Source: Prodigiosinella confusarubida (lineage in GTDB: Bacteria; Pseudomonadota; Gammaproteobacteria; Enterobacterales; Enterobacteriaceae). Taken from it: 64,000 bases of DNA. The notes below the pieces were generated by a model, which was not told the DNA's origin, did no database searches, and saw nothing but the letters and a program-made list of their open reading frames with translations. The translations under genes were made by a program, and so were the position numbers. How positions within the stretch are numbered: the stretch's first letter is position 1; the number at the start of each line of letters is the position of its first letter. This document shows positions 1-64,000 of this stretch, piece by piece. Location of the stretch: the NCBI RefSeq assembly GCF_002847015.1, contig NZ_CP025085.1, forward strand, positions 558,001 through 622,000, in the 5' to 3' direction.

Positions 1-609
1 TTTAGCGCCAATATTACCCCACGGCTGTATCACGCCATTACGTGAAATAGCCTGTATTTTTACTTCAGTTTTGGCATTTTTGGCCTTTTTATCCTGGGTC
101 ATGATGGCATTCATCACCATGTTTGAGGCTGCCGGAAACTCCTCATATCCCACTTTCAGTGGATTCTGCCGAGGCACACCTAAAATATCCCGTACTAGTA
201 TCCCTGCACCTTCCTGTGCAGCTGGTCTGGCCTTTGTCTCAGGACCAAACTGATCAACCGTAACGTCAGATTGCAGCGTGAAATTTACATTGGCTGGTAG
301 TTCAGTATAGAAAAACGTTAATCCATCATGGGTGTTGGCTATTTTTCCACCCCGACTTTCAATGGTAATTGGCGCGGATAAATCGGCTTTATCTGTTGAA
401 GTAAGTTTTTTGCCGTTGATGGTAACGTCATTAACCCCGATTTTTTCAGGTAAAACGTTGGAGGAGAAATTCACATCAGTGGACTGCCCGAATGCGATGC
501 TGTGCCAGACCAGTGGTGCTGTCTGAGGAGCAGCAAAAGAAGGCGTACTCCCCATCAATAAAAATGAATTAAGGGCTACAGTAATGAGCCCGGAAACAGC
601 GTATTTCAT
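1..609 (-). CDS. pelX: PelX-type exopolygalacturonate lyase (family PL9), N-terminal part
   Basis: This is the first 203 codons of a gene that runs off the left edge. It starts with ATG at 609 and has a clear signal peptide ending near SFA/APQ (residues 1-25), so the product is exported to the periplasm. The mature start carries FGQSTDVNF, NDVTINGKKLT and ESRGGKIANTHDGL, which I recognise from Erwinia chrysanthemi PelX, a pectate lyase of about 730 residues that releases unsaturated digalacturonate from the ends of pectic chains. The catalytic beta-helix part lies outside the window. A strong KdgR-type operator sits 47-65 bases upstream, as expected for a pectinase gene. The identification rests on recalled sequence similarity of the N-terminal region only. 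Confidence 0.85.
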   Translation of the reverse strand, partial: MKYAVSGLITVALNSFLLMGSTPSFAAPQTAPLVWHSIAFGQSTDVNFSSNVLPEKIGVNDVTINGKKLTSTDKADLSAPITIESRGGKIANTHDGLTFFYTELPANVNFTLQSDVTVDQFGPETKARPAAQEGAGILVRDILGVPRQNPLKVGYEEFPAASNMVMNAIMTQDKKAKNAKTEVKIQAISRNGVIQPWGNIGAK

Positions 610-968
610 ATTTTCCCCATCATTATTTGTTATTGGTCGGCGCATTATTACAAAAAATGAAACACTGTTTCTTTTGTGTGGCTCACAAAGTGGATGCGGT
701 TTTTTACCAAAAGTTTCCGTTTCGTGACTTAATCCGTAAATGAAACAGGCAGTTTGGCGGGGAGCATAAAAATTAACGCGGGAGTATCATCATACTTACC
801 CAAACAGCCCCAGTTTGAGTACACTTCCATTCATCTGAATTTAGCGCCTGGAATCCCGTTGGACAGGTATTTTTCGCTGAAAAATATGTAGTATTCCAGC
901 GTGATAACGGGTTTACTTTTGTCTGTCGCCATAATGGCGACATCTCTTGGTTTTTAGTCAGGATGCCT
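610..968. other. Divergent pelX/glmU intergenic region
   Basis: These 359 bases hold the KdgR box on the pelX side and, on the glmU side, about 190 bases without any gene I recognise. In E. coli and many relatives glmU follows atpC; here nothing of the atp operon is visible, so glmU must be read from a promoter in this stretch. I could not pick a convincing -35/-10 pair. Confidence 0.6.
656..674. promoter_or_regulatory. KdgR operator upstream of pelX
   Basis: AATGAAACACTGTTTCTTT contains the perfect dyad GAAACA-C-TGTTTC and matches the KdgR box known from pectinolysis genes of soft-rot bacteria. KdgR is the repressor relieved by 2-keto-3-deoxygluconate. It lies 47 bases before the pelX start, so repression of pelX is the natural reading. 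A weaker related stretch, AAATGAAACAGGCAGTTT, follows at 738-755 and may be a second, poor site. Confidence 0.8.
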
Positions 969-2339
969 ATGTCAAACAGTGCTATGAGTGTGGTTATCCT
1001 TGCCGCTGGCAAGGGAACCCGCATGTATTCCGATCTTCCTAAAGTACTTCACCCGCTGGCGGGTAAACCCATGGTTCAGCATATTATTGATGCAGCAATG
1101 AAAATTGGTGCCAGAAATATGCATCTGGTTTATGGACACTGTGGCGATCTACTGAAGGAAGCGCTGTCTGATTTATCGTTGAACTGGGTATTACAGGCTG
1201 AACAGCTGGGCACCGGTCATGCTATGCAACAGGCCGCACCCTGGTTTGCCGACGATGAAGATATCCTGATGCTGTATGGTGATGTGCCGCTGATTTCTCC
1301 GGCTACATTACAGCGGCTGTTACAGGCAAAACCGTTGGGTGGGATTGGTTTATTGACGGTGAAGGTTAATGATCCTACCGGTTATGGTCGCATCGTGCGT
1401 AAAAATGGCGAAGTCGTCGGTATTATTGAACACAAAGATGCCAGTGAGGAACAGCGGCAAATATCCGAGATCAATACCGGCATCCTGGTAGCAAATGGTC
1501 AGGATCTGAAACGCTGGTTGAGCCAACTTACCAACGATAACGTGCAGGGCGAGTATTACCTCACGGATATTATCGCCATGGCAGTACAGGAAGGCCATCG
1601 TGTTATGGCTGTTCATCCCGATAGCCAGAGTGAAGTAGAAGGGGTGAATAACCGCTTGCAACTCGCCACGCTGGAGCGTGTCTATCAGCAGGAACAGGCG
1701 AAAAAACTGTTGCTGGCCGGGGTGACGCTACGTGATCCTGCTCGTTTTGATCTGCGAGGGGAGTTGAAACACGGTCGTGATGTCACTATTGATACCAATG
1801 TCATTTTTGAAGGTGAGGTGACGTTGGGCAGTCGAGTCAAAATTGGCGCGGGTTGTGTAATAAAAAACAGTGTGATTGGTGACGATTGTGAGATCAGTCC
1901 ATACTCGGTAGTAGAAGATGCTGTACTTGAAGCGAAGTGCACTATTGGGCCTTTTGCCCGTTTACGTCCAGGGGCCGAGCTGGCGGAAGGTGCTCATGTA
2001 GGTAACTTTGTCGAGCTGAAGAAAGCCCGTTTGGGGAAAGGCTCCAAAGCGGGTCACTTAAGCTATCTGGGTGATGCTGACATTGGTGCTGGCGTAAATA
2101 TTGGTGCCGGAACCATTACCTGCAATTACGATGGTGCAAATAAGCATAAAACCATTATCGGTGATGATGTGTTTGTTGGTTCTGATACTCAACTGGTGGC
2201 GCCGGTTAGCGTAGCCAAAGGTGCCACGATAGGTGCCGGTACCACCATTACCCGGAATGTTGGTGAGAATGAGCTGGTTATCAGTCGGGTGAAGCAACAA
2301 CATATTGCTGGTTGGGTGCGTCCGGTAAAGAGAAAATAA
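969..2339 (+). CDS. glmU: Bifunctional GlcNAc-1-P uridyltransferase / GlcN-1-P acetyltransferase GlmU
   Basis: GlmU acetylates glucosamine-1-phosphate and then makes UDP-GlcNAc, the cytoplasmic precursor of peptidoglycan and lipid A. The N-terminal pyrophosphorylase domain shows [15 protein letters not shown] at residues 10-24; the C-terminal half (from about residue 250) is a left-handed beta-helix acetyltransferase with repeated hexapeptides such as [19 protein letters not shown] choose the ATG at 969: it gives 456 residues, the E. coli length, and leaves an AGGA five bases upstream, whereas the in-frame ATG at 963 overlaps that AGGA. glmS follows after 331 bases. The upstream neighbour is pelX rather than the usual atp operon. 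Confidence 0.97.
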
Positions 2340-2670
2340 CCGAGTCGATGGCTGTGAATACCTCATCGGTTTTGTTATCGGTTTGCTCTTTTGTCATCTC
2401 CGCGATGTCGGGGATCCATTCTGGCAGCGCTGACAATCTTTGATGTATTCCCATACTTGCTGAGGACAGGCGTTAAAACGGCAGCAATAACCAACTAAAC
2501 AACGTTTTGATATAAAGACGGTTTTGTTCTGTGTTTTATCGATAGAACACAGGACAAAACATAATAATCCCCCAACTCTACAAGGCTCGGGGAACCCGGA
2601 AAAAACCGGAATAATCAGGTCAGAGACATCTCTGGTGACACAATATGTCACTTCTATAGGAATACAACAG
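2340..2670 (+). other. glmU-glmS intergenic leader
   Basis: There is no gene in these 331 bases. The stretch ends with AGGA about eight bases before the glmS ATG. In E. coli the glmS leader is the target of the small RNA GlmZ after processing at the glmU stop codon. A similar leader role is likely here, but I cannot point to the pairing site by eye. Confidence 0.4.
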
Positions 2671-4506
2671 ATGTGTGGAATAGTAGGCGCTGTTGCGCAG
2701 CGTGATATTGCAGAAATACTGCTGGAAGGGCTACGTCGTCTGGAATACCGCGGTTATGATTCGGCTGGTCTGGCAGTCGTGGACAATGATGGTCATATGA
2801 CCCGTTTACGCCGTTTGGGCAAGGTACAGATTCTGGCTCAAGCAGCCGATGAACATCCGTTGCACGGTGGTACCGGAATTGCTCATACGCGTTGGGCTAC
2901 ACATGGTGAGCCTTCTGAAGATAACGCCCATCCTCATGTTTCTGGATACATTACCGTAGTGCATAACGGTATTATCGAAAATCACGAACCGTTACGTGAA
3001 CTGCTGGTTAAACGTGGTTATCGGTTTGCTTCAGAAACCGACACTGAGGTCGTGGCGCATCTGGTTCACTGGGAACAGCAGCAAAGTGGGGGTTCACTGG
3101 TAGACGTGGTGAAGCGTGTTATTCCTCAGTTGCGTGGTGCGTACGGAATGGTGTTGTTGGATAGCCGTGATCCCAGCGTGATGGTGGCCGCCCGTTCAGG
3201 CAGTCCGTTAGTGGTTGGTCTTGGTGTCGGGGAAAACTTTATCGCCTCCGACCAACTGGCATTATTGCCGGTGACTCGTCGTTTTATCTTCCTGGAAGAG
3301 GGGGACGTGGCTGAAATTACTCGTCGCACCGTGCATATTTTCGATAAGCAAGGTCAGGATGTTAAACGCGAAGAGATTGAATCCAGCGTGCAATACGATG
3401 CCGGTGACAAGGGAACTTACCGTCACTACATGCAAAAAGAGATCTACGAACAACCGATGGCTATTAAAAATACCCTGGAAGGGCGTTTCAGCCACGGCGA
3501 GATCAATCTGTCCGAATTAGGGCCAAAAGCGGATGAACTGCTGGCGAAAGTTCAGCATATTCAAATTATTGCCTGCGGTACGTCTTACAATTCCGGTATG
3601 GTTTCCCGTTACTGGTTTGAAGCGTTGGCGGGAGTGCCTTGTGATGTGGAAATCGCTTCTGAATTCCGTTACCGCAAACCGGCAGTACGCGCTAATAGCC
3701 TGATGATTACACTGTCTCAGTCTGGTGAAACAGCCGATACCCTCGCGGCATTACGTATGTCCAAAGAGTTGGGTTATCTCGGTTCATTGGCGATTTGTAA
3801 TGTTGCGGGTTCTTCACTGGTGCGTGAATCCGATCTGGCGTTAATGACCAAAGCCGGTGTGGAAATCGGTGTGGCATCAACCAAAGCTTTCACCACGCAA
3901 CTGACGGTACTGCTGATGCTGGTGGCGCGTATTGGCCATTTGCGCGGTATGGATGCGAAAATCGAGCACGATATTGTTCATGCTTTGCAGGCATTGCCAG
4001 CACGTATAGAGCAGATGTTGTCGCAGGACAAACTGATCGAATCGCTGGCGGAGGGTTTTTCTGACAAGCATCATGCCTTGTTCCTGGGGCGTGGCGATCA
4101 GTATCCGATTGCAATGGAAGGCGCGCTGAAGCTTAAAGAGATCTCTTATATCCATGCAGAAGCCTATGCAGCGGGCGAGTTGAAACATGGCCCGCTGGCG
4201 CTGATTGATGCTGATATGCCGGTGGTAGTGGTGGCTCCCAATAACGAGCTGTTGGAAAAGTTGAAGTCCAATATTGAAGAAGTGCGGGCGCGTGGCGGTG
4301 AATTATATGTATTTGCCGATGAAGCCGCTGGTTTCACTTCTGATAGCGAGATGATGAAGCTTATCAAACTGCCTCATGTTGAAGATGTTATTGCGCCGAT
4401 CTTCTATACCGTTCCACTACAACTGCTGGCTTATCATGTAGCATTGATTAAAGGCACTGATGTGGATCAGCCACGTAATTTGGCAAAATCTGTCACTGTA
4501 GAGTAA
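2671..4506 (+). CDS. glmS: Glutamine--fructose-6-phosphate aminotransferase (isomerising) GlmS
   Basis: GlmS makes glucosamine-6-phosphate from fructose-6-phosphate and glutamine, the entry step to amino sugars. The start is fixed by MCGIVGA: Cys2, exposed after Met removal, is the glutaminase nucleophile. The class II amidotransferase domain (about 1-240) shows [11 protein letters not shown] and HTRWATHG. Two SIS sugar-isomerase domains follow, with ACGTSYNSG and SQSGETADT, and the C-terminus KSVTVE is typical. The length is 611 residues, near the 609 of E. coli. An in-frame extension upstream to 2524 exists but would destroy the N-terminal nucleophile and is rejected. It sits downstream of glmU and ends at a good terminator. 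Confidence 0.98.
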
Positions 4507-4564
4507 GTGTAGTAATAAGCTAGTCAGGTTTGTGGAATGACAACATAGTTGTTAACTGAAAAAT

Positions 4565-4602
4565 CCGGTTATGCTGTTCAAAAAGCATACCGGGTTTTTT
4601 TT
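4565..4602 (+). terminator. Rho-independent terminator after glmS
   Basis: CCGGTTATGCT pairs with AGCATACCGG across a short A-rich loop and is followed by eight T residues, about 60 bases after the glmS stop. This is a standard intrinsic terminator. Confidence 0.85.
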
Positions 4603-4771
4603 ATGCCTAAATCGAAATAGTCACTGTCAGAGACGGTGATTGCTTCCCTGATTAGACAAGGGAGAGATCTTGGAGACGGAACGTATTATCAACTGTGGAT
4701 AATACGCCACGAAATACCCTTTTCTGAGAGATCTCATCACGTCTAGCTACATAAACGGGACGAGTACAGTA

Positions 4772-4978
4772 TTACGATGAAGTAAGATGTGAGCCATGCC
4801 AGGGGTCATCGCGACGCTCATCCGGCATTTCGGCGGTGTCGGCAATGTTAAAATGCGATTTAAACCCATTATGATTTCTTGATTCCCCTACCATTGCATG
4901 AGAAGTGGGTACGGCAGCCATAGCGCCGATGGAAATAAAAAGGAAAAAAACGGCGGTGATGGTCTCTGAGATTTTCAT
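4772..4978 (-). CDS. Small exported protein of unknown function
   Basis: A 68-residue product begins MKISETITAVFFLFISIG and has a signal peptide ending near TSHA. The mature part is only about 40 residues, hydrophilic, with HFNIADTAEMPDERRDDPW and a His/Ser-rich tail. An upstream in-frame ATG at 5026 would add 16 residues before the signal peptide, which makes the inner ATG the better start. It lies alone between the glmS terminator and the AraC remnant. I do not recognise the family. A real signal peptide followed by an acidic short mature peptide suggests a small periplasmic or secreted protein. Confidence 0.55.
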   Translation of the reverse strand: MKISETITAVFFLFISIGAMAAVPTSHAMVGESRNHNGFKSHFNIADTAEMPDERRDDPWHGSHLTSS

Positions 4979-5168
4979 CCTGTCTCGGGCTCCCCACTGT
5001 TGCGTTGTATCGGATGACAGGAGCATTTTGCCTGTACTAGCGTCATGTTCTGTCAGTGGGTTTTAAAGCTGAGGGGCTCTGTATGTCCGTTTACGTCTAA
5101 TGTGACAATGTGCTGCCTATTTGTATGATGGGCCATCATGACGATGCTAATAAATTTCGATCTCTCCG

Positions 5169-5561
5169 CTAATGAGAAGAGACAAATTCTGACGCAAAAT
5201 GCGCAGGTGGTACCGCAAAGTTCTCCCGCATACGTTTTGTCTCTTCGGCTGGGGGCAACCCGAATAAGCGTTTGAATTCGCGATTAAACTGTGAAGGACT
5301 TTCATAACCCACAGATCGGCTTGCTACTGCCGCTGTGACGCCTTGTCGCACCATCATCAGTCGGGCCTGATGCAGACGTGTCGATTTCACGTACTGCATG
5401 GGTGATGTGCGAGTTATAGCCTTAAAGTGGCTATGAAAGGTCGGCACACTCATTCCTGCTTCGTCAGCCAGTTGGCTCAGACTAAGGGGAGTTGAGTAGG
5501 TGGCATGAATACGGCGTAACGCTTTGCCTATTTTGCCGAATTGCCCGTGCCATGCTGGCAA
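5169..5561 (-). pseudogene. AraC-family regulator remnant, DNA-binding domain only
   Basis: About 130 residues remain of a regulator that is normally about 300 long. They cover a complete AraC double helix-turn-helix domain: LSLSQLADEAGMSVPTFHSHF is helix-turn-helix one and VASRSVGYESPSQFNREFKRLFG is the second. The type (FHSHFKAITRTSPMQYVK) is that of AraC proteins with an AraC_N (PF06719) ligand domain, which is entirely missing. The reading frame meets a stop at 5565-5567; only a TTG at 5561 could start it. The missing 5' part faces the truncated SDR gene on the other strand, so one deletion seems to have removed both 5' ends. It may be silent or make a bare DNA-binding domain. Confidence 0.75.
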
Positions 5562-5698
5562 TAATTAATAGTGATGCGCCACCGACACATTTACTATTGG
5601 GAAGTGATGCTCTCGGCCTGGTGCGAGATAAACTGAAAGATTATGCAGCCGAAATCGAGGCTTGGGAAGAGTTAACGCGTTCAACTGACGGTAAGTAA
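5553..5698 (+). pseudogene. Short-chain dehydrogenase/reductase, C-terminal remnant
   Basis: From about 5553 the plus strand encodes MLAIINSDAPPTHLLLGSDA followed by VRDKLKDYAAEIEAWEELTR and a stop at 5698. This is the C-terminal tail of classical SDR oxidoreductases of the kind often divergent from an AraC_N regulator (the PPxHLLLGSDAL...V...W...TRSTD end). About 200 N-terminal residues, including the NAD(P)-binding TGxxxGIG and the YxxxK catalytic motif, are absent. It cannot be an active enzyme. It abuts the AraC remnant almost base to base and ends 120 bases before a strong terminator that probably served it. Confidence 0.75.
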
Positions 5699-5820
5699 AT
5701 TTTTCCTATAGTTGTTTTGAGTGGTTATCCTATTGATATATAAAAACATATTTATTAATCATTATGATGCATGAAGGCGGAAAAGCACCTGCAATTTGAA
5801 AGATGCTGGGTATATAACAT

Positions 5821-5868
5821 CCGTCCGATAGTTCCCAGAAAATAGGGTAACTACCGGACGGTTTTTTT
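5821..5868 (+). terminator. Rho-independent terminator after the SDR remnant
   Basis: CCGTCCGATAGTTCCC pairs with GGGTAACTACCGGACGG, leaving an A-rich loop, and is followed by seven T residues. It closes the SDR remnant and isolates the aryl polyene cluster from upstream reading. Confidence 0.9.
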
Positions 5869-5958
5869 ATGGTGTGAACTTATATGGGGTAAGACGTCTG
5901 GTGTATAACGGATTTTGGTTCGGTGAGTTTGAGTTTGTCTTTTGGGTTTTAATTGTTT

Positions 5959-5988
5959 TTGTCAACTTATCGATAATTTATGTAAAAT
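5959..5988 (+). promoter_or_regulatory. Predicted sigma-70 promoter of the aryl polyene cluster
   Basis: TTGTCA at 5959-5964 and TAAAAT at 5983-5988 are separated by 18 bases in an A+T-rich stretch, with the first cluster gene starting 96 bases downstream. It is the best promoter-like pair between the SDR terminator and the cluster. The 5869-5958 stretch before it holds nothing I recognise. Confidence 0.45.
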
Positions 5989-6032
5989 AGATTAAATGAT
6001 GCGTCAATTCATCTGTTTTTGCATCAGAGGCG

Positions 6033-6053
6033 CTGTTCCCTATTATGGAACAG
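6033..6053. promoter_or_regulatory. Inverted repeat in the leader of the aryl polyene cluster
   Basis: CTGTTCC-CTATTAT-GGAACAG is a perfect 7-base inverted repeat 31 bases before the first ATG and about 45 bases after the predicted -10. It is not followed by a T run, so it is not a terminator. It could be an operator or a leader hairpin. Confidence 0.45.
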
Positions 6054-6083
6054 TTCAAGGGTTAGTTTATTGATAGGGATTTT

Positions 6084-6470
6084 ATGAAAAAACAGCATTT
6101 TTTAGCTGGTTTGGTCTGTGTGTTTGTGTTGGCTGGCTGTGCGCGTACTGCGCCTGTGGTCAATGTAAACAAACCAGTTGCCGGCAGTTACACCAATGAT
6201 CAAGTCAGAGTTGCCATTCTTCAGGCTGGTCTGCAACGTAAGTGGGTGATGACGCCAGTTTCTCCTGGTGTCATTAATGGTCATATTGACGACCGGGGTC
6301 ATGTTGCTGATATCCGCATTACCTATACACCAACTCAGTATTCTATCAACTATGTTGGTAGTCAGAATTTGAAAGCCCAGCATGGCATGATCCACAAAAC
6401 ATATAACCGCTGGATAAACAATCTGGATCGTGACATCCAATTAAAACTGGCTTCACAGCAAATTAAATAA
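6084..6470 (+). CDS. apeA: Lipoprotein at the head of the aryl polyene cluster (ApeA position)
   Basis: A 128-residue lipoprotein precursor with lipobox VLAGC (Cys19). The mature part has YTNDQVRVAILQAGLQRKW, a compact domain with alternating strands, and a YNRWINNLDRDI tail. Proteins of this kind are found at the start of aryl polyene clusters; the symbol is assigned from its position ahead of the methyltransferase, not from a known activity. The residue after Cys is Ala, so lipoprotein sorting would send it to the outer membrane, where the polyene ends up. A leader inverted repeat precedes it and the methyltransferase gene follows after 68 bases. Confidence 0.6.
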   Translation: MKKQHFLAGLVCVFVLAGCARTAPVVNVNKPVAGSYTNDQVRVAILQAGLQRKWVMTPVSPGVINGHIDDRGHVADIRITYTPTQYSINYVGSQNLKAQHGMIHKTYNRWINNLDRDIQLKLASQQIK

Positions 6471-6538
6471 TTATTCTGGCCGGATAACTATTATTCGGCA
6501 TTTTTTATTATTAATTAATTGTTTTACAGGGAAAATTT

Positions 6539-7606
6539 GTGTCTTACGGATATGACAAAGATGATACCCGTGCTCTGGATGCTATTACTGAAGCCCAGCG
6601 TATTGCTTTTGCCCCAATGCTATTTCAGGCGGCGATTAATCTGCGTAATTATGGAATTCTGTCTTTCCTGGATGATGCAGGTACTGACGGCGTATTGCTT
6701 GATGATATCGTCGCGGCCACCTCTTTAAATCGTTATGCGGTGGAGCTTTTACTGGATGTAGGGCTTAGCGGGCGTATGGTTATTCTGCGGGATGAGCGTT
6801 ATTACCTTGCAAAAGTTGGACATTACCTTATTCATGATCGTATGACTCGGGTGAATATGGATTTTACCCAGGACGTTTGTTATCAAGGAATGTTTCATCT
6901 TGATGAAGCGTTGTCACAAAATAAGCCAGTTGGATTAAATATTTTTGGTGATTGGCCGACAATTTATCCGGCATTAAGCCAACTGCCTCAGAAAGTAAAA
7001 GAAAGCTGGTTTGCCTTTGATCATTTCTATTCTGATGCGGCTTTTAAAGCGGCCTTGCTTCACATTTTTATGTACAAGCCGAAACAATTATATGATGTGG
7101 GCGGGAACACAGGTAAATGGGCAATGTGCTGCTATGACCATGATCAGGATGTGCATATCAGTATTCTCGATTTACCAGAACAAATAGCCCTTTCTGTAGC
7201 AAATATTGCAGATGCAGGTAAATCCGATCGTATTAACGGTATTGCAGTCGATATGCTTTCTGATTGCAAACTGCCGGGCGAAGCTGATATTTGGTGGATG
7301 AGCCAGTTTCTCGACTGTTTCAGCGAGGAACAGATCGTGGCAATTTTGCGCAAAATAGCTCTGGCGATGAAAGCGGATGCACGGGTCTGTATTCTGGAAA
7401 TTTTTTGGGATTGTCAACCGTGGGAAGCGGGTGCGTTCAGCCTTAACGCCTCGTCTCTTTATTTCACGTGTATTGCTAACGGTAATAGTCGTTTCTACGC
7501 GGCCAGACGTTTTCTGCCTTTGTTGACCGAAGCAGGATTTGTCGTAGAAAAACAGGTTGATGGTCTTGGCATTGGCCACTCACTGCTTATTTGTAAAAAG
7601 CAATGA
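6539..7606 (+). CDS. apeB: SAM-dependent methyltransferase ApeB
   Basis: Starts with GTG at 6539, eight bases after ACAGGG. The 355-residue protein has an N-terminal winged-helix dimerisation part (LNRYAVELLLDVGLSGRM near residue 65-85) and a Rossmann methyltransferase domain with the SAM-binding motif LYDVGGNTGKW near residue 185, the layout of class I O- and C-methyltransferases. In E. coli-type aryl polyenes the aromatic head carries a methyl group, so ring methylation of the head group is the likely job. It is second in the cluster, with 72 bases to the next gene. Confidence 0.85.
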   Translation: MSYGYDKDDTRALDAITEAQRIAFAPMLFQAAINLRNYGILSFLDDAGTDGVLLDDIVAATSLNRYAVELLLDVGLSGRMVILRDERYYLAKVGHYLIHDRMTRVNMDFTQDVCYQGMFHLDEALSQNKPVGLNIFGDWPTIYPALSQLPQKVKESWFAFDHFYSDAAFKAALLHIFMYKPKQLYDVGGNTGKWAMCCYDHDQDVHISILDLPEQIALSVANIADAGKSDRINGIAVDMLSDCKLPGEADIWWMSQFLDCFSEEQIVAILRKIALAMKADARVCILEIFWDCQPWEAGAFSLNASSLYFTCIANGNSRFYAARRFLPLLTEAGFVVEKQVDGLGIGHSLLICKKQ

Positions 7607-7678
7607 GTAAAGTCGATAAACATCAGCAGTGTCCATAGGTATTTTTGACGCAATGAATACCGAAAGAAGAACAATAGT

Positions 7679-8410
7679 ATGAGACTCGCTTTTACACTCC
7701 TTGATTGGCAGGCTGGTGCTCCGGGGCTTGATGACATTGCTGACTGGCAATACTGGTCTAAACAACCAGGCGCAGTAATAAATGTCGACCAGCCGCTGGC
7801 CAAATGCCGCCAACTGCCGATGATGATGGCACGTCGCCTGAGCAGTGGCAGTCGGCTAGCTGTGGATTGTGGATTGGCACTGTTGCGTCGTCAGGTTGTT
7901 GATGCCATTGTTTTTACCAGTCGTCATGGTGAACTGGAACGTAACCTGCGAATTTTGCTGGCATTATCACGAAATGAAAACCTGTCACCCACCGATTTTG
8001 CCATGTCGGTTCACAATGCGGCGGTGGGAAGCCTGACGATTGCTGCCGCGGCAGCTTTAGTATCTACGTCTCTTGCCGCTGGTATGGATTCTTTCCAACA
8101 AGGGATGGTTGAAGTGGCCGCACTCCATTCCGCAGGCTACAACAATATTCTTTTGGTGGATTTCGATGGAGTGATTCCCGAGTTTTACCATCAACACATT
8201 CCTGTTCAGATGCCTCGTTATCCTTATGCGGTTGCTTTACTGTTGGGTCCTGGTGAGGAAATACGTTGCAAATCGATGCCAGCGGTAGGGCATGACGAAC
8301 CAAACTTACCGCAAAGTCTACAGTTTCTGCATGCCGTTCTGGCCCAAAAACCAGGTTTTCTTATTCGTGGCGAACGGCTTAACTGGCTGTGGGAGGGACG
8401 TTATGTATGA
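7679..8410 (+). CDS. apeC: Ketosynthase-like chain length factor ApeC
   Basis: A 243-residue member of the short beta-ketoacyl-synthase-like family found in aryl polyene clusters. It keeps the thiolase-fold segments FAMSVHNAAVGSLTIAAAAA and HSAGYNNILLVDFDG, but no cysteine occupies the nucleophile position. It is about 140 residues shorter than a full ketosynthase. In the characterised Xenorhabdus system this protein pairs with a full ketosynthase as a chain-length-factor-like subunit (established for the family; my inference here). Its stop overlaps the apeD start by eight bases. Confidence 0.85.
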   Translation: MRLAFTLLDWQAGAPGLDDIADWQYWSKQPGAVINVDQPLAKCRQLPMMMARRLSSGSRLAVDCGLALLRRQVVDAIVFTSRHGELERNLRILLALSRNENLSPTDFAMSVHNAAVGSLTIAAAAALVSTSLAAGMDSFQQGMVEVAALHSAGYNNILLVDFDGVIPEFYHQHIPVQMPRYPYAVALLLGPGEEIRCKSMPAVGHDEPNLPQSLQFLHAVLAQKPGFLIRGERLNWLWEGRYV

Positions 8411-9197
8411 GTCTTCGTTAATATTACGTCCATCATCGCGCCTGAATCGTTTATGGCGGCTGGCGATGACAGGGTGCTGCTTTGCCATGTTTGGCCTCGG
8501 TGGTTTAGTGCTTTCGCTATTTTGGTTCAACCTGTTGCTGTTGGTTCAGCGCGATGCTACTCATCGCCGCCAACTGGCTCGCCGCAGCATATCAGCCAGT
8601 TTCCGTCTCTTTTTACGTATTTCGCGTGTACTCGGTGTGCTGGATTATCGCATTGATGGTGTTGAGCACTTACAACGTGACCGCAGGTGCCTGATTGTTG
8701 CCAATCATCCGACGTTAATCGACTATGTTCTTCTGGCTTCTGTCATGCCTGATGTGGATTGTCTGGTTAAAGCCGATCTGCAAAAAAACTTTTTTTTCCG
8801 TGGCGTAATTCGTGCGGCAGATTATCTGGTCAATAGTCGGTCAGAAACGCTTCTTCCTGATTGCCAGCAAAGACTGGATAGTGGAGATGCCATTATGATT
8901 TTCCCCGAAGGTACACGTACACGTTATGGTAAACCTCTTGTGTTGCAACGTGGTGCTGCAAATATTGCAGTACGTTGCGGCTGTGATTTGCGGATTGTTC
9001 ATATTTGCTGCAGTCAGCAGACATTGGGTAAGCAAAACCGTTGGTACCACATTCCTCCTGATAAACCGTACTTTACGGTCAGTGTTCAGGATCGTATCAG
9101 TAGTAAAACCTTTATCGCTCCGGACGACGCGTTGCCGCTTGCGGCACGCCGTCTGAATCGTTTTTTATATCAATCGTTAACACCAGAACATTCATGA
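8403..9197 (+). CDS. apeD: 1-acyl-glycerol-3-phosphate-type acyltransferase ApeD
   Basis: A 264-residue membrane-bound acyltransferase of the LPLAT family. There is a hydrophobic N-terminal segment (about 20-50, GCCFAMFGLGGLVLSLFWFN), then the catalytic block NHPTLID (HX4D type) and the substrate-binding FPEGTR motif. It probably transfers the polyene chain, or an acyl group, to a lipid acceptor so that the pigment becomes anchored in the outer membrane. The ATG at 8403 overlaps the end of apeC, which supports this start over a longer in-frame extension. apeE follows after 25 bases. Confidence 0.85.
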   Translation: MYESSLILRPSSRLNRLWRLAMTGCCFAMFGLGGLVLSLFWFNLLLLVQRDATHRRQLARRSISASFRLFLRISRVLGVLDYRIDGVEHLQRDRRCLIVANHPTLIDYVLLASVMPDVDCLVKADLQKNFFFRGVIRAADYLVNSRSETLLPDCQQRLDSGDAIMIFPEGTRTRYGKPLVLQRGAANIAVRCGCDLRIVHICCSQQTLGKQNRWYHIPPDKPYFTVSVQDRISSKTFIAPDDALPLAARRLNRFLYQSLTPEHS

Positions 9198-9222
9198 TTA
9201 TTCGGAAAACAGGCATGCAGGT

Positions 9223-9489
9223 ATGGAAAATCTAGTTCTTGAAATCAAACAGATGATTATTGAGGCGTTGAATCTTGAAGATGTCAGCGTCAATGAAATT
9301 GAAACCGATGTACCGTTGTTTGGCGATGGCCTTGGCCTGGATTCCATTGACGCTCTTGAGCTTGGACTGGCGGTAAAAAATCGCTACGGTGTGGTGCTCT
9401 CTGCTGAGAGCGAAGAGATGCGTCAGCATTTTTTCTCTGTAGCGACCTTGGCTGCTTTCATCAACACTCAGCGCGCAGTGAGTGCCTGA
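9223..9489 (+). CDS. apeE: Acyl carrier protein ApeE
   Basis: An 88-residue acyl carrier protein. The 4'-phosphopantetheine serine lies in GLGLDSIDALEL (about residue 40). It is acidic and helical as usual. In aryl polyene assembly one of the two carriers is charged with the 4-hydroxybenzoyl starter by the ligase ApeH and carries the growing chain. Its modification needs a phosphopantetheinyl transferase, which is not in the cluster; an AcpT-like one lies at 47.6-48.4 kb. Confidence 0.92.
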   Translation: MENLVLEIKQMIIEALNLEDVSVNEIETDVPLFGDGLGLDSIDALELGLAVKNRYGVVLSAESEEMRQHFFSVATLAAFINTQRAVSA

Positions 9490-9507
9490 TAATAAAATAA
9501 TGAGCTA

Positions 9508-9759
9508 ATGATGGATAAAAACGAAATTTATCAGGAAATTACTGGTCTTTTAATCAAGTTGTTCGATCTGAAAGTTGATGATATTAAGCCAGAATCCCGT
9601 CTTTATGAAGACCTCGAACTGGACAGCATCGATGCTGTTGACATGGTGGTTCACCTGCAAAAGCGTATCGGACGGAAAATCTCGGCGGAAACCTTTAAAT
9701 CGGTACGTACTGTGCAGGATGTCGTCGATGCGGTCGAAAGTTTGATTAATGAAGGTTAA
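9508..9759 (+). CDS. apeF: Acyl carrier protein ApeF
   Basis: The second carrier protein, 83 residues (82 from the ATG at 9511), with the attachment motif DLELDSIDAVDMVV. It differs clearly from ApeE (for example the basic HLQKRIGRKI helix), as expected if one carrier handles the starter and elongating chain and the other the malonyl extender. It sits between ApeE and the membrane protein ApeG with short gaps, so it is in the same transcript. Confidence 0.92.
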   Translation: MMDKNEIYQEITGLLIKLFDLKVDDIKPESRLYEDLELDSIDAVDMVVHLQKRIGRKISAETFKSVRTVQDVVDAVESLINEG

Positions 9760-9774
9760 TGGCCTGAGCAAATA

Positions 9775-10332
9775 ATGCGAATGCTAGTGAACGGTCTGAG
9801 TTGGTTAATGACACTGCTGTGGCCCTTTCTGGTCTGGTTTAGTGTAACGCACCCCAGCCATCGTTGGTTATTGGTGTTACTGGCATTAATGTTTCTTTTG
9901 CGTTTTGCCACGTTACGTGGTGATAAGCGTGTTTTTAAGGGAACGGGATTGCTGTTGGCTGTCGCCGGTGCAGCACTTTGCCTCGCCAGTTTGCTGTTAC
10001 GCGATGGTCAGTGGCTGTTTTGGTATCCGGTGGCGGTGAATGCAGTAATGTTGCTGTTGTTTGGGAGTTCTCTTTATAGTGGAATGCCGCTGGTTGAGCG
10101 TTTGGCGCGGCTAAGGGAATCAGAGCTTCCACCGCAGGCAGTAGCCTACACATATCGCGTGACGCAAATTTGGTGCCTGTTTTTTATTTTTAATGGCAGC
10201 GTTGCTGTGCTGACTTGTCTTGTTGGCAATGTACATTGGTGGACGTTATGGAATGGCATGGTCAGCTATTTACTGATGGGACTGTTGATGGGAGGCGAAT
10301 GGCTGATACGCCAGCGCCTGAGAAGACGATAA
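9775..10332 (+). CDS. apeG: Aryl polyene membrane protein ApeG (COG4648 family)
   Basis: A 185-residue hydrophobic protein with about five or six predicted membrane spans (for example LMTLLWPFLVWFSV, GLLLAVAGAALCLASLLL, AVNAVMLLLFGSSLY, GMVSYLLMGLLMGGEWL). It is a member of the conserved inner-membrane family found in aryl polyene clusters; the molecular role is not established. The start could be the ATG at 9775 or 9781. Its stop TAA overlaps the ATG of apeH by one base. Confidence 0.75.
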   Translation: MRMLVNGLSWLMTLLWPFLVWFSVTHPSHRWLLVLLALMFLLRFATLRGDKRVFKGTGLLLAVAGAALCLASLLLRDGQWLFWYPVAVNAVMLLLFGSSLYSGMPLVERLARLRESELPPQAVAYTYRVTQIWCLFFIFNGSVAVLTCLVGNVHWWTLWNGMVSYLLMGLLMGGEWLIRQRLRRR

Positions 10333-11684
10333 TGAATAGTGTGACGGTTCGGGCGCTTTGTAACTGGCTGGATGATGAAGATAACACGTTGCGAGTAATT
10401 GCTTGTAATGGCGCTCGGGAAATTAGGTTGGGTACGTTACGGCGGCAGGTTGCCGCACTTTGTCAGCAGTTGCTTGGCCGTGATGAGTTGCGCTGGGCTC
10501 TCTGTTTTGAAGACAGTTATCTGTTTGTCGTTGGGCTATTAGCGGTGTTGCATGCCGGGAAGGTTCCTGTAGTTCCCGGGCATTGTCGTCAATCCGTGTT
10601 ACAAGAACAGACGGATGAATTCGAGGGAATATTGACGGATTTATCATTAAACCTGGATTGTCCCTTATTCGAAGTGTCTGAGAGTGACGAAGGTATTGAT
10701 GGTGAGTTACCGACTATTGCTGACGATGCTTATGTCATCCTTTTTACCTCGGGATCTACCGGCAAGCCGCGTCAGATTATTAAACCCGTGCATTGTCTGG
10801 ATGAGGAATCTCGCTGGTTGGCGACGCTCTGGGGTTCTCGTTTACAGGGGTGCCATATCATTGCTTCTGTTACTCATCAGCACCTGTATGGTTTGACGTT
10901 TCGTATCTGGTTACCGATGGCGCTTGGCTTGAGTTTTGACAGCCGACAAACCCTTTATACCGAACAATTGGCGTCCCATTCCCGACAACGTCGTTATGCT
11001 TTTATCAGTAGCCCGGCTTTTTTACGTCGTATCGACCGCACACTGCATGTCTCGCGCTGTCAACTTACAGTTTCTGCTGGTGGTGCTTTGCCGTGGTCTT
11101 CAGCACAGGCTGTGCTGACGTGGTTAGGTAACCCGGTGGATGAAATCTATGGTAGTACCGAAACCGGCGTAATTGCCAGTCGTTCGCGTTATGACGAACA
11201 CATTACCTGGCAACCTTTTGCGGGGATTTCGTTTTGTTGCGATGATCAACATAACTGGTGGGCGCGTTCGGCTTTAATTCCTCAGGCTAAAGGTGTGAAA
11301 CTGGATGATAAGCTGGTTTTTGATGAACAAGGTTGTTTCCAGATTTGCGGGCGGCATGATCGTATCGTCAAAATAGAAGACAAACGTATTTCCCTGAGTG
11401 AAATCGAGCGGCGCTTGTTGGCGTTGCCGGAAATTGATGATGCTGTTGCCTTGCAGGTTACCCGTACCGAACGCAGTGCTATCGGTGTGGTATTGGTCTT
11501 GAAGTCTCCACTGATGGCGTCTGATTTGCCGCAGTTAAAGCGGAAATGGCGTCATGAATTGCACAAATGGCTGGAACCGGTAGCGATGCCCCGTTTTTGG
11601 CGTATTGTCGAAGTGATTCCCCATAACACGCAGAGTAAACGTGCCTGGCCGCAGATACAGGAGTTGTTCCATGCTGCCTGTTGA
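10332..11684 (+). CDS. apeH: Acyl-AMP ligase ApeH loading the aryl starter
   Basis: A 450-residue adenylate-forming enzyme. The P-loop-like core motif LFTSGSTGKPRQI is at about residue 135, EIYGSTETG marks the aryl/acyl binding region, and GRHDRIVKIEDKRISLSEIE is the A10-type C-terminal region. It would activate 4-hydroxybenzoate with ATP and load it onto ApeE. The chosen ATG at 10332 overlaps the apeG stop (TAATG); an upstream in-frame extension lies inside apeG and is unlikely. No ammonia-lyase or chorismate lyase is in the cluster, so the starter acid must come from elsewhere (UbiC in the E. coli type). Confidence 0.88.
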   Translation: MNSVTVRALCNWLDDEDNTLRVIACNGAREIRLGTLRRQVAALCQQLLGRDELRWALCFEDSYLFVVGLLAVLHAGKVPVVPGHCRQSVLQEQTDEFEGILTDLSLNLDCPLFEVSESDEGIDGELPTIADDAYVILFTSGSTGKPRQIIKPVHCLDEESRWLATLWGSRLQGCHIIASVTHQHLYGLTFRIWLPMALGLSFDSRQTLYTEQLASHSRQRRYAFISSPAFLRRIDRTLHVSRCQLTVSAGGALPWSSAQAVLTWLGNPVDEIYGSTETGVIASRSRYDEHITWQPFAGISFCCDDQHNWWARSALIPQAKGVKLDDKLVFDEQGCFQICGRHDRIVKIEDKRISLSEIERRLLALPEIDDAVALQVTRTERSAIGVVLVLKSPLMASDLPQLKRKWRHELHKWLEPVAMPRFWRIVEVIPHNTQSKRAWPQIQELFHAAC

Positions 11685-12021
11685 GCTTTCACGACATTAT
11701 GATGAACAGTATGCCGAGCTTGTTCTGCTGGTTTCTTCCGATTTGCTCTGGTTTAGCGGCCATTTTCCCACACAGCCACTGTTGCCAGGTGTGGCTCAAT
11801 TGGACTGGGTATTGCATTACGGTTGTGAACTGCTGGCACCTGGCTGGCAGTTTTCGTCTGTCGAAAATATCAAGTTTCAGCAGCCAATTCTGCCGGGTAA
11901 AAGATTGCGTCTGAATCTGACCTGGAGTGCAGACAAGCGATTACTTACCTTTGGTTTCCATATTCTGGATGGTGAAGCAGAACCGGTTGCCAGTAGCGGA
12001 AAAATTAAATTATGTCGGTAA
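11671..12021 (+). CDS. apeI: Hot-dog fold dehydratase ApeI
   Basis: A 116-residue FabA/FabZ-like hot-dog protein. The family motif FSGHFPTQPLLPGVAQLDW carries the catalytic His and the Pro-Gly that start the central helix. It is the first of two dehydratase-type subunits in the cluster; in the Xenorhabdus system ApeI works together with ApeP to dehydrate 3-hydroxyacyl chains to conjugated double bonds. It overlaps the end of apeH by 14 bases and the start of apeJ by 10, showing tight translational coupling. Confidence 0.85.
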   Translation: MLPVELSRHYDEQYAELVLLVSSDLLWFSGHFPTQPLLPGVAQLDWVLHYGCELLAPGWQFSSVENIKFQQPILPGKRLRLNLTWSADKRLLTFGFHILDGEAEPVASSGKIKLCR

Positions 12022-13721
12022 ACGACGTGTTTTCCCCTTGTGTGGTGATCCCCTGCTACAACCATGGTGCCACAATGCACTGTGTACTAGCCCGTTTAGC
12101 ACCTTTTGATGTGCCTGTTTTTATTGTTGATGATGGCAGTGATACCTCCACGCAGCAGGAATTGACGCAACTGGCCAGTGAGAACACGCACGTGGTGTTG
12201 GTCCGCTTGAAACAAAATAGCGGTAAAGGCGCGGCGGTAATCTATGGTCTTGAGGTGGCAGCCAAATCCGGTTACAGCCATGCCTTACAGGTGGATGCCG
12301 ATGGGCAGCATCGGATTGAGGATACGCCGCATATGCTGGCGCAAGCACAACGTTATCCAGACTGTCTGATTTCTGGTCGTCCGGTTTATGACGAATCTGT
12401 GCCTAAATCACGCCTTTATGGACGTTATATCACCCATGTATGGGTATGGGTTGAAACACTCTCGCTTTCCCTGAAAGACAGTATGTGTGGTTTTCGGGTT
12501 TATCCGATCAATGCCACGTTGTCATTGGCTGCTCAGCACACTATTGGGCAACGCATGGATTTCGATACTGAAATCATGGTGCGTCTTTACTGGCAGGGTA
12601 CGCCAAGTCGTTTTGTCGATACCTGTGTGACCTATCCAGAAAATGGCCTGTCTCATTTTGATGCTTTGTACGATAACCTCCGCATCTCCTGGATGCATAC
12701 CCGGCTGTTTTTCGGCATGCTGCCGCGAATACCCTCTTTACTGAAGCGGCGCCATCGGCGGCATTGGGCCGGAGTGAGTGAACGTAAAGGGTTGCTCGGT
12801 ATGCGTTTTATGCTGGCGGTCTATCAATGGTTGGGACGCGGTGTATTTACGCTGTTTCTGTGGCCGGTCATTGCATTTTACTGGCTTACTGGTAGAGAGC
12901 AGCGCAGAGCATCTCGGGCGTGGCTCAGACAGATTGCTCAGTACGCGCAGCAACATAAGATCATATTGCCGCGCCCGTTGAACAGCTACCATCATTTTCT
13001 GCGTTTTGGCAATGCCATGCTGGATAAAATTGCCAGTTGGCGTGGAGACTTGCATTGGGGAAAGGATATTGATTTTGCGCCCGGTGCTTTTGATGTGATT
13101 AATGAGGGACGAGCTCGGGGACAACTGATTCTCGCTTCTCATCTCGGTGATATTGAAGTGTGTCGTGCACTGGCTCAGCAAGTCAGTGGTCTGGTGATTA
13201 ACGCGCTGGTGTTTACCGACAATGCCCAGCGTTTTAAACAGGTGCTGGAAAGCATCACACCCCAGGCCGGTGTGAATTTGATTCCTGTCGGCGATATCGG
13301 CCCGGACACCGCCATAATGCTGCAACAAAAGCTAGAAGCCGGTGAGTGGGTAGCGATTGTGGGTGACCGAACAGCGGTCAATCGCCAGAGAGGCGGTGTT
13401 CGTCGTGTTGTTTGGAGTTCATTTCTGGGACGCGATGCCCCTTTTCCGCAAGGGCCGTTCATCCTGGCGGCAGCGTTGCGCTGCCCGGTATTGCTGATGT
13501 TTGTCATCCGTGAGCAGCAGAAACTACGTGTTTACTGTGAGCCGTTTGCCAATCCGATCGTTTTACCACGGGCCAGTCGACAGGAGGCATTGCAACAGGT
13601 GGTTGATCGCTATGCCGAACGACTGGCACACCACGCCCTGAAGTCGCCCCTGGACTGGTTTAATTTTTTTGATTTCTGGAGCTTGTCGGATGAAAAACAG
13701 GCTACCGGGAAAAAGGAGTAG
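12012..13721 (+). CDS. apeJ: Fused glycosyltransferase/acyltransferase ApeJ
   Basis: A 569-residue two-domain protein. The N-terminal third is a family 2 glycosyltransferase with VFIVDDGSDTS and LQVDADGQHR (DxD-like), plus DFDTEI further on. A membrane segment around residue 275-300 (GVFTLFLWPVIAFYWLTG) is followed by a lysophospholipid-acyltransferase/HtrB-like C-terminal domain with the HX4E-type motif HLGDIE and IVGDRTA. The fusion fits decoration and lipid anchoring of the polyene at the inner membrane. It is co-directional and overlaps apeI. Confidence 0.85.
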   Translation: MSVNDVFSPCVVIPCYNHGATMHCVLARLAPFDVPVFIVDDGSDTSTQQELTQLASENTHVVLVRLKQNSGKGAAVIYGLEVAAKSGYSHALQVDADGQHRIEDTPHMLAQAQRYPDCLISGRPVYDESVPKSRLYGRYITHVWVWVETLSLSLKDSMCGFRVYPINATLSLAAQHTIGQRMDFDTEIMVRLYWQGTPSRFVDTCVTYPENGLSHFDALYDNLRISWMHTRLFFGMLPRIPSLLKRRHRRHWAGVSERKGLLGMRFMLAVYQWLGRGVFTLFLWPVIAFYWLTGREQRRASRAWLRQIAQYAQQHKIILPRPLNSYHHFLRFGNAMLDKIASWRGDLHWGKDIDFAPGAFDVINEGRARGQLILASHLGDIEVCRALAQQVSGLVINALVFTDNAQRFKQVLESITPQAGVNLIPVGDIGPDTAIMLQQKLEAGEWVAIVGDRTAVNRQRGGVRRVVWSSFLGRDAPFPQGPFILAAALRCPVLLMFVIREQQKLRVYCEPFANPIVLPRASRQEALQQVVDRYAERLAHHALKSPLDWFNFFDFWSLSDEKQATGKKE

Positions 13722-13729
13722 GAGTCACT

Positions 13730-14155
13730 GTGTTAAATGACCCTCGTTTAAGCCATGACATTGAGCTGACGGTCTCTTTCCATGATTGCGACCCGATGGG
13801 TGTAGTCTGGCACGGTAATTATTTCCGTTTTTTTGAAGTGGCCCGTGAAGCATTGCTCAGCAAATTTAATTACGGTTACCGCGAAATGAAAGCATCGGGT
13901 TACGTCTGGCCGGTGGTGGATACGCGTGTCAAATATCGTGCCCCGATCACCTATGAGCAACGTATCCGGGTAAGTGCCACTATTGAAGAAGTTGAAAACC
14001 GTTTACGTATTAGTTATCAGGTTTTTGATGCGGAGAGCGGAGAGCGGACGACTACCGGTTACACCATCCAGGTGGCGGTAGAGGAGGGAAGCAAAGTGCT
14101 GAGTTTTGTTTCCCCTCAGATATTGTTTGAACGCCTGGGAGTGGTGACGCCATGA
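13730..14155 (+). CDS. apeK: Acyl-CoA/ACP thioesterase ApeK
   Basis: A 141-residue hot-dog thioesterase of the 4-hydroxybenzoyl-CoA thioesterase/YbgC type. The signature HDCDPMGVVWHGNYFRFFE has the catalytic Asp and the HGNY turn. It probably hydrolyses stalled or finished thioester intermediates of polyene assembly. The start is GTG at 13730, with AAGGAGTAGGAG just upstream. Its TGA overlaps the ATG of apeL. Confidence 0.88.
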   Translation: MLNDPRLSHDIELTVSFHDCDPMGVVWHGNYFRFFEVAREALLSKFNYGYREMKASGYVWPVVDTRVKYRAPITYEQRIRVSATIEEVENRLRISYQVFDAESGERTTTGYTIQVAVEEGSKVLSFVSPQILFERLGVVTP

Positions 14156-14757
14156 TGAAAATAGTGTTTGCGATGCTGGCATTCTTCTGTTGTACCGCAT
14201 CGGCGGTAACACTGGATGATTTACAGCAGCGTTTCAGCAGCGAGCCAGTGGTACGAGCTGATTTTACCCAATTACGCGAAATCAAAGGGATAGCAAAACC
14301 GCTTAAATCCAGCGGCCAATTATTGATCGCTCAGGCTAAAGGGCTGTGGTGGCATCAGACAATGCCTTTTCCATTGACGATGGTGCTGGATGATAAACGC
14401 ATGGTACAGGTGATGAATGGACAGTCACCGCAGATTGTGACGGCTGAAAGCAATCCGCAAATGTTTCAGTTCAATCATCTGTTGCGCGCGCTGTTTCAGG
14501 CTGATCGCCGTGTGTTAGAGCAAAACTTTGCCATCAATTTTAAAGATCTGGGGAACCAGCAATGGCGGTTGGTGCTGACGCCGGAAACCTCACCGTTAGA
14601 TAAGCTATTCAACACCATCACGTTGAATGGGCGTGATTATCTTGATGGTATCGAATTGAGTGATCGTCAGGGTGATCTGACCAAAATCACTTTGAGCAAT
14701 CAGCGACTTACCCCACGGACATTAAGTGATGGCGAGCAACAACGCTTCGTTTTCTAA
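14152..14757 (+). CDS. apeL: LolA-like periplasmic carrier ApeL
   Basis: About 200 residues with a signal peptide (MMKIVFAMLAFFCCTASA/VTL). The mature part resembles the outer-membrane lipoprotein carrier LolA fold: VVRADFTQLREIKGI, SSGQLLIAQAKGLWWH, and a C-terminal DGIELSDRQGDLTKITLSNQ. It is presumed to shuttle the lipid-linked polyene across the periplasm from the exporter ApeM. The stop/start overlap with apeK is ATGA; ATGs at 14152 and 14155 are both usable. It overlaps apeM by 29 bases. Confidence 0.85.
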   Translation: MMKIVFAMLAFFCCTASAVTLDDLQQRFSSEPVVRADFTQLREIKGIAKPLKSSGQLLIAQAKGLWWHQTMPFPLTMVLDDKRMVQVMNGQSPQIVTAESNPQMFQFNHLLRALFQADRRVLEQNFAINFKDLGNQQWRLVLTPETSPLDKLFNTITLNGRDYLDGIELSDRQGDLTKITLSNQRLTPRTLSDGEQQRFVF

Positions 14758-17050
14758 ATGGCATCGTCGAGCGGCATATGTCTGGGGTATTTGCAGTATT
14801 GCGCTGATTATTGCCCTGGTGCTGGTGCTGCCGCGGGCACAGATCAATAGCAGCGTGCTGGCGTTGCTGCCAAAGCAATCGATGGGCGCGATTCCGCCAG
14901 CGTTACAACAAGGTTTTATGCAACGCCTTGACCGGCAGATGGTCTGGTTGGTGACCGCAGGTGAGCAAGCGGATCCTGCCGTAGCCAACTGGTGGTTTAG
15001 GCAGTTGCAAACACTCCCTGATTTGCAAAATGTGAAAGGTCCAGTTGACGCAGCATATCAGCGGCAATGGGGGAAATTTGTTTTTGAACACCGTAATGGC
15101 CTGGTGGATAGCGTTACACGTGCGCGTCTTGAGAAAGGTGGATCCGCTCAGGCGGACTGGGTTCTGGCGCAACTTTACTCTGCCTTTTCAGGCGTTAGTG
15201 GCCAGGAATTGCGTCATGATCCGCTGATGCTGGTACGTGGTTCTCAACTGGCGCTGCAACAAAACGCCAGTCGGTTGGGTTTAGCGCAAGGGTGGCTTAC
15301 CGTCAAAGATTCTCAGGGCCGAAGTTGGTATTTCCTGCACGGTGAATTGAGCGGTAATTCCTTTGATATGGTGCACAATCAGCAATTGGTTGAGAAACTG
15401 GATGCACTGCAACATGCCCTGAAAAAACAATATCCCCATGCACAGGTACTGACACGAGGTACGGTGTTGTTCAGTAATTATGCCAGTCAGCAGGCAAAAC
15501 ACGATGTGTCTACCTTGGGCGTGGCCACCGTGGTCGGGGTGTTGTTACTGATATTTTCCGTATTTCGCTCGCCCAGACCTTTACTGCTGTGTGCCCTTTC
15601 CATTGGTATGGGGGCGTTGGCGGGGACGGTATTTACACTGTTGCTGTTTGGTGAGCTGCACCTGATGACGCTGGTCATGAGCATCAGTATTGTCGGAATT
15701 TCAGCGGATTATACGCTTTACTACCTGACAGAGCGTTTGGTTCATGGCGGCACGGTTTCTGCCCTTGATAGCCTGAAGAAAGTGCTCCCGGCCTTGCTGC
15801 TTGCTCTTGGAACATCAGTTATGGCTTACCTGATTATGGTACTGGCGCCCTTTCCTGGTTTGCAACAGTTGGCGGTATTTGCTGCCGCGGGGTTGACGTC
15901 ATCCTGCATGACGGTGGTTTGCTGGTACCCTTTTCTGGTTCGGGGATTGCCGGTACGTCATGTCCCTGCCATGGTGCTGATGGGGCGCTGGTTGGTCGCC
16001 TGGCGGCGCAACCAATGGGTGCGCTGGGGTCTGCCATTGGCATTACTGATCATCTCGGTGGCTGGTCTGCTGCGCCTGAACGTTAATGACGATATTTCAC
16101 AACTTCAGGCATTGCCAGGGACATTAATACAACAAGAACGCCAGTTAACCGCATTAACCGGGCAGAGTGCCGATCAAACCTGGTTTGTCGTCTATGGCAA
16201 TAGCGCGGAGCAGACGTTGCAACGACTGGAGCAGCTCGCCCCCAAATTGCATGAAGCACAGCAGAAACAATGGCTAACAACCTATCGTTTGTTACCCCTC
16301 TCTTCTCTGAAGCAACAGCAGCATGACCTACAACTCATCACCTCTGCTTTCCCTGCGGTAATGGCGCGTCTTAGAGACGTGGGCGTTGCAGCAGAAAATC
16401 CCAATGTGCAGCCGATGCCGGTTACGCCAGCCGTTTGGCTTAACAGCCCGATCAGTGAGGGATGGCGGTTGTTGTGGCTCACGTTGCCTGGAGGGGAAAG
16501 TGGTGTGCTGGTGCCAGTAAGCGGTGTCAGTCAGAGCGTGAAATTAGCGCAATTGGCAAAAACCGTGTCTGGCGTGGCGTGGATTGATCGTAAAAGTACG
16601 TTCGATAACCTGTTTGGTTTTTACCGCGTAATACTCGGCTGGCTATTGGGTGCTGCCTTGACGGCGATTGCTCTGAGTTACGTGGCGCGTCTGGGGTTCC
16701 GTCGAGGGCTGATCAGTGTGGTGCCTTCGGTGTTGTCGCTGGGCTGTGGGTTAGCGGTGCTCTCCTTAAGTGGGCACGCACTGAACCTGTTTTCTTTGCT
16801 GGCATTGGTGCTGGTGTTGGGGATCGGTATCAACTACACGCTGTTTTTCAGTAACCCACGCGGTACGCCAATGACTTCCCTGCTGGCGGTAACGTTGGCG
16901 ATGTGTACCACTTTATTAACATTGGGGATGCTGATTTTTAGCAGCACACCGGCTATCAGCAGTTTTGGCATTGTGCTTTGCAGTGGTATTTTTACGGCTT
17001 TTTTACTGGCGCCTCTGGCTTTGCCTGACCCAAAAGGGAAACGAAAATGA
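14729..17050 (+). CDS. apeM: MMPL/RND-type exporter ApeM
   Basis: A 773-residue inner-membrane transporter of the MMPL (RND superfamily) type. It has an N-terminal anchor, a periplasmic domain of about 200 residues, a bundle of spans from about residue 255 (VATVVGVLLLIFSVF, MSISIVGISADYTLYYLTE), a second periplasmic domain, and a second bundle from about residue 635 (VLSLGCGLAVLSLSG, LVLGIGINYTLFFSN). The GISADYTLYY and GIGINYTLFF repeats mark the duplicated halves. It is the likely exporter of the polyene lipid towards ApeL. A GTG at 14726 is an alternative start. It ends with an ATGA overlap into apeN. Confidence 0.88.
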   Translation: MASNNASFSKWHRRAAYVWGICSIALIIALVLVLPRAQINSSVLALLPKQSMGAIPPALQQGFMQRLDRQMVWLVTAGEQADPAVANWWFRQLQTLPDLQNVKGPVDAAYQRQWGKFVFEHRNGLVDSVTRARLEKGGSAQADWVLAQLYSAFSGVSGQELRHDPLMLVRGSQLALQQNASRLGLAQGWLTVKDSQGRSWYFLHGELSGNSFDMVHNQQLVEKLDALQHALKKQYPHAQVLTRGTVLFSNYASQQAKHDVSTLGVATVVGVLLLIFSVFRSPRPLLLCALSIGMGALAGTVFTLLLFGELHLMTLVMSISIVGISADYTLYYLTERLVHGGTVSALDSLKKVLPALLLALGTSVMAYLIMVLAPFPGLQQLAVFAAAGLTSSCMTVVCWYPFLVRGLPVRHVPAMVLMGRWLVAWRRNQWVRWGLPLALLIISVAGLLRLNVNDDISQLQALPGTLIQQERQLTALTGQSADQTWFVVYGNSAEQTLQRLEQLAPKLHEAQQKQWLTTYRLLPLSSLKQQQHDLQLITSAFPAVMARLRDVGVAAENPNVQPMPVTPAVWLNSPISEGWRLLWLTLPGGESGVLVPVSGVSQSVKLAQLAKTVSGVAWIDRKSTFDNLFGFYRVILGWLLGAALTAIALSYVARLGFRRGLISVVPSVLSLGCGLAVLSLSGHALNLFSLLALVLVLGIGINYTLFFSNPRGTPMTSLLAVTLAMCTTLLTLGMLIFSSTPAISSFGIVLCSGIFTAFLLAPLALPDPKGKRK

Positions 17051-17622
17051 AATTATTACTATGGCGCTGGACGTTAATACCCTGTGCGCTGTTATTGAGC
17101 GCCTGCGCGAGTATGCCTGACAATAATCGCCCTCAGGCATGGCTTAAGCCTGGCGTGAGAGTCACGCTTCCTGCCCCGGGTATTTCCCCGGCAGTCAACG
17201 AGCAGCAGCTTTTGACAGGAACATTTAAGGGGAAACAGCAGTCGCTGTTGGTGTTGCTGAGCGCGAATGATAAGCGGCTTTCTTTGGCTGGGCTCTCTTC
17301 GCTGGGTATTCGTTTGTTTCTGGTTACCTATGATGCGAAGGGCATTCATACGGAACAATCCATCATGTTGCCGGATATGCCACCGGCTAGTCAGGTACTG
17401 GCAGATATCATGCTGAGTCACTGGCCGATTGTGGTTTGGCAAAAACAGCTTCCTGTGGGATGGACATTGCAGGATAACGGCGACAAACGGCAGTTGCGTG
17501 ATAATCATGGTAGTCTGATTACGGAAATTCGTTATATGACACGTAACCATCAGCGTGAACCGATCAGCGTGCAGCAGTTTGCGTTTGGTTATCATATCGT
17601 TATTCAATATCTGGACGGCTAA
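17047..17622 (+). CDS. apeN: Outer-membrane lipoprotein ApeN (DUF3261 family)
   Basis: A 191-residue lipoprotein precursor with lipobox LLSAC (Cys20) and Ala next, so outer-membrane sorting is expected. The mature protein is a beta-rich, LolB-like domain of the DUF3261 family, always found near the LolA-like and MMPL genes of aryl polyene clusters. By analogy with LolA-LolB it would accept cargo from ApeL at the outer membrane; that is inference from fold and neighbourhood. It overlaps apeM by four bases and is one base from apeO. Confidence 0.8.
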   Translation: MKLLLWRWTLIPCALLLSACASMPDNNRPQAWLKPGVRVTLPAPGISPAVNEQQLLTGTFKGKQQSLLVLLSANDKRLSLAGLSSLGIRLFLVTYDAKGIHTEQSIMLPDMPPASQVLADIMLSHWPIVVWQKQLPVGWTLQDNGDKRQLRDNHGSLITEIRYMTRNHQREPISVQQFAFGYHIVIQYLDG

Positions 17623-17623
17623 C

Positions 17624-18781
17624 ATGATTTATATTAATGCCGTTGGTGCGATCAATGCTTTAGGCAATGATATTGACGAGATAGCTAGGAACCTCGAGCG
17701 TGGTACGGCACCGGGTATGCGTTCTGATAGTCGGTGGCTGTTGCAGGATAAAATATGCTGGACGGGAAACGTTGACGCTCTATTGCCCGAGATACCCACC
17801 AGTCTGGCGGTGCATAATAGCCGCAATAACCAACTCTTGCTGGCGGCGCTGGCACAAATCCGGTCCCGGGTGGATGAGGCGATAACCCGATTTGGCACTG
17901 ATCGTGTTGCGGTGATACAGGGCACCAGTACTTCAGGACTGGACGAAGCCGACCGCTATGTCAGCAGCCATCTGCCAACTTATCATTATGCGCAGCAGGA
18001 ACTTGGCGATCCTTCGCGATTTCTGGCTGATTATCTGTGTTTAAATGGGCCTGCTTACACCATTTCGACCGCTTGCTCTTCAAGTGTACGCGCATTGATC
18101 AGTGGACAGCGATTGATTGAAGCCGGATTGGTGGATGTTGCAATTGTTGGTGGCGCGGATACGTTGAGTCGTATGCCGTTGAATGGTTTCGACAGTCTGG
18201 AGTCGTTGTCTGCCAACCGTTGCGAGCCGTTCAGCCAGCAGCGTGATGGTATCTCTATTGGGGAAGGTGCCGCGCTGATGCTGATTAGCCGTGAGCCTGA
18301 TGACGTATCGTTGTTGGGTGTCGGTGAGTCTTCAGATGCGCACCATATGTCGGCACCACACCCCGAAGGTGCTGGCGCTATTCGTGCCATCACGATGGCT
18401 TTACAGAGCGCCAATCTCCAGCCAACCGATATTGGCTACATTAACCTGCATGGTACGGCAACCCGACTGAATGATAGGATTGAAGCTAATGTTATCCATG
18501 CCATCTTTGGCGACGCCATTCCTTGCAGTTCGACCAAACATCTTACCGGGCATACGCTGGGTGCGGCCGGTATCTGTGAAGCGGTCATTTGCTGGTTGTT
18601 ATTGACGCGGAATATCCCATTACCGCCTCAGGATTTTTCGCATAGTAAACAAGATGATACTCTTCCTCTGTTCGGTTTGCTTACTACCCCCGCCCGGCTT
18701 GGTCGACAGGTAATAATGTCTAATTCATTTGCTTTTGGTGGTAATAATGCCTGCCTGATTTTGGGGAAAGTTGATGGCTGA
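17624..18781 (+). CDS. apeO: 3-ketoacyl-ACP synthase ApeO
   Basis: A 385-residue FabF-like ketosynthase. The catalytic triad is visible: Cys in ISTACSSSVRALI (about residue 150), His in NLHGTATRLND and His in STKHLTGHTLGAAG, and the C-terminal NSFAFGGNNAC. It condenses malonyl-ACP with the growing chain, probably together with the chain-length partner ApeC. I choose the ATG at 17624 right after the apeN stop; the 23-residue upstream extension would overlap apeN and lacks similarity. It overlaps apeP by eight bases. Confidence 0.92.
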   Translation: MIYINAVGAINALGNDIDEIARNLERGTAPGMRSDSRWLLQDKICWTGNVDALLPEIPTSLAVHNSRNNQLLLAALAQIRSRVDEAITRFGTDRVAVIQGTSTSGLDEADRYVSSHLPTYHYAQQELGDPSRFLADYLCLNGPAYTISTACSSSVRALISGQRLIEAGLVDVAIVGGADTLSRMPLNGFDSLESLSANRCEPFSQQRDGISIGEGAALMLISREPDDVSLLGVGESSDAHHMSAPHPEGAGAIRAITMALQSANLQPTDIGYINLHGTATRLNDRIEANVIHAIFGDAIPCSSTKHLTGHTLGAAGICEAVICWLLLTRNIPLPPQDFSHSKQDDTLPLFGLLTTPARLGRQVIMSNSFAFGGNNACLILGKVDG

Positions 18782-19250
18782 ATATTCTCACGCGGAGCAC
18801 TACTTACCTCACAAAGCGCCAATGGTGTTGGTGGACGAAGTCGTATGGGTTGATCATGAGAAGGCCCATTGTCGGGTGAGCGTCAACGATGAAAGTGTGC
18901 TGGCGCCGTTTCTGGATATCGAGGGGAATCTGCCTGCCTGGTTTGGTATTGAAATTATCGCGCAAACCATAGGTGTCTGGTCCGGATGGCATAGCCGTCA
19001 GCGTTCTAATGAAAAACCGCATCCCGGTATGCTGTTGGGCGGACGGGGTTATCATTGCCAACAGGCTTTTTTCCCTGCCGGATCGCAGCTTGACGTGCGT
19101 GTAGCACTATTGATGCGTGATGAAAAAATCGGCAGTTTCGACGGTGAAATTACTATTAATGGCGAAAAATACGCCACCGGCAGGCTAACTACCTATCAGC
19201 CTGACAAGAATGAGTTACAACAACTTTTAGAACAGGGAAAAGAGTCATGA
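18774..19250 (+). CDS. apeP: 3-hydroxyacyl-ACP dehydratase ApeP
   Basis: A 158-residue hot-dog protein of the FabZ-like ApeP family. HYLPHKAPMVLVDEVVWVD marks the start, and GNLPAWFGIEIIAQTIGVW the central helix region. It is expected to pair with ApeI to remove water after each ketoreduction, creating the trans double bonds. A TTG at 18771 could also start it, but the ATG at 18774 is in the usual coupled position inside the apeO end. It overlaps apeQ by ATGA. Confidence 0.88.
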   Translation: MAEYSHAEHYLPHKAPMVLVDEVVWVDHEKAHCRVSVNDESVLAPFLDIEGNLPAWFGIEIIAQTIGVWSGWHSRQRSNEKPHPGMLLGGRGYHCQQAFFPAGSQLDVRVALLMRDEKIGSFDGEITINGEKYATGRLTTYQPDKNELQQLLEQGKES

Positions 19251-19978
19251 CGCGTTCCGTGTTAGTAACGGGTGCCAGTAAAGGAATTGGACGGGCTATC
19301 GCATTACGCCTTGCCGCGGATGGCTTTACTGTTGTGGTGCATTATCACTGTGATAGAGACGGCGCTGATGACACATTGCGTCAGATTCTGGATGCGGGGG
19401 GGAATGGACGTGTTGCGGGATTTGATATTGCCGATCGTGACATGTGCCGCGAATGCATTGAACAGGATATTGCATCACATGGGGCTTATTATGGCGTTGT
19501 CAGTAACGCCGGTATTACTCGTGATGGGGCTTTTCCCGCTCTGGATGGTGAAGCCTGGGACAGTGTGATTCACACTAACCTTGATAGTTTTTATAACGTT
19601 ATTCATCCGTGTGTGATGCCGATGATCGGCCTGCGAAAGGGGGGACGGATTATTACGTTATCTTCTGTTTCCGGCATGATGGGTAACCGGGGACAAGTCA
19701 ATTACAGCGCAGCGAAAGCGGGCATTATTGGTGCCACCAAAGCATTGGCTATCGAACTGGCGAAGCGCAAAATCACGGTTAACTGTATTGCTCCCGGGTT
19801 AATTGACACCGGCATGATCCAAATGGAACCGGTAGCGGTTGATGAAGCGATGAGGATAATCCCCATGAAGCGGATGGGGCAGGCAGACGAAGTGGCCGGC
19901 CTGGCGGGGTATTTAATGTCGGATATTGCCGGGTACGTTACGCGTCAGGTCATTTCGATTAATGGGGGTATGCTGTGA
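19247..19978 (+). CDS. apeQ: 3-ketoacyl-ACP reductase ApeQ
   Basis: A 243-residue FabG-like short-chain dehydrogenase: cofactor motif TGASKGIG at residue 8-15, NAG at SNAGITRDG, the catalytic Ser in LSSVSGMMGN, and YSAAKAG for the Tyr-Lys pair; it ends with ISINGGML. It reduces each 3-ketoacyl intermediate with NADPH before dehydration. Both ends overlap their neighbours by four bases, so it is translated from the cluster mRNA. Confidence 0.93.
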   Translation: MTRSVLVTGASKGIGRAIALRLAADGFTVVVHYHCDRDGADDTLRQILDAGGNGRVAGFDIADRDMCRECIEQDIASHGAYYGVVSNAGITRDGAFPALDGEAWDSVIHTNLDSFYNVIHPCVMPMIGLRKGGRIITLSSVSGMMGNRGQVNYSAAKAGIIGATKALAIELAKRKITVNCIAPGLIDTGMIQMEPVAVDEAMRIIPMKRMGQADEVAGLAGYLMSDIAGYVTRQVISINGGML

Positions 19979-21204
19979 TACGTCGTGTGGTAGTGACAGG
20001 GATGGGCGGTGTTACGGCGTTTGGTGAATCCTGGGAAAGTGTGGGCAATGGCTTGCGTGCTGGCCGTAATGCGGTGCGTAAGATGCCGGAGTGGAAGATC
20101 TATGATGGTCTGAATACCCTGCTGGGAGCCCCTATTGATGATTTCCGACTGCCAGAGCATTACACCCGTAAGCGTATCCGCTCCATGGGACGGGTCTCGC
20201 TGATGGCGACGCGTGCTACCGAGCTGGCGCTGACGCAGGCCGGATTACTGGATAACCCGGTACTGACCAACGGTGAAACCGGCATTGCCTATGGTTCCTC
20301 AACCGGGAGTACAGGTCCGGTCAGTGAGTTCGCCACCATGCTGACGGAGAAGCATACCAACAACATTACCGGCACCACTTATGTACAGATGATGCCGCAT
20401 ACTACAGCGGTTAATGCCGGGTTGTTCTTTGGGCTGAGAGGTCGTGTTATTCCGACGTCTAGTGCTTGTACTTCCGGTAGTCAGGCCATCGGCTACGCCT
20501 GGGAGGCGATCCGGCATGGCTATCAAACCGTCATGGTGGCGGGTGGTGCGGAAGAATTGTGCCCTTCCGAGGCGGCGGTGTTTGATACGCTGTTTGCCAC
20601 CAGTCAACGTAATGACGCACCGGAAACCACACCTTCGCCATTTGATGCCGAACGCGACGGTCTGGTGATCGGTGAAGGTGCCGGAACGTTAATACTGGAA
20701 GAACTTGAGCATGCTCTGGCTCGTGGGACGACTATTTATGCCGAACTCGTTGGTTTCTATACTAATTGTGACGCTGCACATATTACTCAGCCACAGCGTG
20801 AAACCATGCAGATCTGTATTGAAGGCGCACTGCGTAGCGCTGGCTTGAATACGTCCGATATTGGTTATATCAATGCGCACGGTACGGCGACAGATCGTGG
20901 TGACGTGGCGGAAAGTCTGGCTACGGCGGCCATTTTTGGTAAATCCACGCCTATCTCTTCTCTGAAAAGTTATTTTGGACACACACTGGGTGCTTGTGGC
21001 GCGCTGGAATCCTGGATGAGCATTGAAATGATGCGCGAAGGCTGGTTTGCACCGACACTGAATCTGGTCCAGCCAGCGGATGACTGTGGTGAGCTGGATT
21101 ACATCATGGGTGAACTGCGTTATATCGATACCGACTATGTACAATCCAATAACTTTGCTTTTGGCGGCATCAATACCTCATTGATTTTTCATCGCTGGAA
21201 ATAA
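19975..21204 (+). CDS. apeR: 3-ketoacyl-ACP synthase ApeR
   Basis: A second full ketosynthase, 409 residues, starting with GTG at 19975 inside the apeQ stop. Catalytic residues: Cys in PTSSACTSGSQAIGYAW, His in INAHGTATDRGD, His in SYFGHTLGACGALE; a C-terminal NNFAFGGINTS. It is close to the FabF branch. In the known system one of ApeO and ApeR partners with ApeC and the other can act early in chain growth. It is the last gene of the cluster, followed by a short hairpin and the pst control region. Confidence 0.92.
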   Translation: MIRRVVVTGMGGVTAFGESWESVGNGLRAGRNAVRKMPEWKIYDGLNTLLGAPIDDFRLPEHYTRKRIRSMGRVSLMATRATELALTQAGLLDNPVLTNGETGIAYGSSTGSTGPVSEFATMLTEKHTNNITGTTYVQMMPHTTAVNAGLFFGLRGRVIPTSSACTSGSQAIGYAWEAIRHGYQTVMVAGGAEELCPSEAAVFDTLFATSQRNDAPETTPSPFDAERDGLVIGEGAGTLILEELEHALARGTTIYAELVGFYTNCDAAHITQPQRETMQICIEGALRSAGLNTSDIGYINAHGTATDRGDVAESLATAAIFGKSTPISSLKSYFGHTLGACGALESWMSIEMMREGWFAPTLNLVQPADDCGELDYIMGELRYIDTDYVQSNNFAFGGINTSLIFHRWK

Positions 21205-21265
21205 CGTTTTATGAGGGCTGGATAAAAACGGCTCTCCACATTAATGAGAGCGGAGTTAAGCAGTA

Positions 21266-21288
21266 AAAGCCGTGTGTTATGCGGCTTT
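21266..21288 (+). terminator. Possible terminator after the aryl polyene cluster
   Basis: AAAGCCG and CGGCTTT form a seven-base stem around a nine-base loop, followed by ATTG rather than a long T run. It would be a modest intrinsic terminator for apeA-R. Confidence 0.4.
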
Positions 21289-21440
21289 ATTGAATACCAG
21301 ATGTACAGTACTGTAAAAAAAAATTTATCGTCACAGTGAGCCTTTTCATTGTGTTCATCCCTGAATAATGGGCCCACAACCTGATTCCTGTTGCTGTTAC
21401 TGCATAATCAGATTCCACATAACCTCATGTATTGGCTTGT

Positions 21441-21458
21441 TTGTCATAAAACTGTAAT
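21441..21458 (+). promoter_or_regulatory. Pho box (distal) of pstS
   Basis: TTGTCATAAAACTGTAAT matches the PhoB-binding consensus CTGTCATAAAACTGTCAT at 16 of 18 positions. It lies 114 bases before the pstS ATG, in the same position as in E. coli. PhoB-phosphate would activate the operon in phosphate starvation. Confidence 0.9.
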
Positions 21459-21473
21459 ATAACGTACATTTTA

Positions 21474-21491
21474 ATGTCACTTAATTGTCCT
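21474..21491 (+). promoter_or_regulatory. Pho box (proximal) of pstS
   Basis: ATGTCACTTAATTGTCCT has two TGTC-type direct repeats 11 bases apart and corresponds to the second Pho box of the E. coli pstS promoter (TGTCACCTGTTTGTCC there). Together with the first box it gives the usual tandem arrangement. Confidence 0.75.
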
Positions 21492-21571
21492 ATTTTCCCT
21501 CCTGCAAACTACACTCTGATTAACAAAGCTCCGGGTCTACACTTTTAAAGTATTATCCCACAGGAGGGATT

Positions 21572-22609
21572 ATGAAACTGATGCGTACTACTGTTGCCAG
21601 TATTGTTGCGGCAAGCGTTTCTTTGATGACTGTTTCCGCTTTTGCTGCTGATCTCACCGGCGCAGGTGCGACATTCCCCGCTCCGGTTTACACGAAATGG
21701 GCTGATTCATATCAAAAAGAAACCGGCAACAAAATAAACTACCAAGGAATTGGTTCTTCAGGCGGTGTAAAACAAATCGTTGCAAAAACCGTGGATTTCG
21801 GTGCGTCTGATGCGCCGCTGAAAGATGAAAAGCTGGCTCAGGAAGGTTTGTTCCAATTCCCGACTGTGATTGGCGGTATTGTTCTGGCGGTTAATGTGCA
21901 GGGCGTGAAAAAAGGTGAACTGACGCTGGATGGTAAAACCCTGGGTGATATCTATCTGGGCAAAATTAAAAAATGGAATGATCCAGCAATTGCCAAACTG
22001 AACCCGAAAGCGAAGCTGCCGGACCAGGATATCGCGGTTGTCCGTCGTGCTGATGGTTCTGGCACGTCTTATGTGTTCACCAGCTACTTGTCAAAAGTAA
22101 GCCCTGAGTGGAAAGAGAAGGTGGGTGCAGGCAACACGGTTAACTGGCCGACCGGTCTGGGTGGTAAAGGTAATGATGGTGTCGCGGCGTTTGTTCAGCG
22201 TCTGCCAGGTGCTATTGGTTATGTAGAATACGCTTATGCCAAACAGAACAAGCTGGTTTACACCAAACTGATTTCTGCTGATGGTAAGGTTGTGAACCCG
22301 ACTGAAGTGTCATTCAGTAACGCGGCCAAAGGTATTGACTGGAGCAAGTCTTTCGCTCAGGACCTGACTAACCAGAAGGGAGCGGATGTATGGCCAATTA
22401 CCTCCACTACCTTTATCCTGTTGCATAAAGTACAAACCAAACCTACACAGGGTAAAGAAGTGATGAAGTTCTTTGACTGGGCGTATAACCATGGCGGCAA
22501 AGAAGCCAACGCGCTGGATTACGCTACTCTGCCAAAAGAAGTGGTTGCTCAGGTTCGCGCGGCATGGAAAACTCAGATTAAAGACGAAAATGGTAAATCG
22601 ATTTATTAA
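21572..22609 (+). CDS. pstS: Phosphate ABC transporter substrate-binding protein PstS
   Basis: A 345-residue periplasmic phosphate-binding protein. The signal peptide ends at [19 protein letters not shown]; phosphate ligands are in [18 protein letters not shown] and [13 protein letters not shown], all as in E. coli PstS. It is strongly expressed in phosphate starvation through two Pho boxes upstream, and an AGGAGG ribosome site precedes the ATG. A stable hairpin separates it from pstC. Confidence 0.98.
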
Positions 22610-22643
22610 TTGAGTTGGTAAATCGTTATTTGCTGGTAATCGT

Positions 22644-22677
22644 GAGGCGGATAATCCGGAAACGGGGGATCCGCCTC
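22644..22677 (+). repeat. Intra-operon hairpin between pstS and pstC
   Basis: GAGGCGGAT pairs perfectly with ATCCGCCTC across a 16-base loop and is not followed by a T run. Such hairpins protect the upstream mRNA from 3' exonucleases and could give more PstS than PstCAB. Confidence 0.6.
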
Positions 22678-22722
22678 CGAAATTCATAGGGGTTCCCCCT
22701 ATTATTTTGAGAAGAGAGTCGT

Positions 22723-23682
22723 ATGGCTGAATATAAGCCAGCTATTACCCCGCCGGGAAAACATGGAGATGTCATTTTCGGTGTGCTGGTAAGGCTGTCT
22801 GCGTTGCTAACGTTATTGTTGTTGGGGGGCATCATTGTTTCCCTGATTATCGCATCCTGGCCGAGCATACAGAAGTTCGGTTTTTCGTTTTTGTGGACAA
22901 AGGAATGGGATGCACCTGCCGAGCAATTTGGTGCGTTGGTTCCGATCTACGGCACTATTGTCACTTCGCTGATTGCCTTGATTATTGCGATTCCGATCAG
23001 TTTTGGTATCGCCCTGTTTTTGACCGAGCTGGCGCCCAACTGGTTAAAACGTCCGTTGGGTATCGCTATTGAATTGTTGGCCGCTATCCCCAGTATCGTT
23101 TACGGCATGTGGGGCTTATTTGTTTTTGCACCGTTGTTTGCCAAATATTTCCAGCAGCCGGTGGGATATGTGCTTTCCGATATTCCGTTTATAGGTGTGC
23201 TGTTTTCCGGCCCGGCCTTCGGTATTGGTATTCTGGCTGCTGGTGTGATTCTGGCAATCATGGTTATTCCCTATATTGCTGCCGTGATGCGTGATGTGTT
23301 TGAGCAAACACCAGTGATGATGAAGGAGTCGGCTTACGGCATCGGTTGTACTACCTGGGAAGTGATTTGGCGTATTGTACTGCCGTTTACCAAAAATGGT
23401 GTGATTGGCGGTGTGATGCTGGGTCTGGGACGTGCGCTGGGAGAAACGATGGCAGTGACGTTTATCATTGGTAACACCTACCAGCTGAATAGCCCGTCGC
23501 TGTATATGCCGGGAAACAGTATTACTTCTGCGTTGGCGAATGAATTTGCAGAGGCTGATCCTGGTGTACATACCGCAGCGCTGATGGAGCTAGGCCTGAT
23601 CCTGTTTGTCATTACCTTTATTGTTCTGGCGTGCTCAAAATTGATGATCATGCGTCTGGCGAAAAATGAAGGAGTACATTGA
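22723..23682 (+). CDS. pstC: Phosphate ABC transporter permease PstC
   Basis: A 319-residue inner-membrane permease with six predicted spans, for example [19 protein letters not shown] and [20 protein letters not shown]. The EAA-type coupling loop is at [20 protein letters not shown]. With PstA it forms the phosphate channel. Its TGA overlaps the ATG of pstA by one base. Confidence 0.97.
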
Positions 23683-24569
23683 TGACGGCAATCAGCATTG
23701 GGAACGAAGCAGAGCTTATCCGCATGCGTCGCAAAATGCAGGCCTGGCGGCGTCAGAAAAATCGTATCGCCTTATGTTTATCGATGCTGACGATGGCATT
23801 TGGGTTGTTCTGGTTGGTTTGGATCCTGTTTTCCACGATCACCAAAGGTATTGACGGCATGTCACTGTCGCTGTTTACCGAAATGACTCCGCCTCCCAAC
23901 TCACCGGGTGGTGGTTTGGCCAACGCTATTGCGGGCAGTGGTCTACTGATTTTTTGGGCGACATTTCTGGGAACGCCACTGGGTATCATGGCGGGCATTT
24001 ATTTGGCGGAATATGGCCGTAAATCGCTGATTGCAGAAGTTATTCGTTTTATTAATGATATTTTGCTATCGGCACCGTCCATTGTTGTAGGGCTGTTTGT
24101 TTATAGTCTCGTGGTTACCAGAATGGAGCATTTTTCCGGCTGGGCAGGGGTTATCGCGCTGGCATTATTACAGATACCGATTGTTATCCGCACCACGGAA
24201 AATATGCTCAAACTGGTACCAGATAGCCTGCGTGAAGCTGCCTATGCTCTGGGTACACCCAAATGGAAAATGATTTCTGCAATTACGTTAAAAGCGTCTG
24301 TCTCAGGAATTATTACCGGCATTCTACTGGCTGTTGCTCGTATCGCCGGGGAAACGGCACCGTTGCTGTTCACTTCGTTATCCAACCAGTTCTGGAACAC
24401 GGATTTAATGCATCCGATTGCCAACCTGCCGGTGACTATCTTCAAGTTTGCCATGAGTCCGTTCGCAGAGTGGCAACAGCTGGCTTGGGCAGGTGTACTG
24501 TTGATTACTGTGTGTGTGCTATTTCTGAATATCCTGGCACGTGTAGTGTTTGCTGAGAAGAAACATTGA
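23682..24569 (+). CDS. pstA: Phosphate ABC transporter permease PstA
   Basis: The partner permease, 295 residues from the ATG at 23682 (a TTG at 23679 is less likely). It contains [20 protein letters not shown] as the first span, [20 protein letters not shown], and the coupling loop [16 protein letters not shown]. It is almost identical in plan to E. coli PstA. It lies between pstC and pstB in the normal order. Confidence 0.97.
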
Positions 24570-24617
24570 TAATTAAAAGTGTTGCATAGCAGCACCGGCT
24601 AGAAGAGAGAAGTCTTG

Positions 24618-25394
24618 ATGAGTATGGCTACTGAGACATCCACCAGCAAAATCCAGGTGCGCGATCTGAATTTTTATTACGGGAAATTCCATGCGCTGAA
24701 AAACATTACGCTGGATATCGCCCAAAATCAGGTTACTGCGTTCATCGGCCCATCGGGATGTGGCAAGTCCACGTTGCTGCGAACCATGAATAAAATGTAC
24801 CAGCTTTACCCAGAGCAACATGCTGAGGGAGATATTCTGCTGGATGGTAATAACATCTTGACGGATAAGCAGGATATCGCATTGTTGCGTGCCAAGGTGG
24901 GCATGGTATTCCAGAAACCGACACCGTTCCCGATGTCGATTTATGACAATATTGCGTTTGGGGTGCGCTTGTTTGAAAAGCTGCCCCGTTCGGATATGGA
25001 TGAGCGCGTACAGTGGGCGCTGACCAAGGCGGCATTGTGGCAGGAAACCAAAGATAAACTGCACCAGAGTGGTTACAGTCTGTCTGGAGGACAACAGCAA
25101 CGTTTGTGCATCGCTCGCGGTATTGCTATCCGCCCTGAAGTTCTGCTGCTGGATGAACCTTGCTCGGCATTGGATCCTATTTCCACTGGCAGAATCGAAG
25201 AACTGATTTCAGAGCTTAAGAAAGATTATACCGTGGTGATCGTGACGCATAACATGCAGCAGGCTGCGCGTTGTTCCGATTATACGGCGTTTATGTATCT
25301 GGGTGAGCTGATCGAGTTCAGCGATACCGACACCCTGTTTACCGCGCCACGGCAGAAAAAGACCGAAGACTATATTACCGGTCGCTACGGTTGA
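24618..25394 (+). CDS. pstB: Phosphate ABC transporter ATPase PstB
   Basis: A 258-residue ABC ATPase: Walker [10 protein letters not shown], signature LSGGQQQR, Walker [13 protein letters not shown], and the H-loop VTHNM. The [19 protein letters not shown] start and the C-terminal DYITGRYG are diagnostic for PstB. The ATG at 24618 (MSMATET) matches the E. coli start. It powers phosphate import and, with PhoU, takes part in signalling to PhoR. Confidence 0.98.
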
Positions 25395-25407
25395 TTACGG
25401 GAGTATC

Positions 25408-26139
25408 ATGGAAAATCTTAATCTGAATAAACATATTTCCGGTCAGTTTAATGCCGAACTGGAGAACATCCGCACTCAGGTCTTGAGCATGGGGGGACTG
25501 GTTGAACAGCAACTGACTGACGCCATTACTGCGATGCACAATCAGGACTCAGAGCTGGCGACGCGGGTTATTGAAGGTGATTCCAAAGTTAACCTGATGG
25601 AAGTGACGATTGATGAAGCTTGTGTGCGCATTATCGCCAAGCGTCAACCCACGGCCAGCGATTTGCGCTTGGTGATGGCGATCATCAAAACTATTTCGGA
25701 GCTGGAACGCATCGGTGACGTGGCGGATAAAATTTGCCGCACCGCGCTGGAAAAATTTTCCCACCAGCATCAACCGTTGCTGGTGAGTCTGGAGTCTCTT
25801 GGCCGTCACACAGTGCAGATGCTGCATGATGTGCTGGATGCTTTTGCCCGTATGGATCTGGATGAAGCCATCCGTATCTACCGGGAAGATAAAAAAGTCG
25901 ATAAGGAATACGAGGGTATTGTGCGTCAGTTAATGACTCACATGATGGAAGATTCCCGAACCATTCCAAGTGTACTGACCGCACTGTTTTGCGCCCGTTC
26001 TATCGAGCGCATCGGTGATCGCTGTCAGAATATCTGCGAATTTATCTTCTACTTCGTGAAAGGTCAGGATGTTCGCCATATGGGTGGCGATGCTCTGGAA
26101 AAACTTCTGATCGCGAGTGACGCCAAAAAAGCGAAGTAA
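25408..26139 (+). CDS. phoU: Phosphate signalling regulator PhoU
   Basis: A 243-residue all-helical protein made of two PhoU repeats, each with an E/DxxxD metal-binding pattern ([19 protein letters not shown] and [16 protein letters not shown]). It links PstB transport status to PhoR and keeps PhoB inactive when phosphate is plentiful. It is the last gene of the pst operon, 13 bases after pstB, and is followed by a terminator. Confidence 0.97.
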
Positions 26140-26306
26140 TGTTATTTCGCTGAGTTTGATAACAAAGTGCATATAGCGGTGATAATGGGGAGATCGTAAA
26201 GGCGCTGCAAGTATATTATTGTCAGCTTCAGCCGCACCATCTCTGGCACGGATGCTTGTTTTGTCTCTCCCATTATCATCGTTTTGACTCCGCGGTTTCT
26301 CGTCTG

Positions 26307-26331
26307 ACGCTCTGCTTGCAGAGCGTTTTTT
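26307..26331 (+). terminator. Rho-independent terminator of the pst operon
   Basis: ACGCTCTG-CTTG-CAGAGCGT followed by six T residues (the last stem base included), about 170 bases after the phoU stop. Confidence 0.85.
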
Positions 26332-26344
26332 ATCGAGATCCCCA

Positions 26345-26399
26345 ATAAGTCTGACCCCTTCGGAGCCGCCTTTCTGCAACTGGAATTATTTAGAGTACA
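26345..26399. repeat. Partial copy of an enterobacterial palindromic repeat (right end)
   Basis: GCCGCCTTTCTGCAACTGGA followed by ATTATTTAGAGTACAG is the right end of a dispersed palindromic repeat that I recall from Yersinia, Serratia and soft-rot genomes, where it reads close to GCCGCCTTCCTGCAACTCGA then ATTATTTAGGGTATA. The left half is missing. A fuller, more degenerate copy is at 51091-51307. Confidence 0.6.
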
Positions 26400-26671
26400 G
26401 GTAAGGTGAATAACCGTGATAATAAAGCTGTATTGATACCAATAATTATGATTGGAGTCATGAACAAAGAGTTTATTGTGCAGCGCAAATTGCGGAAGTA
26501 CCCATTAAACGGTGTTATTGACAGTTGAGTCTTCGTCAGAAAAATTCTACCTGCTCATGGGGCCGTAGTGGTGGCGAGCAACACGCTGATCGGCAGTTAC
26601 AAACTCAATACGACCAGTACCACTGCTCCCGACCCCAAGCCCACTTTACTTACAACCCTGGCATTAGCGTT
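26400..26671. other. Non-coding or decayed stretch between phoU and the TetR gene
   Basis: There is no recognisable gene. The plus strand has a 22-codon reading frame (26461-26529) and an open tail RKILPAHGAVVVASNTLIG... running to a stop at 26674 that looks like the end of a lost protein gene, but I cannot name it. It may be debris left at the border of the accessory block. Confidence 0.35.
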
Positions 26672-27295
26672 TTAAGTTTTAAATAAGTGTTTGATGACAC
26701 CGTTTATTGTCTCCGATAGTCGTTTGTAGTCAATCTTATCCTCGTTGGCCCTGGTGACTACATGTTGAGATAATCCACTGAAAATTAACGCTATAATATC
26801 CATCTTTCCACTCAACTTTCGGAACTCCTCCGCGTTGCTGGTGTTTGACCTTTTAATCAATTGCTCGTCAAATTGTGCAGCGATATTTTTATGCGATAAT
26901 TGAAGCAATTTAGCAACGCTCGGATTACGTGCCGCCTCGGCAACAATTTCTAGCCATAATCCTACAAAATCAAGGGAAGTATGATGCTCAATCATTCTTT
27001 CGGTTTGCCTGGTCAGAGAATCAACTAACGCTTCATCGGGTGGAGCAGCGGCGATGTCATTCACGAGTTCCAGTAGCGTGTGTTCCTGCTGTGCCACCAG
27101 TGCTTCAACGATCGCTTCTTTGTTAGCAAAATGATAGTAGATATGCCCTGGGCTCATGCCAGCAGCTTTAGAAATTTTGGCTATGCTGCAACCATGAAAA
27201 CCCTCTTTCCGGAAGCAATTTGCCGCTGCGTCTAGCACCTGTTTTCTGCGTTCCTTGGTTTTCTCCCGAACTTCATCGTCCTGGGGGTTACTCAT
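26672..27295 (-). CDS. TetR-family transcriptional regulator
   Basis: A 207-residue regulator. The N-terminal TetR helix-turn-helix is clear: AAANCFRKEGFHGCSIAKIS and AAGMSPGHIYYHFANKEAIV (about residues 24-65). The remaining helical part is a ligand-binding domain of the AcrR/BetI-like kind, with no close family I can name. An 18-base operator-like sequence lies 52 bases upstream and recurs ahead of the RND operon at 29165, so self-regulation and control of the efflux pump are likely. It is transcribed away from the pump. Confidence 0.85.
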   Translation of the reverse strand: MSNPQDDEVREKTKERRKQVLDAAANCFRKEGFHGCSIAKISKAAGMSPGHIYYHFANKEAIVEALVAQQEHTLLELVNDIAAAPPDEALVDSLTRQTERMIEHHTSLDFVGLWLEIVAEAARNPSVAKLLQLSHKNIAAQFDEQLIKRSNTSNAEEFRKLSGKMDIIALIFSGLSQHVVTRANEDKIDYKRLSETINGVIKHLFKT

Positions 27296-27967
27296 GGATT
27301 TCTCCTGTTTAGTAATTCTTGCAGGTTTTAAATTAGTATGAATATACTAGAATGAATATTCAACCTAATAAGGGTGGTAGTAATATTTGCTTTTCTTCGC
27401 CCTGTTTGGACAAGTTTAACCATATGACTAATGCTGGCACTCTCACTGGACACGATCGCTCTCTGCATCCACTCAGGGACGGTTTTCATGAGGAGTGTAA
27501 CGTTAACGTTAAGAGAATTAAATGTCACGCTCACTTCAAAGCTTCATGGTCCACAACATCTCATTGAGTAGCTGAAATAAAGCATCAGATCAGGGGGTAT
27601 TTCAAAAACACTTATTCCACAAGGATAGCATGGTCAATGTGGGACACACTGTACAAGATCAATCTCACATTTTGCCAAGACAAGCTAGCAAGAGAGTGAT
27701 GGTTTCTTTATTACGGTCGGTAAGGTATCTCCTACCCCAAAGCCGTAAGTAGGTCATTGGGGACTATGCCTATCGCAACCGTATTGGCGATTTTTGATAT
27801 TCCACGGTTTAACGTTTTGATTGCGAGTTGGTTCAGTAAAGAGAAAAAACGCATTAATAAAGTAGAACATCCCGGAGGCCTGACGAAGCAATGTGCGTTG
27901 GGCTAGCAAGCATAATTCTCGCTATTAAATCAAAAAGTTATTGAGTTAATGTTGGGGAGATTAATCA
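27296..27967. other. Intergenic region between the two TetR-family genes
   Basis: These 672 bases hold the operator-like site near 27355 and an AACGTTAACGTT palindrome near 27500. A 46-codon reading frame at 27766-27906 (MPIATVLAIFDIPRFNVLIA...) could not be assigned. A GGGGAGA ribosome site stands seven bases before the GTG of the second regulator. No longer gene is supported. Confidence 0.4.
27347..27364. promoter_or_regulatory. Operator-like site upstream of the TetR gene
   Basis: CTAGAATGAATATTCAAC carries the dyad GAAT-n4-ATTC and agrees at 13 of 18 positions with TTAGAATAAACATTCTAA at 29165-29182 in front of the efflux operon. Occurrence in front of both promoters suggests one repressor acting on both. 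Confidence 0.55.
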
Positions 27968-28609
27968 GTGGTAAAACGCAAAAAAGTCGCAGCGGAAGAG
28001 ACTCGCGAGCAGATCCTTGACGCTGCCGAGCAATGTTTCCGAGATGTGGGAGTGGCGCGCACTACACTACAGATGATCGCTGTACGGGCCGGTTGTACCC
28101 GTGGGGCCATATACTGGCATTTTACTGAAAAACAAGATCTTTTACGAGAGATCATAAACAGGGTGCCTCTGTTGCTGTTCAGCCAGTTGGAGAGGATATG
28201 CGTGGCCGCTAAGCCTGTAGCTGAGTTACATCGTTGCCTCACTCGCAATTTGGAGGACATTCAAAACGACAGGCATCTACGTAATGTGGTCGAGATTATG
28301 ATCTTCAGAGGTGAATGCTTTGAAGAAACAAACAATGCATTCTTAGCGGGGAAAGAGGGTGACAATAAGTTTTTGCAACTGCTGGTCAGTATTTTCGATT
28401 CTGGTAAAGCGCGGGGAGAGATTAAAACCACCATCCCGACGAAGACGCTGGCTTGTCTGACGTTCTTCGTTTTCACCGGTGCGCTGAAGTCTTGCATTTT
28501 GATGCCGCCGGACTGTTGGGCGGTCCAGGAAGGTCAATCTGTACTACAATTTGTATTCGATATTGCCCATGAAAATACCAAGACATGTCATCGCGGTAAT
28601 GTTGGATAA
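27968..28609 (+). CDS. TetR/AcrR-family repressor
   Basis: A 213-residue regulator starting with GTG at 27968, seven bases after GGGGAGA. AAEQCFRDVGVARTTLQMIA and AGCTRGAIYWHFTEKQDLL form the AcrR-type helix-turn-helix, very like the AcrR/TtgR/MtrR group that controls RND pumps; the C-terminal domain (LRNVVEIMIFRGECFEE...) also fits that group. It is in the same direction as the efflux operon and 600 bases before it, so it is the second candidate repressor of the pump. Confidence 0.88.
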   Translation: MVKRKKVAAEETREQILDAAEQCFRDVGVARTTLQMIAVRAGCTRGAIYWHFTEKQDLLREIINRVPLLLFSQLERICVAAKPVAELHRCLTRNLEDIQNDRHLRNVVEIMIFRGECFEETNNAFLAGKEGDNKFLQLLVSIFDSGKARGEIKTTIPTKTLACLTFFVFTGALKSCILMPPDCWAVQEGQSVLQFVFDIAHENTKTCHRGNVG

Positions 28610-29206
28610 AAGCGATTTATCCATTGACCGGGTGATGCTTTCTTCTGTGCCCGGCTACCTTCAACCCACAGGCCGGTTCCGTTTGTGTATGTTATAAGCG
28701 AGTGACGGGCTGACATGATGCCGATGAGATAATAAGCGAAGCTGTTTTCGGCGTGAGGCAAAAAGGTTCGTTTATTCCGATTGTTGGGCCCAGGGCGGCT
28801 TCGCTTTTACGACCGAAATGCCGCTGGTGGACATTTTTCAACGTTTCTTCCCGTTGCTGGGTCAGTGCCTTGTTTGCTGTCAATTTCGCGCAACGGTCAT
28901 TTCGTTTTACCTGCCATCCAATGACATTTTAAGCCGCTTCCCAAGCCGATCATCCCGTTTTTTGTTTGCGCCATATGACGACTCTGGCTCTACAAACGAT
29001 CAGGGTTTGAAGGCCCGCAATTGTCATTTCTGCAGTGAGCTGTGGCCACTATGAAAGGCGATGTGGATGACGTTACTGCGCCAATTCACCAAGGATTTTT
29101 ACATTTGGTAACTATTTTTTTTGTGCTTCGACACTTATTGACGCAACATGATGTTGCACACAACTTAGAATAAACATTCTAATTTCTTTGGGGTAATATA
29201 TTCATT
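28610..29206. other. Intergenic region before the RND efflux operon
   Basis: I see no convincing gene in these 597 bases. The frames are broken by stops on both strands. The last 50 bases contain the operator-like dyad and the A+T-rich promoter region of the pump. The middle part looks like decayed coding sequence of unknown origin. Confidence 0.4.
29165..29182. promoter_or_regulatory. Perfect dyad operator in the efflux operon promoter
   Basis: TTAGAAT-AAAC-ATTCTAA is a perfect 7-base inverted repeat ending 24 bases before the adaptor ATG, a normal place for a TetR-type repressor to block RNA polymerase. See the related site at 27347-27364. Confidence 0.7.
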
Positions 29207-30340
29207 ATGCGGTATACATTATCAGTACTTTTTCTGAGCATGCTGCTGATCGCCTGCGATCGTTCTACCAACAATGGGGCGCCAGCAGCACCGGTGCCTC
29301 ATGTTAGCGTTGTAACGCTTAAAACCCAGCCCATAACCTTGTTCGCAAGTCTGCCCGGCCGCACAACCGCGGTACGCAGCGCTGAAGTGCGGCCGCAGGT
29401 GGATGGCATTATTCTTAAACGACTGTTTACCGAAGGTACCGAGGTCAAGGCCGGTCAACAGCTGTATCAGATCGATCCCGCCAGCTATCAGGCCGCTTAT
29501 GACAAAGCGGTAGCGACTTATATTAACGCCGAATCAGTGGTCAAGCGCTACAAGCCACTCGCCGCCGCCCACGCGGTGAGCGCCCAGACTTATGACGACG
29601 CGGTGGCTACCGCCGCCGAAGCCAAGGCCGATGTGCAAACCGCGCGCGTGAATCTGGAATACACTAAGGTTCGTGCACCGATATCCGGACGCATCGGTCG
29701 TTCACTCTTTACCGAGGGGGCCTTGGTCACCAATGGCCAGAGTAGCTATCTCACCACCATCTCCCAGCTTGATCCGATCTATGTCGACGTCAGTGAGTCA
29801 TCACTGGAACTGCTGCGCCTGCGGCGTGCGCTGAGAGAGGGAAAGCTAAAAGCGCCGAGTAACCATGAGGCTGCGGTGCGACTTATACTTGAAGATGGCA
29901 GCAGTTATAACCAGGAAGGACGGTTAGATTTCTCCGAAGTGACCGTGGATGAAGGCACCGGCTCGGTCACGTTGCGCGCCACTTTCCCTAACCCACATCA
30001 TGTCCTGCTTCCCGGCATGTTCGTCCATGCCCGTCTGGTGCAAGGCGTTCAGGAAGAGGGCATTCTGGCACCTCAAGAGGCCATCGGCCATGACATCAAG
30101 GGCCGTCCTTATGCCTATGTAGTCAAAACTGACAACACTGTCGAGCAACGTTATATCACTACAGGTGAGATGAGCAATGGTCAGTGGCAGGTCACCAGTG
30201 GCCTCAGTGCTGGTGAAAAAGTGGTCACTGAAGGCATCCAGAATATCCATACTGGCATGAAAGTTTCCTCCAGCGAGCAGAGCAAGACGGATGATTCCAA
30301 TACCGTCCAATTATCCATGACCGATCCGTCGGCGCAATAA
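29207..30340 (+). CDS. RND efflux periplasmic adaptor (AcrA/MexA-like)
   Basis: A 377-residue membrane fusion lipoprotein: lipobox LLIAC (Cys17), then the biotinyl-lipoyl half motifs [20 protein letters not shown] and [20 protein letters not shown] around an alpha-helical hairpin ([20 protein letters not shown]). A beta-barrel and membrane-proximal domain follow. The pattern is that of AcrA/MexA adaptors that bridge an AcrB-type pump to a TolC/OprM channel. It is the first gene of a three-gene operon. Base composition looks richer in G+C than the pst or ape genes, which hints at transfer. The drug range cannot be told from sequence. Confidence 0.93.
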
Positions 30341-30350
30341 GGGGCTATTG

Positions 30351-33300
30351 ATGTCAAAGTTCTTTATCGAACGCCCAATTTTCGCCTGGGTGATCGCCAT
30401 TGTGGTGATGTTGGCGGGGGTGCTCTCTATCCTCGATCTTCCGATCAACCAGTACCCAAACATCGCGCCGCCGGCGATTCAGGTGTCGGTAACCTATCCA
30501 GGGGCTAGCGCCGAGACAGTACAAAAAACAGTAGTACAGGTGATAGAGCAGCAGCTCAACGGTATTGACAACCTGCGCTACATTGAATCCAGCAGCAGCA
30601 GCGATGGCAGCGCTAGCATTATTGTTACCTTCGATCAGGGCACTGATCCGGATATCGCCCAGGTACAGGTGCAGAACAAGGTGTCCCTGGCGGAATCGCA
30701 GTTGCCGACCGAAGCCACAGAACAGGGTATCCGGGTAGCGAAATACCAGTCTAACTTCATGATGGTCGTTAGCTTGATTTCCACCGACGGTAAAATGACT
30801 GACGCTGACTTAGGCAACCTTTTGGTCTCCAAACTGGAAGATCCCATCGTGCGTACCAAGGGGGTGGGCGACTTTCTGGTTATGGGGGCGGAATACGCCA
30901 TGCGTATCTGGCTGGACCCGGCGAAACTGTATAAGTATTCATTGGTACCAAGCGACATTAGCACCGCAATTTCGCAGCAAAACGTCCAGGTGTCTTCAGG
31001 CAAACTGGGTGGTTTACCGACAGTGGCAAATGCTAAATTCAGCGCCACCATTATTGGCAAAACCCGGCTGGAAACAGTGCAGCAATTCCAAAATATCTTG
31101 CTGAAGGTCAACAGCGACGGATCACAAGTGCGGCTCAAGGATGTTGCGACGGTCGATCTCGGACCGGAGAGCTACAGCATTTCTTCCACTTTTGACGGCA
31201 AGCCCTCCACCGGTATTGCACTGCGTCTCGCGAGCGGGGCTAACTTGCTCGACACTGCTAATGCAGTGCGCGCTACCCTTACTGGCCTTGAGTCTTCTTT
31301 GCCGGAAGGCGTGAAGATTGAATTTCCGTACGATACCTCGCCAGTGGTCAGCGCTTCCATTGAGGAAGTGGTTAAGACGTTATTGGAAGCCATCGTGTTG
31401 GTGTTCATGGTGATGCTGCTGTTCCTGCAGAATCTGCGTGCCACTCTGGTCACCACCATGGTGGTGCCGGTTGTGCTGCTCGGCACTTTCGGCATACTGT
31501 TTGCCTGCGGTTACTCTATCAACACACTCACCATGTTCGGTATGGTGCTGGCAATAGGCTTGCTGGTAGATGATGCCATCGTGGTAGTGGAAAACGTTGA
31601 ACGCGTAATGCACGATGAGAAATTGGGGCCGAAGGAAGCCACTATCAAATCGATGCAGCAGATCCAAGGGGCCTTATTCGGCATCGCCATGGTGCTGTCG
31701 GCGGTACTGGTGCCGATGGCGTTCTTCAGCGGCTCCACCGGTATCATCTACCGTCAGTTCTCCATAACCATCGTATCGGCGATGGCGTTGTCTGTGTTGA
31801 TGGCGTTGATTTTCACCCCAGCGCTGTGTGCCACGATACTCAAACCATCGGCCGGTGAACGATCAACCACCGGCTTCTCCGGTGCTTTTAACCGCATGTT
31901 TGATCGCGGGACAGTGAATTATACCCGCGGTGTCGGCCATGTCATCAGTAAGCGCTCACTGTTCCTACTACTGTATTTGATTATCGTCGGGACTACCGGC
32001 TACCTATTTACTCGCGTGCCGACGACATTTCTACCCGATGAAGACCAGGCTACCTTGATGCTCCAGGTTAGCCTTCCAGCCAATGCTTCTGCCGAACGCA
32101 CTCAGCAAGTTGTGCAAAAGGTCAAGGACTATCTGCTGACCGATGAGAAGGATATCGTCAGCTCGGTATTTGCTGCCAACGGCTTTAGCTTCGCCGGTCG
32201 CGGTCAGAACACGGCTATGGCCTTCGTGCGTCTCAAAGACTGGAGCGAGCGCCCTAAAGCCAGCCAAAGCGTTCAGGCGCTGGCGGGGCGCATCATGCAA
32301 CATTTCGCTACGCTGAAACAGGGTCAGGTTATTGCGCTCGTGCCGCCGGCGGTGATGGAGCTCGGCAACGCCACCGGCTTCGACTTTTATCTCCAGGATA
32401 CTAACAGTCAGGGGCATGATGCACTGGTGGCCGCGATGAATCAGTTCCTGTCGATGGCCCGACAGGATCCTCGGTTGTCCATGGTCCGCCATAACGGTAT
32501 GGAGGATGAACCGCAATACCACCTGGTGATCGACGACGAGCGAGCTCGTGCGCTTGGGCTCAGTCTGGAGGATATCAATGACACACTGTCCACTGCCTGG
32601 GGCTCCAGCTATGTTAACCAGTTCATGTACCAGGGACGGGTCAAGGACGTCTATCTACAAGGTAAAGCCACTTCGCGCGTGACGCCGGAGGATCTCAATC
32701 AGTGGTACTTCCGTAACAGCAGCAACCAGATGGTGCCGTACTCGGCGTTCGGTAGTGGTAAATGGGGCTATGGTTCGCCTCGCTTTGAGCGCTTCAACGG
32801 TCTGTCGGCGGTGGAAATCATGGGGTCGCCTGCGGCTGGCTACAGTTCCGGCGATGCGGTGAAAGCGGTGGATGAAATTGCCGCCAAACTGCCTAAAGGT
32901 TTCCGTGTTCAATGGCATGGCCTGTCCTATGAGGAGCAAAGCGCCGGTTCCCAGACTACCGCGCTATATACTCTTTCGGTGCTGATGGTGTTTTTGTGTC
33001 TGGCAGCGCTGTACGAGAGCTGGTCGATTCCGTTCTCGGTATTGCTGGTAGTGCCGCTTGGGGTGCTCGGCACCATCGGCGCGGTGCTGCTGCGCGGACT
33101 GTCCAATGATGTATTTTTCCAGGTGGGTCTGCTGACCACCGTCGGGCTTGCGGCCAAGAACGCTATTCTGATCGTCGAATTTGCCAAGGAATTGCATGAA
33201 CGGGACGGCAAAGATATCGTCGAGGCCGCTATTGATGCTGCACGTCTGCGTATCCGGCCCATCATCATGACTTCAATGGCATTCGTGCTCGGGGTACTAC

Positions 33301-33488
33301 CGCTGACCATTTCCCACGGCGCCGGCGCCGGCAGTCAGCACTCGATCGGCACCGCTGTTGCTGGTGGTATGATCACCGCTACCTTCCTGGCCATTTTCTT
33401 TGTACCGATGTTTTATGTTGTCGTGGTGCGTCTGTTTGACCGCCGACGGACCAAAACGCCGGCCACCGAGGTGCAACAACATGATTGA
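30351..33488 (+). CDS. RND multidrug efflux transporter (AcrB/MexB-like)
   Basis: A 1045-residue inner-membrane proton/drug antiporter of the HAE1 family, near AcrB length (1049). It starts [20 protein letters not shown]. The proton-relay aspartates are in [13 protein letters not shown] and the Lys partner in [13 protein letters not shown]; the porter domain contains [10 protein letters not shown]. The C-terminal end is hydrophobic then basic. A TTG at 30348 is a weaker start. The stop overlaps the channel gene by eight bases, so all three pump parts come from one mRNA. Confidence 0.95.
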
Positions 33489-34905
33489 TCACAGTAAGAC
33501 ATACGCGCGGAACGTGATGATCCCGGCGCTTCTGGCACTGACTATTACCGGTTGCAGCCTGCAGCCTGAATATAAACGACCAGCGCTACCGGTCACTAAC
33601 CACTATTGGGAAAGCACCATCAATGGCGGCACTAGCGCGTCGGATTTAGGTTGGCGGCAATTTTTTACCGAGCCAGAGTTGCGTCAACTGATCCAGTTGG
33701 CGCTAGACAATAATCGCGACTTACGGGTGGCGGCGCTGAATGTCGAAAGCGACCAGGCTCAATTTCGCGTCGAGCGCGCAGCACTCATGCCGACAGTGAG
33801 TGCCGGAGCCGATATGACCTCGGCGCACGTGCCTGGTAATCTGTACAGCACCAAGAGCACCGGACCGGCGACCTATCAACAGTATGAGGCCAATCTGGGC
33901 GTGACATCATGGGAGCTGGACTTCTTCGGCCGAGTGCGTAGCTTGCGCGACCAGGCGCTGGAAACCTATCTGTCCACCGAGGCAACGGCCAAAGCCACGC
34001 GTATCAGTCTGATGGCAGAGGTCGCTTCAGACTATATGACGTTATGCGCCGACAGCGATTTGCTGCGCCTGGCACACCAGACCGTCGATAGCCAACGCGC
34101 CTCCTACGAACTGACCAAGAGGAGCTACGACAATGGGGCCAGCACCGAGCAGGATTTGGCGCAGGCCGAAACCACTGTCAGAAGCGCTGAAGCCGATGTG
34201 GCGCAATATGCCAGGCAGGTACGTCAGGATGCCGACGCGCTGCGGTTGTTGCTGGGAACTGAATTGCCCGCCGGTTTGGTGAAACAGGCACGGCTGGACC
34301 GTGACTGGCACTTTCCGGATCTGCCAGTCGGCCTGCCGTCGGAGCTGTTGACCCGCCGGCCGGATATCGTCGCTGCCGAACATACCCTTAAAGCGGCCAA
34401 TGCCAATATCGGCGCGGCGCGTGCGGCGTTCTTCCCTACCATTAGCCTGACGGCGTCCGGCGGTTCGGCCTCGTCGAGCCTGGGTCATCTGCTGGAAGGC
34501 GGCACCGCGGCCTGGTCGTTCGTGCCCAGTATCAGCGTGCCGATTTTCGACGGCGGCAAGAACCGCGCTAATCTGGATATTGCCAAGGTATCAAAGCGGA
34601 TCGATGTGGCCAACTATGAGAAGACTATTCAGACAGCGTTCAAGGAGGTTTCAGATGCGCTGGCTGGACGGGCTACCTATAAGGACGAATTGACCGCGCG
34701 CATCCAGGATACCAACGCTAACCAGCGTAACTACGATCTGTCCCAGATGCGTTTTCGCGCTGGCGTGGACAATTACCTGAATGTGCTGGTTGCCCAACGT
34801 TCACTATATCAGGCCCAACAGAGTCAGATCACGACTCGACTCAACGAACTGAACCAGCAGATCACGCTGTATAAGGTGCTGGGTGGAGGCTGGAAAGCAG
34901 ACTAA
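33481..34905 (+). CDS. RND efflux outer-membrane channel (OprM/NodT family)
   Basis: A 474-residue lipoprotein precursor with lipobox TITGC (Cys25) followed by [12 protein letters not shown], the typical OprM start. Two outer-membrane efflux repeats follow, including [60 protein letters not shown] and [14 protein letters not shown]. It supplies the pump with its own outer-membrane exit instead of relying on TolC. It overlaps the transporter stop. An upstream in-frame extension lies wholly in the transporter gene and is rejected. Confidence 0.94.
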
Positions 34906-34921
34906 GGACTCTCTGCACAAC

Positions 34922-34952
34922 GCGGCGTCGGCTACGATTAGGCCGGCGCCGC
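34922..34952 (+). terminator. G+C-rich hairpin after the efflux operon
   Basis: GCGGCGTCGGC pairs with GCCGGCGCCGC around a short loop, about 17 bases after the last stop. The following CACGTCTTTCAT has only a poor T tract, so termination may be weak. Confidence 0.5.
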
Positions 34953-35116
34953 CACGTCTTTCATATTACAAAGGATTGTCGGCTGTGATTAACGCTGTAA
35001 TAAAGAGAAAATAATAGGTTAACCATCATTCAGGTCGGGTTTCTCTGGTCATTTCATATAATATTCTCTAAATAATTAAACTTACAAAACTAATAACATT
35101 CTATTGCTTTTAAATA

Positions 35117-35141
35117 GTGCATCTTAATGTTTAAGGTGCAC
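35117..35141. promoter_or_regulatory. 25-base near-perfect palindrome, likely operator of the transporter operon
   Basis: GTGCATCTTAA-TGT-TTAAGGTGCAC has 11-base arms with a single mismatch. It lies in the A+T-rich upstream region 213 bases before the binding-protein start and is not a terminator. The cognate protein is unknown; the LysR gene at 42338 and the Lrp gene at 44729 are local candidates. Confidence 0.55.
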
Positions 35142-35353
35142 TGCAATTGTACTTTTATCGGAAAGTAATTCTTATATCAATTAAACTGAGATTTAATTTT
35201 TTACGCGGAGTTGATAAATAAAGCATGCCGCGACTATGGTTTCTTATTTTGAGAAACCTATTGCCTAAAATCAGTAAGGATATAAATCATCGATTGGCTT
35301 CAGTCTTGCAACCCATAGGGTATGGCTTATTCATTGATGGTACGGAGAATAAC

Positions 35354-36889
35354 ATGACTGGCTCCCTGGCAAGACAAATAAGGAAATATACTTTATTATC
35401 CGCATTACTGATGGGCTTTGCTGCATACAGCTATGCGGGAAAACAGAATGATACTTTAGTTTATGCCTCGGACAGTGAGGTGGATAATGTTAGCCCTTAT
35501 CATAATAACCTGCGAGAAGGTGTAATTATTTCCCACCTGGTATGGGATACGCTGATTTATCGTGATCCTGAAACCGGTAAATATCTTCCCGAATTGGCTT
35601 CATCATGGAAATGGGAATCCCCCGTAACATTGGTCCTGCATTTACGTAAAGGCGTTAAATTCCATAACGGTGATGACTTTACGGCTGACGATGTCGTTTA
35701 TACATTCAATAATATTGCGGGTGATAATACTGCCTCGGTTATGCCACAGAGTGTTGACTGGATTAAGAACACCGAGAAAATTGATGATTACACGGTAAAA
35801 CTCCACCTTAAAAAACCCTTCCCGGCGGCACTGGAATATCTGTCTGGTCCAACACCTATCTATCCTGCTAAATATTATCAACGGGTTAAATTATCTGGTT
35901 TCAGTAAAGCGCCTGTTGGCACTGGCCCCTATAAAATTACCAAAGTGATACCGGGGCAAGGCATCACGATGGAAAAGAATACCCAGTACTTTAAGGACAG
36001 CCCGGTTGGGCAACCCAAAATCGGCAAACTGGTATTTGTGGCAATCAGCGATCCGGAAACCCGGCTGGCTCAACTGATGACCGGACAGGTTGACTGGATC
36101 TGGCGGGTGCCTGCCGACCAGATGGCTTCGCTGGCGGCCATGCCTAACATCACAGTGAAGAGCGGCGAAACCATGCGAGTTGGTTTTCTGGCGTTGAATA
36201 TTCACGCTAACGGACCAGAAGGCAAGCCTTTCAAGGATCTGCGCGTCCGTCAGGCGGTGAACTATGCCATTAACCGCAAGGCTATTGTCGATAATCTGGT
36301 GCGCGGCGGCAGTCGGCCCGTTTATTCCGCCTGTTTCTATGCGCAAACCGCGTGTAACACCAGCGATGTCATTAAGTATGAATACAACCCGGAAAAAGCC
36401 CGGCAACTACTGGCAGAAGCGGGATATCCCCATGGTTTTGATACGGATATCTGGGCCTATCGTGATCGGGACTACGTCGAGGCGATCATTGGCGATTTAC
36501 GCAAGGTAGGTATCCGCGCCAGGCTGCATTATGTGAAATATACGGTACTGGCGGCGGATCTGATTTCTGGCAAGGCACCGATGGCGATGCGTACCTGGGG
36601 CTCTTTTTCCATCAACGACGCTTCGGCCTTTACCTCGCCATTTTTTGGCGGCAAAGGTGACGATATCTGGAAGGATGCCGAACTGACCAGCATGCTGGAA
36701 AAAGCTGATGAAACTATCGATCCGCAGCAGCGCAGCGCCATGTATGCGAAGGCGCTGGGCCGAATTTCCTCCCAGGCTTATCTGGCGCCTCTGTTCTCCT
36801 ATTCGACAAATTATGCGTATACCGCCGATCTGAACTTTGATAGCTGGCCGGATGAACTACCACGTTTTGTGATGTCCAGCTGGAAGTAA
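35354..36889 (+). CDS. Dipeptide/oligopeptide-type ABC transporter substrate-binding protein
   Basis: A 511-residue periplasmic binding protein of the SBP_bac_5 (DppA/OppA/NikA) family. The signal peptide ends at YSYA/GKQND. Family features: VWDTLIYRDPETGKYLPELA, LHLRKGVKFHNGDDFTADDV, and NYAINRKAIVDNLVRGG. The ATG at 35354 follows ACGGAGAATAAC; the longer in-frame version to 35225 has no ribosome site and would bury the signal peptide. It heads a five-gene importer operon with an M20 peptidase after it, which suggests a peptide or N-acyl amino acid ligand. The ligand cannot be read from sequence. Confidence 0.92.
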   Translation: MTGSLARQIRKYTLLSALLMGFAAYSYAGKQNDTLVYASDSEVDNVSPYHNNLREGVIISHLVWDTLIYRDPETGKYLPELASSWKWESPVTLVLHLRKGVKFHNGDDFTADDVVYTFNNIAGDNTASVMPQSVDWIKNTEKIDDYTVKLHLKKPFPAALEYLSGPTPIYPAKYYQRVKLSGFSKAPVGTGPYKITKVIPGQGITMEKNTQYFKDSPVGQPKIGKLVFVAISDPETRLAQLMTGQVDWIWRVPADQMASLAAMPNITVKSGETMRVGFLALNIHANGPEGKPFKDLRVRQAVNYAINRKAIVDNLVRGGSRPVYSACFYAQTACNTSDVIKYEYNPEKARQLLAEAGYPHGFDTDIWAYRDRDYVEAIIGDLRKVGIRARLHYVKYTVLAADLISGKAPMAMRTWGSFSINDASAFTSPFFGGKGDDIWKDAELTSMLEKADETIDPQQRSAMYAKALGRISSQAYLAPLFSYSTNYAYTADLNFDSWPDELPRFVMSSWK

Positions 36890-36949
36890 AACGCAACCGG
36901 GGATCGGTATCGATTCCCGCAGGTATCTGATGAGAATAAGGAACTGTTC

Positions 36950-37867
36950 ATGATTCTCTATATCTTACATCGGCTTCTGGTTGCGCTGGCGGTGTTGCTT
37001 ACCGTCGCGGTGGTCAGTTTTTCTCTTTTACACCTTTCTGGCGATTTGGCGGCAGCTATTGCCGGCCCGGACGCATCTTCTGAAGTGGTGGAGCGTATTC
37101 GTGTGCAATACGGATTGGATCAACCGTTAACCACGCAGTTTATACACTGGATGTGGGCGGCGTTGCATCTCGATTTCGGACGCTCTTTCTATTTTGAAAA
37201 TACGGTCATGGAACTGATTGAGCAGAGGATGCCCATCACACTCAAGCTCGGTGTGGTTTCTCTGTTGCTTGCACTGGTGGTGGCGATCCCTCTGGGTGTG
37301 CTGGCCGCGGTGTTCCGTGATACCTGGGTCGACAGATGTTCCATTTTCATTTCTGTGATCGGTCAGGCGATGCCGAATTTCTGGTTTGCTCTGATCCTCA
37401 TCCTGGTGTTTGCCGTTGGGCTGAAATGGCTGCCTGTGGCGGGGAACAGCAGTTGGCGGAATTTTGTCTTACCGGCGGTAGCACTGGGATATTACGCCAT
37501 GCCATCGCTGATGCGTCTGACGCGCTCTGGCATGTTGGATGTGTTGGGCGCGGATTATATCCGTACGGCGCGGGCAAAAGGGCTGAGTTCATTCAAGGTT
37601 ATCGTTAAACATGGTTTACGTAATGCCATCATTCCGGTGGTGGCACTGGCGACGGTTGAACTGGGGTTTATGTTGGGGGGATCGGTGGTGATTGAATCTA
37701 TCTTCGCACTACAAGGGCTGGGGCAACTGGCCTGGGACTCTATTTCCCGTAACGATTTTCCGGTGGTGCAGGCCATTGTGTTGATTATTTCCGTGTTTTA
37801 TATCGGGCTGACATTTTTGGCGGATGTCCTTAATGCGGCGTTAGATCCGCGTTTACGAACTCAATAA
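36950..37867 (+). CDS. Dipeptide-type ABC transporter permease (DppB-like)
   Basis: A 305-residue permease with six predicted spans, beginning MILYILHRLLVALAVLLTVA. The family hallmark YGLDQPLTTQFIHWM and the coupling loop DYIRTARAKGLSSFKVIVKH are present, ending LNAALDPRLRTQ. It is the first of two permeases; it follows the binding protein by 60 bases and precedes the partner by nine. Confidence 0.93.
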   Translation: MILYILHRLLVALAVLLTVAVVSFSLLHLSGDLAAAIAGPDASSEVVERIRVQYGLDQPLTTQFIHWMWAALHLDFGRSFYFENTVMELIEQRMPITLKLGVVSLLLALVVAIPLGVLAAVFRDTWVDRCSIFISVIGQAMPNFWFALILILVFAVGLKWLPVAGNSSWRNFVLPAVALGYYAMPSLMRLTRSGMLDVLGADYIRTARAKGLSSFKVIVKHGLRNAIIPVVALATVELGFMLGGSVVIESIFALQGLGQLAWDSISRNDFPVVQAIVLIISVFYIGLTFLADVLNAALDPRLRTQ

Positions 37868-37876
37868 GGAGCTTCC

Positions 37877-38797
37877 ATGAAAACGTCTGCAACGCTGGCG
37901 AACACAGCATCGGTCATTACGTCGGGATTGTCTCCTGAACCTACTCTCTGGCGGCGGTGGTTAAGACGTCTGCTTGGGCACCATAGTATGACGCTGGGCC
38001 TGATTATTATTGGGACCATTGTACTGGCGGCTGTTTTTGCCCCCTTGATCGCGCAGCACGATCCCTATGCTCAGGATGTCAGTCAGCGTCTGATTCCACC
38101 GATATGGCATGAAAAAGGGAGTTGGGAACATGTACTGGGGACGGACAAGCTGGGGCGTGATTACCTGAGTCGCTTGCTGTACGGGGCACGGGTTTCACTC
38201 ACTATCGGTTTGATTGCTGTTGTTGTCTCCGGGTTTATCGGTGTGACGTTGGGCATTCTCGCTGGGTATTTTGGTGGGGGGGTTGATGCGGTAGTGAGCT
38301 ATATCCTTACGGTTCGTCTGTCTATGCCGCTAATACTGGTGGCACTGGCTACCGCTTCACTGGTGGGAGGATCGGTAAAAGTCGTGATTCTGCTGCTGGG
38401 ATTATTGCTGTGGGATCGTTTCCTGATTGTTTCTCGGTCTGTCACCCGACAGTTGCGTGAGGCCGAGTTTATTGCTGCCGCCAAAACGCTGGGGGCGTCT
38501 TCGTTGTTCATCATGCTATGCGAAATTCTGCCCAACTTGCTTGGTCCGCTGACGGTGGTGGCCACACTGGAGATTGCTCATGCGATTCTGCTGGAGGCAA
38601 CGCTTTCATTCCTTGGATTGGGTGTGCAGCCACCGATGCCGTCGTGGGGACTCATGATCGCCGAAGGCAAAGCATATATGTTCTTTCAGCCCTGGGTGAT
38701 TCTGATTCCTGGGGTTGTACTGGCGGTCCTGGTGCTGGGAATTAATCTGGTGGGCGACGGCCTGCGCGATATCACCGCGCTGGATGGACGTAACTGA
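37877..38797 (+). CDS. Dipeptide-type ABC transporter permease (DppC-like)
   Basis: A 306-residue partner permease: an N-terminal cytoplasmic segment, then six spans with the periplasmic GTDKLGRDYLSRLLYGARVS motif and coupling loop REAEFIAAAKTLGASSLFIM. It ends NLVGDGLRDITALDGRN, as is usual in DppC proteins. The ATPase gene starts 10 bases further on. Confidence 0.93.
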   Translation: MKTSATLANTASVITSGLSPEPTLWRRWLRRLLGHHSMTLGLIIIGTIVLAAVFAPLIAQHDPYAQDVSQRLIPPIWHEKGSWEHVLGTDKLGRDYLSRLLYGARVSLTIGLIAVVVSGFIGVTLGILAGYFGGGVDAVVSYILTVRLSMPLILVALATASLVGGSVKVVILLLGLLLWDRFLIVSRSVTRQLREAEFIAAAKTLGASSLFIMLCEILPNLLGPLTVVATLEIAHAILLEATLSFLGLGVQPPMPSWGLMIAEGKAYMFFQPWVILIPGVVLAVLVLGINLVGDGLRDITALDGRN

Positions 38798-38807
38798 GGA
38801 CATGCTT

Positions 38808-39797
38808 ATGAATAGTGACATTTTGCTGGATGTGAAAAACCTGCGGGTCGATCTGCCAACACCGCGGGGAACGTTGCATGCTGTTCGCGGCCTCGATTTT
38901 ACGGTAAACCGTGGTGAGATGCTGTGTCTGGTTGGTGAGTCGGGATGCGGGAAATCCATGACCTCGCTGGCGTTAATGGATCTCCTTCCCCGCAAAGCGG
39001 CGCGATCCGCCGATTATATCCGTTTTAAGGGAATGGAATTACAGGCGCTGAAAAAACGCGACATCACGGCGCTGCGCGGCGATCAGATGTCGATGATTTT
39101 TCAGGAGCCGATGACATCGCTGAATCCCTCTTTTACGCTGGGTAATCAGCTATGCGAAACCCTGCGGGCGCATCGCAAGGTCTCGTTGACGGTGGCCCGG
39201 GACAGAGCGGTCTATCTGATGGAGCGGGCTGGCATTCCAATGGCGTCTGCTCGTTTGAATCAGTATCCACATCAACTTTCCGGTGGCTTGCGGCAACGTA
39301 TCATGATTGCGATGGCGCTGATGTGCGAACCGGATTTGATTATCGCCGATGAGCCGACCACCGCGCTGGATGTGACAATTCAGGCGCAGATTCTGCGTAT
39401 GTTGCGCGAACTACAGCAGGAGCTTGGCACTGCGGTGATTTTTATCACCCATGATCTGGGTGTGGTGGCGCGGATTGCTGATCGGGTTGCAGTGATGTAT
39501 GCAGGACAGATTGTTGAAACCGCACCGGTTACGGCGCTGTTTAACCATCCACAGCATCCATACACCAAAGCGCTGCTTGATTGTATTCCGGTGCAGGGCA
39601 AAACCGTACCAGGCCAGCCGTTGAAGGCGATACCTGGCGTGGTTCCCAGTCTGGTCGGTGTGCAACAGGGGTGCGCATTCAGTAATCGCTGTTCCCATTG
39701 TTGCGAGGCATGTCATCAGGAGACGCCTTATGTTCAGGTGACACCTCATCATGAGGTTCGCTGCGTTCAGGCGTTAACGCCGGCGGAGGTGGCATGA
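38808..39797 (+). CDS. Dipeptide-type ABC transporter ATPase (DppD-like)
   Basis: A 329-residue ATPase with Walker A GESGCGKS, signature LSGGLRQR, Walker B LIIADEPTTALD, and the C-terminal oligopeptide-transporter extension with cysteine cluster CAFSNRCSHCCEAC, probably a metal or Fe-S site as in other DppD proteins. The ATG at 38808 is seven bases after GAGGA; the ATG at 38802 is too close to it. It overlaps the second ATPase by ATGA. Confidence 0.93.
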   Translation: MNSDILLDVKNLRVDLPTPRGTLHAVRGLDFTVNRGEMLCLVGESGCGKSMTSLALMDLLPRKAARSADYIRFKGMELQALKKRDITALRGDQMSMIFQEPMTSLNPSFTLGNQLCETLRAHRKVSLTVARDRAVYLMERAGIPMASARLNQYPHQLSGGLRQRIMIAMALMCEPDLIIADEPTTALDVTIQAQILRMLRELQQELGTAVIFITHDLGVVARIADRVAVMYAGQIVETAPVTALFNHPQHPYTKALLDCIPVQGKTVPGQPLKAIPGVVPSLVGVQQGCAFSNRCSHCCEACHQETPYVQVTPHHEVRCVQALTPAEVA

Positions 39798-40684
39798 ACA
39801 GTCAAGCGACCCAACACGTCGGTATGAATCATGATTCGCCACTTTCTACGCTACCAACGCACATTCCGGGCAATGATGATATTGCGCTGGAGTTGTGTGC
39901 GCTAACCCGCGTTTTCCGGTTGAATCGCGGCCTGTTTTCTCGGCAGGGAGAAATCCGGGCTGTGGATAATGTTTCTTTGCGGGTTCGTCGTGGAGAAACA
40001 CTGGGTCTGGTGGGGGAATCAGGGTGTGGAAAAAGCACGTTGGCTAAAATGCTGCTGGGATTGCTTCACCCGACATCTGGCAATGTGCTGATAGAAGGCC
40101 GCGAGATTGATGCCGGGAACCGTAAGGAGATGACCTCCCACATACAGCCTATCTTTCAGGACCCTTATTCCTCCCTTAATCCGCGGCGAACCGTTGCGGA
40201 TATTGTGGAAGTCGCGCTGCGTCTTCATCGTATCGGTACCGCAGATGAAAGAAAAAAACAGGTCAGGGAGATGCTGGATGTGGTGGGGATGCCAGCCCGG
40301 ACGCACAGTCAGTACCCAGGTCAGCTTTCCGGCGGACAGCGCCAGCGAGTGGCGATCGCCCGGGCGCTAATTATGCGGCCCGACATTTTGATCTGCGATG
40401 AACCGACATCCGCGCTGGATGTTTCTGTTCAGGCTCAAATTCTGAATCTGCTTCTGGCGCTTAAACAGGAGTTTGGTCTTACTTACCTGCTTATCAGCCA
40501 CAATCTGTCGGTGGTGGAACATCTGGTTGATCATGTGGCGGTGATGCAGCGGGGATCCATTATTGAACAGGGAACACGTGAGCAGATTTTTCACTCACCG
40601 AAGCACCCTTACACGCGAACGCTGCTGGCTTCTGTGTTGACGCCAGAGCCGGGGCTGGGTATTCCCGATATTGAACCCTATTAA
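39794..40684 (+). CDS. Dipeptide-type ABC transporter ATPase (DppF-like)
   Basis: A 296-residue ATPase with Walker A GESGCGKST, signature LSGGQRQR, Walker B ILICDEPTSALD and H-loop LISHNL. It has an N-terminal extension of about 30 residues and lacks the cysteine cluster of its partner. It completes the SBP-permease-permease-ATPase-ATPase set. The M20 peptidase gene starts about 130 bases downstream with no terminator in between. Confidence 0.93.
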   Translation: MNSQATQHVGMNHDSPLSTLPTHIPGNDDIALELCALTRVFRLNRGLFSRQGEIRAVDNVSLRVRRGETLGLVGESGCGKSTLAKMLLGLLHPTSGNVLIEGREIDAGNRKEMTSHIQPIFQDPYSSLNPRRTVADIVEVALRLHRIGTADERKKQVREMLDVVGMPARTHSQYPGQLSGGQRQRVAIARALIMRPDILICDEPTSALDVSVQAQILNLLLALKQEFGLTYLLISHNLSVVEHLVDHVAVMQRGSIIEQGTREQIFHSPKHPYTRTLLASVLTPEPGLGIPDIEPY

Positions 40685-40816
40685 CTAAACCAGACACGAA
40701 TAATGTGACGATAACGATAGCATGCCGAAGGAACCGGCGGAGACAGACAGGTCGCGATTCCATTGGGATGGATGCTTACCTTGATGAATATACCGATAAA
40801 AAAGGACCGGTTGACG

Positions 40817-42247
40817 ATGACGCGTGAAGAAACCATACAAGCGACTGTGGATTATTTTGGTTCAGGAAAATTCCGGGACACGCTGGCGCGCAGAGTGGCT
40901 TTCCGTACGGAAAGCCAGAATCCCGACGCCGGGCCTATTCTGATGTCCTACCTGACAGATGAGATGATACCGGTGTTGCAGGCAATGTCATTCGAATGTC
41001 TGGTTGTGGAAAATCCGATCAGCAAGAGCAGTCCTTTTTTACTCGCGCGGCGAATTGAGCCGCTGGCTGAATTGACGCTGTTGACTTACGGTCATGGTGA
41101 TGTGGTCCAGGGATATGATGAACAATGGCGTGATGGATTATTTCCCTGGGAAATCGTTCAGAACGGTAACGTCTGGTATGGGCGTGGAACGGCTGATAAT
41201 AAAGGTCAGCATACTATCAATCTGGCGGCGCTGGAGCAGGTATTGAAAGCACGACGTGGCCAATTGGGTTACAACGTGAAAATTATTCTGGAAATGGGCG
41301 AAGAAGTCGGTTCTCCAGGACTGAATGAAATTTGTGAGCAGTATCGTGACTGGCTGAGCGCTGATTTGTTTATTGCTTCGGATGGCCCACGGGTCAGTGC
41401 TTCCCAGCCAACGCTGTTTCTGGGATCCCGTGGGGTGTTTAACTTTGACCTGAAACTGAATTTACGTGACGGGGCACACCATTCAGGTAACTGGGGTGGG
41501 TTGCTGAGCAATCCGGGGATCCGACTGGCACATGCCATCGCCTGTTTGGTGGATGATCATGGCCGCATTCTGATACCGGGCCTGCGTCCGCCCGTTCTTT
41601 CGGACAACTTACGCCGGGTGCTATCAGATATCGAACTGGGCAGCGGGCCGATGGACCCGGCCATTGATTCCCGCTGGGGAGAGCCTGGTTTGACGGCCGC
41701 CGAGAAGCTCTATGGCTGGAATACACTGGACATACTGGCATTTGTGACCGGGAATCCTGACAAGCCGGCGCACGCTATTCCGCCACAGGCCAAAGCACAT
41801 TGCCATATGCGTTATGTGGTGGGGAGTGATGTGGGGAATTTTACGCAACACATTCGTCGACACCTTGATGCCAACGGTTTTGAGGATGTGGAAATCATGA
41901 ATGATGTCAACTGCTACAAGGCAACCCGGCTGGATCTCTGTGACCCGTGGGTTGAATGGGGCGTGATGTCGATGACGCATTCGGTTGGTACCAAGGTGGC
42001 GATATTACCTAATTTTGGCGGCGGACTGCCCAATGCCTGTTTTTCAGAAACATTAGGATTACCGACATTGTGGGTTCCACACTCCTATCCCGCCTGTTCA
42101 CAGCATGCACCAAACGAACATATTCTGGCTGATACTACGCTTGAGGCGCTCAAAATCATGACGGGCCTGTTCTGGGATCTAACTGAACAGGGTGCTGATA
42201 TCGTCAGGATGCGTTTACCAATGCAAGCCGCCCGGTTAGGAGAATAA
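40817..42247 (+). CDS. M20-family metallopeptidase/amidohydrolase
   Basis: A 476-residue cytoplasmic M20 enzyme. Metal ligands: TYGHGDVV (His, then Asp), GRGTADNKGQH (bridging Asp), ILEMGEEVGSPG (Glu-Glu, catalytic base and ligand), and a late His in the CSQHAPNE segment. A dimerisation lid follows from about residue 210. The family hydrolyses dipeptides and N-acyl amino acids. I choose the ATG at 40817 after AAAGGA; an ATG at 40763 would add 18 residues without a ribosome site. Placement right behind a peptide importer suggests that it cleaves the imported substrate. Confidence 0.88.
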   Translation: MTREETIQATVDYFGSGKFRDTLARRVAFRTESQNPDAGPILMSYLTDEMIPVLQAMSFECLVVENPISKSSPFLLARRIEPLAELTLLTYGHGDVVQGYDEQWRDGLFPWEIVQNGNVWYGRGTADNKGQHTINLAALEQVLKARRGQLGYNVKIILEMGEEVGSPGLNEICEQYRDWLSADLFIASDGPRVSASQPTLFLGSRGVFNFDLKLNLRDGAHHSGNWGGLLSNPGIRLAHAIACLVDDHGRILIPGLRPPVLSDNLRRVLSDIELGSGPMDPAIDSRWGEPGLTAAEKLYGWNTLDILAFVTGNPDKPAHAIPPQAKAHCHMRYVVGSDVGNFTQHIRRHLDANGFEDVEIMNDVNCYKATRLDLCDPWVEWGVMSMTHSVGTKVAILPNFGGGLPNACFSETLGLPTLWVPHSYPACSQHAPNEHILADTTLEALKIMTGLFWDLTEQGADIVRMRLPMQAARLGE

Positions 42248-42256
42248 TGCTGATCA

Positions 42257-42289
42257 TCTCCGTACTTTTTGTGTCTTCAGGTACGGAGA
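42257..42289. promoter_or_regulatory. Inverted repeat between the M20 and LysR genes
   Basis: TCTCCGTAC and GTACGGAGA are perfect 9-base arms around a 15-base spacer, 49 bases before the LysR start. No T run follows on either strand. It could be a regulator site for the LysR promoter or a stabilising hairpin. Confidence 0.45.
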
Positions 42290-42337
42290 ACCAGAGAAAG
42301 CGGATGACGCTATCGTTAAACACCGGCGGAGGCGCTA

Positions 42338-43267
42338 ATGCATAGCAATGAGATTCGTTATTTTATGGCCGTGGCGAGTACCGGTTCGCTGAGTGCCGCC
42401 AGCCAGCAGTTGTTTGTCGCTATTTCAGCTATCAGCAGGCAAATCCAGCGGTTGGAAGCTCGCATAGGGGCTCCCTTATTCGAACGGCATGCCCGGGGCA
42501 TGGTACTCAACGATGCCGGACATATCCTGGAGAATCATGTACGCCGCAGCGTTGCAGACATGGAGCTGGCCATGGCTGAAATTGAGGGACTGAAGTCGTC
42601 CCGTCAGACGACCATTCGCGTTGTTTGTACTGACGGAATAGCCTTCAACCTTCTGCCGACAATGATGGCGAAGTTCCGACAACAGTATACCAAGGTCAAT
42701 TTTGTGCTGACGGTAGGCAACGCCAGACAGGTTCCTGATCTGGTTCGCAATGGGGAGTGTGATGTGGCGTTGAAGTTCAGTCTGGCGCCGGAGCATGGTG
42801 TTAAGGTCATCGCTTCATTTTCTGCTCCGTTTATGGCAGTTATGAAGGCGGATCATCCGCTGGCTTCCCGCGATTTTCAAATGGCCGATCTGAATGCTTT
42901 CCCGGTCGTACTACCCGATCAGACGGCGACGGTCCGACAACTGTTTGATCTTTCCTGTCGCATGAGTGGTGTTTTCATTGATCCGGTGTTTACCTGCAAT
43001 CACTTTTCAACCTTATATGCTTTTTTGCTCAATACACCACAGGCTATCGCCATATGCAGCCATTTCTCGGTGTTATATAGCGCCCGGCGTGATGGTTTAC
43101 AGGTGAAGTCGGTCAATATGGAACCACTGGGTCAACGAACCTTGCAAATCCAGGCTGAGGTCAACAAGCCGGCAACGGGAGTGCTCAACCATTTTTTTGA
43201 TTTTTTACACCAGGAGCTGGTGAGTCAGGATGCGTTGTTTCGACAGGATTATCACTTTCAACACTGA
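42338..43267 (+). CDS. LysR-family transcriptional regulator
   Basis: A 309-residue regulator. The N-terminal winged helix is typical: MAVASTGSLSAASQQLFVAI, ISRQIQRLEARIGAPLFERH. The C-terminal substrate-binding domain runs from about residue 90. A CGGAGG ribosome site precedes the ATG. It is in line with the importer and peptidase genes and converges with acdS. It most likely controls the importer/M20 genes, possibly through the 35117 palindrome, but LysR genes are usually divergent from their targets, so this is not certain. Confidence 0.9.
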   Translation: MHSNEIRYFMAVASTGSLSAASQQLFVAISAISRQIQRLEARIGAPLFERHARGMVLNDAGHILENHVRRSVADMELAMAEIEGLKSSRQTTIRVVCTDGIAFNLLPTMMAKFRQQYTKVNFVLTVGNARQVPDLVRNGECDVALKFSLAPEHGVKVIASFSAPFMAVMKADHPLASRDFQMADLNAFPVVLPDQTATVRQLFDLSCRMSGVFIDPVFTCNHFSTLYAFLLNTPQAIAICSHFSVLYSARRDGLQVKSVNMEPLGQRTLQIQAEVNKPATGVLNHFFDFLHQELVSQDALFRQDYHFQH

Positions 43268-43363
43268 TGGTGCAGCGTTGACATAAATATCGTTTACTGG
43301 TGTTGTGAGATTTTGAAGGAAATATGGCGCAATGTTCGCGAAATCTGATGCTGTACTTTCCGC

Positions 43364-43403
43364 TATCGGGCAGCGATGGGTAGACACCCATTCGCTGCCC
43401 GAT
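43364..43403. terminator. Bidirectional terminator between the LysR gene and acdS
   Basis: TATCGGGCAGCGATGGGT pairs with ACCCATTCGCTGCCCGATA, an 18-base-pair stem with a four-base loop, placed between the two convergent stops. The T runs on either side are short, but the stem is very strong. Confidence 0.75.
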
Positions 43404-43443
43404 ACGTTTTGTATCCGATAGATTTCAAAAAGATGGCTGGGTA

Positions 43444-44460
43444 TCAGCCATTACGGAAGATATAACTATAAGCGCTCAGGGCGGGGGCTCCTCCCAGATG
43501 TGCATAGAGCACTTTCGATCCCTTCGGGAACTCCCCATTACGGATCATATCAATCATGCCCTGCATGGATTTACCTTCATACACCGGGTCGGTCATTACA
43601 CCTTCCATGCGAGCGCATAAACGTATGGCTTCCAGCGTTCCCTCATTGGGCAGGCCATATTCAGGCCCACCATAGCGGGTATCAAGCACAATATCCTCTT
43701 CGGTAATTTCGCGACCCAATTCAACCAGACTCGCCGTATTCTGCGCAATTCTCAGGATTTGCTTTCTGGTCTTTTCTGGTTTTGCCGACGCATCAATTCC
43801 AATAACGTTGCGTGAACGACCATCAGCGGCAAACCCAACCACCATCCCAGCCTGGGTACTGCCGGTGACTGAGCACACAACAATGTAGTCAAATTTGAAG
43901 CCTAGTGCTTTTTCCTGCTGGCGGACTTCTTCCGCAAAACCCACGAAGCCCAAACCACCGTAAGGATGTTCAGAACATCCAGCCGGAATGGGGAACGGTT
44001 TACCCCCATTTTGTGCCGCTTCTTCCATGGCGTTTTTCCAGCTTTCCCGGATGCCAATATCAAAACCGGCGGCGTCCAGACGAACATCGGCGCCCATGAT
44101 GCGCGATAATTCAATATTACCCACGCGGTCATAAACAGCGTCGGTATAATTAACCCAGTTTTCTTGCACTAATATACATTTCATTCCCAAATGAGCGGCA
44201 ACCGCCGCGACTTGTCGCGTCTGATTCGATTGAATACCGCCGATAGAAACCAACGTATCACAACCTTGTTCTAATGCTTCAGGAATAAGATATTCCAGTT
44301 TGCGCGTTTTATTCCCGCCAAATGCCAGACCACTATTACAATCTTCACGTTTGGCATATATTTCTACATCCCCACCTAAATATTCGCTGAGCCTTTTCAT
44401 TGAGGTAATAGGGGATGGCCCAAAAGTTAATGGATAACGTGGAAATTTCTCCAGATTCAT
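43444..44460 (-). CDS. acdS: 1-aminocyclopropane-1-carboxylate (ACC) deaminase
   Basis: A 338-residue PLP enzyme that opens ACC, the plant ethylene precursor, to 2-oxobutyrate and ammonia. From the ATG at 44460 ([19 protein letters not shown]) the numbering fits the Pseudomonas enzyme exactly: PLP lysine Lys51 (FGGNK), Ser78 (GIQSNQ), Tyr294 and Glu295 (DPVYEGK), and Leu322 (AHLGG). Glu295 and Leu322 separate true ACC deaminases from D-cysteine desulfhydrase, which has Ser/Thr there. An ATG at 44466 is too close to the CCGGAG ribosome site. An Lrp-type regulator gene lies 268 bases upstream on the same strand. Confidence 0.95.
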
Positions 44461-44728
44461 AATCATGCTCCGGTAAATAATGAATGAAAGTGGTCGCAGG
44501 TTGTCAATATTTCACTGGAAAATATCGTCATCCCATGCCGATAATATTACCGGTAATGAATTGAATTTAAATTGCTAAATACCTTTATATTTTTTATTTA
44601 AATTGCAGTAAAAAGAAAAAATAATTGAGGTTATTTCAATAAAAACAAAAAAACGAAATAAAATTACACTCTGAGTCATTAGCTATGGCGGCGACCTCCG
44701 GACGAGAACCTTCCCTGTATTTTCCGCT

Positions 44729-45238
44729 TCAGAATGTCAATTGTGTTGTGGAAAGCACCTCTCTGAGCCCGATAAAGGAGCGGATCTGGCGGACACCGGG
44801 CAGGAAAAGCAATTGTTCAGCATGAAGGCGATTAAAGCTTTGATTGTCTTTGGTCCTGATCATCAAAATATAATCAAATTCACCCGTAACCACATGACAC
44901 TCCATGCAACCGCTGATCTTCTGTACGGCGGTTTCAAAATCCTCAAACGAACTGGGTGTTGAACGATCCAGCACGACACCGATCAATACTACCAGACCGG
45001 CGTTGAGTGCTTGTGGGTTGAGCAAGGCGACGAAATGCTTTATCAAGCCAATCTGTTTAAGCCGTTCAACGCGTCTTAGACAGGCTGGCGGACTAAGGTT
45101 GACCTTTTCTGCCAACGCGACATTTGATATGGAAGAGTCTGCCTGCAACAGTCGGAGAATAGCGGCATCAAAACGATCCAATTCGTAAGATTTCCGCTCT
45201 TCTGCCGGAGGTGTAACATTCGGGGATTTGGCTTTCAT
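44729..45238 (-). CDS. Lrp/AsnC-family regulator upstream of acdS
   Basis: A 169-residue Lrp-type regulator: helix-turn-helix ISNVALAEKVNLSPPACLRR VERLKQIGLI at about residues 37-66, followed by the RAM ligand-binding fold (LVVLIGVVLDR, GEFDYILMIRT). An N-terminal extension of about 20 residues precedes it. In Pseudomonas and Burkholderia acdS is controlled by an adjacent Lrp-type protein (AcdR); here the two genes are co-directional, not divergent. Control of acdS by this protein is the natural inference. Confidence 0.88.
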   Translation of the reverse strand: MKAKSPNVTPPAEERKSYELDRFDAAILRLLQADSSISNVALAEKVNLSPPACLRRVERLKQIGLIKHFVALLNPQALNAGLVVLIGVVLDRSTPSSFEDFETAVQKISGCMECHVVTGEFDYILMIRTKDNQSFNRLHAEQLLFLPGVRQIRSFIGLREVLSTTQLTF

Positions 45239-45298
45239 TATATGGTTTTCTCACTAACGCAGGTGATGGCTCGACACAAGTGTTGTATCGTCATCAGG

Positions 45299-45967
45299 TC
45301 ACTCAACAATATTCCAGCCTCTTTCACGCCACTGCTGTGGTAATTCATTCATGTCATCAAACATGGTGACCAGTGGATGGTGAATCGGGGTATTGTGCGG
45401 ATCGGCGCAGTAGTAAAATACGGGAATACCCGCTGCAATCCCGGCTTGGGTGCCAGCGACAGAATCTTCCACCAGAACGCAACGTTCTATTGCAACGTTC
45501 ATTTGTTCTGCCGCGTGATAAAGCAGCGCCGGATCGGGTTTCCATTTACCAATGTCGTAACCGCTGTAGAGCTGCGTGCCGAAAAAATCCAGCAGTTGGG
45601 TTAGCCCCAGTGAATGTTGCATTTTACTGACCGGACCATTGGAAACCACGGCAGTTGGCACTACCAGTGTTTGCAGTAATTCGCGTACGCCGGGGATGGG
45701 TTGCAGGGATTCTTCGAATAACCGGGCCACTTCCTGACGATAGTGACGTTCGAGATCTTTCGGTGAAGCGTCGTGGAGATCATATTGCTGGCTGACGCGG
45801 GAGACGATGTCGCTCAGGTTTGTACCTTTAAAGGTTTTAATCATGGTATCCAGCGATAACTGAACACCATACGGTACAAAAATATTCACATAGGCCTGAC
45901 AGCATAACCCTTCGCTATCTACCAGCGTGCCATCACAATCAAACAAAACACATTCAACCGAGAGCAT
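45299..45967 (-). CDS. yieH: HAD-family phosphatase YieH (6-phosphogluconate phosphatase type)
   Basis: A 222-residue HAD hydrolase: motif I FDCDGTLVDSEG with both catalytic Asp, motif II VVSNGPVSKMQHS, motif III Lys in GKWKPDP, motif IV VLVEDSVAGTQAG. It matches E. coli YieH closely, including YFCADPHN-like YYCADPHNTPI. YieH dephosphorylates 6-phosphogluconate in vitro. It is divergent from adeP, as in E. coli, with a 222-base control region between. Confidence 0.9.
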   Translation of the reverse strand: MLSVECVLFDCDGTLVDSEGLCCQAYVNIFVPYGVQLSLDTMIKTFKGTNLSDIVSRVSQQYDLHDASPKDLERHYRQEVARLFEESLQPIPGVRELLQTLVVPTAVVSNGPVSKMQHSLGLTQLLDFFGTQLYSGYDIGKWKPDPALLYHAAEQMNVAIERCVLVEDSVAGTQAGIAAGIPVFYYCADPHNTPIHHPLVTMFDDMNELPQQWRERGWNIVE

Positions 45968-46189
45968 GAAACATCCTTATTGGTGAGATGAATTATGTCT
46001 GACACTTTAACCCAGCAGTAGAATATTGCGATATCTCCATCATACTTTAAGTCGCGGTTGCGTTGAACGGAGTAAATAATTCATATGAATTTCTTATGAA
46101 TTAAAAAAAATCAGTGAACGGCGTTAACTGGTTCACATTTTGTTATAGGATACCTGATAATTATCTTTTCTTTCTTTAGGTCATTAATA

Positions 46190-47527
46190 ATGGATAAACC
46201 TCAATCTGACCTTGCTGTGAGGCAAGGCCTGTTGGAACGTGTGTTTAAATTAAAACAGCACGATACAACGGCACGTACTGAAATTATTGCCGGATTCACC
46301 ACCTTCCTGACAATGGTCTACATCGTATTTGTTAACCCACAGATCCTCGGAATTGCCGGGATGGATACCAGAGCGGTATTCGTTACCACCTGTCTGATTG
46401 CCGCATTTGGTAGTATTTTCATGGGATTGCTGGCTAATCTGCCAGTAGCATTGGCGCCCGCGATGGGGTTGAATGCTTTTTTTGCCTTCGTGGTCGTTAA
46501 GGCGATGGGGTTGCCATGGCAGGTAGCGATGGGGGCTGTTTTCTGGGGCGCCATCGGTTTCCTTATCCTGACGATTTTACAGATCCGTTACTGGATGATA
46601 GCCAATATTCCTCAGAGTCTGAGGCTGGGTATCGCCAGTGGTATCGGTTTATTTATTGCCATGATGGGGCTGAAGAATGCCGGGATTATTGTACCGAACC
46701 CGGAAACACTGGTGAGTGTCGGTCAACTGACGTCTCACAGTGTATTGCTGGGGGCGTTGGGTTTTTTCATCATTGTGGTGTTGGCTTCCCGAAATATTCA
46801 CGCGGCAGTGCTGATATCCATCGTTGTGACCACGACTATTGGCCTGCTGCTGGGTGATGTGAAGATGGCCGGCGTATTTTCCATGCCGCCGAGCGTGGGT
46901 AATGTGGTGGGCCAGGTTGATTTGGCCGGATCGCTGAATTTGGGGTTGTCGGGCGTTATCTTCACATTTATGTTGATTAACCTGTTCGACTCCTCCGGCA
47001 CATTGATTGGTGTGACAGACAAAGCGGGGCTGGTTGATGCGCGCGGCAAGTTCCCGCGTATGAAGCAAGCTCTGTTTGTAGACAGCATCAGTTCCGTTGT
47101 CGGTTCCTTTATCGGTACATCTTCTGTCACTGCCTATATTGAAAGCTCTTCCGGTGTATCTGTGGGGGGGCGTACCGGTCTGACCGCCGTTGTTGTCGGC
47201 TTGTTGTTCCTGCTGGTCATGTTCCTTTCACCATTAGCCAGCATGGTGCCTGCTTATGCGGCTGCGGGGGCGTTAATTTATGTCGGTGTGTTAATGACGT
47301 CGAGCCTGTCACGAGTGAAGTGGGACGATCTGACTGAAGCGGTACCGGCGTTTATTACTGCGATAATGATGCCATTCAGTTTTTCTATCACCGAAGGTAT
47401 TGCATTAGGCTTTATCTCTTACTGTGTGATGAAGTTGGCAACGGGCCGCTGGCGCGATATCAGCCCATGCGTGATCGTGGTTGCCATACTGTTCCTGTTA
47501 AAAATTATTTTTATCGACGCTCATTAA
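46190..47527 (+). CDS. adeP: Adenine permease AdeP (PurP/YieG)
   Basis: A 445-residue purine permease of the NCS2/AzgA-like group with about 12-14 membrane spans. Diagnostic stretches shared with E. coli AdeP include TEIIAGFTTFLTMVYIVFVN, NLPVALAPAMGLNAFFAF, NLFDSSGTLIGVTDKAGL and FIGTSSVTAYIESSSG. It imports adenine by proton symport. It is divergent from yieH and closed by a strong terminator. No purine riboswitch or clear PurR box was found in the upstream region. Confidence 0.95.
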   Translation: MDKPQSDLAVRQGLLERVFKLKQHDTTARTEIIAGFTTFLTMVYIVFVNPQILGIAGMDTRAVFVTTCLIAAFGSIFMGLLANLPVALAPAMGLNAFFAFVVVKAMGLPWQVAMGAVFWGAIGFLILTILQIRYWMIANIPQSLRLGIASGIGLFIAMMGLKNAGIIVPNPETLVSVGQLTSHSVLLGALGFFIIVVLASRNIHAAVLISIVVTTTIGLLLGDVKMAGVFSMPPSVGNVVGQVDLAGSLNLGLSGVIFTFMLINLFDSSGTLIGVTDKAGLVDARGKFPRMKQALFVDSISSVVGSFIGTSSVTAYIESSSGVSVGGRTGLTAVVVGLLFLLVMFLSPLASMVPAYAAAGALIYVGVLMTSSLSRVKWDDLTEAVPAFITAIMMPFSFSITEGIALGFISYCVMKLATGRWRDISPCVIVVAILFLLKIIFIDAH

Positions 47528-47537
47528 TCATGCGGCC

Positions 47538-47564
47538 CGCTCCGGGGATATCCCGGAGCGTTTC
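47538..47564 (+). terminator. Terminator after adeP
   Basis: CGCTCCGGG-GATAT-CCCGGAGCG is a nine-base-pair stem followed by TTTCC, ten bases after the adeP stop. Confidence 0.75.
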
Positions 47565-47641
47565 CTCTCCCTTCATTATTTCACCCAATCGGTCCAAATT
47601 TATTAATTCCGTTTTGTCATGCTGGTGAAAAGCCGCGTTTA

Positions 47642-48373
47642 CTACAATGCAAATAGGGAAGTTACTTTTTCCGCCGAGTGGCTGGTCAGCTTCATATAGC
47701 GCCGGGATTGACGTTGCTGCTGTATGATTTCACCGGATTTTCTCATGCCACAAGCTGAAGTGTAGTTCCAGAGAACTAGCTGGTTCAGTGTAGGTGTATG
47801 TGCACAGGCCCACGCCAGATAATCATCAATATCACTAATGACTTCGACCTCCGGTACATGTTTGGATCGCAGTCGGCCTGAAGCCGGATGAAGTTTTAGC
47901 GACTCCGGTTCTCCCTTGTTGAAGCCGGGAATTTTCAAGATCGATTGACGGATGGTGCACAGTTGAGTGGCCGCTTCCAGCGGGTCAAGCTGCGCATCAA
48001 TCCAGGCTTTTTCTGCGTGGGTCTGTATTTTCTGATTTGACCATATATGGACGATTTCAACATCCATGCCGACTTTACCTTCTTCACTCAGAAGGATAGC
48101 GATGGTATTACCAGCATACCCGAAGCTGAAATCGGGAAGATGGGGATCAATAAAACAAGGTCTTCCGTTGGGGGAGACCATCATAGGTGGGAGAACGGGA
48201 TAGCCAAAGAAATAGAACATCATCTCTGCTAGAAGCGCCCTGCTTTTCAGATATCGTTCTCGGCGTTTCACGGAAAAGCCTTGTGTTGATGAGATGAGAT
48301 CATCCGATAATCGCTGTAAATCGGGCAAAGCCTCCGTGCTGGTCCACCTGACGAAATGACAGGCCATATTCAC
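47642..48373 (-). CDS. Phosphopantetheinyl transferase-like protein (AcpT-like, altered motifs)
   Basis: A 243-residue protein that lines up with E. coli AcpT: GRPCFIDPHLPDFSFGYAGN against GKPAF...LWFNLSHSGD, and AILLSEEGKVGMDVEIV against ALLLSDEGEVGCDIEVI. The Mg-binding GxDxE is kept (GMDVE). The SHS motif, however, reads GYAG, and the WxxKEA motif reads CTIRQS (CTIRQSILK), so the usual His and Lys are absent. AcpT is known to serve the carrier proteins of an aryl polyene cluster in E. coli O157:H7. This protein may be a diverged ApeE/ApeF-modifying enzyme, may have changed function, or may be decaying. It stands alone. Confidence 0.65.
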   Translation of the reverse strand: MNMACHFVRWTSTEALPDLQRLSDDLISSTQGFSVKRRERYLKSRALLAEMMFYFFGYPVLPPMMVSPNGRPCFIDPHLPDFSFGYAGNTIAILLSEEGKVGMDVEIVHIWSNQKIQTHAEKAWIDAQLDPLEAATQLCTIRQSILKIPGFNKGEPESLKLHPASGRLRSKHVPEVEVISDIDDYLAWACAHTPTLNQLVLWNYTSACGMRKSGEIIQQQRQSRRYMKLTSHSAEKVTSLFAL

Positions 48374-48727
48374 TCCATGATGACAAGAAACATAATCGTT
48401 TTAGATTGAATCGTTGATATATAAATCACTACAGACTCATATTATCAAACTAAAATATGAACTAAAGAAAAATTGGTGGATAAATCGGCGATAATTATCT
48501 TTTCCCGATTTGAATACATCAAAACAGACTTTTAATTGAAACTAATTTTATTTTTTATCGACACGAAATAATCGTCTGGCTTTTTGCCAGCGGTATTCAC
48601 TAACAGTAGCACTTATAAATAAATGAGTGCACTCGACAAAAGGACAGGCTTTGTGTCCGCAGAAGCCTTCCTGGTTCCGCGGACTGGCTGTTCAGAACAA
48701 ATGTATTCCCGCGTTATCCTGAGCTGA
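48374..48727. other. Intergenic region upstream of the AcpT-like gene
   Basis: These 354 bases are very A+T rich near 48400-48570, consistent with a promoter for the minus-strand gene. CTGGC-TTTTT-GCCAG near 48571-48585 is a small inverted repeat without a T run. No gene is seen; the remnant of a ferredoxin gene begins at 48728. Confidence 0.4.
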
Positions 48728-48997
48728 TTATTGCTGCTTTTTGTCGATCTGCTGATGCAGGTTCTGTGAAGTAACCAACTTGAGGGCTGAAGTCGGACAC
48801 ACTGGCACAAGGCGCATTGTCACATTGATGGCACAGCACAGGTGTGCTTACCTTAGCATTTTTAATTATCTTCAGGCGCGGGAAAAAATGCGTTTTGCCC
48901 AGTGTCGTTCGCGTTCCACTGACATGAGCTAATGCACACGCGATTTCACACGTTCGGCAACCGATGCATTTCCCTGCGCCTGCAATGACAAAATGAT

Positions 48998-49000
<3 letters not shown>
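48728..49000 (-). pseudogene. HydN-type 4Fe-4S ferredoxin remnant behind aegA
   Basis: Read leftward from 49000 the minus strand gives NHFVIAGAGKCIGCRTCEIA, a Lys-Ile-Ile region and LCHQCDNAPCAS, the first half of a HydN/AegA-type poly-ferredoxin. The next bases in a shifted frame give CPTSALKLVTSQNLHQQID then KKQQ and a stop at 48728; this matches the last CPT motif and the C-terminus of such proteins. The middle of about 70-80 residues is missing and the join is out of frame. The position of the initiator Met reads GTA. It overlaps the end of aegA by three bases, so it was probably the second gene of an aegA operon. Confidence 0.75.
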
Positions 49001-51307
<2,307 letters not shown>

Positions 51308-51741
51308 GGTGCATATAAGTGTGTACTTACTTCTGTTTTGCGACCTCTCTGCCTGTCATTTCTGATTTTTAGTCTGGTCACCCAGAAGTTATTTCTGGAA
51401 GGGGGTGGCACGGATCTCGTCAGGAGAAAATACAACAATCCCTCCATTTATTGATTTTTATCCTAGCGGCTCTGTATGCGAACGATCTTGATATAGGACA
51501 GGTAATATGAGGGGAAAATAACCAAAACTGTTCGTGCAATTAACCCAATGAGGCCGTTTCAAGGGCAGAAAAGAGGGATAACCCATCATTCTCGTGGTGC
51601 TGTAATTTTTAATGATGAAATAACTGGTTACTTATCTTAACAATAATCATAATAGCCGCGGTTATCAGGCAGTTATGTCTGATAGTGGGGAAACCGTTGT
51701 TTCAAAACATAAAACAGCAGCATTTTATTAATGGACTAGTG

Positions 51742-52413
51742 ATGAGTAAAAAAAACCTTCTTTATTCTTTTTTTATATCAGTAACGTTACTGAGCGGATG
51801 CGCGACAGAATCTTCACATACCGTTGAAGTGCCGAAGGTGTCGTCTTTCAACACCCCGTATCAGGGAATACGTAGTCCCATTTCCGTGGGCAAATTTGAG
51901 AATCGCTCTAACTATATGAATGGCATTTTCTCTGACGGTGTTGACCGTTTGGGGAACCAATCGAAAACCATTCTGGTGAGTCACTTACAGCAAAGTGGTC
52001 GTTTTAATGTGCTCGATCGCACCAATATGGATGAGCTGAAAACCGAAGCCGGTATCAAAGGGCAAGCCCAGACCTTGAAAGGTGCAAACTATGTCATCAC
52101 CGGCGATGTTACCGAGTTTGGCCGTAAAGAAGTGGGCGACCATCAATTATGGGGCATTTTGGGTCGAGGGAAATCACAGATTGCCTATGCAAAAACCACG
52201 TTGAACGTTGTTAACGTTCAGACGTCGGAAGTGGTGTACTCCGTACAAGGCGCCGGTGAATATACCTTGTCGAACCGTGAAATCATTGGTTTTGGCGGCA
52301 CAGCAAGCTATGACTCCACGTTAAACGGTAAAGTTCTGGATTTGGCGATCCGTGAAGCTGTAAACAACCTGGTTGCTGGTATTGAAAGCGGTGCATGGCA
52401 CCCGGCAAACTAA
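51742..52413 (+). CDS. CsgG/HfaB-family outer-membrane lipoprotein
   Basis: A 223-residue lipoprotein precursor with lipobox LLSGC (Cys20), then a CsgG-like domain: RSPISVGKFENRSNY, QSKTILVSHLQQSGRFNVLD RTNMDEL, GANYVITGDVTEFG. CsgG proteins form outer-membrane secretion pores or surface-attachment scaffolds. I choose the ATG at 51742 because it opens directly with a signal peptide; an in-frame start at 51685 would put 19 residues before it. It is the first of three adjacent lipoprotein genes that often occur together in Gammaproteobacteria. Confidence 0.82.
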   Translation: MSKKNLLYSFFISVTLLSGCATESSHTVEVPKVSSFNTPYQGIRSPISVGKFENRSNYMNGIFSDGVDRLGNQSKTILVSHLQQSGRFNVLDRTNMDELKTEAGIKGQAQTLKGANYVITGDVTEFGRKEVGDHQLWGILGRGKSQIAYAKTTLNVVNVQTSEVVYSVQGAGEYTLSNREIIGFGGTASYDSTLNGKVLDLAIREAVNNLVAGIESGAWHPAN

Positions 52414-52431
52414 TGGAATAGGAAAACAGGA

Positions 52432-52776
52432 ATGCTATTTAATAAGAAAACAGTTTTGTTATTGACGATATTGGCATTGGCAGGTTGTGCTTCTGCGCCT
52501 AAAACAACATATAGCTGGGATAATTATCAGTCTACTCTTTATCAATATTATCAACAAGATAAAGCTAGTCCTGAAGAACAGATCGCGTCGCTTAATAAGT
52601 CGCTGGACATTGCTAAAGCCAAGAATAAACCTGTTCCGCCAGGATTACATGCCCAACTGGGGCTGCTGTATGCCAAAACCGGCAATACAGGAAATGCGCG
52701 TCAGCAGTTTGAAGCTGAAAAAACGCAGTTTCCAGAATCAGCACCTTTTATGGATTTTCTGTTGAGCAAAAAATAA
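52432..52776 (+). CDS. Small lipoprotein, DUF4810-like
   Basis: A 114-residue lipoprotein precursor with lipobox LALAGC (Cys19). The mature part is helical with a TPR-like pattern (QIASLNKSLDIAKAKNKPVP, HAQLGLLYAKTGNTGNARQQ FEAEKTQFP). This fits the DUF4810 proteins that lie between CsgG-like and DUF799 genes. The function is not known; a periplasmic assembly or chaperone role for its neighbours is only inference. It is spaced 18 bases from the first gene and 12 from the third. Confidence 0.75.
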   Translation: MLFNKKTVLLLTILALAGCASAPKTTYSWDNYQSTLYQYYQQDKASPEEQIASLNKSLDIAKAKNKPVPPGLHAQLGLLYAKTGNTGNARQQFEAEKTQFPESAPFMDFLLSKK

Positions 52777-52788
52777 GGGAAAAAGTAA

Positions 52789-53448
52789 ATGAAGCGTTTT
52801 TTAGCATTCGTCAGCCTTGCTGGTGTTTTGGTGCTGACAGGTTGCGCAAAACCTGTTTCTTATGATTACACCGCATTTAAGCAGAGCAAACCAAAGTCTA
52901 TTCTGGTATTGCCTCCACTCAATCACTCTCCTGATATCAATGCCGGTGCCAGTTTTCTGACGCAAGTAACCTATCCGTTGGCGGAATCTGGCTATTATGT
53001 GCTGCCGATTGCGGTCGTTGATGAAACGTTCAAACAGAATGGATTAATGACTGCACAGGATATTCAGGCGGTTAATGTTTCCCGACTTCATCAGATTTTT
53101 GGTGCTGATGCAGCATTATATTTGGATATTACCGATTACGGATCTAAATACCAGGTGATTAACAGTGAAACACGGGTGACAGCCAACGCTCGCCTTGTTG
53201 ACTTAAGAACGGGTAAAGCGTTGTGGAAAGGTGCAGCAACCGCCTCCACCAACGAGGATCAGTCAAATTCCAATAACGGCATTATCGGGTTGCTGGTACA
53301 GGCTGCTATTAACCAAATAGCCAATACAATAACCGACAAAGGCCATGATATTGCCGGCATCACTAGTGCCAGGCTGCTGACTGCCGGTGGCCCTGGGCAT
53401 ATTCTTTATGGGCCGCGTTCCCCTTTGTATGGTAAAGATGCCAGGTAA
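52789..53448 (+). CDS. DUF799 (GNA1162-like) lipoprotein
   Basis: A 219-residue lipoprotein precursor with lipobox LVLTGC (Cys19). It matches the pattern of the neisserial surface antigen GNA1162 family: KPKSILVLPPLNHSPDINAG near the start, YYVLPIAVVDETFKQNGL, DAALYLDITDYGSKYQVINS, and a C-terminal hydrophobic patch NGIIGLLVQAAINQIANTI. The fold is related to the CsgG/TolB-like nucleotide-free domain. It ends the three-gene cassette before a terminator. Confidence 0.8.
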   Translation: MKRFLAFVSLAGVLVLTGCAKPVSYDYTAFKQSKPKSILVLPPLNHSPDINAGASFLTQVTYPLAESGYYVLPIAVVDETFKQNGLMTAQDIQAVNVSRLHQIFGADAALYLDITDYGSKYQVINSETRVTANARLVDLRTGKALWKGAATASTNEDQSNSNNGIIGLLVQAAINQIANTITDKGHDIAGITSARLLTAGGPGHILYGPRSPLYGKDAR

Positions 53449-53478
53449 GTTATCGGCATAGTGCTTTTATCTTTATCC

Positions 53479-53510
53479 AAACCGCGCATGTTTACATGGG
53501 CGGTTTTTTT
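53479..53510 (+). terminator. Terminator of the lipoprotein cassette
   Basis: AAACCGCGCATG pairs with CATGGGCGGTTT around a four-base loop and runs into seven or eight T residues. Confidence 0.85.
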
Positions 53511-53827
53511 ACGCCGTTAATCACTTCACTGTTGTTCCTGAATTTGCTGTCCATCCTTGATGGAGCAATGACAGGTTTGTGGATGGTATTTGTAATTCTT
53601 AATACTTTTACTATCATTTAATTAGTATTAATTATTAATGAGTTACCATCTATTGCGGCCATTTTGGTAAATGAATTGAAGTAAATACGTAAAAATTCTT
53701 ACCTATTTAAACAATTATCCTTGATTGCGTTTTGTTGAATTTTTTATTACAGAGAGATTGTTGCGTATTTGTTGAAAAACAACTTGTTACCCTTTTAAGG
53801 CGAAAAGTGATCGCAGATACGGGGGTT

Positions 53828-53860
53828 CTTAATATTTAACTAAGAAATTAGGGTTATGCT
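53828..53860 (+). promoter_or_regulatory. Possible PmrA (BasR) box and -10 of the arn operon
   Basis: CTTAATATTTAACTAAG (53828-53844) resembles the PmrA consensus YTTAAK-n5-YTTAAK at 10 of 12 positions and is followed after 10 bases by TATGCT (53855-53860) as a -10. Salmonella pbgP has the same geometry. It would leave a leader of about 190 bases before arnB. Confidence 0.5.
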
Positions 53861-54058
53861 CACACTCCATGACAGTTTGTGTGCAGAATCTTATTGATAA
53901 GTCATCACTCTGCCATCAACTGATGTTGTACTTGAGGAGTCATATCTTTATTTATTCTGACTTGCTAACCAGTAATAAACGTGGCTGGTTTCATTATCGC
54001 GATAAAACCGTAAAAAGTATTGCCAGCCTTTAATTAAACTCAAGAGTGAATTTCTGAA

Positions 54059-55213
54059 ATGGCCGATTTTTTACCTTTTTCCCGTCCCGCGTTAGGTGAA
54101 GAGGAACTCGCCGCAGTTGAACAGGTTCTGCGATCCGGATGGATTACCACTGGCCCTAAAAACCAGGAACTTGAACAACAATTTTGCACTCTGACGGGGG
54201 CCAAACATGCAATTGCCGTCAGTTCTGCTACTGGTGGGATGCACGTTACCCTGATGGCGCTAGGTATTTCTGCGGGTGATGAAGTGATTACCCCTTCGCT
54301 CACCTGGGTTTCCACCTTAAATATGATTGTCCTTCTCGGTGCTGAGCCAGTGATGGTGGATGTTGACCGGGATACATTAATGGTGACACCTGAAGTTATT
54401 GAAGCCGCCATCACGCCACGTACCAAAGCCATTATCCCGGTGCATTATGCCGGTGCGCCGGCGGATATCGATGCTATTCGGGATATCGGGCGTCGTCACG
54501 GTATCCCGGTGATTGAGGATGCGGCCCATGCTTGCGGCACTTACTATCGTGGGCAGCATGTTGGTCATGACGGTACCGCGATTTTTTCTTTCCATGCCAT
54601 CAAGAATATGACCTGTGCCGAAGGCGGCATGGTGGTAACCGATGACGATGAGCTGGCAAGTCGCATTCGCAGTCTCAAATTTCATGGTCTGGCCGTGGAC
54701 GCCTTTGATCGAATGGTTCAGGGGCGGGCACCGCAGGCGGAAGTGATTTCACCGGGATTCAAATACAACCTGCCGGATATCAATGCCGCCATTGCGTTAG
54801 TTCAACTGCATAAGTTGCCGGTACTTAATGCTCGCCGTGAAGCGTTGGCACAGCGTTATTTGCAAAAACTGGCCGCATTGCCATTCCAGCCATTGGCACA
54901 ACCGACATGGCCGCATCAGCACGCCTGGCATCTGTTTATCATCCGGGTGGATGAAGAACGCTGTGGCATTAGCCGCGATGCATTAATGCAGGAACTGAAA
55001 GCGCGCAATATTGGCACGGGTCTGCATTTCCGTGCTGCACATACCCAAAAGTATTATCGCGAACGTTTTCCTGATGTTCATCTTCCCAATACGGACTGGA
55101 ATTCAGCGCGCATTTGCTCATTGCCACTGTTCCCGGATATGACAGCCTCGGATGTAGACCGCGTGATAGAAGCATTAACAGTATTAGCGGAGAACAAACA
55201 TGGCAGGAGCTGA
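54059..55213 (+). CDS. arnB: UDP-L-Ara4O aminotransferase ArnB
   Basis: A 384-residue PLP aminotransferase of the DegT/DnrJ/EryC1 family that converts UDP-4-keto-pentose to UDP-4-amino-4-deoxy-L-arabinose with glutamate. Signatures: [23 protein letters not shown]-binding [10 protein letters not shown], and the Schiff-base lysine in [15 protein letters not shown]. It is the first gene of the L-Ara4N pathway that masks lipid A phosphates and gives resistance to polymyxin and cationic peptides. It overlaps arnC by 14 bases. Confidence 0.97.
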
Positions 55214-56183
55214 AAAAATAAAGAAAGTGTCCGTGGTTATTCCGGTTTTCAATGAACAGGAAAGTCTGCCGGAGCTTATCCGGCGCACCACGGCGGCCTG
55301 CGATTTACTGGGCACCGATTATGAAATTTTGCTGGTGGATGATGGTAGCAGTGATGATTCTACCGAATTAATGACTGCCGCGGCGCAGGCTACCGATAGT
55401 CATATTGTTGCCGTGGTGCTGAACCGTAACTATGGTCAGCATTCGGCAATTATGGCGGGTTTCAGCCATGTTAGCGGTGACCTGATCATCACGCTGGATG
55501 CCGATTTGCAAAATCCACCGGAAGAGATCCCCCGGTTGGTGCAAACGGCCAATGAAGGCTACGACGTGGTGGGGACTATCCGCCAGAACCGTCAGGATAG
55601 CATGTTCCGTAAATTGGCGTCCCGGCTGATCAACCAGTTGATTCAGCGCACCACTGGCAAGGCCATGAGTGATTACGGTTGTATGCTGCGCGCCTATCGC
55701 CGCCATATTGTTGATGCCATGCTGCATTGCCATGAGCGCAGCACCTTCATTCCGATTCTGGCCAATACTTTTGCCCGCCGAACGACCGAGATCACCGTTC
55801 AGCATGCCGAACGGGAATTCGGTGATTCCAAATACAGCTTCATGAAGCTGATTAATCTGATGTATGACCTGGTGACTTGCCTCACTACCACACCACTGCG
55901 TTTGCTAAGTCTGGTGGGTAGTGTGATTGCCATTTCCGGCTTTACGCTGGCGTTACTCCTGATTGTACTTCGTATTTTTTTTGGTTCGGTATGGGCTGCC
56001 GAGGGCGTGTTCACGCTATTTGCCGTGCTGTTTACATTCATCGGTGCTCAGTTTGTCGCTATGGGCCTGTTGGGGGAATATATCGGCCGCATTTATAACG
56101 ATGTCCGCGCTCGCCCTCGCTACTTTATTCAACATATTGTCAGTAATGATCGCCAACTTTCTCATCAGGATAATGAAGAATGA
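55200..56183 (+). CDS. arnC: Undecaprenyl-phosphate Ara4FN transferase ArnC
   Basis: A 327-residue family 2 glycosyltransferase that moves the formylated sugar onto undecaprenyl phosphate. The N-terminal catalytic part has [28 protein letters not shown] and [14 protein letters not shown]; two C-terminal membrane helices ([40 protein letters not shown]) anchor it on the inner face of the membrane. It overlaps arnA by ATGA. Confidence 0.97.
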
Positions 56184-58162
56184 ATACAGTTGTTTTTGCT
56201 TACCATGATATCGGCTGCGTGGGTATTCGCGCGTTAGTGGCAGCGGGTTATACCATCAAGGCTATTTTTACCCATCCCGATAGTCCTGCTGAGAATCACT
56301 TTTTCGGTTCTGTTGCTCGCACGGCAGCGGAATTCGGCATTCCCGTTTTTGCGCCAGATGATGTTAATCACCCGTTGTGGGTTGAGCGTGTGGCAGCGAT
56401 GTCGCCGGATGTTATTTTCTCGTTCTATTATCGTAATCTGCTCAGTGACGATATTTTGCAGTGCGCCCATCAGGGCGCTTTTAACCTGCATGGTTCACTA
56501 TTGCCGCGTTACCGTGGTCGGGCACCGCTGAACTGGGTACTGGTGAATGGGGAAACGGAAACCGGTGTGACGTTACACCGTATGGTATCCCGGGCTGATG
56601 CGGGCAATATTGTTGCCCAGCAACGTATCGCCATCGACGAAAAAGATACGGCGTTGAGCTTGCATGGAAAAGTGCGGGATGCCGCCGGACAATTGCTGGC
56701 AGCGGCTTTACCGGGCATCGCTTCCGGCCATTTCAGTGAAACACCACAAAACGAGCATGAAGCGACGACGGTTGGCCGTCGTACGCCGGAAGATGGCCGT
56801 ATCCGATGGGAACAACCAGCGAAAACTACGTATAACCTGATACGCGCCGTAACTGAGCCGTGGCCGGGCGCATTCAGTTATGTGGGTACCACGAAATTCA
56901 TTATTTGGCAGGCCGCTGTGCGTGCTGATTTCCCGGCAGCCAATCCGGGGACGGTACTGAGTACGTCTCCGCTGGTGATTGCCTGTGGTAATGATGCGCT
57001 GGAAGTGATTACCGGTCAGGGCGATAACGGGATCTACCTACAGGGTTCGCAGTTGGCGGAAAGCCTGGGTCTGGTGACCGGTGCCATCCTCAATAATGCG
57101 CCCGTGATTAGTATGAAACGCCGTACCCGGGTGTTGATTCTGGGGGTTAATGGTTTTATCGGTAACCACCTTACCGAGCGGCTGTTGCAGGAAGATGGGT
57201 ACGAAATCTTTGGGTTGGACATCAGCTCTGATGCGATCGCCCGCTTCCTGGATAATCCCCGTTTCCATTTTGTGGAAGGCGACATCAGCATTCATTCCGA
57301 GTGGATTGAATACCACATTAAAAAATGCGACGTCGTGCTGCCGCTGGTGGCGATTGCCACGCCTATCGAGTACACCCGCAACCCGCTGCGCGTCTTTGAG
57401 CTGGATTTTGAAGAAAACCTGAAAATCATCCGCGACTGCGTGAAATATAAAAAACGCATTATTTTCCCGTCCACGTCTGAAGTCTATGGCATGTGTACCG
57501 ATCCGATGTTTGATGAAGATAATTCCAACCTGATTGTCGGGCCTATCAATAAACAGCGTTGGATTTATTCGGTATCTAAACAGTTGCTGGACCGTGTTAT
57601 CTGGGCTTATGGCGAAAAAGAAGCGCTGCGCTTTACGTTGTTCCGTCCGTTCAACTGGATGGGGCCGCGGCTGGATAATCTGAATGCGGCGCGTATCGGA
57701 AGTTCTCGTGCCATCACGCAGTTGATCCTGAATCTGGTGGAAGGTTCTCCCATCAAGTTGGTTGATGGCGGGAAACAGAAACGCTGCTTCACCGATATCA
57801 AAGATGGTGTGGAAGCGCTGTTCCGTATCATTGAAAACCGGGATGGGGTTTGTGATGGGCAGATCATCAATATTGGCAACCCGGACAATGAAGCCAGCAT
57901 CCGTCAATTGGCGGAAATGTTGCTTAAGTGCTTTGAAGCGCATCCGCTGCGTAATCAGTTCCCGCCGTTTGCCGGTTTCCGTGAAGTGGAAAGCAGCAGC
58001 TATTACGGTAAAGGCTATCAGGATGTGGAGCATCGTAAGCCCTCCATCCGTAACGCAAAACGCCTGTTGCAGTGGGAGCCTACCATCGACATGGAACTGA
58101 CGGTGGCGGATACGCTGGATTTCTTCCTCAACACGGTTGAGCAGGCGGGAACGGCTGAATGA
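56180..58162 (+). CDS. arnA: Bifunctional UDP-Ara4N formyltransferase / UDP-GlcA decarboxylase ArnA
   Basis: A 660-residue two-domain enzyme, the E. coli length. The N-terminal formyltransferase (1-304) shows [19 protein letters not shown] with the catalytic Asn and His; the C-terminal SDR-type decarboxylase shows [24 protein letters not shown] with Ser and Glu, and YSVSKQ with the Tyr-Lys pair. It makes both the first keto intermediate and the later formyl sugar of the L-Ara4N route. It overlaps arnC and arnD by four bases each. Confidence 0.98.
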
Positions 58163-59061
58163 GAAAAGTGGGGTTAAGGATTGACGTTGATACCTGGCGT
58201 GGGACGCGGGTGGGGGTTCCTCGCCTGCTGACGTCACTGGAGACTCATGGTGTCAGGGCCAGCTTTTTCTTCAGTTTGGGCCCCGATAACATGGGCCGCC
58301 ATTTATGGCGGCTGATTCGACCGGTATTTTTGTGGAAAATGCTGCGTTCAAACGCCGCATCGCTGTACGGCTGGGATATTCTCTTGGCCGGCACGGCCTG
58401 GCCCGGCCGAGTGATTAGCCGTGGCCTGGCCGGACAAATCAGCGCTGCCACGCAACGTCATGAGGTTGGGTTACACGCCTGGGATCATTTCGCCTGGCAA
58501 ACCTGGGCCGGTGTGTGGAATCGGGCCAAAATGAAACAGCAAACTCAACTGGCGTATGACGCGCTGTCCGAGATTACCCACCAACCCGTGATGTGTTCGG
58601 CGGTGGCGGGCTGGCGAGCCGATCAGAACGTGGTCGAAGCCAAACAGGCGTTCCCATTTCATTACAACAGTGATTGTCGTGGCACCGCGCCGTTTCGGCC
58701 GCTGCTGGATGATGGTTCTACCGGTACCGTACAGATTCCGGTTACGCTGCCGACCTGGGATGAAGCCATCGGCCGGGAAACCAATGCTGATGATTTTAAC
58801 CGCTACATTCTTGATCGGATCAAGCAGGATGAAGGCACACCGGTCTATACCATTCACGCTGAGGTGGAAGGTATTTTGATGAACGGAAAGTTTGACGAGT
58901 TGTTGACGATGGCTACACAAGAAGGCATTCAGTTCTGCCCGTTAAGTGAGTTATTGCCCGCCGACCTTGCTACGTTGCCGTTGGGCCGCATTGTCCGTGG
59001 TACGCTTGCGGGACGTGACGGATGGTTGGGATGCCAGCAGTCAGTGGGAGACGCATACTGA
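58159..59061 (+). CDS. arnD: Undecaprenyl-phosphate Ara4FN deformylase ArnD
   Basis: A 300-residue NodB-type polysaccharide deacetylase. The metal/catalytic region is [10 protein letters not shown] near the N-terminus and [14 protein letters not shown] for the His pair. It removes the formyl group on the carrier lipid before flipping. It overlaps arnA by ATGA and shares its last base with the arnT ATG. Confidence 0.95.
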
Positions 59062-60710
59062 TGAAACAGGCTGGACAGGCCATCATGTGGCTGGGATTGT
59101 TGGCGCTCTATTACCTGATTCCGCTTAATGGCCGTTTTCTATGGCAACCGGATGAAACCCGCTATGCAGAGATCAGTCGTGAAATGCTGGCTAGCGGAAA
59201 TTGGGTGGTGCCCCATTTTCTTGGCCTGCGCTATTTCGAAAAACCCGTGGCGGGTTACTGGATTAATAATCTGAGTCAGTGGTTGTTTGGCGACAGCAAT
59301 TTTGCGGTACGTTTTGGTTCGGTGTTTTCCATCCTGCTAACCGCCGGGCTGGTGTATTGGCTGACGCTACGCCTGTGGCAGCAACGTAGAACCGCTTTTC
59401 TGGCGGTGATAATTTATCTGAGTAGTTTGCTGGTTTACGGCATTGGCACTTACGCTGTGCTGGACCCGATGATTGCCCTGTGGCTGACCGCTGGCATGTG
59501 CAGCTTCTGGCTGGCAGCGCAGGCGACAACCCGCAGCGGCAAGATAAACGGTTATCTGCTGCTGGGCGTGGTATGCGGCATGGGGTTTATGACCAAAGGG
59601 TTTCTGGCGCTGGCGGTGCCGGTAATCGCGGTGTTGCCGTGGGTGACTCAGCAACGGCGCTGGAAAGAGGTGCTGCTGTTCGGACCGTTGGCGATCATCA
59701 GTGCACTGGTCATTTCCTTGCCCTGGGTGCTGGCGATAGCTAAACACGAGCCGGATTACTGGCACTATTTCTTCTGGGTGGAGCATATTCAACGTTTTGC
59801 CGAGAAAAATGCCCAGCATAAGGCACCTTTTTGGTATTACCTGCCGATCTTGTTTGCCGGTACACTGCCGTGGATGGCGTTATTGCCTTCGTCACTGCTG
59901 AATGGCTGGCGTTCGCGACGACAGGACAGTGGCGCTTTTTATTTGTTGGGTTGGGTTGTGATGCCATTGCTGTTTTTCAGCATCGCCAAGGGTAAATTGC
60001 CCACTTATATCCTGCCTTGTTTTGCGCCGTTGGCCATGTTGATGGCACGACGGGTTACTACTCTGGTGCAACATCGGATACTGACCGTGAATGGCTGGAT
60101 TAACCTGCTATTTGGTGTCGTCTGCGCGCTGGTGGTAGTGCTGGTTTTATCCCCATGGGGATTCTCACATCGTCCGCTTTATCAGCATGATGAGCTGATG
60201 AAGGTGGTGTTGGCGGCTGGCGCATTCCTGTTTTGGGGCGTGGTCGGTGCACTGACGTTGCGTCGATCTGCGCAGCGCTGGTATTGGGCGGTGTTGTGTC
60301 CGTTGGGTGTGGCATTGACAGTCGGTATGGTTATTCCACAGCGGGTGTCTGAAACCAAAAATCCGCAGATTTTTGTGCAGGAGGTTCAGCCTCAGCTGGC
60401 CCAGAGCCGCTATATTCTGTCGGACAGTACCGGTATAGCATCGGCGATTGCCTGGGAAACCAAACGTAGCGATATCACCATGTTTAATAATCAGGGTGAG
60501 CTGGAGTACGGGTTGTCTTATCCTGACGCAAAATCCCGTTTTGTGGATCAAAGCCATTTTGCGGATTGGCTGGCGACACATCGTCGTGACGGTAATGTGG
60601 CGTTGATACTGAAGTTTTCCTCAGCGAATGATCCGGTTTCGGGTGTGCCGAAAGCCGATTTCACGTACCGTCAAGGGCGGATGGTATTGCTATGGTATCG
60701 TCAGCAGTGA
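59061..60710 (+). CDS. arnT: L-Ara4N lipid A transferase ArnT
   Basis: A 549-residue inner-membrane glycosyltransferase of the GT-C (PMT) type with about 12-13 spans. The periplasmic loop after span one has QPDETRYAEISREML with the Asp-Glu metal/catalytic region, and YFEKPVAGYW follows; GKLPTYILPCFAPLA is conserved in ArnT. It transfers L-Ara4N from undecaprenyl phosphate to lipid A. The ATG at 59061 overlaps the arnD stop; the upstream in-frame extension lies in arnD. Confidence 0.96.
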   Translation: MKQAGQAIMWLGLLALYYLIPLNGRFLWQPDETRYAEISREMLASGNWVVPHFLGLRYFEKPVAGYWINNLSQWLFGDSNFAVRFGSVFSILLTAGLVYWLTLRLWQQRRTAFLAVIIYLSSLLVYGIGTYAVLDPMIALWLTAGMCSFWLAAQATTRSGKINGYLLLGVVCGMGFMTKGFLALAVPVIAVLPWVTQQRRWKEVLLFGPLAIISALVISLPWVLAIAKHEPDYWHYFFWVEHIQRFAEKNAQHKAPFWYYLPILFAGTLPWMALLPSSLLNGWRSRRQDSGAFYLLGWVVMPLLFFSIAKGKLPTYILPCFAPLAMLMARRVTTLVQHRILTVNGWINLLFGVVCALVVVLVLSPWGFSHRPLYQHDELMKVVLAAGAFLFWGVVGALTLRRSAQRWYWAVLCPLGVALTVGMVIPQRVSETKNPQIFVQEVQPQLAQSRYILSDSTGIASAIAWETKRSDITMFNNQGELEYGLSYPDAKSRFVDQSHFADWLATHRRDGNVALILKFSSANDPVSGVPKADFTYRQGRMVLLWYRQQ

Positions 60711-61045
60711 TCGACTATGTACTGATTGTGGTGGTGAGCCTGCTGAGTTGCGCCGGTCAGCTTAGCCAGAAGCAGGCTGCCTGTGGGCAACACACGGGTT
60801 CCCATCATCGCCATATTTTGCTGTGGATGGGGATCAGTATCCTGTTGCTGGGGCTGGCGATGCTGCTGTGGTTGGTGGTATTGCAACGGGTACCGGTTGG
60901 CATTGCTTATCCCATGTTGAGTTTGAACTTCATTCTGGTTGCTCTGGCGGCTCATGTCCTGTGGCGTGAAGCCATTAGTTGGCGTCAAATAGTGGGAATT
61001 GTATTCATTGTCGCCGGGATAGTCCTGATGGGAGGCAACGCATGA
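60707..61045 (+). CDS. arnE: L-Ara4N-phosphoundecaprenol flippase subunit ArnE
   Basis: A small EmrE-like four-helix membrane protein. The core is VSLLSCAGQLSQKQAACGQH in helix one and VPVGIAYPMLSLNFILVALA in helix three, both diagnostic. With ArnF it flips the lipid-linked sugar to the periplasmic face. I prefer the GTG at 60707, which overlaps the arnT stop and gives MIDYVLIVVVSLLSCAGQL, one residue longer here than in E. coli; an ATG at 60692 would add five residues. Confidence 0.9.
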   Translation: MIDYVLIVVVSLLSCAGQLSQKQAACGQHTGSHHRHILLWMGISILLLGLAMLLWLVVLQRVPVGIAYPMLSLNFILVALAAHVLWREAISWRQIVGIVFIVAGIVLMGGNA

Positions 61046-61440
61046 AAGGCTATAGCTGGGCGATGCTGAGTGTGTTGTTGGTAAGTACAGCGCAATTGCT
61101 GATGAAATGGGGTATGTCGCAACTGCCGCCGATGACAGAACCGCTGCTGTTTGTCATGTCGCTTTGGAGGGCATTGCCTGCCGTCTCCGTGGTGTTCGTT
61201 GGTCTGGTTGCTTATGCGCTTTCTATGTTGTGCTGGTTTAATGCGTTGCGTTTTTTACCGCTCAGCCGGGTTTATCCGTTATTAAGCCTGAGTTATGTTC
61301 TGGTGTGGCTATTGGCGGTGATCCTGCCGGTTTTCTCCGACCGGTTCAGCCCCGGTAAACTGGCAGCCATTGGATTGATTCTGGTGGGCGTCTGGCTGGT
61401 GTGCGGAAAACCGGATAACCAGGACCATCATGCAGGTTAA
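61042..61440 (+). CDS. arnF: L-Ara4N-phosphoundecaprenol flippase subunit ArnF
   Basis: A 132-residue four-helix partner of ArnE: MKGYSWAMLSVLLVSTAQLL, then FLPLSRVYPLLSLSYVLVWL and a polar tail CGKPDNQDHHAG. The ATG at 61042 overlaps the arnE stop. It is the last gene of the arn operon and converges with an ABC transporter operon on the other strand; only about 75 bases separate the two, and no good terminator was seen in that gap. Confidence 0.93.
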   Translation: MKGYSWAMLSVLLVSTAQLLMKWGMSQLPPMTEPLLFVMSLWRALPAVSVVFVGLVAYALSMLCWFNALRFLPLSRVYPLLSLSYVLVWLLAVILPVFSDRFSPGKLAAIGLILVGVWLVCGKPDNQDHHAG

Positions 61441-61515
61441 GCCGGTTGGCCTAACCTGTGTATTATCGGTTACCGTTGCTGGGTCGGATAAAAATACCGG
61501 GGCCAGTAACCGGCC

Positions 61516-62190
61516 TTATGGTCTGGCGATATGGCCAGCCGACATGGAAACCGCACGGTCACACATGTAACCGATCACATCCGGGTCATGGCTCACCAGT
61601 ACCATGGTCAGCGCATCCTGCTGTTTCAGATCGTTAAGCAGATTTAGAATCTCCGCCTGCACCGACATATCCAGTGCCGACGTTGGTTCATCCAGCAGTA
61701 GTATTCTGGGTTGTAGCAATAAGGCTCTGACTATCGCCACGCGCTGACGTTGCCCGCCCGAAAGCTGGTGCGGGTAGCGGTTCATCATGGCTGAATCCAG
61801 GCCAACATGGCGCAGTCCGGTTGCAATACGATCATCAATATCCTGTATTTTTAGTAACTTCAGTGGTTCGGATAAGGTTCGACGCAGCCGGTGTTTGGGG
61901 TGCAATGACGCATAAGGATCCTGAAATACCATCTGCACATCACGCCGCAAGCTGCCGGTAAAAGGGCGCCCGGGCTGAACCTGATGCCCTGCCAGTGTCA
62001 TTTTACCCTGCCAGTGGGCGTTAAGACCGGCCAGTACCCACAGTAGTGACGATTTACCGCATCCGGAAGGTCCTACCAGACCAAAGCATTCACCGGGTTC
62101 TACCGTCAGACTGACATCATGTACCACGGTGCGTAGTTCATAGCCCTGTTTATGCGCGACACTAACAGCCTGCAAATCAATCATGCTCAT
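61516..62190 (-). CDS. Nickel/peptide-type ABC transporter ATPase (NikE/DppF-like)
   Basis: A 224-residue ATPase with Walker [10 protein letters not shown], signature LSGGQRQR, Walker B ILLLDEPTSALD and H-loop VSHDPD. It is shorter than the dipeptide ATPase at 39.8 kb and lacks its N-terminal extension, close to NikE in size. The start is the ATG at 62190 (MSMIDL) inside the previous gene's end; a long upstream extension would overlap that gene further and is rejected. It is the last gene of the operon. Confidence 0.88.
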   Translation of the reverse strand: MSMIDLQAVSVAHKQGYELRTVVHDVSLTVEPGECFGLVGPSGCGKSSLLWVLAGLNAHWQGKMTLAGHQVQPGRPFTGSLRRDVQMVFQDPYASLHPKHRLRRTLSEPLKLLKIQDIDDRIATGLRHVGLDSAMMNRYPHQLSGGQRQRVAIVRALLLQPRILLLDEPTSALDMSVQAEILNLLNDLKQQDALTMVLVSHDPDVIGYMCDRAVSMSAGHIARP

Positions 62191-63028
62191 TTGCCGCCGC
62201 CTCCAGCGCCACCCGATCCAGAGTCGGCAACGGTTGGCCGCGTACCGCTTTGCTGGGACGACAGGCCCACAACGTTCGGGTATAGGGATGCGTCGCTTCA
62301 GACAGTTTTTCTGCTGGCAGCGCATCCACCAATTGCCCCTTATACATCACCAGTACCCGTTCACACTGTTCGGATACCTGCTGTAAATCATGGCTTATCA
62401 ACAGCAATCCCATTCTCCGTTCTTCCACCAGAGTACGGATCAGTGCCAGTACCTGATCACGCATGGCATGATCCAGTGCGGAAGTGGGTTCATCGGCGAT
62501 CAACAATACGGGGTCGGCAATCAAGGCGATCGCCAGCATGACCCGTTGTCCCATGCCCCCCGATAGCTGATGAGGATAGCGCCGCATAAGCTGAATGGGT
62601 TGGGGAAGTCCTACGGAATGCAGTATATCGCTTACCTTTTCACGTCGCTGCCGACTATTCAGCGAGGTATGCAGGATTAACGGCTCTTCCACCTGCCAGC
62701 CGATGGTCCGGGCGGGGTTCAGCGCATATTTTGGGTCCTGCATCACCATGGCGATTTGTTGACCGCGTAACTGACTCCATTGCCGTTCGTTTAAATGGCT
62801 CAATTCCTGCCCTTTAAAGTGCAAGCGTTCAGCCTTGGTACGTAATGGTGCCGGGAGAAGCCCCATTAATGCGCGGGCGCTGAGCGATTTTCCAGAGCCG
62901 GATTCCCCCACCAGCGCAACCCGCTCCTGCCCTAGAGTGAAGGAGATATTTTTCACCAGCTCATTGCCATCAGGCAGCGTGATGGATAAATGCCGTGCGT
63001 CTATCAACGGGATGTCAGTTGTTGTCAT
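62177..63028 (-). CDS. Nickel/peptide-type ABC transporter ATPase (NikD/DppD-like)
   Basis: A 283-residue ATPase with Walker A GESGSGKS, signature LSGGMGQR, Walker B LLIADEPTSALD and H-loop LISHDL. There is no cysteine-rich C-terminal cluster of the kind seen in the 38.8-kb homologue; it ends with TLWACRPSKAVRGQPLPTLD, the short end found in NikD-type proteins. It overlaps the neighbouring genes on both sides by about 14 bases, so the operon is tightly coupled. Confidence 0.88.
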   Translation of the reverse strand: MTTTDIPLIDARHLSITLPDGNELVKNISFTLGQERVALVGESGSGKSLSARALMGLLPAPLRTKAERLHFKGQELSHLNERQWSQLRGQQIAMVMQDPKYALNPARTIGWQVEEPLILHTSLNSRQRREKVSDILHSVGLPQPIQLMRRYPHQLSGGMGQRVMLAIALIADPVLLIADEPTSALDHAMRDQVLALIRTLVEERRMGLLLISHDLQQVSEQCERVLVMYKGQLVDALPAEKLSEATHPYTRTLWACRPSKAVRGQPLPTLDRVALEAAANEHD

Positions 63029-63857
63029 TACGGGTATCCAGTCGGTCTCTCAGACCATCGCCAGTCAGGTTAAAGGCCAGACTGGCCAGTAAAATAGCCA
63101 TGCCGGGCGCGGCAGCTACCCACCACTGATCAAAAATGACTTTTCCACCTTCAGCCACCATTGATCCCCATTCTGCGGTTGGCGGTGCGACTCCCATCCC
63201 CAGAAAGCCGAGTCCGGCGGCGGCAAGAATAATCCCGCCCAGGCTCAGGGCAGCACGTACCACAGCGCCGGGCATGCAGAGCGGCAGAATATGCCCAAAC
63301 ATTAAACGCAACCCGGTAATTCCCTGCATGCGAGCGGCGGCCAGATAATCACTGCGGCGTAACGCGAGAGTTTCTGCCCGTGATTGCCGGGCGAAAGGCG
63401 GCCAACTGGTTAGCGCCAGCGCCAGTGCGCCATTCATCAGCCCGGGACCCAGTACCGACACCAGCGCGAGAGCGATCACCAGATTGGGTAGCGACATGGC
63501 GATATCGGTAACGCGCATTAATATGCGCTCAGTCCAGCCGCCCACATAACCGGCAGTAATACCGATCAACATGCCAATCGGTATGGTAAGAATCAGGATC
63601 AGGATAACCAGCACCAGCGTTGGTCTGGCACCATAAATTACCCGCGATAACAGGTCGCGGCCAAAGCCATCGGTTCCCAGCCAGTGTTGCGCTGAAGGTG
63701 GCAGTAACCGTGCCGTTATGGTCTGCATGTTAGGATCAAACGGTGCCAGCCAGGGGGCCAAGAGGGCGGTCAACACCAGAATAGCCACCAGTGTTGTGCC
63801 CATCGCCAGTGTATTGATCCGCCTGACCGGTTTAGTGACAGATAAATGTTGTGTCAT
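63015..63857 (-). CDS. Nickel/peptide-type ABC transporter permease (NikC/DppC-like)
   Basis: A 280-residue permease: GTDGFGRDLLSRVIYGARPT in the periplasmic turn, coupling loop RRSDYLAAARMQGITGLRLM, ending LAFNLTGDGLRDRLDTRNDN. Six spans are predicted. With the partial upstream permease and the two ATPases it forms an importer of the Nik/Dpp family. Nickel, opine-metal or peptide substrates are all possible; the binding protein, which would decide, is outside the window. Confidence 0.88.
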   Translation of the reverse strand: MTQHLSVTKPVRRINTLAMGTTLVAILVLTALLAPWLAPFDPNMQTITARLLPPSAQHWLGTDGFGRDLLSRVIYGARPTLVLVILILILTIPIGMLIGITAGYVGGWTERILMRVTDIAMSLPNLVIALALVSVLGPGLMNGALALALTSWPPFARQSRAETLALRRSDYLAAARMQGITGLRLMFGHILPLCMPGAVVRAALSLGGIILAAAGLGFLGMGVAPPTAEWGSMVAEGGKVIFDQWWVAAAPGMAILLASLAFNLTGDGLRDRLDTRNDNN

Positions 63858-64000
63858 CGTGTTCTCGGATCGGTTAAATACGTCAACGCATCCGCCAGCG
63901 CGTTCAGTAAAATGAATAAAGTCCCAATCATCAATGTCGCACCCAGAATCGCGGGCGTATCCGCCGCGAACAGGGCATTGGTCAGATAGCGGCCGACGCC
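63854..64000 (-). CDS. Nickel/peptide-type ABC transporter permease (NikB/DppB-like), C-terminal part
   Basis: The last 48 codons of a permease that enters from the right edge: GVGRYLTNALFAADTPAILG, a membrane segment TLMIGTLFILLNALADALTY and the end LTDPRTR. This end is typical of DppB/NikB proteins. Its stop overlaps the next permease start by ATGA. The rest, and the likely binding protein gene, lie beyond the window. Confidence 0.8.
   Translation of the reverse strand, partial: GVGRYLTNALFAADTPAILGATLMIGTLFILLNALADALTYLTDPRTR

What the first reader, a model, noticed from the sequence alone, without database searches (positions are those of the whole stretch)
27347..29182. One operator-like sequence in front of both a tetR gene and the RND pump
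CTAGAATGAATATTCAAC (27347) and TTAGAATAAACATTCTAA (29165) share 13 of 18 positions and the same GAAT-n4-ATTC dyad, although they lie 1.8 kb apart with another TetR-family gene between. This suggests the minus-strand TetR protein represses itself and the pump.
Basis: partly seen in the sequence, partly recalled or inferred. Interest (0 to 1): 0.6.

Follow-up and report, generated by a model that had tools for sequence, protein, structure and literature searches.

The report
Orphaned repressor adopted a neighbouring pump
A repressor gene that has lost its own drug-efflux pump (worn remnants of the pump genes are still there) sits near a different pump whose control site has come to match that repressor's, which looks like a natural case of a gene switch being rewired to a new target, although binding has not been tested.

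Summary
The site at 27347 is half of two overlapping dyads (27333-27364). That tandem site is conserved in five other genera and on a Klebsiella plasmid, where the same TetR (TetR1) is divergent from its own RND pump ("system A"). In the window that pump is gone: worn remnants of its two genes lie between the tandem site and the second TetR gene (TetR2), also a system A gene. The intact pump at 29207 belongs to another clade ("system B"). In 20 of 28 related loci it has a GAGAA-type dyad like the published E. coli EefR operator, and in six loci an EefR-like TetR gene lies just downstream; the window lacks that gene there. In the window's genome and its sister the dyad carries T and A at positions 2 and 17, the letters of TetR1's operator. 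Best reading: TetR1 represses itself (probably TetR2 too) at the tandem site and has taken over pump B through two mirror-image substitutions in an older operator. Self-repression is well supported by comparison; control of the pump is likely but unproven, as no binding data exist. Interest 0.5; new variant of a known kind.

The parts
26672..27295 (-). TetR1: TetR-family regulator, 207 aa; recognition-helix stretch MSPGHIYYHF, identical in the five orthologues aligned
   Evidence: Pfam TetR_N 1.6e-16; best solved relatives 6ayh and 6ayi, the latter UidR; orthologues 56-64%, plasmid copy 61%; helix
27333..27350 (.). first (TetR1-proximal) dyad of the tandem operator, TTAGTATGAATATACTAG
   Evidence: conserved in orthologous loci; two changes in sister G060
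   Evidence: 18 of 18 letters kept in sister genome G060
27319..27348 (+). putative rightward promoter TTGCAG-N18-TATACT, once for the lost pump, now reading towards TetR2
   Evidence: TTGCAA-N18-TATACT in 4 of 5 other species and in G060; Serratia has N17 and TATTCT; not found by the consensus scan
27335..27363 (-). putative TetR1 promoter TTGAAT-N17-CATACT inside the tandem operator
   Evidence: read by eye; not found by the consensus scan
27392..27694 (+). worn remnant of the 5' part of the lost membrane-fusion gene (MFP1); aligned range 27392-27664 over four species, to 27694 with Samsonia
   Evidence: local alignment scores 28-37.5 against 5 of 5 species, largest of 60 shuffles 20.5; blastn up to 9e-13 with the operator stretch included
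27752..27857 (+). worn remnant of the 3' end of the lost RND gene (RND1)
   Evidence: scores 22-38 against 5 of 5 species, largest of 60 shuffles 19.5; tblastn 1.2e-6 with the plasmid RND1
27968..28609 (+). TetR2: AcrR-like TetR regulator (below the curated cut-offs of the named families), formerly the gene after RND1
   Evidence: orthologues directly after RND1 in Serratia, Samsonia, Acerihabitans and on the plasmid
29165..29182 (.). pump operator, perfect dyad TTAGAATAAACATTCTAA
   Evidence: sister genome TTAGAATGATCATTCTAA; log2(A/B) +11.4
29207..30340 (+). MFP2: RND periplasmic adaptor of pump B
   Evidence: NCBIfam RND_mfp; orthologues 54-71% outside the window's species
30351..33488 (+). 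RND2: RND permease of pump B
   Evidence: NCBIfam efflux RND permease; in the 26-row system B clade, support 100/99
33475..34905 (+). OMF2: outer-membrane factor of pump B
   Evidence: NCBIfam outer_NodT; the next listed gene, at 35225, reads as a substrate-binding protein, not a TetR

Best explanation
TetR1 is the repressor of an old cluster (TetR1 | tandem operator | MFP1-RND1-TetR2). In this lineage MFP1 and RND1 were deleted in place, leaving TetR1, its tandem operator and TetR2. A different pump (MFP2-RND2-OMF2) lies just downstream. Many of its relatives carry an EefR-type operator, and several carry an EefR-like repressor gene that is absent from this spot here. Two mirror-image substitutions (G2 to T, C17 to A) turned that operator into a TetR1-type site, so TetR1 now most likely represses itself, probably TetR2, and pump B, released by an unknown ligand. 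Shown: anatomy, remnants, clade membership, operator classes. Inferred: TetR1 binding at both sites, repression, the ancestral state and order of events, the ligand.
For: (1) The five orthologous loci found in genome contigs (73 loci, 5 of them above 50% identity) all have TetR1 divergent from MFP1-RND1 with the tandem site between. A Klebsiella plasmid, 1 of 72,556 records searched, has the same layout and operator. (2) Remnants of MFP1 5' and RND1 3' lie between the tandem operator and TetR2. (3) RND2 falls in the system B clade (26 rows, 100/99), apart from the system A clade (5 rows, 100/99). (4) Before MFP2, the TetR1-type dyad TTAGAAT-n4-ATTCTAA has 0 mismatches in window and sister and at least 2 in each of the 28 other loci; 20 of those 28 have a (T/C)GAGA(A/G) dyad as first or second best in a scan for symmetry that ignored base identity. 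(5) Half-site matrices: window pump site +11.4, sister +7.8; type A sites left out one species at a time +9.3 to +24.2; type B left out one at a time -9.2 to -18.5. (6) In G060 the EefR-like gene at 2.33 Mb is frameshifted, yet the pump dyad there is perfect. (7) In G165 (Acerihabitans), which keeps pump A and an EefR-like gene after pump B, pump B's dyad is of the GAG type, CGAGAACGATCATTCTCA. (8) TetR1 is open in both genomes of the species, dN/dS 0.22.
Against: No binding data. The two substitutions also create better -10-like hexamers (TCTCAT to TCTAAT, GAGAAT to TAGAAT; by eye), so selection on the promoter could explain them in part. An intact EefR-like repressor exists at 2.33 Mb in the window's genome (54% to the one after pump B in G165) and might tolerate the changed letters. 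Only two genomes carry the changed operator and they count as one species, so it is one event. The sister's pump site (+7.8) scores below every left-out type A site (lowest +9.3). The uniform G/C at positions 2/17 in type B is partly built in, since the class was named by its GAG letters. Eight of 28 system B loci show no such dyad. dN/dS of TetR1 rests on few changes. The frameshifts in G060 could be sequencing errors.
Confidence: 0.6

Rival explanations
1. The pump site is still an EefR-type operator, bound in trans by the EefR-like repressor encoded at 2.33 Mb; the likeness to TetR1's site is incidental.
For: That repressor is intact in the window's genome and 54% identical to the one encoded after pump B in G165; its recognition helix LSVGQIYRYF equals that of the system B repressors of G165, G387 and G327 and of E. 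coli EefR.
Against: The window site has T/A at positions 2/17 where the EefR-type sites collected have G/C (21 of 21, a class named by those letters). The published gel shifts lost binding with every palindrome mutant described, one a single substitution (PMC12482432, section 20; which letters is in a figure I did not see). The repressor gene is frameshifted in G060 while the dyad is perfect. Its own promoter keeps a TGAGAATGA half-site.
Confidence: 0.2
2. TetR2, the gene directly upstream and co-directional, is the pump's regulator, and the 29165 dyad is TetR2's site or unrelated.
For: Adjacency; AcrR-like protein whose relatives include repressors of RND pumps.
Against: TetR2 comes from system A, where it follows RND1. 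TetR2 matches at E 1e-25 were found in 5 of 392 genomes, 2 of them the window's species; of the 25 other genomes with pump B only G165 is among them, and there TetR2 is in the system A locus, so the pump's dyad exists without TetR2 nearby.
Confidence: 0.12
3. The two substitutions are drift or promoter tuning after loss of the local repressor, and nothing binds the dyad now.
For: Both changes are GC to AT and both improve -10-like hexamers (sequence).
Against: Arms identical in the sister genome while 2 of 4 spacer letters changed. In simulation only 0.0035% of two-substitution mutants of type B sites (0.006% with three or four substitutions) were both perfect dyads and TetR1-like at score 8 or more (the window site passes that score, the sister's 7.8 just misses it).
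Confidence: 0.08

Closest known systems
EefR / eefRABCD of Escherichia coli (PMC12482432)
   Same: TetR-family autorepressor; 18-bp palindrome with AGAA-n6-TTCT core; RND pump with its own outer-membrane gene
   Different: EefR's palindrome starts TGAG and its gene is co-directional with eefA. TetR1 has a different recognition helix. Pump B is not in the clade of E. coli EefB
System A loci: Serratia L056, Acerihabitans L057, Enterobacter mori L058, Kosakonia sacchari L059, Samsonia L060, Klebsiella plasmid NZ_CP055107 (L238)
   Same: TetR1 and tandem operator; TetR2 where I looked (Serratia, Samsonia, Acerihabitans, plasmid)
   Different: They keep MFP1-RND1 beside the operator; the window keeps only remnants
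UidR (GusR) of enterobacteria
   Same: among the two closest solved structures to TetR1 (6ayh, 6ayi)
   Different: only about 140 residues aligned; regulates glucuronide genes (recalled), not a pump

Membership tests
TetR family (TetR1) | N-terminal TetR_N helix-turn-helix | tested here: met
   PF00440, 60.2 bits, cut-off 24
System A repressor orthologue group | divergent from MFP1-RND1 | tested here: not met
   pump deleted in the window; remnants only. Orthology rests on 56-64% identity and the shared operator
System A repressor orthologue group | 14-bp-period tandem dyad beside TetR1 | tested here: met
EefR subfamily (for TetR1) | recognition helix LSVGQIYR and TGAGAA palindrome | tested here: not met
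   TetR1 has MSPGHIYYHF and mostly TAG-type half-sites
System B pump | RND phylogenetic placement | tested here: met
System B pump | GAG-type dyad before MFP2 (common, not universal: 20 of 28) | tested here: not met
   T/A at 2/17 in window and sister
TetR1 operator at 29165 | direct binding by TetR1 | not testable with these tools
   needs gel shift or footprint

The most novel reading that the evidence does not exclude
A natural transfer of a drug-efflux pump from one repressor to another: an orphaned repressor whose own pump was deleted took over a neighbouring pump by two mirror-image substitutions in that pump's existing operator, so the before and after states of an operator-specificity switch can be read in living relatives.
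Probability: 0.5. Interest if true: 0.65.

Novelty: new variant of a known kind. Interest (0 to 1): 0.5.

Why it matters
TetR repressors next to efflux pumps are common. What is unusual here is that ancestral parts are readable: the old pump's remnants, the other operator class in relatives, and the changed operator. It would make the question of how repressors and operators re-pair directly testable with two proteins and two 18-bp sites. It also warns that a regulator lying beside a pump need not have been its original partner.

Tried and rejected
Rejected: that the pump is TetR1's ancestral partner (RND tree). Rejected: that one-mismatch copies elsewhere in the genome form a regulon; their number is no higher than the reversed control. 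Of these copies I looked at three: those at 671 kb and 1404 kb lie inside reading frames, the one at 1358.8 kb is intergenic and was not followed further. TGAGAANNNNNNTTCTCA is commoner than its reversed control in the genome (16 against 7 per strand at up to 1 mismatch), with exact sites at 28.8 kb and 4869 kb; I did not look at their surroundings, so targets of the 2.33 Mb repressor are open. Led nowhere: consensus promoter scan (no hit at either site); AraC remnant between TetR2 and MFP2 (none at E 0.5); an E. coli match for pump B (the 10 rows listed of 5,381 records name acrA, acrB and acrE). Not resolved: which named Serratia pump, if any, is system B (PMC6425002, PMC13228086: passages only). 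PMC12817139 and PMC6790063 on eef genes: passages only. Literature on operator take-over: (listings and abstract starts only) showed no report of this site or of this re-pairing; of the four sequence strings searched only the published EefR palindrome was found, in PMC12482432. My first half-site matrix counted two species twice; the figures reported are from the corrected run. Outputs were cut, so parts of those tables were not seen.

Full report
Observation. The first is one half of a tandem: TTAGTATGAATATACTAG (27333-27350) and CTAGAATGAATATTCAAC (27347-27364) overlap by 4 bp. Motif counts alone are weak evidence. At two mismatches the window holds 16 matches against 17.1 expected. In the genome the exact motif occurs only at these two sites, with about 2.4 strand-matches expected by even composition (my arithmetic).

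What TetR1 is. In genome contigs, 73 loci matched the protein; 5 are above 50% identity (56-64%) and I take them as orthologues: Serratia, Acerihabitans, Enterobacter mori, Kosakonia sacchari, Samsonia. In these 5 the gene is divergent from an RND adaptor-permease pair, and the tandem operator lies between them. In a sample of 392 family genomes, 5 carry TetR1 at E 1e-30, two of them the window's species. A conjugative Klebsiella plasmid, 1 of 72,556 records at E 1e-30, carries the cluster TetR1 | MFP-RND-TetR-helix-turn-helix gene-outer-membrane gene, with the same operator. I call this system A.

The deleted pump. TetR2 orthologues (5 of 392 genomes at E 1e-25) lie directly after RND1 in Serratia, Samsonia and Acerihabitans. 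In the window, TetR1 and TetR2 are only 0.67 kb apart. Between the tandem operator and TetR2, local alignments to the first 500 bp of MFP1 score 28-37.5, and to the last 300 bp of RND1 22-38, in 5 of 5 species; the largest of 60 plain shuffles was 20.5 and 19.5. The rest of MFP1 and of RND1 score 11-15.5, inside the shuffle range in 9 of 10 comparisons and half a point above the largest shuffle in one (E. mori MFP1). The plasmid RND1 finds its C-terminal end there at 1.2e-6. So the native pump was removed in place in an ancestor of this lineage; sister genome G060 is co-linear here.

The present pump. MFP2 orthologues occur in 27 of 392 family genomes at E 1e-118 or better, including the window's two. 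A tree of 33 RND proteins puts RND2 in a 26-row clade (100/99), apart from the 5-row system A clade (100/99) and from E. coli EefB with the genome's own 2.33 Mb pump (100/100). Before MFP2, 20 of 28 other loci have a (T/C)GAGA(A/G)-type dyad; 8 do not. Extended stretches were fetched for 24 of these 28 loci; the gene table of 19 could be read in full (one search was cut). In 6 of the 19 an EefR-like TetR gene lies just downstream of the pump genes (after the outer-membrane gene in 5; in G393 no outer-membrane frame was listed). The six corresponding promoters have the GAG-type dyad. In the window the next listed gene is a substrate-binding protein.

Which class is the 29165 site. Half-site matrices from 10 type A dyads (5 species, window and sister left out) and 14 distinct type B dyads (from 21 sites, E. 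coli EefR included) give log2(A/B) = +11.4 for the window's pump site and +7.8 for the sister's. Left-out type A sites score +9.3 to +24.2, left-out type B sites -9.2 to -18.5; the sister's site is thus on the A side but below the lowest A site. Positions 2/17 are T/A in 9 of 10 type A sites and G/C in 21 of 21 type B sites, the latter partly by definition of the class. Free of that circle: the TetR1-type dyad has 0 mismatches in window and sister and 2 or more in all 28 other loci. The sister's pump site equals the EefR palindrome of the E. coli record L206 except for these two letters. The published EefR gel shifts used TGAGAACGATCATTCTCA and lost binding with the palindrome mutants described (PMC12482432; passages and section 20). 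The window's TetR1 and its five orthologues share MSPGHIYYHF at the recognition helix; the EefR-like proteins aligned have LSVGQIYR or, in G111, LGAGQIYR.

How it most likely works. The tandem operator overlaps a rightward promoter-like pair (TTGCA-N18-TATACT) and a TetR1 promoter read by eye, so TetR1 binding would block both: self-repression, and repression of what is now the TetR2 transcript. At the pump, the single dyad would be bound by TetR1. Shown: anatomy, remnants, clades, operator classes. Inferred: binding, repression, ligand release, and that the pump's ancestral operator in this lineage was of the GAG type. I give self-repression about 0.85 and the combined model 0.6.

Rivals. The EefR-like repressor at 2.33 Mb is the main one; it is intact here but frameshifted in G060, where its RND gene is split as well, while the pump dyad there is perfect. 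The G060 frameshifts might be assembly errors. Promoter tuning could explain the substitutions singly, less easily as a mirror pair.

Known or new. Autorepressing TetR genes controlling RND pumps are ordinary. I found no report of this re-pairing (open-access papers only, listings). I rate it a new variant of a known kind.

Noticed in passing
G060:C1:3180000-3195000 (L237): In the sister genome the EefR-like repressor gene is frameshifted and the RND gene of the same cluster is split into two frames, while both are intact in the window's genome.
   Followed up: partly
L137:3190-3320: The genome's own EefR-type cluster at 2.33 Mb has half-sites TGAGAATGA and TCATTCTAA separated by 4 bp, a wider spacing than the E. 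coli palindrome.
   Followed up: no
L238 (NZ_CP055107.1:26805-41419): A conjugative Klebsiella plasmid from wastewater carries a system A efflux cluster with both TetR genes.
   Followed up: partly
L180:811-1578: A TetR1-like gene (37%) lies about 7 kb from a system B pump whose upstream dyad is degenerate (TAAGAATGAATGTGCTTG), a possible third arrangement.
   Followed up: no
28610-29164: Half-kilobase spacer between TetR2 and the pump with no recognised gene; no remnant of the AraC-type gene that follows TetR2 in relatives was found.
   Followed up: partly
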